Assembly: GCA_024650045.1 (NCBI GenBank)
Contig: JANKMU010000005.1
Coordinates: 79,846 to 120,295 of the forward strand
Length of the DNA: 40,450 nt
Direction of reading: 5' to 3'
DNA from: Mycoplasmatota bacterium
Lineage (GTDB): Bacteria; Bacillota_I; Bacilli_A; Acholeplasmatales; Acholeplasmataceae
This document shows positions 1-40,450 of the stretch, one piece after another. Under the pieces are notes generated by a model. The model was not told the DNA's origin. It saw only the letters and a list, made by a program, of their open reading frames with translations, and made no database searches. How positions within the stretch are numbered: position 1 is the stretch's first letter; the number at the start of each line of letters is the position of its first letter. Made by a program: the position numbers and the translations under genes.

Positions 1-232
1 AGAAGCACTAGAAAGAAAAGAATTCTTTGGTAAAGCTTCTGGAGTGACTGTTGTTATGCAAGGCACAAGACAAGTAATAGATGTACAAATCAACCCTGAA
101 TTTTTAGAGGAACTAGATCTTCTTCAGGATTCTATTTTACTTGCAGTTAATGACGCATTAAAACAAATAGAAAAAGAACAAGAAGAAACAATGGGACAAT
201 TCAGTGGTGGTTTAGGTGGGTTTGGATTTTAA
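1..232 (+). CDS. ybaB: YbaB/EbfC nucleoid-associated protein, 3' part
   Basis: The 5' end lies outside the window; the open frame runs from base 2 to a TAA at 230-232, giving about 76 residues. The visible part includes GVTVVMQGTRQVIDVQINPE, the conserved core of the YbaB/EbfC family (usually 100-110 residues), and ends in a Gly/Phe-rich tail typical of the family. Members form dimers that bind DNA and associate with the nucleoid. The stop overlaps the recR start (TAATG), so the two are translationally coupled. ybaB-recR, often after dnaX, is a standard Bacillota gene order; dnaX would be expected just upstream. A GTG at 44 is in frame but internal to the family alignment, so it is not the real start. 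Confidence 0.9.
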   Translation, partial: EALERKEFFGKASGVTVVMQGTRQVIDVQINPEFLEELDLLQDSILLAVNDALKQIEKEQEETMGQFSGGLGGFGF

Positions 233-822
233 TGTATCCCAACATACTGAAGAAAATCATTGAAGATTTTCAAAAATTACCAGGTATTGGAGAAAAAACT
301 GCTGAAAGGCTGGCTTTACATCTTGTTACTAAAATTGAAGATGATGAGATCATTCAATTTTCCAACCATTTAGCAATCCTCAAGCAAGAAATAAAATATT
401 GCAATCAATGCCATATGATTACTGATCATGATTTGTGTGGAATATGTAGCAATCCAAATAGAGATCAAGACATCATCATGGTGGTTGCTGATGCAAAAGA
501 TGTGTTTGTTATGGAAAAAATGAACACATACCATGGTTTATATCATGTTTTAGGTGGACTGGTTGATTTTTCAAGAGGCATTACAGATAAAGACTTAAAT
601 ATCGACACTTTAGAACAACGCTTAAAAAACGCAAAAGAAATGATTATTGCGACTAGCGGAACAGTTGAAGGTGAGATGACAGCTAAGTATTTAAAATCTT
701 TATTTGATGATGATAAACTTTCAGTAACAAGATTGGCATATGGACTGCCCGTAGGAGCAGACTTAAAATATGCAGATGAATTAACATTGAGTAAAGCTGT
801 TGAAAACAGACTGAAGTATTAG
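232..822 (+). CDS. recR: Recombination mediator protein RecR
   Basis: A 196-residue protein of the usual RecR length. RecR works with RecO (and RecF) to load RecA on SSB-coated DNA at gaps. The N-terminal helix-hairpin-helix has LPGIGEKTAERLALHL at about 16-31. A four-cysteine zinc finger is formed by Cys57, Cys60, Cys69 and Cys72. The Toprim domain follows, with VADAKDVFVMEKMNTYHGLY and VLGG near 85-109, and a Walker-like GTVEGEMTAKYL near 143-154. The Toprim acidic position of the first motif is Ala; RecR proteins vary here and are not nucleases, so this is not alarming. The start ATG overlaps the ybaB stop codon. Confidence 0.97.
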   Translation: MYPNILKKIIEDFQKLPGIGEKTAERLALHLVTKIEDDEIIQFSNHLAILKQEIKYCNQCHMITDHDLCGICSNPNRDQDIIMVVADAKDVFVMEKMNTYHGLYHVLGGLVDFSRGITDKDLNIDTLEQRLKNAKEMIIATSGTVEGEMTAKYLKSLFDDDKLSVTRLAYGLPVGADLKYADELTLSKAVENRLKY

Positions 823-834
823 GAGGAAAAAACG

Positions 835-1104
835 ATGTGGGATACAATTAAAGGGTTTTTAGGATCCATTTATGGTAGATTTAACGAATTTTTACAGACA
901 TCATTAGGCATTGATGAAAAATTAATCGGACTCTATCAAGAGTTTGTTGTGCCATTACCAGAATTAATTAAAATTGTTGGTATTGTATTTGCTGGAATTA
1001 TTTTAGTTCTAGGTGTGATTAGTTTCGTTAAGAAAATGTTGAAATTATTCGTTGTACTCGCTGTTATTCTAGCTATCGTTTTATTAATTACTCAATTAAG
1101 ATAA
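835..1104 (+). CDS. Small two-helix membrane protein downstream of recR
   Basis: An 89-residue protein with a strong Shine-Dalgarno (AGGAGG, about 7 nt before the ATG), 12 bp after recR and so probably in its operon. The first 45 residues are amphipathic with several aromatics (GFLGSIYGRFNEFLQTSLGI). Two closely spaced hydrophobic segments follow, at about 47-64 and 69-86, separated by a short basic turn (KKMLK). No catalytic motif is visible and I do not recognise a family. In Bacillus, recR is followed by two small genes, one of which (bofA) encodes a membrane protein, but the sequence here does not resemble BofA, so only position is shared. Confidence 0.75.
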   Translation: MWDTIKGFLGSIYGRFNEFLQTSLGIDEKLIGLYQEFVVPLPELIKIVGIVFAGIILVLGVISFVKKMLKLFVVLAVILAIVLLITQLR

Positions 1105-1111
1105 ATAACAC

Positions 1112-1140
1112 TTGCAAAAACAAGATGATTAGTATACAAT
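1112..1140 (+). promoter_or_regulatory. Sigma-A-type promoter of rpoE
   Basis: TTGCAA at 1112-1117, a 17-nt spacer, and TACAAT at 1135-1140, followed by a Shine-Dalgarno AGGAGG at 1153-1158 for the delta-subunit gene at 1164. Confidence 0.75.
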
Positions 1141-1163
1141 ATATACGGTTTTAGGAGGCAGAA

Positions 1164-1724
1164 ATGAGCGATAAAATGAAATCATTAGCAATGCTTGATG
1201 TAGCAGAAATTCTATTAAAAGACAGCAAGAAGCCAATGACCATCCAACAATTAATTCAAAGTGTTGCTGAAATCAAGGAAATTTCACTAGAAGATGTTGA
1301 TAAATTGACGCAACTTTATATGGATATAACACAAAGCGCAAAGTTTGTGTATTGTGGCGATGACCAATGGGACTTGAAAGAAAGAAATTTAGAATTATGG
1401 GATAAAGACGGATTCGCCTTTGTTCAAGCTGAAGAAGTTGAAGAAGATGTCGAGGAAGACTTAGACTTTACTGAATATACTCTTGAAGAAGAGGAAGAGG
1501 AAGTTAAGGCTAAAGTTGAGAAAGATGATGATGAAGATGAAGATGAAGAAGAAGTCGACGAAGAAATAAAAGAAGAAAAAGCTTATATCGAAATTGATCT
1601 ACCAACGAAGTCTACTGATGATGACGATGTTGATGATGATGTTGAAATTGAATTTGACGATGATTACGACGAAGACGATTACAATGAAATCATGGATGAT
1701 TATGAAGATATGTATGATGAGTAA
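1164..1724 (+). CDS. rpoE: RNA polymerase delta subunit
   Basis: A 186-residue protein with the classic delta-subunit build. Residues 1 to about 80 form the HARE-HTH domain (MLDVAEILLKDSKKPMTIQQ, then QLYMDITQSAKFVYCGDDQW and the LKER motif). From about residue 88 the chain is an almost uninterrupted run of Asp and Glu, with few basic residues. In Bacillota delta binds core RNA polymerase, lowers open-complex stability and speeds recycling; its acidic tail mimics nucleic acid. The gene has its own promoter (1112-1140) and a strong terminator (1755-1782), so it is monocistronic here. Position two genes before pyrG matches rpoE-pyrG in Bacillus. This gene is unrelated to the sigma factor of the same name. 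Confidence 0.95.
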   Translation: MSDKMKSLAMLDVAEILLKDSKKPMTIQQLIQSVAEIKEISLEDVDKLTQLYMDITQSAKFVYCGDDQWDLKERNLELWDKDGFAFVQAEEVEEDVEEDLDFTEYTLEEEEEEVKAKVEKDDDEDEDEEEVDEEIKEEKAYIEIDLPTKSTDDDDVDDDVEIEFDDDYDEDDYNEIMDDYEDMYDE

Positions 1725-1754
1725 TACACATCAGCTATAAAAATGTATTCAATT

Positions 1755-1782
1755 GGGTATACATCATGGTATACCCTTTTTT
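1755..1782 (+). terminator. Intrinsic terminator after rpoE
   Basis: Perfect 8-bp stem GGGTATAC/GTATACCC (1755-1762 with 1769-1776), 6-nt loop, then six T. Confidence 0.9.
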
Positions 1783-1802
1783 CATCAAAATAAACAAAAA
1801 AA

Positions 1803-1830
1803 TTGATTAAATGATAATAATGAATATAAT
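1803..1830 (+). promoter_or_regulatory. Promoter of the YgjV-GNAT gene
   Basis: TTGATT at 1803-1808, a 16-nt spacer and a perfect TATAAT at 1825-1830, about 29 bp before the start codon. Confidence 0.7.
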
Positions 1831-1858
1831 TAAGTTATGAAAGAAGGGGTTTATATAT

Positions 1859-2473
1859 ATGGGGAATTTTTATGAAATATTGGGTTATGTAGCGTCTTTT
1901 ATCGTTTTAGTTTCTTTATTGATGAGTTCAGTGAAAAGATTAAGATGGATTAATTTGACTGGTTCACTAGTTTTTGCAATATATGGGTTTCTTATAGGAG
2001 CAATCCCAGTAGGTGTGATGAACACCGGTATTGTTATGATTAATATTTATTATCTATTTCAAATGTATACGAGAAAAGATTATTTTACACTCATTGAAAT
2101 GAATAAAGATACAGAATACTTCAAATACTTTATGAATTTTTATCGTGACAATATAGAATCTTTTATGGAAGTAAAAGATCATCTAGAAGATTCGAAGTAT
2201 TTGAAGTTGTTTATTCTAAGGAATACAGTACCCGCAGGTGTTGTTGTCGGTGAATATGATTCCAAAAATACTTTAAGAATTTTAGTTGATTATGTAACTC
2301 CAACATATCGTGATTTTAAAATAGGTAAATTTCTTTATCATGAGAACAAAGACTTTTTTGAGCAACTAGGAGTTAAAAACCTAATAACAGATCCCGGTAA
2401 TACCAAACACCAAGCATACTTGAAGAAAATGGGATTTATCGAAAATGAGGATAAATATATTAAAGAAATCTGA
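1859..2473 (+). CDS. Membrane protein: YgjV-like domain fused to GNAT-like acetyltransferase domain
   Basis: A 204-residue two-part protein. Residues 4-22, about 30-48 and 50-68 are hydrophobic helices resembling the YgjV-type small membrane domain (GSLVFAIYGFLIGAIPVGVMN). From about residue 78 the chain is soluble and looks like a GNAT fold: a strand LRILVDYVTPTYRDFKIGKF in the acetyl-CoA-binding position, then GVKNLITDPGNTKHQAYLKK and MGF, the usual ending of GNAT domains. The substrate is unknown. The classic R/Q-x-x-G-x-G/A acetyl-CoA loop is reduced to RDFKIGKF, so binding is plausible but not certain. The start is supported by an AAGGGG Shine-Dalgarno and its own promoter. It sits between rpoE and pyrG, an insertion relative to Bacillus. 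Confidence 0.75.
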   Translation: MGNFYEILGYVASFIVLVSLLMSSVKRLRWINLTGSLVFAIYGFLIGAIPVGVMNTGIVMINIYYLFQMYTRKDYFTLIEMNKDTEYFKYFMNFYRDNIESFMEVKDHLEDSKYLKLFILRNTVPAGVVVGEYDSKNTLRILVDYVTPTYRDFKIGKFLYHENKDFFEQLGVKNLITDPGNTKHQAYLKKMGFIENEDKYIKEI

Positions 2474-2481
2474 AATATGTG

Positions 2482-2518
2482 TTGTGTTTCAACTATCTTT
2501 TGATATAATAGATAAGGG
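2482..2518 (+). promoter_or_regulatory. pyrG promoter with GGGC start site
   Basis: TTGTGT (2482-2487), a 16-nt spacer, TATAAT (2504-2509). Seven bases after the -10 the initially transcribed sequence would be GGGCAC from 2516. A run of three G followed by C at the start site is the hallmark of pyrG promoters in Gram-positives that use CTP-sensitive reiterative G addition. Confidence 0.8.
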
Positions 2519-2525
2519 CACACCA

Positions 2526-2560
2526 AAGAGTCTCCTAAAGACAGGAGACTCTTTTCTTTT
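2526..2560 (+). terminator. pyrG leader attenuator (intrinsic terminator)
   Basis: A perfect 11-bp hairpin, AAGAGTCTCCT (2526-2536) with AGGAGACTCTT (2543-2553), 6-nt loop, then TTCTTTT. It lies 10 nt after the GGGC start and ahead of the Shine-Dalgarno AGGAGGG (2568-2574). The 5' arm contains UCUCCU, which extra 5' G residues could pair with when CTP is low, preventing termination. Confidence 0.9.
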
Positions 2561-2577
2561 AAAAAGTAGGAGGGTAA

Positions 2578-4176
<1,599 letters not shown>

Positions 4177-4220
4177 ATTTCACATAATGGTTCATGCAAC
4201 CGATTACAAGCCCAGTTTTA

Positions 4221-4249
4221 TTGCTAAAAGCAATACTTTGTAATATAAT
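4221..4249 (+). promoter_or_regulatory. fba promoter with inverted repeat on the -35
   Basis: TTGCTA (4221-4226), a 17-nt spacer, TATAAT (4244-4249). The -35 is embedded in the inverted repeat TTGCTaaaAGCAA (4221-4233), a possible small operator. Confidence 0.7.
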
Positions 4250-4282
4250 AGATGTGACCAAAATTCAAGGAGGAATATAAAA

Positions 4283-5149
4283 ATGGCAGTAGTATCAGCA
4301 AAAGAAATGTTATTAAAAGCACACAAAGAAGGATATGGTGTTGCTCAAATTAATATTAACAATTTGGAATGGATTAAAGCAGTTTTAACAACTGTAGAAG
4401 AACTTAAATCACCAGTTATTTTAGGAGTATCAGAAGGTGCAGCTAAATATATGGGTGGATATAAGAATGTAATGGCAATGGTAAGAACTTTAGATGAACA
4501 CTATAATGTTTCAGTACCAATGGCCGTTCACCTAGATCATGGAACATATGAAGGAGCATATAAAGCATTAGATGCAGGATTTACATCAATTATGTTTGAT
4601 GGTTCTCATTATCCATTTGAAGAAAACTTAGCAAAAACAAAAGAAATCGTAAAAGCATGTCATGCAAAAGGTGTTTCTGTTGAAGCTGAAGTAGGATCAA
4701 TCGGTGGTGAAGAAGATGGTGTTATTGGAGCTGGAGAAATTGCAGATCCTAAAGAATGTGCAGCGATTGCAGCTACAGGTGTAGATATGTTTGCAGCAGG
4801 CATTGGTAATATTCATGGGACATACCCAGCAAATTGGAAGGGATTGGACTTTGAGGTGTTAGCTGAAGTTCAACGTGTTACCGGTGGAGTTCCTCTAGTA
4901 TTGCACGGTGGTACAGGTATTCCTGAAGACATGGTTAAAAAAGCTATCTCATTAGGTGTATCAAAAATTAATGTTAATACTGAACTTCAATTAGCATTTG
5001 CAGCTGCTACACGTAAATACATTGAAGAAGGAAAAGACCGTCAAGGTAAAGGATTTGACCCAAGAAAATTATTAAATCCAGGATATGAAGCAATCAAACA
5101 AACAATTAGAGAAAAACTTGAAATGTTTGGTTCAGTTAATAAAGCTTAA
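4283..5149 (+). CDS. fba: Class II fructose-1,6-bisphosphate aldolase
   Basis: A 288-residue zinc-dependent aldolase that interconverts fructose-1,6-bisphosphate with DHAP and glyceraldehyde-3-phosphate. The catalytic Asp85 and zinc ligand His86 are in VHLDHGTYEGAYKALDAGFT. Further zinc ligands are His178 (GNIHGTYP) and His208 (LVLHGGTGIP). KINVNTELQLAF near 229-240 is the phosphate/substrate-binding loop. Length and motifs match the Bacillus FbaA group. The strong AAGGAGG Shine-Dalgarno and consensus promoter suit a highly expressed glycolytic gene. The following gene starts 15 bp downstream and shares its terminator at 5714. Confidence 0.97.
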   Translation: MAVVSAKEMLLKAHKEGYGVAQININNLEWIKAVLTTVEELKSPVILGVSEGAAKYMGGYKNVMAMVRTLDEHYNVSVPMAVHLDHGTYEGAYKALDAGFTSIMFDGSHYPFEENLAKTKEIVKACHAKGVSVEAEVGSIGGEEDGVIGAGEIADPKECAAIAATGVDMFAAGIGNIHGTYPANWKGLDFEVLAEVQRVTGGVPLVLHGGTGIPEDMVKKAISLGVSKINVNTELQLAFAAATRKYIEEGKDRQGKGFDPRKLLNPGYEAIKQTIREKLEMFGSVNKA

Positions 5150-5163
5150 GAAGAGGTGATTGT

Positions 5164-5715
5164 ATGCGTGATGAAAAAGTTTATCACGAGTATGCCAATT
5201 GGAAGCTTGAACACCATGAGTTGCTCAAGTATCTAACCGATACAAACTCAGATTTAATTATTCGTTTTAAGCATGTCATCGACGTAACCGATCATCTATA
5301 TGACAAATTAATAGACGATACGACATATACTAGTGAAGAAGACCATATATTTGAAACAGGATTTTATTATCTTGCAGATCAAATAAATGAAATTGTCGAT
5401 TTGCTCAATCGTTCATACGATAACAATATTAAGGATTTAGAAAATAGATCTAAAGATGTCAATTTGCTATTAAGCACAATAGATTTTCAAAATGAGTTAT
5501 TAGGTGTTGAAAACTTCGAACAAAAAGATATGGATTATCTTGTTCAGTTTGAACAAGATGTTCTAAAAAAACTGGAGAATAAAGAAGATGTACCAATAGA
5601 TATGTTTAATAAACTAGATCAAATGACATTCGATTTGTTTAAAAGACTTGATGTTGAGTACTTTCCTATTAATGACATATTTTTAGAAATAGCAGATGAA
5701 TTAGGTATACTTTAA
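5164..5715 (+). CDS. Unknown helical cytoplasmic protein
   Basis: A 183-residue acidic, soluble, predominantly helical protein with no signal peptide, membrane segment or cysteine. It has an AAGAGGTGAT Shine-Dalgarno and lies 15 bp after fba, so it is probably co-transcribed; the shared terminator starts at its stop codon. Visible patterns are heptad-like Leu/Ile stretches (YHEYANWKLEHHELLKYL near the N-terminus, IDFQNELLGVENFEQ in the middle) and a C-terminal FPINDIFLEIADELGIL. No enzyme motif is seen and I do not recognise a family. Linkage to fba may mean only high expression, not glycolytic function. Confidence 0.75.
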   Translation: MRDEKVYHEYANWKLEHHELLKYLTDTNSDLIIRFKHVIDVTDHLYDKLIDDTTYTSEEDHIFETGFYYLADQINEIVDLLNRSYDNNIKDLENRSKDVNLLLSTIDFQNELLGVENFEQKDMDYLVQFEQDVLKKLENKEDVPIDMFNKLDQMTFDLFKRLDVEYFPINDIFLEIADELGIL

Positions 5716-5742
5716 AAGCGTGTTGATTAACACGCTTTTTTC
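5714..5742 (+). terminator. Intrinsic terminator of the fba operon
   Basis: AAAGCGTGTT (5715-5724) pairs with AACACGCTTT (5729-5738), 4-nt loop, followed by a T run. Confidence 0.92.
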
Positions 5743-5763
5743 TTTTCAAACTCATATTAAAGC

Positions 5764-5802
5764 AAAAAAAAACAGGAATTATGGATTTCATAATTCCTGT
5801 TT
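5764..5802 (-). terminator. Intrinsic terminator of the lipoprotein gene
   Basis: A perfect 14-bp stem (5770-5783 with 5789-5802), 5-nt loop. Read on the minus strand it is followed by a run of T (plus-strand A run at 5764-5772), placing it just after the minus-strand stop at 5830. Confidence 0.92.
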
Positions 5803-5829
5803 GATATATTACTTTAATCTAGTTAACTA

Positions 5830-8439
5830 TTATGTAGTTTGTTCTTCAGGGAATATTGCAAACATTGTGTCAAAGAATTGTTCGATTTCTAAGATTTGAC
5901 CTTCAGTAAGCGCTGTGAAGTCATAAGCAGCAATCATATGTAAATCAGTAAATACTGCTTGGAAATGAGATTCAATTCCACCAATCATATCATCGATTTC
6001 TTGTTGTGTTGTTCCCATTTTACCCATAACGTAAGCGTTTGACAATATATCATTACCAATCATAGTAATTGTATCAAAGAATAATGTTTCATTAGCTGTT
6101 GTGAATAAATCATCTAATGCTAAGATCACAACACCCATTAATGCATGATGATCAGTAGTATTCCAACTTGATTCAAACATTAATTGAGCTACATCATAAC
6201 CTGTAACAATCGTCAATAATTGATTTTCTAGATAAATGAAATTAGCGATTACCGTTGAAACTGGAGTGACTAGTTGAGCAAATGCTAAATTAAACTCTAC
6301 TTGATCAAACATTTCATCTTCCATCATCGTTTGAATCATTAATGGAACACGTATAGCAGTTAAGATTTTTTCTATTTCCATTTGTGTTAAGCCAGCTGCT
6401 AATATGTTGTTATAATCTACTAATTGAGCAAAAACACTTTCAATTTCTGCTACAGTAGCTTGATCAATAACTTCCATATTTGATTGAGTAAGTAGATAGA
6501 AATCTATGAAGAACTGCCCATCAGTTGCTAAAAATTGTGCAAAGACATCTACGCCTAAGCCATAAATAGTACTCAATCCAGCAACGATGTTATCATAATC
6601 AGCGAGAATTTCATCAATAACAAATTCTGCCATTGCATATTCATCTTCATCCATTTCTACTGCCATAACTTGTTTGACTAAGTCACCAAATAGAAGTAGT
6701 AGTTCTTCGAGAGATTCATCACCAAGTAATGTTTCTAATGTTGTAAATTTAGTTTCATTTGCTAGTTTGAAGTCTTCAAAGAAAGTACCAACATAAACTG
6801 CAAACTCAACAACTTTTTCAAAATCATATGTATCATCAGTATAATACCAATAATCATACTCTGGATCATACATTTCTTCACCCGGTATTACCATTTCATC
6901 AACTAACATCATAACATCTTCAACTGTTTGTTGATCAACTGCAGCTGCAAAAGATAATAGTATATCTAATTTAGCATGTTCTAGTTGACCCAAATAAGTT
7001 GTATAATCGTAGAAGTCTTCTAAACTGAAATCACTTAATGCATTTGCAATGTTAAACATGAAATAGTACATATCACCGAAATATTCTGCATCAGGCAGTG
7101 TAGTATGTAGTATCATTACAACTTCATCTTTGATTAAGAATATTTCTTCCATTGATGGTCCAAACTCCATTGCATCATCTAGAAGAGTAACTAATGCTGG
7201 TGTAATACTTCCATAAACTGTAACCATGTAGTCAGCAACATCTTGTATAGTTGTTCTTAACATTGGTTTGTTTAATGTAAAGTAAGCTAATAATTCACCA
7301 GCTCTTACGATGTTTTCTGCATCGTTTTCAATCTCTTCAGTTAAATATCTAGCTTCATCAGCAAGCATATAGACATCATTTAAAATGGATAAAGGTCCTT
7401 CATAGGTATCAATCAAGTCTCCTAGTAAGACAGTATTATCATCCATTTTAGCAGCTAAGAGAATTTCATAAAATGCTTGAATGGCTGGATCTTCGTGAGT
7501 CAAGAAGTAATTAGCATCGTGGAAATCATAGTTGTATAGCAATTCGCTTGCTATATATGATATTTGTCCAACTATGTAATAGTAATACTCATAACTACCA
7601 GTAAATACGCCATCTAAATAGGGAAGTGTTTGAGCGGTTGTGTAAGCCGCTAAATCATTATAAAGTGTTGTATATTCTGTACTTAAATAAATAGTTTCTA
7701 ATTGATCTTCTACATATCCAAGTTCTTCTTGTCTATAAGCTGAGTTTTCTACCAGTTCATCGATTGCAACACCCATTGCAATTAAACCGATTTCCACTGC
7801 AATATATGCAAAATCTTCAGTAGTCATATCAAAGTCAGAAATGGTGTCTAGCTCATCCATCATACCGCTTGCATTCATTGGCATTAGTTCTGCCATATTT
7901 TTAATATGTGCAAAGAAGCCAATTGCATTAGCGGCAGTCATGCTTCTAGCAGCAATTGCTGAACTATAAGCTGTTGCTAAACTAGAAAATCTTTGATATT
8001 CTTCAAACTCCCATTCTTCGGTAAAATCTCCTGAAGTCATATTGGGAACATATGTTTCATCTATAATTGCAAGAACTTCAGCGTAAACATTAACAGGTAC
8101 TACTGTTGGATCAGGGTCAGTTACACTTGCATCAACAACATATGATGCTGATGATGAAGGTAAGGAAATTGAATCCCCTGCAACCGCAACAACTGTAACT
8201 TGATAGCTACCTTCTGCCAACTCTAATGTATTTAAATCAAACGTTGTTGTTGTAACAGTATAGGTATTTGTACCAACAACCACACGATATTCTTCCGCAT
8301 CTTCAACTGCATCCCAAGTAACAATGCCGTTATTGATAACGACATTTGTAGGTGTGTCTAGATCAATCGTTGTATCACCACACGCTACAATAACTAAGGA
8401 GACCAATAACATAACTAAAAAACCTAGTATTCTCTTCAT
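5830..8439 (-). CDS. Large acidic lipoprotein with an N-terminal fibronectin-III-like domain
   Basis: I place the start at the ATG 8437-8439, preceded by AAAAGGAGGAAA; an in-frame ATG at 8529 would put 30 extra residues before the signal peptide and lacks a Shine-Dalgarno. The 869-residue product begins MKRILGFLVMLLVSLVIVAC, a lipoprotein signal peptide with the lipidated cysteine at 20. Residues about 25-100 form a fibronectin-III-like domain (ITW-type core GIVTWDAVEDAEEYRVVV, then GSYQVTVVAVAGD). The remaining ~740 residues are helical and rich in Asp, Glu, Met, Phe and Tyr, with no further cysteine and no enzyme motif I recognise. It should be anchored outside the membrane. It follows the ABC permease gene but has its own likely promoter. 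Role unknown; a surface or transport-associated role is inference. Confidence 0.85.
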   Translation of the reverse strand: MKRILGFLVMLLVSLVIVACGDTTIDLDTPTNVVINNGIVTWDAVEDAEEYRVVVGTNTYTVTTTTFDLNTLELAEGSYQVTVVAVAGDSISLPSSSASYVVDASVTDPDPTVVPVNVYAEVLAIIDETYVPNMTSGDFTEEWEFEEYQRFSSLATAYSSAIAARSMTAANAIGFFAHIKNMAELMPMNASGMMDELDTISDFDMTTEDFAYIAVEIGLIAMGVAIDELVENSAYRQEELGYVEDQLETIYLSTEYTTLYNDLAAYTTAQTLPYLDGVFTGSYEYYYYIVGQISYIASELLYNYDFHDANYFLTHEDPAIQAFYEILLAAKMDDNTVLLGDLIDTYEGPLSILNDVYMLADEARYLTEEIENDAENIVRAGELLAYFTLNKPMLRTTIQDVADYMVTVYGSITPALVTLLDDAMEFGPSMEEIFLIKDEVVMILHTTLPDAEYFGDMYYFMFNIANALSDFSLEDFYDYTTYLGQLEHAKLDILLSFAAAVDQQTVEDVMMLVDEMVIPGEEMYDPEYDYWYYTDDTYDFEKVVEFAVYVGTFFEDFKLANETKFTTLETLLGDESLEELLLLFGDLVKQVMAVEMDEDEYAMAEFVIDEILADYDNIVAGLSTIYGLGVDVFAQFLATDGQFFIDFYLLTQSNMEVIDQATVAEIESVFAQLVDYNNILAAGLTQMEIEKILTAIRVPLMIQTMMEDEMFDQVEFNLAFAQLVTPVSTVIANFIYLENQLLTIVTGYDVAQLMFESSWNTTDHHALMGVVILALDDLFTTANETLFFDTITMIGNDILSNAYVMGKMGTTQQEIDDMIGGIESHFQAVFTDLHMIAAYDFTALTEGQILEIEQFFDTMFAIFPEEQTT

Positions 8440-8549
8440 TTTTCCTCCTTTTAATTTGTGAGATATCTCATAGATTTCACAAAATAGCTTAAACATAATG
8501 CTGTTTATCACATTTTTTATAACAGCCATATAACAAATATTAAGTTGAA

Positions 8550-8629
8550 CATAGAGAACGAAATCACTTCAAAGTCACTTCCTCTATGCTATTAACCACA
8601 TTATACAACTAAATTTGTATTAATTACAA
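8550..8629 (-). promoter_or_regulatory. Promoter and leader region of the lipoprotein gene
   Basis: On the minus strand TTGTAA (8624-8629), an 18-nt spacer, and TATAAT (8600-8605). The leader to the start codon is about 155 nt. It contains the inverted repeat CATAGAG/CTCTATG (8550-8556 and 8582-8588), with the direct repeat TCACTTC-aaag-TCACTTC between the arms, which could be a hairpin or a binding site. Confidence 0.5.
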
Positions 8630-8661
8630 ATACCAGAGATTAAATGTTAAAAAAACACGAT

Positions 8662-11187
8662 TTATGAATAAGTTTTCAATGTATTTGATAGATTTATTCG
8701 ATTTATACCATGGATATAGATTAATCTTATCAAAAAGTAAATAATTAATAAAACTCCGCTACCAATCCCTATCGAAGATATATATATACTGATATTCTCA
8801 TATTCCCCTAAAAAAATTAATAACTCTTTTAGCTGTGATGCGATGAGTAAATAACCAATAATTGACACCCCCAGAAGAAGTGTAAAAATTATGATTGATT
8901 CTTTAATGATAAGTTTTTGAATACCTTTGATTGAAAAACCAACAACAAATAATTTTGCATATGTATTTTCCATTTGACTTAAAAGTAAGAATGAATGATT
9001 GATTATAGCTAGAATGAAACATAAAACAATCGCAGATAAAACATATGTTATATAAGAAGTTGTTTGAACCATTTCAAATAGCCTATCAGAAATGATTTCA
9101 TTAAAGTCTACGATATAAACCATGTTTTGTCCGTATCTATTAATAAGTTCTGTTTTCAATAAGCTATCATTATTAACACCATTTATTAGCAATGAGTTAT
9201 AAGTGATATTTTCGTATTCCTCAATAAGGTGCATATTAATAAAAGCTTGATTGGATAATTGCTTTTCAAAAAAACCACCCACAACAAATGGAATATTCTC
9301 CATGGATTGATTAAACGTTAAATAAATTACATCATCTTCATTAAGCATATAGATTTCATGATATTTTTGAGGAAGTAAAATAATGAGTTCCTCAGATTGG
9401 GAAAGCTTGGCCATATAATTTTGGTTGATATTCAGGTTGAAATACGTATCTATCTCATCACTATTCATTGAAATCACTGTATCAATTTTATCAATCTCGT
9501 GACCGAAATCTATTTGTTGATAAAAACCTGCTTTTGTAACAGTCTCTACCGTATCTATTGTTTGAACATCAGCATAGGTACTATCATAACGACTGATAAA
9601 ATTGGTTAAGACAAAATCTATTTTATACTCTTGATCAAAAGTTTCAATACGCTCTTTCATATAATCATTTGCATGTATAATCATAAGAATGCTGATAAAA
9701 CAAACCATCATGACAGATATGTATTGAAAAAAAGCGTTTTTTGATACTATTGTTTTTAGATGGAGATAAAAACGAGTAAATTTTGAGTTGTCTTTGAATA
9801 AAACGATAATAAAACCAACACAAGCAAACGCCATTACAAAAAGTATAATGAATGAAACTAAAGTTTTAATAACTGGTGATACATTTCCTATTGTCTTATC
9901 GATATACGGAATATACAATAGAATATATAACAACGTAACGGTAATTAATGTATATGCAAGTTTCTTTATAGGATATTTTTTTTCAACACCAAAATCTTTG
10001 GATTGCGTAATATTAGATGTTTTGTTATATTTATGCAAATAGTATAATGTGCTTACCATATAAATCACAGTAGAGAAACACACAGTTAAGATTATTGATT
10101 GCATACTTATAGAATAGGTAGATTTAGATCCCAAGTATTTCAAACCTTCAATAAAAACTAAGTTTGTAATATATAGCGATGGAATAAAAGCAATCACATA
10201 AAAGATGAATAGTTCAATCAAAACAATGCTAAGTGAAAACTTAGATTTACCACCCAATAATCCTATGATTGCAAAGGATTTTTTCTTTTCATCGTAATAT
10301 AATAAGAAAGTTGTGTGCATAACAAGAAGAATAGCAATAATTACAATGAAAAGAACGAGTTCCAAAATAACAGTATTTTGTCTAAGTGTTGCGTCGATTT
10401 TAGATGTTTGAATAACTTCTTCAACATCATATACCTCATAAGCAGGTATTGTTTGAATGAAGTTCATCGCATCTTCGATAGTTACATTTTGAGATGCATC
10501 AAAATAAACTCGGTTATATATGTTTACTAAAAGAGAAGGTTGTAATGTTCCTAAAGAAGGATTCATAGCTGTTAGAAATAATGAAATACTACTTGATTTA
10601 TTAATGAAAACAGTATCTCCTTGGAACAATCCCCCATCAACAACAATTTCTACGATAGATAGTTCTCTTTGTGCAGACCCGATAAACATCACAAATGTGT
10701 CATTTAAATTAAGACTATATTTATCAGCAAAACTTTTTGTTATGACAACTTGAGAATCTGTGATTGTAAAAAATGTATCAACGTTTAAATTTGATACAGG
10801 TATAAGATGTTCAATTGTAGAACTCATTGTCTTAACGTATGTCTTGTTTAGACTATCGAGTTCAACAATTGTTTCAATTTCAAAGAAAGGGTAATATGTT
10901 TCTATATAATCGTCTAATTCTAAATTCTGTTCGAGATGAGTTATAGAAAAATATCTCAAATTACTATTGAGATTTGTTTTCATAGAAAAATCTATGTCTC
11001 TATATTGGTCATTTAGTTCACCATAATAATAGGTATATAAAAAATCTTTCATTGAAAGTCCTAAGAGTAATGACACGAACAAAGCAAAAAAACTCAAAAC
11101 GATAAGGATTGAGCGTACTTTGAATCTTATGATATTTTTAAAAGCAAAGCGAAAACTAAACAATAATTTATTTATTACTGTTTTCAT
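8662..11187 (-). CDS. FtsX/MacB-type ABC transporter permease
   Basis: An 841-residue membrane protein with an N-terminal helix at about 26-47, a long extracytoplasmic part, a helix cluster at about 272-470, a second extracytoplasmic part, and three C-terminal helices. This is the two-module FtsX/MacB layout (about ten helices) used by transporters that move lipids, lipoproteins, peptides or sense envelope stress rather than nutrients. FtsX-type cores are visible as ILELVLFIVIIAILLVMHTT and YVLSAIVLCFILAIINHSFL. The start ATG overlaps the last 20 bp of the ATPase gene, so the pair is co-translated. The lipoprotein gene lies next downstream. The substrate cannot be deduced from sequence. Confidence 0.88.
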   Translation of the reverse strand: MKTVINKLLFSFRFAFKNIIRFKVRSILIVLSFFALFVSLLLGLSMKDFLYTYYYGELNDQYRDIDFSMKTNLNSNLRYFSITHLEQNLELDDYIETYYPFFEIETIVELDSLNKTYVKTMSSTIEHLIPVSNLNVDTFFTITDSQVVITKSFADKYSLNLNDTFVMFIGSAQRELSIVEIVVDGGLFQGDTVFINKSSSISLFLTAMNPSLGTLQPSLLVNIYNRVYFDASQNVTIEDAMNFIQTIPAYEVYDVEEVIQTSKIDATLRQNTVILELVLFIVIIAILLVMHTTFLLYYDEKKKSFAIIGLLGGKSKFSLSIVLIELFIFYVIAFIPSLYITNLVFIEGLKYLGSKSTYSISMQSIILTVCFSTVIYMVSTLYYLHKYNKTSNITQSKDFGVEKKYPIKKLAYTLITVTLLYILLYIPYIDKTIGNVSPVIKTLVSFIILFVMAFACVGFIIVLFKDNSKFTRFYLHLKTIVSKNAFFQYISVMMVCFISILMIIHANDYMKERIETFDQEYKIDFVLTNFISRYDSTYADVQTIDTVETVTKAGFYQQIDFGHEIDKIDTVISMNSDEIDTYFNLNINQNYMAKLSQSEELIILLPQKYHEIYMLNEDDVIYLTFNQSMENIPFVVGGFFEKQLSNQAFINMHLIEEYENITYNSLLINGVNNDSLLKTELINRYGQNMVYIVDFNEIISDRLFEMVQTTSYITYVLSAIVLCFILAIINHSFLLLSQMENTYAKLFVVGFSIKGIQKLIIKESIIIFTLLLGVSIIGYLLIASQLKELLIFLGEYENISIYISSIGIGSGVLLIIYFLIRLIYIHGINRINLSNTLKTYS

Positions 11188-11848
11188 CTCTGATCACTTT
11201 CCCATCGAGCATATGAAGTGTTCTTGTTCCATACTTTGTTGTATCTTCGTTATGCGTAACCATGATAATCGTCACATTCAATTCTTGATTTAATTTTTTA
11301 AATAATTCCATAATTGCTAAACCATTATGATAATCAAGACTTCCTATAGGCTCATCAGCAAATATTATTTTTGGGTGATTGATTAAAGCTCTAGCGATTG
11401 CGACCCGCTGCTGCATACCTCCGCTTAATTGGTAGGGATAGTAATCACTGTTTTCTTTGATACCCACAAGATCTAAGAGATCTAGGATTTCAGACTTCGA
11501 TTTTTGTGTTCCAAGTACTGATGATAACAACACGTTTTCATAGACTGTCAAGTTTGGAATTAAGTTGAACATTTGAAAAACGAATCCGATATCCAGAGAT
11601 CTCATTTTAGCTTTTTCTGAATCACTGTATAACTTAAGTTCTTTATCAAATAAAACGATACTACCATCTGTATAAGGTTCTAATCCACTCAAAGTATAAA
11701 GTAATGTTGTTTTACCCGATCCAGAAGGACCACATATAGAAACAAACTCACCTTGTTTAACAGATAAGTCAATACCCTTTAGAACAGGATAAGATAGTTT
11801 TTCGACTCGATAAACTTTTTCTAGGTTAGTTGCTTTTATTTGTATCAT
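11168..11848 (-). CDS. ABC transporter ATPase of the LolD/MacB type
   Basis: A 226-residue ATPase with Walker A GPSGSGKTT (40-48), Q-loop Gln92 in FVFQMFNLIPNLTVYENV, signature LSGGMQQRVAIARAL (141-155), Walker B IIFADEP (161-167) with the D-loop GSLD, and the H-loop His199 in MVTHNE. The FNLIPNLTVYENV stretch is characteristic of the LolD/MacB/FtsE group, which pairs with FtsX-type permeases, as here. It is encoded directly before its permease with a 20-bp overlap. The Shine-Dalgarno is AAGAGGT. A likely -10 (TGTGATAAAAT) lies upstream on the minus strand, but no clear -35. The AraC-type gene is divergent and could regulate it. Confidence 0.93.
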   Translation of the reverse strand: MIQIKATNLEKVYRVEKLSYPVLKGIDLSVKQGEFVSICGPSGSGKTTLLYTLSGLEPYTDGSIVLFDKELKLYSDSEKAKMRSLDIGFVFQMFNLIPNLTVYENVLLSSVLGTQKSKSEILDLLDLVGIKENSDYYPYQLSGGMQQRVAIARALINHPKIIFADEPIGSLDYHNGLAIMELFKKLNQELNVTIIMVTHNEDTTKYGTRTLHMLDGKVIRDENSNK

Positions 11849-12018
11849 AGTAAGACCTCTTCTTTAAAGATATTTTATCACATAATCTTTTTTGAAGTTG
11901 TTTAGAGAAATAATAATGACATGAATCTATAAAAAAGCATGAAATTAATGATATGATAGTGATTGAAGTCAAGAATTCACTAACTTTATCGACTAAAATA
12001 TAAATGGATGTGATATAT

Positions 12019-12912
12019 ATGAAGTCTATTGAACAACTTAATGCTATTCAAAAAATTCAAGATTATATCGAAAATCACTTAAATGATGAGATCACACTTA
12101 AGACTTTGTCTCGAGTTGCAGGTTATTCACCATCTCATACAGAGCGTTTATTCAAAGAGTTGACTGATCAGAACTTATTTGATTATATTCGTCTGTTAAG
12201 ATTAACTGATGCAGCAAAGACAATGAGAGAGAAAAAATCATTAAAAATTATCGATGTCAGTTTGAATTATTTATTTGACTCACACGAAGGATTTACAAGA
12301 GCATTTAGTAAAGAGTTTGGAGTTTCACCAAAAAAGTATCAGAAAAATCCGATTCCTGTTCGATACTTCATCCCCTACAGTGTTTTAAGTAGGCATGTCT
12401 TAAAATTAAAAGAAGAGGTAGAGTATATGAAAAGTAAAACAGTTTTTGTTCAAGTTGTAGAAAGACCAAAGAGAAAAGCAATTATTAAAAGAGGCATTCA
12501 AGCTAAGAGTTATTTTCCTTATTGTGAGGAAGTTGGATGTGATGTTTGGGGTATATTAGCAAGTATACCAGATGCATTATATGAACCAGTTGGTTTTTGG
12601 TTACCAAAACATTTAATTAAACCTAATACATCAGAGTATGTACAAGGTGTTGAAGTTAATTTAGATTATAATCAAGCTATTCCGGAAGGTTTTGATGTTA
12701 TAGAACTTGATGCGTGTCATATGATGATTTTCCAAGGAGAACCATATGATGATGTTCATTTCATGCAAGAAATTGGTATTGTTCAAGATCACATTAAAGT
12801 ATTCGATCCAAAACTTTATGGTTATGATTGGGATGATAAGTACCCATCGTTTCAATTAGAGCCACAAGGTCATCGAGGATATATAGAAGCTAAACCAGTC
12901 AAGAAGATATAA
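12019..12912 (+). CDS. AraC-family regulator with GyrI-like effector domain
   Basis: I choose the ATG at 12019, preceded by GGATGTGAT; the ATG at 12004 is only five codons earlier and overlaps this Shine-Dalgarno. The product is 297 residues. Two helix-turn-helix motifs of the AraC type occupy about 1-105 (EITLKTLSRVAGYSPSHTER and the second with SHEGFTRAFSKEFGVSPKKY). After a linker, residues about 140-297 form a GyrI-like/SOUL-type ligand-binding domain (VVERPKRKAIIKRG at its start, GQRGYIEAKP-like end HRGYIEAKPV). This is the Rob-like architecture, linked in other bacteria to sensing of drugs or other hydrophobic cations. It is divergent from the ABC transporter genes, so control of that operon is a reasonable inference. 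Confidence 0.88.
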   Translation: MKSIEQLNAIQKIQDYIENHLNDEITLKTLSRVAGYSPSHTERLFKELTDQNLFDYIRLLRLTDAAKTMREKKSLKIIDVSLNYLFDSHEGFTRAFSKEFGVSPKKYQKNPIPVRYFIPYSVLSRHVLKLKEEVEYMKSKTVFVQVVERPKRKAIIKRGIQAKSYFPYCEEVGCDVWGILASIPDALYEPVGFWLPKHLIKPNTSEYVQGVEVNLDYNQAIPEGFDVIELDACHMMIFQGEPYDDVHFMQEIGIVQDHIKVFDPKLYGYDWDDKYPSFQLEPQGHRGYIEAKPVKKI

Positions 12913-12945
12913 AAAATAAGGCAGCCCTTGGGTTGCCTTTAACTT
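12910..12945. terminator. Bidirectional terminator between the AraC gene and lysS
   Basis: AAGGCAgCCC pairs with GGGtTGCCTT (12918-12940, one G-U pair). The minus strand gives TTATTTTTT after the stem, suiting lysS; the plus strand has TTTAACTTTTT. Confidence 0.75.
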
Positions 12946-12950
12946 TTTGA

Positions 12951-14435
12951 TTAACGATGTTTTAAATGTGGGAATAAAATAACGTCTCTAATATTAGGTG
13001 TATTTGTTAATAACATTACGAAACGGTCAATACCGATACCTAGCCCACCTGTAGGTGGCATACCGTATTCTAAAGATTCGACAAAATCGATATCCATCTC
13101 GGTTGCTTCCTCATTACCCATATCTTTTTCTTTAACTTGATTTTCGAAACGTTCTCTTTGATCAATTGGATCATTAAGTTCACTAAATGCATTTGCATAT
13201 TCGCTCTTCATAATGAATAACTCAAAACGATCAGTAAATCTTGGATCTTGTTCATTTTTCTTTGCTAATGGACTAATTTCAATTGGATGTCCATAAACCA
13301 TTGTTGGTTGAATGATTTCATCTTCACAATATCTTTCAAAGAATGCTTCAACAATATGGCCATAGCTAAAGTGTTTTTCAATATGAATGTCATGTTTTTT
13401 AGCTAAAACTTTAGCATCTTCAAGAGACATTTGTTGCCAAAAGTCTACACCTGATAATTCTTTAATAGCATCAACCATATGCCAACGTTTCCAAGGACGT
13501 TGCATGTGAATGGTTTGCTCGTTATAGGTAACATCATAAGTTCCTAGAATATCATAAGTAACAGTTGATAAACATTCTTCAACTAAATCCATCATATCTT
13601 GCATATCTGCATAAGCTAAATATGCTTCAATTGTTGTGAATTCAGGATTATGTTTTGCGTCCATCCCTTCGTTTCTAAATAGTCTACCTATTTCATAAAC
13701 AGCTTCCATACCTCCGACGATAAGTCTTTTTAGTGGAAGTTCAGTTGCGATTCTTAAATAAAAATCCATATCTAATGTATTATGATGAGTAACAAAAGGA
13801 CGAGCTGCAGCACCACCTAAGATACCATGTAGCACAGGAGTTTCTACTTCAATGAATCCTTTGCTATCGAAAAACTTTTGAATAGAACGAATAATTTTTG
13901 GTCTAAGCATTGCCACTCGTTTAGATTCTTCATTAACGATTAGGTCAACATAACGACGACGTCTAGCTTCCTCTTTATCTTGTAATCCATGAAACTTATC
14001 AGGAAGTGGACGGAGTGCTTTTGTAAGATGGGTAAACTCTGTTGCTTTAACAGTTAATGCGTTTGTCTTAGTTCTAAAAATAACACCCTTAATACCTACG
14101 ATGTCACCTAAGTCAGATGCTTTAAATGTTTCATAAGCTGATTCACCAATCATATCTTGGCGAACATAAACTTGGATTTGTCCATCTCTATCTTGGAGAT
14201 GCATAAATCCAGCTTTACCTTGACCTCTTTTTAACATGATTCTACCAGCGATAGATACATGTTCATTTTTTTCTTCTAACTGATCATGATCAAGAGCATC
14301 AAATAAATCATAGATTTGCTTGCTAGTGTGTGTGCGCTCGTATTTATGACCAAAAGGATCGATACCTCTATTTTTTAATTCTTGTGCTTTTTCTCTACGC
14401 ACAACTTGTTGTTCTTTTAAATCTTCTGGATACAT
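12951..14435 (-). CDS. lysS: Lysyl-tRNA synthetase, class II
   Basis: A 494-residue class II aminoacyl-tRNA synthetase charging tRNA-Lys. An N-terminal OB-fold for anticodon binding spans about 60-165 ([20 protein letters not shown]). Motif 1 lies near 180-205 ([10 protein letters not shown]), motif 2 is [20 protein letters not shown], and motif 3 is [15 protein letters not shown] close to the C-terminus. The C-terminus [14 protein letters not shown] fits the family ending. Start supported by AGGAGGATAAATTC before the ATG. It has its own extended -10 promoter after the rqcP terminator. In Bacillus lysS also lies downstream of the ftsH-hslO-dusB region, so synteny is partly conserved. Confidence 0.98.
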
Positions 14436-14465
14436 GAATTTATCCTCCTAATCCCAATCCAAGAT

Positions 14466-14474
14466 ATTATATCA
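14466..14474 (-). promoter_or_regulatory. Extended -10 promoter of lysS
   Basis: On the minus strand TGATATAAT (TGnTATAAT), about 30 bp before the lysS ATG; no good -35, consistent with an extended -10 promoter. Confidence 0.65.
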
Positions 14475-14481
14475 TAATAAA

Positions 14482-14503
14482 GGCCATAATTATAGTTATG
14501 GCC
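14482..14503 (-). terminator. Terminator at the end of the tilS-rqcP operon
   Basis: GGCCATAA/TTATGGCC 8-bp stem with a 6-nt loop overlapping the rqcP stop codon; on the minus strand followed by TTTATTAT, so a moderate terminator. Confidence 0.65.
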
Positions 14504-14741
14504 GTTTTTCTTCTGACAAAAGTTCATACATGAGTTGGTCTTTCTTCATTTCTAGACTAATTACTTTTACGTTAATAATTTTTAGACCTAAATGAAGAGT
14601 TAATACATCTCCAACATTGACTGCAGAAGAAGGTTTAGCGACTTTACCATTAATTTCAACTCTAGATTTCTCCGCAGCTTCTTTGGCAACAGTACGTCTT
14701 TTGATAATGCGTGCTACTTTTAAAAACTTATCAAGCCGCAT
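14496..14741 (-). CDS. rqcP: S4-domain RNA-binding protein RqcP (YabO)
   Basis: An 81-residue protein that is nearly all S4 domain: [20 protein letters not shown], then [22 protein letters not shown]. It matches the YabO/Hsp15-type RqcP, which acts with RqcH on stalled 60S-like 50S subunits to add C-terminal alanine tails in bacterial ribosome quality control. I chose the ATG at 14739-14741 by family N-termini; an in-frame ATG two codons upstream (14747) is equally possible and would overlap ftsH by 17 bp. No rqcH gene is in the window. It follows tilS-hpt-ftsH in a tight operon, whereas in Bacillus it lies a few genes upstream of tilS. Confidence 0.9.
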
Positions 14742-16656
14742 CGCCATTCAACTCTTTCTTCTCTTTCCACCAAGATAATTCGCCTGTTGAAACAATTTCA
14801 TCAATATCTTGCTTAGTTAAAGTTTCAACCTCTATTAAATACTTAGCGATTAAGTCTAGTAAATCACGATTTGACTCAATAATATTTTTAGCTTTTTCAA
14901 AACATTGTGTAATGATATGTCTAACTTCTTTATCAATTTCATGAGCAACTTGATCTGAAAAGTTCTTTTCATTGAAATAATCTCTTCCTAAGAAGACATT
15001 TCCGCCAGAACTTTCGTATTGAATAGGACCTAAATCACTCATTCCATATTCAGTGACCATAGATCTAGCAATTTTGGTTGCTACTTGGAAATCATTATAA
15101 GCTCCTGTTGTGACTGTATCAAATACAATTTCTTCAGCAACTCTACCACCAAGGTATGAAGTAATTCTTGCAATTAAAGATTTTTTAGTTTCAAGGAATT
15201 TTTCTTCAATAGGAACCATCAGGTTATAACCGCCTGCACGTCCTCTAGGTATAATGGTAACTTTTTGAACAATATTAGCATCTTCAAGTTTAAGTCCGAT
15301 TACTGCATGACCAGCTTCATGATATGCAACTGTCTTCTTTTCGTCAACAGAATATTTTCTGCTTTTTTTAGCAGGTCCCATCATAACACGGTCAATAGCT
15401 TCATCCATATCTTGTTCAGCAATCAGTGTTCTATTATCTCTTGCTGCAAGAAGTGCAGCTTCATTTAATAAGTTTTCGATATCAGCACCACTAAATCCTG
15501 GGATTCTTGATGCGAATTCATTCAATTTGATTTTAGGATCAAGTTTTTTATTTCTGGCATGAACTTTAAGAATTGCTTCACGTCCACGTACATCTGGTAA
15601 ACTTATTGTTATTTGACGGTCAAAACGTCCTGGACGAAGTAATGCAGGATCTAAAACATCAGGACGGTTGGTTGCTGCCATAATGATGATTCCCATGTTC
15701 GTAGTGAATCCATCCATTTCAACAAGTAGTTGATTGAGTGTTTGTTCTCTTTCATCATGTCCACCACCAAGACCAGCACCACGTTGACGTCCTACTGCAT
15801 CGATTTCATCCATGAATATAATACAAGGAGAATTTTCTTTAGCAACTTTGAATAAGTCTCTTACACGAGATGCACCAACACCGACAAACATTTCAACGAA
15901 ATCTGAACCAGAGATTGAGAAGAATGGAACATTCGCTTCTCCAGATACAGCACGTGCAAGTAATGTTTTACCAGTACCTGGTGAACCTACAAGAAGAACA
16001 CCTTTAGGGATTCTTGCACCCATATCAACGTATTTCTTAGGAGCTTTTAGGAAGTCAATTAACTCTTCCATTTCTTGTTTTTCTTCATCCATACCAGCAA
16101 CATCTTTAAATGTTATGGCTTTTTCACGGTTTAATTTAGCTCTATTTTTAGCAAAATCAAATGCTTTACTATTTTGGCTGTTAGCATTTCTAAAGATGAT
16201 AAATAAGATAACAAGTACTAATATGATAGGAACTAAATTGATTAACACTGTCCAGATAGTAATACCTGATCGTGGTGTTATCGTTGTTGTTCCTCCATTA
16301 TTTTCAACGGTTACTAGTATTTCTTGCGCATCATCTATATGAATAATACCTTCAAAGTTCGCTGTGCCATAAAAAGTAACTGCAGCACTTCCATCTCTAA
16401 ACGTACCACTTATTTGAACTAAGTAATAATTATCGCCACCAACTGGTGTATATTCGAAAGATGCGATATGGTTAGCCTCAGCAGCTTGTGTGATTTCACT
16501 GGTGTTTAAAGTAGCAACTTCACCTTGAAGTGCATCTCTTAAAAATAGAAAAACTCCAATAACGATGACTAGAGTAAACAACATGATTAAATAATCAGGC
16601 TTTTTACGATATTCAATTTTTTTCTTTGGATCTTGTCTTCTTGGGTTTGGATTCAT
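14731..16656 (-). CDS. ftsH: ATP-dependent zinc metalloprotease FtsH
   Basis: A 641-residue membrane-anchored AAA+ protease that degrades membrane and short-lived cytosolic proteins. A first transmembrane helix is at about 23-40, an extracytoplasmic domain at about 41-132, and a second helix at about 133-155. The AAA domain has Walker A GSPGTGKT (224-231), pore loop MFVGVG (about 256-261), Walker B IIFMDEID (279-286) and the second region of homology with RPGRFDRQ. The protease domain has HEAGH (446-450) and the third zinc ligand Asp522 in TTGAYNDF. Length and order are normal. It overlaps rqcP downstream and begins 15 bp after hpt. Confidence 0.98.
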
Positions 16657-16671
16657 AAAAGTACCTCTTTG

Positions 16672-17214
16672 CTATTTTTGGTTGTAAATTTCTGGTTTTA
16701 ATATACCTACATAAGGTAGGTTTCTGTAGAACTCGTTATAGTCAAGACCATAACCAACAACAAATGCTTTTGGGATTTCTCTACCTACATATTCAGGTTG
16801 ATATTCCCTTAATCTACCTTCGGGTTTATCAAGGAGAGTAACCATCTTAACAGAAGCAGCTCCTCGATGTTTGAATAATTCTATAATGGTAACAATTGTG
16901 TTTGCTGTATCGACAATATCTTCAACAATCAATACGTCTCTACCTTTTATAGATATATCTAAATCCATTTTGATTTTAACATCACCAGATGAAGCAATAC
17001 CACCATGGTAACTCGATACTGACATGTATGCCATATCAAACTTCAAATCAATTTGTCTTGATAAATCAGCCATAAAGGGCATACACCCTTTTAATAGACC
17101 TACAAGTAATGGATTTTTATCTTGGTAATCTTCGGTTAATTGTTTTCCTAGTTTGACACAAATTTCTTTTATTTCTTGTTCTGATACTAAGACTTGTGCA
17201 ATGTCGTTATGCAT
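16672..17214 (-). CDS. hpt: Hypoxanthine-guanine phosphoribosyltransferase
   Basis: A 180-residue purine salvage enzyme that makes IMP or GMP from hypoxanthine or guanine and PRPP. The PRPP-binding motif VLIVEDIVDTANTI is at 94-107. The flexible loop region SVSSYHGG precedes it, and the base-binding end is VGYGLDYNEFYRNLPYVGIL. It overlaps the end of tilS by 8 bp and precedes ftsH by 15 bp; the tilS-hpt-ftsH order is one of the most stable Bacillota gene clusters. Confidence 0.97.
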   Translation of the reverse strand: MHNDIAQVLVSEQEIKEICVKLGKQLTEDYQDKNPLLVGLLKGCMPFMADLSRQIDLKFDMAYMSVSSYHGGIASSGDVKIKMDLDISIKGRDVLIVEDIVDTANTIVTIIELFKHRGAASVKMVTLLDKPEGRLREYQPEYVGREIPKAFVVGYGLDYNEFYRNLPYVGILKPEIYNQK

Positions 17215-18499
17215 GTTTTTTTACCTCTTTTAATTTGATGAAGAAACAGTTTTTGTCACCTAGGGTTTCATTAATATAATAGTTTTGAACCCATAATATG
17301 TTATCTTCATTATCTGTTAGCACCCATAGACGATTTCTTTTTTCTAGGGGGACCTTTAAATCAATAAATAGTTTTTTTAATTTTTTATGACCATAGTCAT
17401 AGGTCAGAGTATCTCCATCTTTACGGCGTCTAATCCAGAGTGGAAATGCTAATTTATTATAACATAATTTCGTAAAATCCGTTGTATTCACATCGGTTTT
17501 ATTTAAAAATGTGAAAATAGCCACACTTCCGAGTTTATTATCGCCTTCTTTTACCTCTGTTTTTAAAGGTTTAACTTTTGATAACTGTTTTATACTAGCC
17601 TCACTATATGTTTTAACAAAGGCAAAATCATTGCTCAATGTATAATTTTGATTTGGATGAGATGATAACAACATATCCTTAATCTTATTAATGATTTCAT
17701 AGGATAAAGCCAACTTATGATGTTCAATTAAATAAGCAATACTATCATCTTGAATAGCTGGATCCCATAATTTGAATTCATCAAGATTAATCATCATTTT
17801 ATCTGAGATAAGTGATTTAGTTGTTTTTCGGATAAAATAAAATGCTGTGGATACCTGTTGATTATATTGTTTAATCTGTTCAAGTAACTGCTCATTTTCC
17901 TGTTTCATAATAGGAACAACTGCATGACGGTATCTATTGCGTAAATAATAATTATCTTCATTTGAAGCATCGTCAAGGTACTTAACTTTGTTTTCTATTA
18001 CATATTTATTGATTTCATGGCGACTGGTATATAAAAAAGGTTTTACATAAATATATTTTCCATCTTGGTGTACCATTTGCATACCAGCATAACCTAGTAA
18101 ATTACTACCACGTGTCAGTTTAATTAATATATTTTCGAATAAATCATCTAAGTGGTGTGCAGTCAGAATATAAGGTGTTTTATACATTTTTGCTACTTCA
18201 ACTAGATAATGTTTTCTTAAGTGATGAGCATGATGATGAAAGTTTCCCTCAGTAGCTTCTATTGTGTAATAATGAAATGGAATTTCTTTGTTTTTACAAT
18301 ACGCTTCTACTAAGTCCTTTTCGATAACAGACTCTTCACGCTTTAAGTGATTAAAATGAACAACAACGATTTTATAAGGTGAATCAACCAATATTGTCAA
18401 TAATGCCATAGAGTCTATACCACCACTTACTGATACAACAAGTGGTAGCTTGGTATTTATTTTAAGTTGATTTTTCATGTAATTAATAATATGCTTCAT
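17207..18499 (-). CDS. tilS: tRNA(Ile)-lysidine synthase
   Basis: A 430-residue enzyme that converts C34 of the CAU-anticodon tRNA-Ile to lysidine, so it reads AUA and not AUG; essential in an AT-rich genome that uses AUA heavily. The PP-loop SGGIDS is at 25-30 in VVSVSGGIDSMALLTIL. The catalytic domain continues with HFNHLKREES and TAHHLDDLFENILIKLTRGS, then SNEDNYYLRNRYRH. The C-terminal TilS domains end with LWIRRRKDGDTLTYDYGHKKLKKLFIDLKVP (positions about 354-384; not all consecutive conserved). Start has GGGGA upstream and an extended -10 promoter. Confidence 0.96.
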   Translation of the reverse strand: MKHIINYMKNQLKINTKLPLVVSVSGGIDSMALLTILVDSPYKIVVVHFNHLKREESVIEKDLVEAYCKNKEIPFHYYTIEATEGNFHHHAHHLRKHYLVEVAKMYKTPYILTAHHLDDLFENILIKLTRGSNLLGYAGMQMVHQDGKYIYVKPFLYTSRHEINKYVIENKVKYLDDASNEDNYYLRNRYRHAVVPIMKQENEQLLEQIKQYNQQVSTAFYFIRKTTKSLISDKMMINLDEFKLWDPAIQDDSIAYLIEHHKLALSYEIINKIKDMLLSSHPNQNYTLSNDFAFVKTYSEASIKQLSKVKPLKTEVKEGDNKLGSVAIFTFLNKTDVNTTDFTKLCYNKLAFPLWIRRRKDGDTLTYDYGHKKLKKLFIDLKVPLEKRNRLWVLTDNEDNILWVQNYYINETLGDKNCFFIKLKEVKKHA

Positions 18500-18524
18500 T
18501 CAAGTTCCCCATTTCTATAGTCTT

Positions 18525-18533
18525 ATTATATCA
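18525..18533 (-). promoter_or_regulatory. Extended -10 promoter of the tilS operon
   Basis: TGATATAAT on the minus strand, about 25 bp before the tilS start; no convincing -35. Confidence 0.6.
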
Positions 18534-18573
18534 TGCGAGTGCGTAAATAAATTGCGAAATATCTTCTAAGATG

Positions 18574-18582
18574 TGTTATAAT
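18574..18582 (+). promoter_or_regulatory. Extended -10 promoter of maf
   Basis: TGTTATAAT on the plus strand, 25 bp before the maf ATG. TTGCGA upstream is 19 bp away, so the TG extension likely matters. Confidence 0.6.
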
Positions 18583-18607
18583 TAAGAGCGATAAAGGGGG
18601 TCAAACT

Positions 18608-19156
18608 ATGTTGATATTGGCCAGTGGTTCACCAAGAAGAGCAAAACTACTAAAAGATGCAGGACTTGATTTTATTGTTAAACCTAGTCATTTAGAAGAA
18701 GTAGTTGATGAAAAATTAAAACCTATTGAGTATGTAACTGAATTAGCAAAAATGAAAGCAATGCATATTGCTCAGGACCATCCCGAAGACACCGTTATCG
18801 GTGCAGATACGATTGTTGTCTATGAGGAGCAGATCTTAGGCAAACCCATTGATGATGAAGATGCATGTAGAATGCTTAAACTATTATCGGGTGATCGTCA
18901 TGTGGTTTATACTGCTGTTGCATTAGTTAAGGGTCAAAAAATAAAAACCTTTGTTAGTGAATCAGAAGTATCGATGAAAAACTTAAGTGATTTAGAAATT
19001 CAAAATTATGTAAAAACTAAAGAACCTATGGATAAAGCAGGAGCTTATGGAATTCAAGGTGAAGGTGGAAGTCTAGTTGATCACTATAAAGGTGACTTCT
19101 TTACAATTGTAGGACTACCACTAAAAGAATTACTTGAAGCACTGAAAAACTTTTAA
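18608..19156 (+). CDS. maf: Maf-like nucleoside triphosphate pyrophosphatase
   Basis: A 182-residue Maf/HAM1-fold protein. It has the signature ASGSPRRAKLLKDAGLDF (5-22), the acidic GADTIVV with the metal-binding Asp (65-71), and the C-terminal KAGAYGIQGEGG and DHYKGDFFTIVGLPL stretches. The family hydrolyses non-canonical or surplus dTTP/UTP to monophosphates. In rods it often sits with mreBCD and cell-division genes; here it stands alone between tilS (divergent) and a non-coding stretch. The GGGGG run 8 bp upstream of the ATG acts as Shine-Dalgarno. A single-gene unit with its own terminator. Confidence 0.95.
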   Translation: MLILASGSPRRAKLLKDAGLDFIVKPSHLEEVVDEKLKPIEYVTELAKMKAMHIAQDHPEDTVIGADTIVVYEEQILGKPIDDEDACRMLKLLSGDRHVVYTAVALVKGQKIKTFVSESEVSMKNLSDLEIQNYVKTKEPMDKAGAYGIQGEGGSLVDHYKGDFFTIVGLPLKELLEALKNF

Positions 19157-19167
19157 TCAAATAGAAC

Positions 19168-19198
19168 AAGCTAATTCACATAGAGTTAGCTTTTTTTC
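19168..19198 (+). terminator. Intrinsic terminator of maf
   Basis: AAGCTAA/TTAGCTT stem (19168-19174 with 19186-19192, extendable inward) followed by seven T. Confidence 0.85.
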
Positions 19199-19634
19199 TT
19201 GGAGCAATGAGAGATCGATAAGATTCAAATCAAAAAAGGGTAACAATAAAATGATTAAAAAAATGTCTCAAAAGTTAACATAAAATCATGGGCAATATGA
19301 ATGTTTTCAAAACCTAAAATGAGAGAAATTAAATGTTGTGAGTAACGCAAAGCGAAAAAAAGACCAGTTAAACACCATACAACATCAATCTACCATTAAA
19401 TGGCAAAAATAGGCCATTATACACAAGTTGCAATATGTTAAAATTATCATTTATTAATGAAATATGGATAACATATATGTTTCAAAAAAATAAAAAAATG
19501 AAAATAAAAAAAATAATCAGACAAAATAAATCAGTAATCATATAAATGAAAATATGTGCATAAAAACTAGTAACTTTTTGAACTGTTTTAAAGTGTCGGT
19601 AGTTCATTACAGCTAAGGATGAATAATTTTTAAC
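19199..19634. other. AT-rich stretch without a gene
   Basis: About 430 bp with no open frame that has a Shine-Dalgarno or protein-like composition on either strand. It contains A-rich tracts (about 19484-19520), a small inverted repeat AATGGC/GCCATT (19399-19404, 19413-19418) and TGAACT/AGTTCA near 19580-19606. It could be a decayed gene, but I recognise no remnant. Confidence 0.6.
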
Positions 19635-19663
19635 AAGACACTTAGATAAAGAAAGAGTATAAT
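19635..19663 (+). promoter_or_regulatory. Probable promoter of the GH3 gene
   Basis: AAGACA (19635-19640), 17-nt spacer, TATAAT (19658-19663). The -35 is overlapped by GACACTT (19637-19643), which has an inverted partner AAGTGTC at 19591-19597. Confidence 0.55.
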
Positions 19664-19701
19664 AGGAAATGAATCTATAGATATTGAAGAGGTGAGCATT
19701 T

Positions 19702-22029
19702 ATGAAACTAACCATAGAAGACAAAATAGCATTACTCGATGGGCAAGATGTTTGGCATACCAAATCTTTTAAAGGGATTCCCTCAATCATGATGGCAGAT
19801 GGTCCTCATGGTTTAAGAAAGCAAGTTGAGTCTACAGATAACTTAGGGCTGAAAGGTAGTGTCCCCGCTACCGCATTCCCAACTGCAAGTCTTACAGCTT
19901 GTAGTTTTGATCGTGAATTAATTGCAGGGATGGCAAGATTAATTGCCAAAGAAGCACAAGCAAACAAAGTTAATATTGTACTGGGTCCGGGGATCAATAT
20001 TAAAAGAAGTCCATTATGTGGAAGAAACTTTGAATACTTTTCAGAAGATCCATATTTGTCGGGAGAACTTGGTGCTGCATTTGTGAAAGCAATGGAAGCG
20101 AGTGGAACAGGAACTTCTGTAAAACACTTTTTTTGTAACAATCAAGAAAAAAATCGTTTCTTTATTAACAGTGTTGTTGATGATCGAGCATTAAGAGAAA
20201 TCTATTTAAAAGCTTTTGAAAGAGTTGTTAAAGAAAAGCCTGCAAGTGTTATGGCAAGCTATAATAAAATTAATGGTGTTTATGCTACTGAAAGTCCAGT
20301 GTTAAACAATATTTTGAGAAGAGAATGGAAGTTCCAAGGTATTGTTGTAAGTGACTGGGGTGCAGTGCATAATCGTATCGAAAGTATTAAAGCATCTACT
20401 GATTTGGAAATGCCATCAAGTATGGGATATAGAACAAATCAGGTTTTAAAAGCAGTTGAAACTGATGATGTTTTAAAAAGAGCTATTGATCGTTCATATG
20501 AACGTTTGGTTCAAACCGTTAAAAACTATCAAAAAATTGAAGATAAAAAATATAATCCTGATAAACATCATGAAGAAGCAAGAATCATTGCTAGAGAATC
20601 TATGGTGTTATTAAAAAACGAAGGGATATTGCCACTAAATAAAAATGATAAAGTTGCTATCATCGGAGGATTTGTTGATGATATTAGATATCAAGGTGGC
20701 GGAAGTTCTCATATAAACCCAACTAGACTAGATCAAATATCAGATGTTTATAAAGAGTATTCCAAAAATATTCAGATTGCAAAAGGTTATTCAGTTAAAA
20801 AAGATGTTGATGATGAACAATTGATTGAAGAAGCTATGAAAATTGCTGAGAATGCTGAAAAAATTGTTTATCTATTAGGATTACCTGAATCTCATGAAGT
20901 TGAAGGTTATGATAGAAAAACATTAAACCTACCACAAAATCAACTTACGTTATTAATGAAAATTAGAGAAATCAATCCAAATATTGCAATTGTTGCAATG
21001 GGTGGGTCGGTTATGAATCTTTTATTTAAACCACCAATGAAAGCAATTTTACTTGCTTACTTAGGAGGACAAGCTTCGAGTTTAGCAATTATGGATATAC
21101 TATATGGACTAGCAAATCCATCTGGAAGACTTGCCGAAACATTTATAGACGACATCAAGACATGTAATGTTCAATTGACAAATGATAATAATGCAGTTTA
21201 TTATGATGAATCAATTTATGTAGGATATCGGTACTATCAAAGTTATAATCAAAGAGTACATTTCCCATTTGGATATGGTTTAAGCTATACCGAGTTTGAA
21301 TATTCAAATTTTGGTATTGAAGAAACTAAAGATGCATTTGTCATTTCAATAGATATTAAAAATATTGGTAAGATGAAAGGTAAAGAAGTCGTCCAAATAT
21401 ACATTGAGAATAAAGAAACCACAGTCTATCGTGCTAAATATGAATTAAAACAATTTGACAAAATCGAATTAGAACCAGATGAAATAAAGACTGTAACTTT
21501 GACACTACCAAAAGATGCTTTTGAATATTACGATATATATAAAAGAAAATTTACCATCGAACAAGGAGAATATTTGATTAATGTATCAAAAAATGTTGAA
21601 GATATTATTCATTCATTTTCTGTAGAACTCGATGGTGATAAAGTTAAGCATCCTGAATTAGGTTATGTTAAATATACTTATGAGACAACTGACTTTAATA
21701 AAATATATCAAGGAGAGTTGCCACCTAAACATATTAAAAAAGGACGGCCATATACGCTATCATCTACATTAGAAGATACGAAAAAAACTTTTATTGGAAG
21801 AATGGTCACCAACAAAATTATGAAAGAAAGTACTAAAGCAACTGCTCATGTGGAAGATGAGTGGATGCAAGAATTCATTAAACAAACATTAATCGAAACA
21901 CCTATCCAAATGTTAGCTTTATTTAGTGCAGGAAAATATAACTTATATTGGGCAGAAGGTTTAGTTGATGTTTTGAATCTAAGGATTTTTAGAGGTCTTA
22001 GAAAGATGAAGAAAAGCTTTAAGAAATAA
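19702..22029 (+). CDS. Glycoside hydrolase family 3 (beta-glucosidase-type)
   Basis: A 775-residue cytosolic enzyme without a signal peptide. The GH3 N-terminal barrel contains GRNFEYFSEDPYLSGE (108-123), VKHFFCNNQE (140-149), and the catalytic nucleophile Asp218 in VVSDWGAVHNR. The second domain starts near ARESMVLLKNEGILPL (about 290-305) and includes LLAYLGGQASSLAIMDILYG and NPSGRLAETF. A fibronectin-III-like domain follows (GKEVVQIYIENKE, ELEPDEIKTVTLTL; about 555-630). The last ~135 residues are an extension beyond the usual end. Likely releases glucose or another sugar from beta-linked oligosaccharides, but the substrate is not fixed by sequence. No sugar transporter lies beside it. AAGAGGTGAG precedes the ATG. 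Confidence 0.93.
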   Translation: MKLTIEDKIALLDGQDVWHTKSFKGIPSIMMADGPHGLRKQVESTDNLGLKGSVPATAFPTASLTACSFDRELIAGMARLIAKEAQANKVNIVLGPGINIKRSPLCGRNFEYFSEDPYLSGELGAAFVKAMEASGTGTSVKHFFCNNQEKNRFFINSVVDDRALREIYLKAFERVVKEKPASVMASYNKINGVYATESPVLNNILRREWKFQGIVVSDWGAVHNRIESIKASTDLEMPSSMGYRTNQVLKAVETDDVLKRAIDRSYERLVQTVKNYQKIEDKKYNPDKHHEEARIIARESMVLLKNEGILPLNKNDKVAIIGGFVDDIRYQGGGSSHINPTRLDQISDVYKEYSKNIQIAKGYSVKKDVDDEQLIEEAMKIAENAEKIVYLLGLPESHEVEGYDRKTLNLPQNQLTLLMKIREINPNIAIVAMGGSVMNLLFKPPMKAILLAYLGGQASSLAIMDILYGLANPSGRLAETFIDDIKTCNVQLTNDNNAVYYDESIYVGYRYYQSYNQRVHFPFGYGLSYTEFEYSNFGIEETKDAFVISIDIKNIGKMKGKEVVQIYIENKETTVYRAKYELKQFDKIELEPDEIKTVTLTLPKDAFEYYDIYKRKFTIEQGEYLINVSKNVEDIIHSFSVELDGDKVKHPELGYVKYTYETTDFNKIYQGELPPKHIKKGRPYTLSSTLEDTKKTFIGRMVTNKIMKESTKATAHVEDEWMQEFIKQTLIETPIQMLALFSAGKYNLYWAEGLVDVLNLRIFRGLRKMKKSFKK

Positions 22030-22035
22030 TAATAA

Positions 22036-22078
22036 AAGAAGAGAACTCACAAACAACGTGAATTCTCTTTTATTTTGA
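22036..22078. terminator. Bidirectional terminator between GH3 and hslO
   Basis: AGAGAAcTCAC (22040-22050) pairs with GTGAaTTCTCT (22058-22068) with one mismatch; T-rich on both sides. It overlaps the hslO stop codon. Confidence 0.8.
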
Positions 22079-22948
22079 TTTTCGAATAAGCTGAAGTTCT
22101 TCTTTACTAAACACATATTTTTTCTTACAGAAGTGACATTCGATTTCTGCTTGCCCATCTTCATGAATCATATCTTTAAGTTCTTGATCATCTAGAGTGG
22201 ATAATGCTTTTTTAAAGCCTTCTTTAGAACAACGGCAAATATATTGAATATCCTTTTTCTCTAGTATTTGTTCTGTGTGATTTGATAACATTTTTAGAAT
22301 ATCTTCTGGAGTTTTACCTTGTTGGATTAAACTGGTCATTGAAGGTAATTTAGAAATAAGTTCTTCTAATTTTGAAATGGTTTCTTCAGATACGTTAGGC
22401 ATCAATTGAAGAATATATCCACCACTTGCTAAAACACTTTGATCAATATCAATTAAAACGCCGACACCAACAGAAGAAGGTATTTGTTCACTAACAACGA
22501 AGTAATAGGTAAAGTCATCACCAATCTCACCTGTCTGTAATCTTGAGGAAGAAGTAAAAAAATCTCTCATCTTTAAATCTTTTGTAACATGTAAGAAACC
22601 CTCACCAATTGCAGAGCCTACATTTAATTTACCTTTATTTGGACCATCTTCATATTTTAAATAAACATTAGGATTACCAATTTCACCTCTGACTTCGCCT
22701 AGGCTATTCGCTTCAACAAGCATTGAACCTATTGGACCATCACCTTTAATCCTAAGCGTAATACGTTCTTCTTTTTTATACATCAATCCCATCATTGCAG
22801 ATACTGTTAAAAAACGACCTAACGCAGCAGTTGATGTTGGCCAAGTTTTATGGATTCTTCTAGATTCTTCAACAAGATTTGTTGATGTAGCGACATATAT
22901 TCTTACAGTTTTATCGTAAGCATAAGCGATTAATGCATAGTCTTTCAT
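22070..22948 (-). CDS. hslO: Redox-regulated chaperone Hsp33
   Basis: A 292-residue holdase that is activated when its zinc-bound thiols are oxidised. The redox switch is complete: Cys238 and Cys240 (ICRC) and Cys271 and Cys274 (CHFC). The N-terminal domain shows TAALGRFLTVSAMMG and IKGDGPIGSMLVEAN, and the middle has SSRLQTGEIGDDFTYYFVVSEQIPSSVGVGV in several conserved blocks (about 134-163). AAGGAG precedes the ATG. It is divergent from dusB with interleaved promoters. In Bacillus hslO follows ftsH and dusB precedes lysS, so their presence here is part of a rearranged conserved neighbourhood. Confidence 0.97.
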   Translation of the reverse strand: MKDYALIAYAYDKTVRIYVATSTNLVEESRRIHKTWPTSTAALGRFLTVSAMMGLMYKKEERITLRIKGDGPIGSMLVEANSLGEVRGEIGNPNVYLKYEDGPNKGKLNVGSAIGEGFLHVTKDLKMRDFFTSSSRLQTGEIGDDFTYYFVVSEQIPSSVGVGVLIDIDQSVLASGGYILQLMPNVSEETISKLEELISKLPSMTSLIQQGKTPEDILKMLSNHTEQILEKKDIQYICRCSKEGFKKALSTLDDQELKDMIHEDGQAEIECHFCKKKYVFSKEELQLIRKSK

Positions 22949-22970
22949 GAGGTCAACTCCTTACTTATCT

Positions 22971-23011
22971 ATTGTAGCATAATTGAAAGTTATGTAAACC
23001 TATGATACAAT
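22971..23011. promoter_or_regulatory. Interleaved divergent promoters of hslO and dusB
   Basis: Plus strand for dusB: TTGAAA (22983-22988), 17 nt, TACAAT (23006-23011). Minus strand for hslO: TTTACA (22993-22998), 16 nt, TACAAT (22971-22976). The two -35 boxes lie between each other's elements, so only one polymerase can occupy the region at a time. Confidence 0.75.
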
Positions 23012-23026
23012 AAATCGGGTGATTTC

Positions 23027-23995
23027 ATGTCTTTTAAAATAGGAAATTTAGAAATTGATAATAAAATCATTTTAGCACCTATGGCTGGTGTATCAAACAG
23101 TCCTTTTCGCATATTGTCAAGAACATATGGTGCAGGATTAGTTTTTGCTGAAATGGTTTCTGATAAAGGGTTACTATATAATAACGAAAAAACGATTAAG
23201 TTATTATATATGACAGATGTAGAAAAACCAATGGCTCAGCAAATATTTGGATCAGATTTAAATACTATGGTTGAAGCTGCTCTATATATTGATGAAAATA
23301 GCAATGCAGATATTATAGATATAAACATGGGCTGTCCGGTGCCTAAGGTTGCCATCAAGGCACAAGCTGGAGCATCTTTAATGAAGAATCCAGATTTAAT
23401 TTATGATATCGTAAAAGAAATCGTGAAAAAAGTTAAAAAACCTGTAACCGTTAAAATTAGAAGTGGTTGGGATCATCACAGTGTCAATGCTGTTGAAGTT
23501 GCTAAAAAGATAGAAGCAGCCGGAGCATCTGCGATTACTGTTCATGCAAGAACAAGATCACAAGGTTATAGTGGATATGCAGATTTAGAAGTTATCAAAG
23601 CTGTTAAAGAAAATGTTAATATACCAGTTATAGGCAATGGTGATGTTATAGATGGACCAAGTGCTAAACGTATGCTAGAGTATACAGGTTGTGATGCTGT
23701 CATGATTGGTAGAGCAGCTTTAGGTAATCCTTGGATCTTTAGAGAAATCGATGCATATCTAAAAGATGGAACAATACTACCTAGACCATCAAATCAAGAA
23801 ATCAAGAAAATGATTATAGAACATCTAGATTCATTAGTTGATTTAAAAGGTGAGAAAACAGCAGTACTTGAAATGAGAAGTCATGGACCATGGTATTTAA
23901 AAGGTATGGAGAACTCTAGTTCGCTTAGAAAAAAATTATCTCAATCGAAAACAAGAAATGAAGTCGTTGAGCATTTAAATGCATTTTTTGAGTGA
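23027..23995 (+). CDS. dusB: tRNA-dihydrouridine synthase
   Basis: A 322-residue FMN enzyme that reduces uridines in the tRNA D-loop. The FMN-barrel start is ILAPMAGVSNSPFRIL (15-30). The catalytic cysteine is Cys103 in INMGCPVPKV. Later motifs are VKIRSGWD, ITVHARTRSQGY, VIGNGDVIDG and VMIGRAALGNPWIF, all in order. The C-terminal helical domain (about 245-322) is the tRNA-binding part. GGGTGAT lies a few bases before the ATG. The methyltransferase gene follows after 32 bp with no terminator, so co-transcription is possible. Confidence 0.96.
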   Translation: MSFKIGNLEIDNKIILAPMAGVSNSPFRILSRTYGAGLVFAEMVSDKGLLYNNEKTIKLLYMTDVEKPMAQQIFGSDLNTMVEAALYIDENSNADIIDINMGCPVPKVAIKAQAGASLMKNPDLIYDIVKEIVKKVKKPVTVKIRSGWDHHSVNAVEVAKKIEAAGASAITVHARTRSQGYSGYADLEVIKAVKENVNIPVIGNGDVIDGPSAKRMLEYTGCDAVMIGRAALGNPWIFREIDAYLKDGTILPRPSNQEIKKMIIEHLDSLVDLKGEKTAVLEMRSHGPWYLKGMENSSSLRKKLSQSKTRNEVVEHLNAFFE

Positions 23996-24027
23996 TTGAA
24001 TAAATAAAGAATAGTCGGGAGATAAAA

Positions 24028-24855
24028 ATGTCAAGATACAATTGGATTGATGGAAAAGATTTTTCAATGGATCACTTTTTCTTAATGGATCGATGGTTAT
24101 TAAAAATGATCTTTAAGAAATATGAATCAATTGAAGTTTCTGAGTTAAAGGATTTATCGCGTGTTATGGGTACCTTACTCAAAGAAAACCCTAAACTATG
24201 TTGGTATATTACCAAAAGAGCACCTGAAACTAAAGAAGGTATAACAAGACTTTTAGAAGGAGCTTATGCTAACTTAAGTAAAGAAGAGTTAAGAAAAAAA
24301 GAAATAGAACTCATGGAAGCCATGAAAACAGACGTCATTTATACCGAACCTCACATGATGCAACATAATTGTAATTATATTTATGCTTGGGATGAAAAGT
24401 ATTTAAATGAACTTATTGATTTAAAAGATATGGTTGTTCTAGATTTAGGTGCAGGTACTGGTCGCTTAACGTTTGCTGCAGCTAAAAAAGCTAAAAGAGT
24501 ATATGCAAGCGAACCTGTAGATATGCTTAGAGAATATATGAGAGATCACATCTTAAAACATAACATACGTAATGTAAAAGTACTCGATGGGTTCGTAGAA
24601 TCTATTCCATATGAAGATGATACGTTTGATGCGGTTATCAGTGGTCATGTTGTCGGTGATGATTACGAACAAGAGATTCAAGAAATGACAAGAGTCATTA
24701 AAAATAATGGCTATATCATTATTTGTAATGGCGATGATGATATCGTTAGAACCAAACCAGACCAAGAATTAATTAATAGAGGTTTTGAAGTTTTTAAACA
24801 TGAAAGCTCTGTTGGTGGTGTCATCTATAATTATAAAAAACAAATTGTCAAATAA
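24028..24855 (+). CDS. Class I SAM-dependent methyltransferase
   Basis: A 275-residue protein. The SAM-binding motif I is VLDLGAGTGRL (137-147), followed by the acidic end of strand 2 in VYASEPVDMLREY, a motif with VLDGFVESIPYEDDTFDAVISGHVVGDD region (185-212, not all consecutive conserved), and a post-motif strand EMTRVIKNNGYIIICNGDDD. The N-terminal ~100 residues are helical and charged and do not match a domain I know. The substrate is unknown; small-molecule or tRNA methylation are both possible. It has GGGAG before the ATG and ends in a strong terminator. Confidence 0.88.
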   Translation: MSRYNWIDGKDFSMDHFFLMDRWLLKMIFKKYESIEVSELKDLSRVMGTLLKENPKLCWYITKRAPETKEGITRLLEGAYANLSKEELRKKEIELMEAMKTDVIYTEPHMMQHNCNYIYAWDEKYLNELIDLKDMVVLDLGAGTGRLTFAAAKKAKRVYASEPVDMLREYMRDHILKHNIRNVKVLDGFVESIPYEDDTFDAVISGHVVGDDYEQEIQEMTRVIKNNGYIIICNGDDDIVRTKPDQELINRGFEVFKHESSVGGVIYNYKKQIVK

Positions 24856-24858
24856 AAT

Positions 24859-24884
24859 AAGAGTTGATCCCAACTCTTTTTATT
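24859..24884 (+). terminator. Intrinsic terminator after the methyltransferase
   Basis: AAGAGTTG/CAACTCTT perfect 8-bp stem, 4-nt loop, T-rich tail. Confidence 0.9.
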
Positions 24885-24924
24885 CAACATATATAAAACA
24901 AATTAATTAACAAGAGGACTTTGT

Positions 24925-25476
24925 ATGAAGATTATCGAACAATTTGATAAAAACAATTACGAAAGTTGTGAAACTGAATATTTTCGTAGAGCAGTTAGAG
25001 CCATCATTATTAAAGATAGTAAAATAGCTTTAATTAAAAGCATTAAATATGGAGAATACAAGTTTCCCGGTGGTGGGATTGAAGATGGAGAATCTGAATT
25101 TGATGCACTGATAAGAGAAACCAATGAAGAAACAGGCTTGAATATCATTAAAGAGACAATTAAACCATATGGGAAGTGTATTGAAAAAAGAAAATCAATT
25201 TTCAATGAAAAAGAATTATTCCACATGGAATCATATTATTACACATGTAATGTTACAACAGATATCAGTAAAACAAATCTTGATGATTACGAAGTTGAAT
25301 ATGGATATCATTTATGTTTTGTTACATTAGATGAAGCCATTGAAAACAATAAAAAAGCTTTTAGTCGTTTTCAAACTCAAGCATCATGGATTGAAAGAGA
25401 GTTAAAGGTCTTAATGGATTTGAAGTATAATGATGTTAACAACCGATCAAATGGATTAAAAAATATAGTGTTATAA
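24925..25476 (+). CDS. Nudix hydrolase
   Basis: A 183-residue protein with a complete Nudix box at residues 50-72: G-x5-E-x7-RE-x2-EE-x-G, read here as GGIEDGESEFDALIRETNEE and TGL. A lead strand RAVRAIIIKDSKIALIKS and YKFPGGG precede it as in the family. Such enzymes hydrolyse nucleoside diphosphates linked to another group, often as housecleaning; the substrate is not determined by the box. The start has AGAGGAC upstream. The gene's last codons overlap the extended -10 of the next gene. Confidence 0.9.
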   Translation: MKIIEQFDKNNYESCETEYFRRAVRAIIIKDSKIALIKSIKYGEYKFPGGGIEDGESEFDALIRETNEETGLNIIKETIKPYGKCIEKRKSIFNEKELFHMESYYYTCNVTTDISKTNLDDYEVEYGYHLCFVTLDEAIENNKKAFSRFQTQASWIERELKVLMDLKYNDVNNRSNGLKNIVL

Positions 25477-25477
25477 T
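25469..25477 (+). promoter_or_regulatory. Extended -10 promoter inside the end of the Nudix gene
   Basis: TGTTATAAT overlapping the Nudix stop codon, 24 bp before the next ATG with its AAGGAGG. Confidence 0.6.
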
Positions 25478-25500
25478 ATATCTATAAGGAGGAATGATTT

Positions 25501-26037
25501 ATGTTAGAACAAATGAAAAAATTTCCAATCATTAATATTATCATTGGAGCAGTACTTATAATTTTAGGTATAGTATTTGTATTCATTCAGCCAGAAATTG
25601 GCGAAAACATTAAAAATGTTGCTATAGGTTTAATGATTTTGATCATTATTGTTTTACTAGTTTATCCAGGATTAAAAAAACCTAAATCAAAATTACTTCT
25701 TGGCTTATTGGTTCTAGAGTTGATCATAGGTATATTAGTTAGTATTATGTTTATTGCTAATACAGGTGGTAACCCATCACTATGGATTGGTCTTGTTATT
25801 TATGTTCATGGGGTTGTTGGATTAATTGGTGGATATTTTAGTTCAGAAAAACAGAAGATGTGGTTGTTTTTCTTATCATTATTATTTGTAACCATTGGGG
25901 TATTCATTTTCGCATCAAACCTTATTACAAATGAGATGTTGATTAACGTCTTGTTATTTATGTTTTTAGCACCAGGTTTATTCCTACTCACATTGGGATT
26001 ACTAAATCTTAAGAAGAATCCTAAACAAGTTGAATAG
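25501..26037 (+). CDS. Multi-helix membrane protein of unknown function
   Basis: A 178-residue hydrophobic protein with about six membrane segments in three pairs (about 11-29, 38-54, 64-84, 93-112, 119-138, 145-166). Loops are short and contain few charges; Lys residues cluster at 57-64 and at the C-terminus. No conserved catalytic residue is evident. The helix-pair layout resembles small HdeD/DUF308-type membrane proteins, but I cannot confirm membership. It has an excellent Shine-Dalgarno (AAGGAGG) and its own probable promoter. No terminator follows, so read-through to the next membrane-protein gene is possible. Confidence 0.75.
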   Translation: MLEQMKKFPIINIIIGAVLIILGIVFVFIQPEIGENIKNVAIGLMILIIIVLLVYPGLKKPKSKLLLGLLVLELIIGILVSIMFIANTGGNPSLWIGLVIYVHGVVGLIGGYFSSEKQKMWLFFLSLLFVTIGVFIFASNLITNEMLINVLLFMFLAPGLFLLTLGLLNLKKNPKQVE

Positions 26038-26143
26038 TTAAAAAAAGAGAGCAAATCCTATAAAATAGATATTCAAATAAAAACGTAAAGAGCTAACATT
26101 TCATAATATTTATGAGGAGATAAAAAATTTTTGGGGAGGATTT

Positions 26144-26548
26144 ATGAAAAAATTTAATCTTTTTGTATTATTTAGATTCTTAATATTTACCATACTTATA
26201 CTTCTAATACTCTTTATCATGTCAAAACTAAAACAAGATACTCTTGACTCATTTAATTTTACTCAAGCATATTTTGTTGATTTCATAGGTTTTGTATTGA
26301 TTGGTACTTTGATAAATATGTCTGATAAGAACGTGTTTAAAAAAGCATCTTGGAAAGTTAAGTTGAGTCCAGAAATGCTTATTATTGTTATTATCTATTT
26401 ATTTATAGCGATTTCTCTTGTTATGAATATAGGGTTTTTGATTACCTTGTTGATCAAGTTAAAAATTCCAGTTTCTATTGGTTTAATACCATTCCAAATG
26501 TTATTTGGTTACACTCTTGTCGGACAATTTTTAGATCCCAAACAATAA
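26144..26548 (+). CDS. Small four-helix membrane protein of unknown function
   Basis: A 134-residue protein with about four hydrophobic helices (about 8-27, 42-58, 78-97 and 99-125) and a Shine-Dalgarno GGGGAGG placed 5 bp before the ATG. The loop at 59-77 is basic and therefore likely cytosolic. I see no family motif. It follows another small membrane protein gene by 106 bp, and both precede a convergent intergenic region; functional connection is not demonstrable. Confidence 0.7.
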   Translation: MKKFNLFVLFRFLIFTILILLILFIMSKLKQDTLDSFNFTQAYFVDFIGFVLIGTLINMSDKNVFKKASWKVKLSPEMLIIVIIYLFIAISLVMNIGFLITLLIKLKIPVSIGLIPFQMLFGYTLVGQFLDPKQ

Positions 26549-26600
26549 AAAAGTATCTATATTGTAAATTGTTCCATTTGCAAATATGATTGTTTGCTGA

Positions 26601-26629
26601 TTGAATTGATACAGATTATCAAATATAAT
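26601..26629 (+). promoter_or_regulatory. Promoter without a downstream protein gene
   Basis: TTGAAT (26601-26606), exactly 17 nt, TATAAT (26624-26629). The next plus-strand feature is a terminator about 75-110 bp downstream, and no gene lies between. Confidence 0.65.
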
Positions 26630-26635
26630 ATGATA

Positions 26636-26739
26636 TAAAAATGAGCAGAGGCATATAAGAATTCTAAGATTCTGTTTGGTTAGTAACAATTGATGAAAAA
26701 AGTAAAAAAGTAGACTTTTTGAATATGTCTACTTTTTTT
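26636..26739 (+). ncRNA. Candidate small RNA between convergent genes
   Basis: About 100 nt bounded by a consensus promoter (26601-26629) and an intrinsic terminator (26704-26739). The only ATG (26641) opens a five-codon frame without a Shine-Dalgarno. An internal hairpin AGAAT/ATTCT is possible. It matches no RNA family I know; it could also be a relic promoter reading into a terminator that serves the flanking genes. Confidence 0.4.
26704..26739. terminator. Bidirectional terminator downstream of hflX
   Basis: AAAAAAGTAGAC (26704-26715) pairs with GTCTACTTTTTT (26727-26738), 11-nt loop. T runs on both strands let it serve hflX on the minus strand and the plus-strand transcript. Confidence 0.85.
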
Positions 26740-26765
26740 GCGCAGTTCAAATCAACACTATTTCT

Positions 26766-28013
26766 TTAATCTTTATTAATAATGTACTGTTTAAGAAGAT
26801 CTGTTTGTTCAGGTGTTAGTATAACCTTAACATATGTACCGTCTTCTTCATATTTTGTTTCTAAAACTGTGTTGTTTTCTTTAATTTGTGAATAGATTTG
26901 ACCTTTATCAAAAGGAATCTTTAAGTACTGAATCCGATTTGATTTGTAAATATGGCCATAAATTGCATCAACTAAAGTATCAATATTTTCTTTTGTTCGA
27001 TTGGATACAAAGATATAATCCTCTTGTATCTGTGGAGTACTTAGTGCAATTTCTTTTTTTGTTAAAACTAACAATCTTTCGATATGGTCTGCACCTATCT
27101 CATTTAAAACTTGTTTTGTTGTATCAATTTGTAGTTGATTAAAATAAGCACCATCTACAATATGGAGCAGTAAATCTGCACTAACAACATCACTTAGTGT
27201 TGATTCGAAGGAACGAATCAACTCATGTGGAAGCTTTGAAACAAATCCAACTGTATCAACTAAAATAAAAGGTTGATTATTATCTTTCTGTAGTCTTTTA
27301 GCTTTTGTGTCTAGTGTAGCAAACAACATGTTTTTTTCTAATACATGTTCTGAATCATGATGTAAGTAATCACTTAAGCTATTCATAATAGATGATTTAC
27401 CTGCATTCGTATAACCTACTAAAGCAACAACAGGTATTCTATTTTTTATACGTTGCTTTCTAGAAATCTGTTTTTCAGCTTTGATTTTTGCTAATTCAGT
27501 TTTTATTAATGATATATCATTTAATAGTTTTCTACGATCTAACTCTAGTTTTGTTTCACCAGGACCCTTTGCGTTATAACTACCGCCACCTTGTCTTGAA
27601 AGTGAATTGTTTAAACCTACAAGTCTGGGTAACATATACATTTTTTGTGCTAGTGATACTTCTAATACAGCTTCTTTACTTTGAGCTCTTTCTGCAAAGA
27701 TTGAAAGAATTAAAAAACTCCGATCAATGATTTGGATTTCTAACTCTTTTTCTAAATTTTTCAGTTGTGCAGGAGATAGTGTATCGTCAAATATGACGAT
27801 GTCGACATCCAAAACTTCAATCATTTTTTTGATTTCTTGTACTTTACCACTACCAATATAAAATCTTGATGATATTGTTTTTGCGTTTTGAATAACTTTA
27901 TCCTTTGTCTGAATGTCTAATGCTAAAGCCAAATGCTCTAGCTCGTTTAATGAATTTAATGTTTGTTCTGTGGTTTCTTTATAACTTAAACCAACTAATA
28001 ATGCTTGATCCAT
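26766..28013 (-). CDS. hflX: Ribosome-associated GTPase HflX
   Basis: I start at ATG 28011-28013, preceded by TGAGGT; the in-frame ATG at 28082 lies inside a terminator hairpin and has no good Shine-Dalgarno. The product is 415 residues. The HflX-specific N-terminal domain includes RFYIGSGKVQEI (50-61) and LSPAQLKNLE, and the linker SRQGGGSYNAKGPGETKLE (139-157). The G domain has P-loop GYTNAGKS (200-207), DTVGF (253-257) and TKKE near 320. HflX splits stalled or stress-inactivated 70S ribosomes and gives macrolide/lincosamide tolerance in several Gram-positives. A 275-nt leader with two small ORFs and a terminator precedes it, suggesting ribosome-sensing attenuation. Confidence 0.95.
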   Translation of the reverse strand: MDQALLVGLSYKETTEQTLNSLNELEHLALALDIQTKDKVIQNAKTISSRFYIGSGKVQEIKKMIEVLDVDIVIFDDTLSPAQLKNLEKELEIQIIDRSFLILSIFAERAQSKEAVLEVSLAQKMYMLPRLVGLNNSLSRQGGGSYNAKGPGETKLELDRRKLLNDISLIKTELAKIKAEKQISRKQRIKNRIPVVALVGYTNAGKSSIMNSLSDYLHHDSEHVLEKNMLFATLDTKAKRLQKDNNQPFILVDTVGFVSKLPHELIRSFESTLSDVVSADLLLHIVDGAYFNQLQIDTTKQVLNEIGADHIERLLVLTKKEIALSTPQIQEDYIFVSNRTKENIDTLVDAIYGHIYKSNRIQYLKIPFDKGQIYSQIKENNTVLETKYEEDGTYVKVILTPEQTDLLKQYIINKD

Positions 28014-28064
28014 ATATACCTCATGTTTCTCTATCATGCTGATAGGCGTAAGTCTTGCACCCAT

Positions 28065-28116
28065 AAAAAAAGTGCTTTTCATTCTGCCTTATTAAATAAG
28101 ACCATATGAAATGCGC
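28065..28116 (-). terminator. hflX leader attenuator
   Basis: On the minus strand, an imperfect 20-bp hairpin (arms 28116-28097 and 28091-28072, loop TTTAA) with a few mismatches and G-U pairs is followed immediately by seven T (28071-28065). It ends 50 bp before the hflX start, so it would stop transcription before the gene. Confidence 0.75.
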
Positions 28117-28135
28117 CTAAGGATCTGTTAATGTT

Positions 28136-28174
28136 TCAATTGCTTTGAATCATAATTATATTCTTAGGGGGCAT
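28136..28174 (-). CDS. Second hflX leader peptide (12 residues)
   Basis: ATG immediately after the stop of the first leader ORF, same frame, encoding MPPKNIIMIQSN. It lacks its own Shine-Dalgarno, so it would depend on re-initiation. It overlaps GCCCCCTAAG, the proposed antiterminator arm, and begins with Pro-Pro-Lys, a sequence on which ribosomes move slowly. Whether it is translated is uncertain. Confidence 0.35.
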   Translation of the reverse strand: MPPKNIIMIQSN

Positions 28175-28216
28175 TTAAACGATGTTTATCTCAACTTCAT
28201 TTCGTAGTTTAATCAT
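28175..28216 (-). CDS. hflX leader peptide (13 residues)
   Basis: A short ORF encoding MIKLRNEVEINIV with a perfect Shine-Dalgarno AGGAGGT (28229-28223) six bases before its ATG, the best ribosome-binding site in the neighbourhood. It lies about 70 nt after the hflX promoter and ahead of the leader terminator. A tiny ORF with such a site in front of a ribosome-rescue gene is most simply a translation sensor: stalling in it would change folding of the downstream RNA. The peptide itself resembles nothing I recognise. Confidence 0.7.
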   Translation of the reverse strand: MIKLRNEVEINIV

Positions 28217-28234
28217 GTTGATACCTCCTCATAT

Positions 28235-28279
28235 GTATTCAAATAACTTTTTAGGTTTAATTTCTTTTAAGTTGAATAC
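28235..28279 (-). other. Hairpin in the hflX leader upstream of the leader ORF
   Basis: GTATTCAA (28279-28272 on minus) pairs with TTGAATAC (28242-28235), just upstream of the leader-peptide Shine-Dalgarno. Confidence 0.5.
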
Positions 28280-28294
28280 ACTAATATCATTCTT

Positions 28295-28323
28295 ATTATA
28301 GTTCGATATGCCAAAATATGCAA
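28295..28323 (-). promoter_or_regulatory. hflX promoter
   Basis: On the minus strand TTGCAT (28323-28318), exactly 17 nt, TATAAT (28300-28295). Transcription would start near 28288, about 275 nt before the hflX ATG. Confidence 0.8.
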
Positions 28324-28400
28324 TAACAAACTGTTTTATTAAGGCTTTGATAACTAGAATTTAATAAATCATTTGATAGAAAAATTAAACCCTTTTTTCT

Positions 28401-28429
28401 TTTATAGCGCTTTGATGTTGTGATATAAT
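28401..28429 (+). promoter_or_regulatory. Promoter of the cdaA operon
   Basis: TTTATA (28401-28406), 17 nt, TATAAT (28424-28429), with the TG extension (TGATATAAT). Divergent from the hflX promoter about 80 bp away. Confidence 0.7.
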
Positions 28430-28457
28430 AAAGTTAGTTTAAAAGGAGTGCGATGGT

Positions 28458-29204
28458 ATGATATTTGGAATTCCAATTTGGAAAGTGATTGTTGATGCCT
28501 ATATCGTTTGGGTATTGGTCTTTTTCCTAGTCAAAGTATTAGTAAGCAACAAAAGAATGCTATCTATAGCAATCTCCTTTTTATTTGTCTATATCCTTGC
28601 GTATTTTGCAAATCAGTTTAATTTGTTAATTAGTACGCCTGTATTAACGTATTTAGCTGAATGGATGCCTATTTTAATGATTGTTATTATGGCTCCTGAT
28701 ATCAGAAGATCTTTAGAAGTTGTCTGGAAAGCAGATGCAAGATCTGAAACGCTCGTTATGGGTAGTGAAAAGACAAAACAATCGATTGTGGATGCAGCAA
28801 TGTATTTATCTAGCCAAAGCATTGGAGCTTTAATTACGATTGAAAAACATAACACACTTGATCAATATGCAGATCGTGCAATTATGATGAATAGTGAAGT
28901 GTCTAAAGAAGTTTTAATTAATATATTTACACCAAATACTCCATTACATGATGGTGGTGTTATTATCCGTGGAGATAGTATCTTATGTGCAGGAGCATAC
29001 TTTATATTATCCGATAATGAAAATTTCGATAAAACGATGGGTTCTAGACACCGTGCTGGTTTAGGTATTAGTGAAATGACAGATAGTTTAACCATTATTG
29101 TTTCAGAAGAAACAGGACATGTTTCAATTGCTGTAGAAGGCATCATGTTAAAGATCAATGATCGAGACAAATTGATGGAATACATCAATATGTTCATGAA
29201 GTGA
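28458..29204 (+). CDS. cdaA: Diadenylate cyclase CdaA (c-di-AMP synthase)
   Basis: A 248-residue membrane enzyme making c-di-AMP from two ATP. Three N-terminal helices (about 7-28, 34-53, 63-79) precede the DAC (DisA_N) domain at about 100-230. The catalytic DGA motif reads DGG (165-167) within HDGGVIIRG, and RHR (197-199) is in GSRHRAGLGISE. Variation of the third DGA residue to Gly keeps the catalytic Asp, so activity is likely. In most Bacillota cdaA is followed by cdaR and glmM; here neither follows, and a 59-residue membrane protein plus a PAS/GGDEF protein take the place. AAGGAG precedes the ATG. Confidence 0.95.
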   Translation: MIFGIPIWKVIVDAYIVWVLVFFLVKVLVSNKRMLSIAISFLFVYILAYFANQFNLLISTPVLTYLAEWMPILMIVIMAPDIRRSLEVVWKADARSETLVMGSEKTKQSIVDAAMYLSSQSIGALITIEKHNTLDQYADRAIMMNSEVSKEVLINIFTPNTPLHDGGVIIRGDSILCAGAYFILSDNENFDKTMGSRHRAGLGISEMTDSLTIIVSEETGHVSIAVEGIMLKINDRDKLMEYINMFMK

Positions 29205-29211
29205 GGGTATC

Positions 29212-29391
29212 ATGATGAAGAAAATTTTGAATATATTTTTAGAGCCTTTGAAGGCTTTTGCCAACAGAAACTTTGCAGAAAAAGTTTCTATATACTTTAG
29301 TAAAAACAAATGGTTTACATATGTAGTATCAGTGATCATTACATTAATTATTTTGTTCTTTGCTTATATACTTCCAAATTTAGCGTGGTGA
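29212..29391 (+). CDS. 59-residue single-pass membrane protein after cdaA
   Basis: A small ORF from ATG 29212 (or 29215) to TGA 29389-29391, with GAGGG 5-9 bp upstream, filling exactly the gap between cdaA (7 bp away) and the PAS gene (4 bp away). It encodes a basic, amphipathic N-terminal half (FLEPLKAFANRNFAEKVSIY) and one membrane helix at about 36-54 ending PNLAW. Dense packing on both sides and the Shine-Dalgarno support a real gene. It occupies the genomic place of CdaR but has no YbbR domain. A role as a small membrane partner of CdaA is inference. Confidence 0.75.
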   Translation: MMKKILNIFLEPLKAFANRNFAEKVSIYFSKNKWFTYVVSVIITLIILFFAYILPNLAW

Positions 29392-29395
29392 TTTT

Positions 29396-30976
29396 ATGCT
29401 TTTACAACATCCTATATATCCATTAATCATTACTTTCTTCACATTGTTTCTTGTAGTTATCCAAAGTATTCAAAGTGAAAAAGTTTTAAAAAATCGACTC
29501 ATACTCGCTTTTTTTAACATTACCATCGCAGTGATGGTTTTTGTTATATATGAATCTATGGTTGTTGGTAACTTGATGTATCAAGATATCTATATTGGAT
29601 TTAATTTCTTTGTATATTTTGTATTTCTACTCGTTTTGTACTCAACCTTTAAAACAGCTATACTAAAAGCTAACCATTATCAATTATTTGTTAAATCAAT
29701 TAAAAATAGTCGATGGAATGCTTATTATGTCGTTGATGCTAAAGAACGTGTTCGAGATATGTCTTCAAGTTTATTACATGAACTCAACTTAGAAAAAGAA
29801 GATATTATAGGTAAGAAGTTTTTTAGTGTATTAAATAAATCAATTCGATTTACGAAATTTAATGGCAATGATATTAATAATAGAGGTTTAGAGAATTATT
29901 TCTTAGAGTATAAAGAAAATGCAAAACCAGGTGATAGTGAAGTTCAAGAATTAACATTTTTGAATTTTGATGGGAATCCTGTCATTTTACATATGGTTAT
30001 GCAGCCAGTTTATGCACTCGGAAAATATAAAGGCAGAATATGTGTTGGTGAAAAGAAAACAGATTTTGATTTATTAGCTGTTGAAAAAGAATTAAATGAT
30101 CGAAGTACAGAATTAGAAAGCATTAGACATAAATTTATAGCCACCCTTCAAATTAGTGAAGAAGGTTTGTTTTATATTGATTTAGATGAAAGAACGATTT
30201 GGGCAAGTGATGCCTTAGTTCGGATGCTTAATCTTCCTGGTAACACATTAGACTTAACGGATTTTAGAAGAATGATCGAAGCAGAAGATTTGAAAAAATA
30301 TTTGGCTTTATTAGGTGATTTAAGCATTAATAAGAAACAATATGCTACATCTTATAGAATTATGGTTAATAATAGATATATGTGGTTCAAAGAAAAAGGA
30401 ATTCGATTATTTGAAGACCAACATAGCGCAGTTATTATGGGTACATTAAATCCAATGAAAACCAAACATTATCTAGCAAGTAATATTGACGAATTAGATA
30501 AATTAAAAGACCATAACGAAATGATGGTTTCGATGAACAAGTTGTTTAATGATAATCGCTATTTCCAATTGGTTCTAATTAGATTAAAAAATATGCCAAA
30601 GATTAATGAAACACATGGTCGAGAAGTCGGAAATATGTTGATGGCTGAATATATTAAAAAATTAAGAACAACTTTTGTTACTGAAAGTGGAGATATATTT
30701 AGAGTATCAGGTATTGAATTTGCAATTACGATTACTGATCCAAGAAAAATGGATGTCTTAGCAAATGGAATTAAGTCTAATAAAACATTCTTAAATTTAA
30801 CGATGCAATACGGATCGATTTCAGCAGAACTTGAAGTTTTTGCAGGTATATCAATTGGTGGAAGTGATGCACATGATGAGCATCAATTATACCAAGCATC
30901 TTTACAAGCTTTAAAGATTGCTGAAAATCCACAATTTAACGCACATGGATGTTACTATAAGGATATTGTGTCATGA
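29396..30976 (+). CDS. Membrane protein with two PAS-like domains and a degenerate GGDEF domain
   Basis: A 526-residue protein. Three membrane helices lie at about 8-24, 35-55 and 66-86. A PAS-like domain spans about 100-215 (WNAYYVVDAKERVRDMSSSL), a helical linker about 222-247, a second PAS-like domain about 250-355 (GLFYIDLDERTIWASDALVRM; end MWFKEKGIRLFED), and a GGDEF fold about 365-526 (LVLIRLKNMPKINETHGREV at 392-411). The active-site GGDEF is replaced by SGIEF (438-442), and the metal/substrate residues are largely lost, so diguanylate cyclase activity is unlikely. The layout recalls the PAS plus degenerate GGDEF of GdpP, but the DHH-DHHA1 phosphodiesterase part is absent. The position right after cdaA suggests a c-di-AMP-related sensor. 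The stop overlaps the fau start. Confidence 0.82.
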   Translation: MLLQHPIYPLIITFFTLFLVVIQSIQSEKVLKNRLILAFFNITIAVMVFVIYESMVVGNLMYQDIYIGFNFFVYFVFLLVLYSTFKTAILKANHYQLFVKSIKNSRWNAYYVVDAKERVRDMSSSLLHELNLEKEDIIGKKFFSVLNKSIRFTKFNGNDINNRGLENYFLEYKENAKPGDSEVQELTFLNFDGNPVILHMVMQPVYALGKYKGRICVGEKKTDFDLLAVEKELNDRSTELESIRHKFIATLQISEEGLFYIDLDERTIWASDALVRMLNLPGNTLDLTDFRRMIEAEDLKKYLALLGDLSINKKQYATSYRIMVNNRYMWFKEKGIRLFEDQHSAVIMGTLNPMKTKHYLASNIDELDKLKDHNEMMVSMNKLFNDNRYFQLVLIRLKNMPKINETHGREVGNMLMAEYIKKLRTTFVTESGDIFRVSGIEFAITITDPRKMDVLANGIKSNKTFLNLTMQYGSISAELEVFAGISIGGSDAHDEHQLYQASLQALKIAENPQFNAHGCYYKDIVS

Positions 30977-31491
30977 CAAAAAAAGAGATAAGAAAACAAA
31001 TGATGGAGACAAGAAGTCAATTTGACCGCTCAGAAATGAGAAAGAAAAACCGTCACATCATTCAACAAATTAAACACGACAAAGATTACCATAATGCAAA
31101 GTGTGTTGCTATCTTTTATCCTATGCGAAATGAAGTTAACTTACTGGAATTATTAAATCTAAAAAAGACTTTTGCTTTTCCAAAAATTATGGATGACGGC
31201 ATGCATTTCATTAAATATTATCCTCACCAAGAATTTGCGGCTAGCAATTTTGGCGTATCAGAACCTATCAAAGGTGATATTATTGATGATCAAATCGACT
31301 ATATACTTACACCTGCCTTAGCAATATCAAAAAAAGGATATCGCGTAGGATATGGAAAAGGATATTATGATCAATTTTTATCGAAGCATCGTCCAAATCA
31401 CGTTGTTGGTGTTATTTACGATTTTCAAGAGATAGAAGATTTTGAAGTTAACGAACATGATCAAAAATTAGATAAATACATCAAGGGGTAA
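30973..31491 (+). CDS. fau: 5-formyltetrahydrofolate cyclo-ligase
   Basis: A 172-residue enzyme (MTHFS/YgfA family) that converts 5-formyl-THF to 5,10-methenyl-THF with ATP. The nucleotide/folate motif GYRVGYGKGYYDQFL is at 122-136, and the N-terminal basic KKEIRKQMMETR is typical. VAIFYPMRNEVN and the ILTPALAI strand also match. The start overlaps the previous stop by ATGA, so translation is coupled to the cdaA operon. Confidence 0.94.
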   Translation: MTKKEIRKQMMETRSQFDRSEMRKKNRHIIQQIKHDKDYHNAKCVAIFYPMRNEVNLLELLNLKKTFAFPKIMDDGMHFIKYYPHQEFAASNFGVSEPIKGDIIDDQIDYILTPALAISKKGYRVGYGKGYYDQFLSKHRPNHVVGVIYDFQEIEDFEVNEHDQKLDKYIKG

Positions 31492-31493
31492 AA

Positions 31494-32618
31494 ATGAATA
31501 CTGCACTTATCGTTGCTGCCGGTACTGGTAGCAGGGCTGGAACCAGTCAATCAAAAATCTTATATCCGATTCACAACAAGCCTCTGTTTATATATTCGCT
31601 AGAGACTTTTTTATCCTTAGGATATCAAATCGTTTTGGTTGTAGCAAAAGATGATATCAATGAAATCAAACAATATGTCACAGAAGACATCAAATTGGTT
31701 ATTGGTGGTAAAACAAGAAGTGAAAGTGTTATGTTAGGTTTAAAAGAAGTCCAAACCCCATATGTTTATATACATGATGCTGCAAGACCACTAATATCTC
31801 AACAAATGATACTAGAAGTTGAGAAAGCCTTAGAATATCACGATGCAGTATTGCTCGCTGAAAGACTAACGAGCGCACTCAAACGTTTTGAGCAAAATGA
31901 AGTTTCGACAAGTCTAAATAGAAATGAGTACCTATTATCTCAAACACCACAAGCGTTTTTGACTGAAAAAATTAGATATGCTTATATTAGGAATGATCAA
32001 TCTTATGATGACGATATCTCACTTTACCAAGCTTTCTATCCTGAAGAAAAAATACATGTCGTATTTAATACAGAACCAAATCTTAAAGTAACATACCCGC
32101 AAGATTTTTTATATGTTAAACTACATTTAGAAGGAGATGAACCTATGCGTATTGGACATAGTTTCGATATTCACCAACTTGTTGAAAATAGATCACTTAT
32201 TTTAGGTGGTATCCAAATACCTCACCATAAAGGTCTTTTAGGACATAGTGATGCTGATGTTTTATTACATGCAATTTCAGAAGCAATGCTTGGAGCATTA
32301 GGTTTAGGAGATCTTGGTACGTTTTATCCAGACACAAGTTCAACATTCAAAGACATCAGTTCAATGAAAATATTAATTCAAGTTTATGATATGATTAGAC
32401 AAAAGGGTTATGAAATTGGTAATATAGATACGACGATTTATGCAGAACAACCTAAAATAAATCCACACATCTTAGAAATCAAACAAAATATTGCTAAATC
32501 ACTCAATATAGCAGAAGATCAAATCAGTGTTAAAGCAACCACATATGAAAAGATGGATGCAATAGGAAAAGAAGATGCAATCGCTGCAGAGGCTGTTGTT
32601 TTACTAAAGAAGGTGTAA
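31494..32618 (+). CDS. ispDF: Bifunctional IspD-IspF (MEP pathway)
   Basis: A 374-residue fusion. Residues 1 to about 212 are IspD (MEP cytidylyltransferase): VAAGTGSRAG (7-16) with Lys21, GGKTRSESVMLGL, HDAARPLI and TPQAF. Residues 218-374 are IspF (MECDP synthase): RIGHSFDIHQL with metal ligands Asp225 and His227, GHSDADVLLHA, GDLGTFYPD, and the ATTYEKMDAIGKEDAIAAEA end. Together they carry out the third and fifth steps of isoprenoid precursor synthesis. IspDF fusions are known in some proteobacteria and scattered other bacteria; most Bacillus relatives have separate genes. AAGGAG at 32131-32136 lies eight bases before codon Met218, so free IspF could also be made. Confidence 0.95.
   Translation: MNTALIVAAGTGSRAGTSQSKILYPIHNKPLFIYSLETFLSLGYQIVLVVAKDDINEIKQYVTEDIKLVIGGKTRSESVMLGLKEVQTPYVYIHDAARPLISQQMILEVEKALEYHDAVLLAERLTSALKRFEQNEVSTSLNRNEYLLSQTPQAFLTEKIRYAYIRNDQSYDDDISLYQAFYPEEKIHVVFNTEPNLKVTYPQDFLYVKLHLEGDEPMRIGHSFDIHQLVENRSLILGGIQIPHHKGLLGHSDADVLLHAISEAMLGALGLGDLGTFYPDTSSTFKDISSMKILIQVYDMIRQKGYEIGNIDTTIYAEQPKINPHILEIKQNIAKSLNIAEDQISVKATTYEKMDAIGKEDAIAAEAVVLLKKV
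32131..32147 (+). promoter_or_regulatory. Possible internal ribosome-binding site for IspF
   Basis: AAGGAG (32131-32136) and ATG (32145-32147) within the ispDF frame, at the exact domain boundary. Confidence 0.5.
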
Positions 32619-32620
32619 AA

Positions 32621-32893
32621 ATGATTATAGATACAGAATTTGGGCAATTTGAGTTAATAAAGAATCATCGAGATGCATTTGATTTACTAAAGTTTCAAGA
32701 GAGATATGTCGATGTTGCATTCGATCGTTATACTTATTTAGTTGGTGATATGTCATCAAGTATGCTACGTATTAAAGGATTTAATTCAGATCCAAAAAGC
32801 CCCAATGGATATAAAAGAATTCCAGACTACTTAAATGAATCATGTAACATGAATTGTGGGCATTATGTACTAAAGAGAATTAAAGAGAAATAA
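32621..32893 (+). CDS. yutD: YutD-like protein (DUF1027)
   Basis: A 90-residue protein matching the YutD family: FELIKNHRDAFDLLKFQERY, then YTYLVGDMSSSMLRIKGF, and the C-terminal PDYLNESCNMNCGHYVLKRI with the two-cysteine CNMNC where YutD proteins have CNFGC. Function is unknown. In Bacillus yutD lies close to the NifU-type gene yutI, as here (about 70 bp away). It starts 3 bp after ispDF and is the last gene of the cdaA operon. Confidence 0.88.
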   Translation: MIIDTEFGQFELIKNHRDAFDLLKFQERYVDVAFDRYTYLVGDMSSSMLRIKGFNSDPKSPNGYKRIPDYLNESCNMNCGHYVLKRIKEK

Positions 32894-32904
32894 AGTGTGT
32901 TTGA

Positions 32905-32933
32905 TTGAATAAAGGTAACAAATATTATATACT
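32905..32933 (+). promoter_or_regulatory. Promoter of the NifU-like gene
   Basis: TTGAAT (32905-32910), 17 nt, TATACT (32928-32933). Confidence 0.7.
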
Positions 32934-32960
32934 GAAGACGTAAAAGGATAGGTGAATCAA

Positions 32961-33191
32961 ATGGATGATACAAGACAACAAGTCTTAGACTTGATACATA
33001 AAGTAAGACCATATTTACAAAGAGATGGTGGAGACATTGAAGTAATCAATGTTGAAGATGGCATCGTTTATGTAAAAATGCTTGGAGCATGTGATGGTTG
33101 TATGGCTCTAGACGTGACATTAAAACAAGGTATAGAGACCATGCTACTAGAAAATGTTCCTGGTGTTATTGCTGTTGTGACTGTAGACTAA
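32961..33191 (+). CDS. NifU C-terminal-type iron-sulfur scaffold (YutI/NfuA-like)
   Basis: A 76-residue protein consisting of the NifU-like C-terminal domain. It has VRPYLQRDGGDIEVINVEDGIV split around DGG, and the cluster-binding CxxC at Cys44 and Cys47 (GACDGC) followed by LKQGIETML. The family carries and transfers Fe-S clusters. I use ATG 32961; a GTG nine bases earlier belongs to the Shine-Dalgarno (AGGTG). The canonical GAC-x-x-C-x-S changes to GACDGCMA here, with both cysteines kept. Single-gene unit with its own promoter and terminator. Confidence 0.92.
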   Translation: MDDTRQQVLDLIHKVRPYLQRDGGDIEVINVEDGIVYVKMLGACDGCMALDVTLKQGIETMLLENVPGVIAVVTVD

Positions 33192-33194
33192 TGT

Positions 33195-33218
33195 AAAAAC
33201 GACTTTTGTCGTTTTTTT
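33195..33218 (+). terminator. Terminator of the NifU-like gene
   Basis: AAAAACGAC/GTCGTTTTT stem with TTTT loop and T run. Confidence 0.9.
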
Positions 33219-33254
33219 CAATACTTCTTAAATAATAATATATGAGGTGAAATC

Positions 33255-34097
33255 ATGAAACGAACAGTTGGTCTGGTTGTCGATTCAACATTTGGAATGA
33301 ACAGCAAGTATGCTAAAGAGAATAACATTTCGGTTGTCCCTTTAAAAGTTATAATTGATGGAAGAGAATTTATTGATGGACTAATAGATTCGAATTTAGT
33401 TGTTGACGCACTCAAAAACAATAAATCAGTCAAAACGAGTCAGCCTTCTCCAGAACATTTTATGCAAGCTTATGAAAAACAGTTAATTAATTATGAAGAA
33501 GTCATATGTTTAACAATATCTAAAACACTAAGTGGAACGAATAATAGTGCTAATTTAGGAAAAACAATTATGGAAAACAATAACATTCACGTTATTGATA
33601 GCGAAACCAATATCAATGGGGCTATGTATTTAGCAGAAAAGGTCATTGAGTTTCTTGATGAAGGACACAATGCAAAAGAAGCAATAGACTATCTTGAAGA
33701 TTTAAAGAACAAAGGATCACTCATATTTACTGTAGATAATTTACAAACACTTGTTGCTAATGGCAGACTTAATCGCGTTCAAGCTGTCATCGGTAATATG
33801 TTAAAGATTAAACCTATTTTAAGGTTTAGAAAAGGCGTTCTTGACTTGGAACATAAAGTTAGAAGTCCAAAAAATGTTATTCTTTATTTGGTTAATGAAG
33901 TTAAAAAACTCATGGAGCACGGAAAAGTAATTGTTAGAATTGCTTATGTTGATCGAAGCGTCCAAGCAAAAGAGTTAGAACATGAGATTTACCAACTAGG
34001 AGAAAACATTGATGTTAAGATCACAGGGGTCATTAGTCCAGTCATCTCTGCACATGTAGGGTTAGGCGGATTAGGTATTTATTTAGCTAATGAGTAA
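33255..34097 (+). CDS. DegV family fatty-acid-binding protein (FakB-like)
   Basis: A 280-residue DegV-fold protein. The N-terminal GLVVDSTFGMNSKYAKENNI, the SVVPLKVIIDGREFIDG strand pair, KTSQPSPEHFMQAYE (60-74) and LTISKTLSGTNNSAN (86-100) are the family's lipid-pocket motifs. FakB proteins present fatty acids to the kinase FakA so they can enter phospholipid synthesis. No fakA is in the window, so the partner must be elsewhere. GAGGTG precedes the ATG. Its terminator begins just after the stop. Confidence 0.93.
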   Translation: MKRTVGLVVDSTFGMNSKYAKENNISVVPLKVIIDGREFIDGLIDSNLVVDALKNNKSVKTSQPSPEHFMQAYEKQLINYEEVICLTISKTLSGTNNSANLGKTIMENNNIHVIDSETNINGAMYLAEKVIEFLDEGHNAKEAIDYLEDLKNKGSLIFTVDNLQTLVANGRLNRVQAVIGNMLKIKPILRFRKGVLDLEHKVRSPKNVILYLVNEVKKLMEHGKVIVRIAYVDRSVQAKELEHEIYQLGENIDVKITGVISPVISAHVGLGGLGIYLANE

Positions 34098-34119
34098 AAC
34101 GCGGATATCGCGTTTTTTT
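34096..34119 (+). terminator. Terminator of the degV gene
   Basis: AAAACGCG/CGCGTTTT stem, 5-nt loop, T run. Confidence 0.9.
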
Positions 34120-34124
34120 CTTAA

Positions 34125-34149
34125 ATCATATTTTGAAATATGATATAAT
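34125..34149 (+). promoter_or_regulatory. Extended -10 promoter overlapped by an inverted repeat
   Basis: TGATATAAT (34141-34149). The perfect 9-bp inverted repeat ATCATATTT-tg-AAATATGAT (34125-34144) covers the spacer and reaches the -10, so a bound protein would block the promoter of the GSP13-tsaD operon. The leader is only about 12 nt. Confidence 0.65.
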
Positions 34150-34167
34150 GTTGACGAGGTTTTTGAT

Positions 34168-34497
34168 ATGAAAATAAATGAAATAATTATTTGCAAAATA
34201 ACGGGTATTCAACCCTACGGAGTCTTTGTTTCATATGGCGAATACAGTGGACTCATTCATATTTCTGAAATATCTGATCAATTTGTCTCATCCATAGAAG
34301 AGATTTTATGTGTTGGAGAAGAGGTTGAGGTAAGTGTTTTAGAGATTGATGGAGCAAACAAAAGATTGAAACTGAGCTATAAAAAAGCACATCCGGTCCA
34401 TCCTAAAATTCAAAAGATGGTTAAAATAAAAAAAGGATTTCATTCGTTATCCAAGGCATTGCCACATTGGATCGAAAAAACAAAGAATAGAGGTTAA
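34168..34497 (+). CDS. S1-domain RNA-binding protein, GSP13/YugI (CvfD) type
   Basis: A 109-residue protein. The S1 domain covers about 1-72 ([48 protein letters not shown]). The C-terminal [19 protein letters not shown] matches the conserved tail of general stress protein 13/YugI (GFNTLKDKLEEWIEQSNRK-like), distinguishing it from other S1 proteins. These associate with the 30S subunit and, in pneumococcus, regulate translation under cold. In Bacillus yugI is near pgi; here pgi begins 4 bp later. GAGGT lies upstream of the ATG. Confidence 0.9.
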
Positions 34498-34501
34498 GAG
34501 C

Positions 34502-35806
34502 ATGGCACACATTGAATTATTATTAAATGATGCACGCTCATTTTTGAGCGAGCAACCAGAAAGTTTACAAGAAAAAGTTACAGAATTGCATCACGTTATC
34601 CATGAAAAACTGGGTGCTGGTAGTGATTTTTTAGGTTGGTTAGATTTACCAATCAACTATGATCGTAATGAATATACAAGAATTCTTCATGCAGCTAAAA
34701 AAATAAGACAACAAAGTAAAGTTTTAGTTGTTATTGGTATTGGGGGATCATATCTTGGTTCTAAAGCAGGTTTAGAATTTTTAAATGAACCATTTAAGAA
34801 AAACGAGTTAGAAATTGTTTTTGCTGGACATCAAATGTCAGGATTATATTTAGCTAATTTATTAAATTATCTAGAAGATAAAGAATTTTCGATCAATGTT
34901 ATTTCAAAATCAGGAACAACGACTGAACCAGCTATTGCATTTAGAATTCTAAAAAAAGCACTAGAGAAAAAATATGGTAAAGAGGAAGCAAAAGAAAGAA
35001 TATATGCAACTACAGATCGACAAAAAGGTGCATTATATACTGTAGCAAAAGAAAACGGGTATGAAATGTTTGTTATACCTGACGATGTCGGTGGCAGATT
35101 TAGTGTTTTAACAGCTGTAGGGTTATTACCATTAGCAGCTGCTGGTATTGATACAGATCAATTACTCAAAGGCGCTGAAGAAGCTTATGATCGTTTTTTA
35201 AATCCAAGTTTAACAACTAATGAAGCATATTTATATGCAGCAACACGCTATTTACTATATCAGCAAGATAAAAAAGTCGAAATGCTTGTTGGATATGAAC
35301 CTAATTTGCTATACTTAAACGAATGGTGGAAGCAGTTATTTGGTGAGTCCGAAGGCAAAGACCATAAAGGTTTGTTTGTAGCAAGTGCTGGTTTTTCAAC
35401 TGACCTTCACTCACTTGGTCAATATATCCAAGATGGTGAACGTCACTTATTCGAAACCGTCATTCAAGTTAAACATTCTAAAAAGGATGTTTTAATTCCT
35501 GAAGAAGAACAAGACCTTGATGAATTGAATTATTTAAAAGGTAAAAAACTATCATATGTTAACGAGCAAGCACTTAAAGGAACAATGATGGCTCATAAGG
35601 ATGGTATGGTACCCAACTTATTAATCAATGTTCCTAAGTTTGACAGCTATACTTTTGGGTATCTTGTTTATTTCTTTGAAAAAGCTTGTGCAATGTCAGC
35701 ATATTTAATAGATGTAAATCCATTCAACCAACCAGGTGTTGAGGCATATAAAAAGAATATGTTTGCTTTATTAGGTAAAAAAGGATACGAAAACATTATA
35801 AAGTAG
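34502..35806 (+). CDS. pgi: Glucose-6-phosphate isomerase
   Basis: A 434-residue enzyme interconverting glucose-6-phosphate and fructose-6-phosphate, of the short Gram-positive type (about 430-450 residues). Sugar-phosphate motifs are [14 protein letters not shown] (77-90) and [14 protein letters not shown] (135-148). [19 protein letters not shown] is the signature near 197-215, and [11 protein letters not shown] carries the catalytic Glu region. It is the second gene of the GSP13-tsaD operon, with pgi and the tRNA t6A genes tightly packed, an arrangement that probably reflects growth-rate coupling. Confidence 0.97.
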
Positions 35807-35813
35807 GGATCAG

Positions 35814-36272
35814 ATGAAGATAAAGAAAAGCAATTCAGAAAAAGGAACCGAAGCTCTAGGATATGAGCTTGGTTTACTTTTAAAGGATGAACCCAAAGTC
35901 GTCATTTTACTAGATGGTGAATTAGGTTCAGGCAAAACAACATTTACAAAAGGATTAGCTAGAGCATATGGGGTTACCCAAATTGTTAATAGTCCTACGT
36001 ATAATATTATGAAAAAATATAAAACAAATGATTATAAAAAAACGTTCTACCATCTAGATCTTTATCGTCTAGAAGGTGTAGGAAGTGATTTTGATTTAGA
36101 AGAGTATATTGATAGTCAAGGCATGATTGTTGTTGAATGGCCATTTCAAGTTGAAGATTTATTGCCCAGAGACTATTTGTTAGTCAAAATCAACAAAGTT
36201 TCAGACTATGAAAGAGAATTCACGATGACTTGCGTTGGATACCCATGCAAAAGAGCGGTGGAATACATATGA
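35814..36272 (+). CDS. tsaE: tRNA t6A synthesis ATPase TsaE
   Basis: A 152-residue ATPase needed for N6-threonylcarbamoyladenosine at A37 of ANN-decoding tRNAs. Walker A is GELGSGKTTFTKGLARAYG (35-53), followed by NSPTYNIMKKY (59-69), the FYHLDLYRLEG motif, and EWPFQVEDLLP near the end. The start follows GGGATCAG 8 bp after pgi. The TGA overlaps the tsaB start (ATGA). Confidence 0.95.
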   Translation: MKIKKSNSEKGTEALGYELGLLLKDEPKVVILLDGELGSGKTTFTKGLARAYGVTQIVNSPTYNIMKKYKTNDYKKTFYHLDLYRLEGVGSDFDLEEYIDSQGMIVVEWPFQVEDLLPRDYLLVKINKVSDYEREFTMTCVGYPCKRAVEYI

Positions 36273-36868
36273 AAAGATTATTGTTTGATGTATCAACCAA
36301 TGTTATGTTTGTTGGATATTCCAAAGATGACATTCTAGTTGATTTCAGTATTCGAATAGCAACTAAAGATCATGCAAAATATTTGGTCGATCGAATCGAC
36401 CAAGTTTTAAGACGTAATAAAATCAAACTAGATGACATTAAAGAAATCATTATCGGTTATGGACCTGGTTCTTATACGGGTTTAAGAATAGCTGTTACTG
36501 TTGGCAAAATGCTCGCATACACAAAAAACATAACATTAAGAACTGTAAGTAGTCTTTATTTTATGACCAGTGGTTATGAAGGCAAAATTGCTGCATTAAT
36601 CGATGCAAGAAGAGGTCATGTCTTTTCAGCAATCTATGAAAATGGAAAAGTTATTTTACCAGATGAATATCGTAAGTTAAGTGATTTGTCTGAACAACCT
36701 GAATATAAGCTTGCTAGAACAGTATTTATTGATGATAGAAATTTTGAGATCAATCCTAAAAGAATTATAGAGCATTCTGAAGTAGTTGAAAATATAGATG
36801 ATTTGATACCTAATTATCTAAGAAGAACAGAAGCGGAAACTTTACATGATCAGAAAAGCAACACCTAA
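36269..36868 (+). CDS. tsaB: tRNA t6A synthesis protein TsaB
   Basis: I use ATG 36269, which overlaps the tsaE stop and is preceded by GGTGG; an in-frame ATG at 36230 would add 13 residues absent from the family. The 199-residue product has the ASKHA fold: LFDVSTNVMFVGYSKDD at the start and IIIGYGPGSYTGLRIAVTVG (about 58-77) as the nucleotide motif. TsaB is the scaffold partner of TsaD and TsaE. Its C-terminal region is the less conserved Gram-positive type. It overlaps rimI by 23 bp. Confidence 0.94.
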   Translation: MKRLLFDVSTNVMFVGYSKDDILVDFSIRIATKDHAKYLVDRIDQVLRRNKIKLDDIKEIIIGYGPGSYTGLRIAVTVGKMLAYTKNITLRTVSSLYFMTSGYEGKIAALIDARRGHVFSAIYENGKVILPDEYRKLSDLSEQPEYKLARTVFIDDRNFEINPKRIIEHSEVVENIDDLIPNYLRRTEAETLHDQKSNT

Positions 36869-37274
36869 CGATATCGTTTTTATTGTAAATCTTGAAAACA
36901 ATGTATTCACTCAAACTTTAGGTGAAAACTTTTTATATGACGAACTTATGCTAAATCCATTTTCACATTATTTTGTAATAGAAGAACAAAATCAATTGAT
37001 CGGATATATAGGTTTTAGAGCATTTGATGAGAATTCAGAAATGATGAATTTCGCAATTGATCCTAAGTATCATCATCAAGGATACGGTTCAAAACTTTTA
37101 TCATTTAGTCTGGAGCATTTAAAAAGTTTAGGTGTAAAAACACTCGTACTAGAAGTTAGAATGAGCAATAAAAATGCACAAAAATTATATGAGAAATTTG
37201 GATTCACCCAATCTCATATTCGAAAAAATTATTATGAAAAAGAAGACGCAATTGTCTATATAAAGGAGGTGTAA
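36846..37274 (+). CDS. rimI: RimI-like N-alpha-acetyltransferase
   Basis: A 142-residue GNAT. The strand [18 protein letters not shown] (69-86) has the acetyl-CoA loop Q-G-Y-G, followed by [21 protein letters not shown] (114-134 region), the family signature. RimI acetylates ribosomal protein S18 or other N-termini; its location between tsaB and tsaD is the standard Bacillota order, which supports the name. The start overlaps the end of tsaB. Confidence 0.9.
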
Positions 37275-37276
37275 AC

Positions 37277-38278
37277 ATGGTCGTATTAGCAGTTGAAAGT
37301 AGTTGTGATGAAACAAGTGTAGCAATTGTAAAAGATGGTAAAGAAGTGCTATCACATATTATCTTATCTCAAATAGATATTCATTCTGTTTTTGGTGGCG
37401 TTGTCCCTGAAATCGCATCACGAAACCATGTTGTGCACATCACTCGTGTTTTTGATAAAGCAATTAAAGATGCAAATATAAGTATTGATGAAATTGATTT
37501 AGTTGCTGTCACAAAAGGTCCAGGATTGATTGGTTCTTTACTAGTTGGAATTAATGCAGCAACATCATTTGCTTTTGCACACCGAAAACCAATTATTGGA
37601 GTAAATCATTTGGTTGGCCATATATATGCTGCAAATATTGATAATGATATTAAGTTTCCTGCACTTGCATTATTAGTAAGTGGTGGTCATACTGAATTAA
37701 TTTATATGAAGGACCATATGGATTTTAAACTATTAGGAACAACGAAAGATGATGCAGTTGGTGAAGCATATGATAAAGTTGCTAGAACATTAGGATTATC
37801 TTATCCAGGCGGACCAATTGTTGATCAACTAGCTTCAAAAGGAAAAGACACTTATAACCTTCCAAGACCATTCCTTGATAAAACAGAATATAATTTTAGT
37901 TTTTCGGGTCTTAAAAGTGCAGTCATTAATTTGGTTCATAATGCACAACAAAGAAATGAAACTATCGATATTCCAAATATGTGTGCATCATTTCAAGCAA
38001 GTGTTTTAGATGTCATTATCGAAAAAACCAAGTTAGCAGCAACCAACTATAATGTAAATCAAATTATTGTTGCTGGTGGAGTTGCTTCAAACCAAGGGTT
38101 AAGAAATAGAATCTATAAAGAAATCCCTGAAAAAGAGATTATTATACCGAAAATGGAATATTGTACAGATAATGCAGCAATGATAGGTGCTGCTGCATAT
38201 CATCAGTATTTACTCAAAGGTGCAATGCCAAATTATCTTCTTGGTGGAGATTCTACCTTAAGCATTGAAGATTGTTAA
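37277..38278 (+). CDS. tsaD: tRNA threonylcarbamoyltransferase TsaD
   Basis: A 333-residue enzyme that transfers the threonylcarbamoyl group to A37. The ASKHA start is [16 protein letters not shown] (3-18). Metal ligands His111 and His115 are in NHLVGHIYA; the third, an Asp, is in [27 protein letters not shown] and [13 protein letters not shown] are the conserved nucleotide and substrate motifs. GGAGGTG lies 6 bp before the ATG. With tsaE and tsaB upstream the whole t6A transfer complex is encoded here; tsaC/ywlC (threonylcarbamoyl-AMP synthase) is not in the window. Confidence 0.97.
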
Positions 38279-38290
38279 ACAAATTATGCT

Positions 38291-38320
38291 AAAGATTAAA
38301 GTTTTGACTTTAGTCTTTTT
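38291..38320 (+). terminator. Terminator of the GSP13-pgi-tsaD operon
   Basis: AAAGAtTAAAGT (38291-38302) with ACTTTAgTCTTT (38307-38318), one G-U pair, 4-nt loop, then T run. Confidence 0.85.
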
Positions 38321-38410
38321 GTTTATAGTGAAATTAATATTTTTGCGAAAGCATTGTGTTTTTCTAAACAATAGATTAATATATAGTATATATACAAGGG
38401 AGTGATACAC

Positions 38411-40072
38411 ATGAAATTTTTGTTTAAAATATTTGTACTACCAATACTATTAATGTTAGCTGTACCGGCGATTTTTTTAGCGCTTTTATATAAAAGTGTT
38501 GATATACCGGTTGATGACTTTCAAGATATTGGTGAAGGTGTTTCCTTGACAAGTATGGTCCAAGAAGAAATGGATGCATTCTTACTTTCCAATGATTCTG
38601 AATCGACTGTTGGTGTAGGAATTGCACAATCTAATGCAAATGCATTATTGAAAGCACAATTTACTGAAATTAATGCAAATTATTTAGATGATAATGCAAC
38701 AGATGATGAAAAAAATTATGTGATGAAAGAAGAGTATTATGGTTATCAGGGCTCATGGGTACGTTTCGATGAAGATATTATCGCAATTGAATCTGGGCTA
38801 CACGTGTTTGTCTCAAACTTTACATATAAAACAAGAGTCCTTATCGAATTTAAGATAACCGCAGATACAGATGAAGTTGTATTAAAGTTAGAGAATCTCA
38901 CAGTAGGTAATTTACCACTTGCATGGGTATTTAGCACTGTTAGTTGGGCATCAGAACAAATTACAGGACAAGACATTAAAGGCATTATTGATGAACAACT
39001 CAATGGGCTTGCTACATTCGATCCTCAAGAAAGAGAAATTAGAATTGATGTTAAGAATTTGGTTGAGCAGCAAGTAAGTGATCCTCAACAAGCAGCAATG
39101 ATTAAATCATTGATGGCATTCATTGAAGAAAATGAATTGTTAGATATCGGTTTTAGTGAAGAAGAGTTTAAAGCCTCTTTAGCTTTAGGTAAAACAAAAG
39201 ATGATACTGCACCATTTGTATTAAATACAATGGACAAGATTATTGATGATGTACACCTTCAAGCAATTTTAGCATCTAAAGCAAATGCATTAATTTTATC
39301 ATCACTTACAACAACGACAAATCCATTTATTGAATTAGATGCATTTACATTAAATCGTATGTTTGAATATTTCTTAAGAGATCAACAAGTAAGTAGTGGT
39401 GTTATTCAAGAAATTGAATTATTTGAAAACTATAAGATGTCAGCTTTAGTGCCATACGTCACAATGACTGATGTGTTTACGATCAATATACCTTTGATTA
39501 TTGAAGACATTGGTGATAATACCAAACGATTCCAGACAATTATAAAAATTGATGCAGCTCCAGAAATGGATGGTAATGATCTAAAGATTAATCTAAATGC
39601 ATTAACTGCTGGAGAAGTTACTTTATCAGAAGAACATATCGGGAATATACTAACCATGTTAGGTGATAACGAAATGATTAAAGATGGTGCTTTTGTTTTT
39701 GAAAATTTTGATGAACAAATGAATGCTGCAGGTATGTCAATAGAAAGCGTTGCTATGGTTAACTCTAAATTAAGAATCTATGTTGATCTAAATGATTTAA
39801 TTCCATTAGAAGACATCCAAGATGCAGTTGAGCAAGTTTTAGATACAATCGTTGACAATCCAGAATATTCACCAGAATTAAATGATGCAATTAACGATGT
39901 TATTAATAATTTAAATGATCCTGAAGGAGATCCAGAACAAGCTGTTGAAGATTTCCTTGAAACACTAGATGATTTATCTGATGAAGAACAACAAGCATTA
40001 TTTGATGATTTGGTTGAAGCTTTTGAAGGAACAGATTTAGATTATGAAGATATATTTGGTATCAATCCTTAA
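38411..40072 (+). CDS. Large membrane-anchored extracytoplasmic protein of unknown function
   Basis: I use ATG 38411, preceded by GGGAGTGAT; the in-frame GTG at 38402 lies inside that Shine-Dalgarno. The 553-residue product starts with a single hydrophobic segment (about 5-27, PILLMLAVPAIFLALLY) without a lipobox or evident cleavage site, so it is probably an anchored protein facing outside. The rest has several similar stretches with alternating beta-type blocks and helices (for example ALVPYVTMTDVFTINIPLII; LSEEHIGNILTMLGDNEMIK), suggesting repeated BPI/Tulip- or LolA-like subdomains, but this is only an impression. The C-terminal ~80 residues are strongly acidic. No family recognised. Monocistronic, with its own terminator. 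Confidence 0.78.
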   Translation: MKFLFKIFVLPILLMLAVPAIFLALLYKSVDIPVDDFQDIGEGVSLTSMVQEEMDAFLLSNDSESTVGVGIAQSNANALLKAQFTEINANYLDDNATDDEKNYVMKEEYYGYQGSWVRFDEDIIAIESGLHVFVSNFTYKTRVLIEFKITADTDEVVLKLENLTVGNLPLAWVFSTVSWASEQITGQDIKGIIDEQLNGLATFDPQEREIRIDVKNLVEQQVSDPQQAAMIKSLMAFIEENELLDIGFSEEEFKASLALGKTKDDTAPFVLNTMDKIIDDVHLQAILASKANALILSSLTTTTNPFIELDAFTLNRMFEYFLRDQQVSSGVIQEIELFENYKMSALVPYVTMTDVFTINIPLIIEDIGDNTKRFQTIIKIDAAPEMDGNDLKINLNALTAGEVTLSEEHIGNILTMLGDNEMIKDGAFVFENFDEQMNAAGMSIESVAMVNSKLRIYVDLNDLIPLEDIQDAVEQVLDTIVDNPEYSPELNDAINDVINNLNDPEGDPEQAVEDFLETLDDLSDEEQQALFDDLVEAFEGTDLDYEDIFGINP

Positions 40073-40088
40073 TCAAATAAACGAGAAT

Positions 40089-40121
40089 AAAAATCGGTTG
40101 AAATATTCAGCCGATTTTTTT
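40089..40121 (+). terminator. Terminator after the anchored protein
   Basis: AAAATCGGtTGA with TCAgCCGATTTT (one G-U pair), 5-nt loop, T run. Confidence 0.88.
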
Positions 40122-40130
40122 ATCGTTAAC

Positions 40131-40178
40131 TTGTAGTTTATGGTTTTTTGTCATATAATAAGTAAGACAAAGAGGTGA
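40131..40178 (+). promoter_or_regulatory. Promoter and Shine-Dalgarno with no gene behind them
   Basis: TTGTAG (40131-40136), exactly 17 nt, TATAAT (40154-40159), then AGAGGTGA (40171-40178). No start codon with an open frame follows within the expected distance; instead the IS110-like element's non-coding end begins. Confidence 0.6.
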
Positions 40179-40186
40179 CTAACTAT

Positions 40187-40276
40187 TAAAAGTCAAGCAC
40201 CTTTAGTAGATAAACAGTAAAAGCCTCCTTTAGCAGATAAAATTCGGAGGTTAGCTATTATTACAGATGACTTTTA
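40187..40276. repeat. Nested inverted and direct repeats at the IS end (possible guide/bridge RNA)
   Basis: An outer 9-bp inverted repeat TAAAAGTCA (40187-40195) and TGACTTTTA (40268-40276) encloses an inner pair CCTCC (40224-40228) and GGAGG (40246-40250). Two copies of TTTAG(T/C)AGATAAA occur at 40202-40214 and 40229-40241. This is what a folded RNA with two related loops would look like. Confidence 0.5.
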
Positions 40277-40306
40277 CTTAACCGCCACAGTTTAAGTAAT
40301 CAGTTA

Positions 40307-40450
40307 TTAGAGTTTAGTAGAATCAAAATCTTCATGATGTATTTCCAAATGATGAATCACTCTAACGAGCTTTTTAGCGAGATGAACAAGTGCGACACGA
40401 TGATGTTTCCCCTCTTGTTTCTTCTTGGTGTAATAATCGTAGAACACTGG
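40307..40450 (-). CDS. IS110-family transposase, C-terminal fragment
   Basis: The minus-strand frame from the window edge to TAA (40307-40309) encodes 47 residues. They contain VFYDYYTKKKQEGKHHRVAL and VHLAKKLVRVIHHL, the conserved end of the transposase_20 (IS110) C-terminal domain (pattern FY-x-KK-x-x-GK-x-x-x-VA-x-x-x-x-A-x-KL-x-x-x-I). The end EDFDSTKL also fits the usual short tail. These enzymes are DEDD/Ser-type recombinases that use a structured RNA from the element's non-coding end to choose donor and target. The catalytic N-terminal DEDD domain lies outside the window, so activity cannot be judged. Confidence 0.8.
   Translation of the reverse strand, partial: PVFYDYYTKKKQEGKHHRVALVHLAKKLVRVIHHLEIHHEDFDSTKL

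Follow-up and report, generated by a model that had tools for sequence, protein, structure and literature searches.

The ermC leader is a case of translational attenuation by a drug-arrest peptide. In ermC/ermD-type leaders, as we propose for the leader described below, the arrested leader peptide controls access to the downstream RBS (ermD: PMC8298421), and Arg/Lys-X-Arg/Lys is a site of macrolide and ketolide arrest, which also serves in ErmDL and in short MRLR peptides (PMC8298421). The rli80-hflXr (lmo0762) system of Listeria monocytogenes resembles our locus in its hflX-type gene, its short leader, its uORF of similar size, and its mutually exclusive pairings and intrinsic terminator, the last of these being found here in the window species (PMC6310831). 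The uORFC-6-1 candidate, mainly from Bacillales, is likewise a +X+ uORF candidate with covarying structure located before hflX, as described in the available part of PMC8632094, and that part does not name the Acholeplasmataceae for the motif. In the E. coli toiL-topAI system, stalling on a uORF induced by ribosome-targeting antibiotics opens the RBS of the main gene (PMC12121999), as is predicted here. Among open-licence papers, our searches located the systems of Listeria and Bacillales but no description of an hflX attenuator or leader peptide in the Acholeplasmataceae.

The window analyzed here, that is, the whole stretch of DNA, comprises 40,450 nucleotides from a 1.89-Mb bacterial genome. 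Among named relatives, the closest that we found was Peloplasma aerotolerans (HflX 98% identical), a free-living Mollicute from a mud volcano (PMC11122141). The host is a free-living, wall-less bacterium of the Peloplasma group. Its hflX gene (26766-28013, minus strand; start at 28013) encodes a ribosome-splitting GTPase (TIGR03156, 376.6 bits; cut-off, 216.75) and is a single copy, with one match in a search of its own genome; no second, duplicated hflX beside the canonical copy, as in HflXr, was found in the host genome. From sequence comparison and folding models, we propose that the leader of this sole hflX is a uORF-based attenuator that uses ribosome stalling as its signal, and we give this reading a probability of about 0.68.

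The surroundings of the gene were also inspected. The diadenylate cyclase gene cdaA (28458-29204, plus strand) is divergent from hflX, both in the window and in many relatives. On the cdaA strand, the following gene (29396-30976) had no NCBIfam match at 1e-10, and a 5-formyltetrahydrofolate cyclo-ligase gene (30973-31491) adjoins a fused IspD-IspF gene (31494-32618, plus strand), a bifunctional MEP-pathway enzyme in a Mollicute relative. In genus g7, whose genomes are reduced (0.3 to 0.9 Mb; e.g., G025 and G076-G103), no hflX match was found in any listed genome.

The hflX leader and its leader peptide

All leader features lie on the minus strand. The promoter boxes TTGCAT (28318-28323) and TATAAT (28295-28300), separated by a 17-nt spacer, were read directly at 28295-28323, as an earlier, sequence-only reading of this DNA had claimed, and TATAAT stood at the corresponding place in all leaders of three genera (g1, which includes the window species, g10, and g15). 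The hairpin placed by that reading ahead of the leader ORF was recovered as a 5' stem-loop between the transcript start and the Shine-Dalgarno (SD) sequence (28233-28281); compared with relatives, its stem was kept and its loop changed in P. aerotolerans, and a pre-SD hairpin was present in g1 and most g15 leaders and absent in g10. The perfect SD sequence and 13-codon ORF of the same reading were both present, as GAGGAGGT (28223-28230) and MIKLRNEVEINIV (28175-28216, ATG to TAA), and the uORF differed from that of P. aerotolerans by one synonymous change. Overlapping the uORF stop codon and extending just 3' of it is arm 1 (AAATGCCCCCTAAG, 28163-28176). Its partner, arm 2 (GATCCTTAGGCGCATTT, 28109-28125), contains CTTAGGCGC (28113-28121) and is also the 5' side of an intrinsic-terminator-like hairpin with U7 (28065-28117), where an imperfect hairpin followed by seven T residues had been claimed. 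Farther downstream are CGCCUA (28043-28048), complementary to UAGGCG of arm 2 and able to pair with it in the minimum-free-energy (OFF) fold with a ribosome at the uORF stop, and the hflX SD and start codon region (28005-28024), the predicted target of arm 2, in which GGATC complements GATCC of arm 2. A second in-frame ORF beginning MPPK (MPPKNIIMIQSN, 28136-28174) exists as previously noted, but among the relatives it recurs only in P. aerotolerans, whose leader is 93% identical, and it was rejected as part of the leader.

Leaders of hflX were drawn from the genus (g1), the family, and the order. A DNA search of 61 genomes was rejected as a means of comparison: only the P. aerotolerans leader was matched as such, and for other congeners the match was confined to the final 36 bases at the hflX start, plus two chance matches. 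Leaders were therefore compared through the hflX gene. A uORF of 10 to 16 codons with a strong SD sequence, including GGAGG, was present in all 25 readable leaders of g1, g10, and g15, ending 69 to 222 nt upstream of hflX, and the rate of such uORFs in shuffled sequences was 0.31%; this comparison demonstrates that the uORF is a conserved element. Among other genera in the family, none of 25 regions upstream of hflX had such a uORF. No such leader was seen in the other genera and families examined, most of which had a promoter close to hflX or had hflX behind another gene. The g8 species L043 has no such leader and falls among g1 in the HflX tree, which suggests that the leader was lost. No Rfam family was detected in the window at the gathering score, and a permissive search of the leader gave one snoRNA match at chance level. 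Two further features were noted outside this framework: a block close to GCAGTTTGTT, lying between the uORF and hflX and outside the arms described, is common to two genera (L040 and L042 of g10; L041 and L044-L047 of g15), and g15 leaders have a local GCUC...GAGC hairpin directly after the uORF stop.

The window uORF contains Lys-Leu-Arg codons (28202-28210), the +X+ (Lys/Arg-X-Lys/Arg) motif of macrolide-arrest leader peptides, which the sequence-only reading overlooked. Lys-Leu-Arg occurred in 10 of the 25 uORFs (the window and nine others, from g1 and g15) in seven different codon spellings, a constraint that points to selection on the peptide. The motif was missing from the other 15, so that the inducer may differ among clades. 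The tree requires four changes of this trait, which means either an ancestral motif that was lost in places or one that arose repeatedly. Peptides of other clades were unrelated (MSTTLSYSGNR, MLMTFVKCILC, and MYSELKLEFNLIITVC) and are perhaps tuned to other stalls. When GGAGG..ATG..KLR was sought outside hflX in 20 congeneric genomes, matches were not clearly above the ordinary gene-start background, and the other MIKLR match checked in the host genome (G000:C38) starts an ordinary 175-aa ORF.

Arm pairing and predicted switching

The whole window leader folded better than its shuffles (z, -2.78), and the terminator hairpin did so at -14.3 kcal/mol (z, -2.2). The pairing between 28172-28163 and 28121-28113 claimed previously was found, but its extent was not as described: the best pairing of arm 1 with arm 2 is longer (AAAUGC-CC-CCUAAG with CUUAGG-C-GCAUUU, -13.2 kcal/mol). 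Covariation among hflX leaders was examined by swapping arms between species. Arm 1, which starts at the uORF stop or within a few bases of it, paired with its own arm 2 at a mean of -13.0 kcal/mol versus -7.8 kcal/mol with an arm 2 from another clade (clade-level permutation, p = 5e-5). These results demonstrate that the arms coevolve and, together with the uORF found in 25 of 25 leaders, indicate that the leader is more than a product of chance.

To avoid circularity, arm 2 was then defined anew by its pairing with arm 1 alone, as the strongest partner of that arm. So defined, it was also the best leader partner of the hflX start/SD region in 17 of 18 leaders (one of them has no alternative segment for comparison), and its pairing with that region had a mean z of -2.0 against shuffled arms. 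GATCC, which complements the GGAUC of the hflX start (AUGGAUC), was present in 14 of 18 leaders against 1.15 expected, tying with TTTTA as the commonest leader 5-mer. In L023, whose hflX start reads GGACC instead, GATCC has given way to GGTACC, which is complementary to GGTACC in its own RBS. The dual complementarity of arm 2 is therefore demonstrated by comparison. This arm-defined test replaced one of the longest leader-to-start complementarity in each sequence, which was not significant (mean z, 0.35), and a cross-species swap of arm 2 against the start was uninformative (p = 0.16) because the hflX start hardly varies.

The null result for the longest complementarity and single-sequence folds that exceed shuffles only moderately (z, -2.2 to -2.8) could be taken to mean that the leader is fortuitous, a chance hairpin and an unused short ORF with chance complementarity in an AT-rich spacer; conservation and coevolution across three genera make this reading barely credible.

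We next consider the effect of ribosome position in folding models. Relative to a ribosome at the uORF stop, an early stall lowered the cost of opening the hflX RBS by a mean of 2.0 kcal/mol, with a decrease in 19 of 25 leaders; shuffling of arm 1 brought the difference to +0.08. No gain was predicted for three of four L013-type leaders (L014, L016, and L028) or for three g15 leaders (L041, L045, and L047). For the window, the cost was 6.1 kcal/mol in the OFF model versus 3.4 kcal/mol in the ON model. When the RNA was folded with the U run as its 3' end, the terminator base formed with a probability of 0.99 with the ribosome on the uORF stop versus 0.31 with a stall at codons 4-5, and the upper stem with probabilities of 0.97 and 0.75, respectively. 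Since the upper stem mostly stays formed, a stall would shift the stem off the U run and not abolish the hairpin. The claim that arm pairing removes the terminator base holds for opening of the base, with most of the upper stem staying in place. Also supported is the idea that the GCCCCC arm is hidden by a ribosome that has reached the uORF stop and freed by an early stall. Taken together, coevolution and the folding models indicate that ribosome position sets mutually exclusive pairings, either arm 1 with arm 2 or arm 2 with the hflX start and terminator.

Under the proposed mechanism, ribosomes in unstressed cells would finish the uORF and cover arm 1 while at the stop codon, leaving arm 2 free to occlude the hflX start (OFF) and, in the window species, also to complete the intrinsic terminator. 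An early stall, for which Lys3-Leu4-Arg5 with a bound macrolide-type drug is the most plausible site, would expose arm 1, which would capture arm 2 and open both the terminator base and the hflX start (ON). The HflX produced would split stalled ribosomes and so reset the switch. Translation of the uORF, drug-dependent arrest, the direction of the switch, and this feedback are what we infer from the comparisons and models. Ribosome-free RNA favored the ON pairing in the folding model, so OFF would need ribosomes to occupy the end of the uORF frequently; a perfect SD sequence agrees with this without proving it.

Because ribosome-free and early-stalled RNAs both favor the ON pairing, the leader might instead be a general sensor of translation speed or of Leu/Arg supply, turned ON by any failure to complete the uORF and not by drugs. 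The variation of the peptide between clades would fit completion mattering more than one particular peptide, and HflX is a general rescue factor. The uORFs have no single-amino-acid run, however, and Lys-Leu-Arg, which ten leaders preserve at the peptide level, matches a drug-arrest motif; these points make a general sensor improbable. We retain drug-dependent stalling as the preferred reading. P. aerotolerans is reported to be lincomycin sensitive (PMC11122141), which counts against this reading, and strong drug resistance is therefore not implied by the hflX switch.

Proposed transcriptional and translational outputs

The hairpin of -13.2 kcal/mol with U7 was seen only in the window species and P. 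aerotolerans. A simple terminator scan found none in the window leader because the stem is interrupted; a stable, interrupted stem followed by a U run is present in both species. Leaders L021, L023, L024, and L027 had at most weak terminator candidates. Attenuation could operate on transcription only, the terminator being the sole output and the complementarity of arm 2 to the start incidental. The Listeria hflXr leader operates in this way (PMC6310831), the U7 hairpin is present in these two species, arm 1 pairing competes with the hairpin base, and the pairing of arm 2 with the start is weak in the window species (z, -0.4), which also counts against the reading that we prefer. Yet other species lack a convincing terminator in leaders that retain the uORF and both arms, and in those leaders arm 2 fits the hflX start; we therefore consider a purely transcriptional switch unlikely, although the least so of the alternatives weighed.

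Since the hflX start/SD region finds its best partner in arm 2 in nearly all of the leaders compared, the conserved switch is probably translational and acts at that region. The earlier description of a translation-sensing attenuator is supported, but the transcription terminator that it describes is confined to the window species and its nearest relative. In the window species, both outputs seem to be present, and the transcriptional one is probably dominant because of the weak pairing of arm 2 with the start there; the other leaders of the genus and those of genus g10 apparently have a translational output alone. In the simplest history, the genus had a translational attenuator and the window lineage gained a terminator, which is now probably the main output there; the reverse order, with the terminator first, is possible.

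Relation to HflXr and known attenuators

An HflX tree was built with Listeria HflXr (the sequence of PDB 8a57) and duplicated copies from other Bacilli. PDB 8a57 is presumably HflXr, although the record itself says GTPase HflX. The HflXr clade (96/96) did not include the Acholeplasmataceae, and forcing their HflX into it was marginally rejected (p-AU, 0.047). Because HflX here is the sole copy and lies outside that clade, the leader, which controls a sole non-HflXr hflX, probably arose separately, in support of the independence from the Listeria case that had been suggested. Three HflXr-clade copies of other Bacilli (L092, L095, and L103) were preceded by uORFs that encode RLR or a similar motif (MRLRR, MNIRGCIHSIRLRG, and MFSIGRMRLSSVNQ); their leaders are probably hflXr-type attenuators, which agrees with what has been published on hflXr and uORFC-6-1 leaders (PMC6310831; PMC8632094).

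A broader reading is that in free-living Mollicutes a single housekeeping hflX came under a drug-sensing uORF independently of HflXr, with the output re-wired from start-codon block to termination between close species and the peptide diversified, possibly re-tuned to other drug classes. We offer this tentatively, as an account somewhat more apt to fail than to hold. The proposed switch itself suggests that a housekeeping ribosome-splitting factor, and not just a specialized HflXr copy, can be drug inducible. One genus would also supply a series of leaders in which a shared type of sensor allows transcriptional and translational attenuation to be compared, as in a natural experiment on the transition between them.

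Compared with the Listeria system, the +X+ motif is KLR here instead of RLR, arm 1 lies at the uORF stop whereas the anti-anti-terminator of Listeria lies in the uORF region, and the gene is the only copy, outside the HflXr clade, whereas that of Listeria is a second, HflXr copy (PMC6310831). Early ribosome stalling as the ON signal was shown for Listeria hflXr (PMC6310831) and is proposed here, and in most relatives of the window species the target would be the hflX start codon and not a terminator. The uORFC-6-1 motif, likened to ours by its description, is Arg-Leu-Arg in contrast to KLR, belongs to another lineage, and was proposed to affect transcription (PMC8632094). The toiL-topAI system involves an unrelated gene and lineage and is Rho coupled (PMC12121999), whereas here an intrinsic terminator is found in one lineage. 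Finally, the ermC/ermD product is a methylase and that of our locus a ribosome splitter, and where ermC/ermD leaders use a preformed hairpin pair, the hflX leader would be a three-segment switch in which completion of the uORF exposes the sequestering arm.
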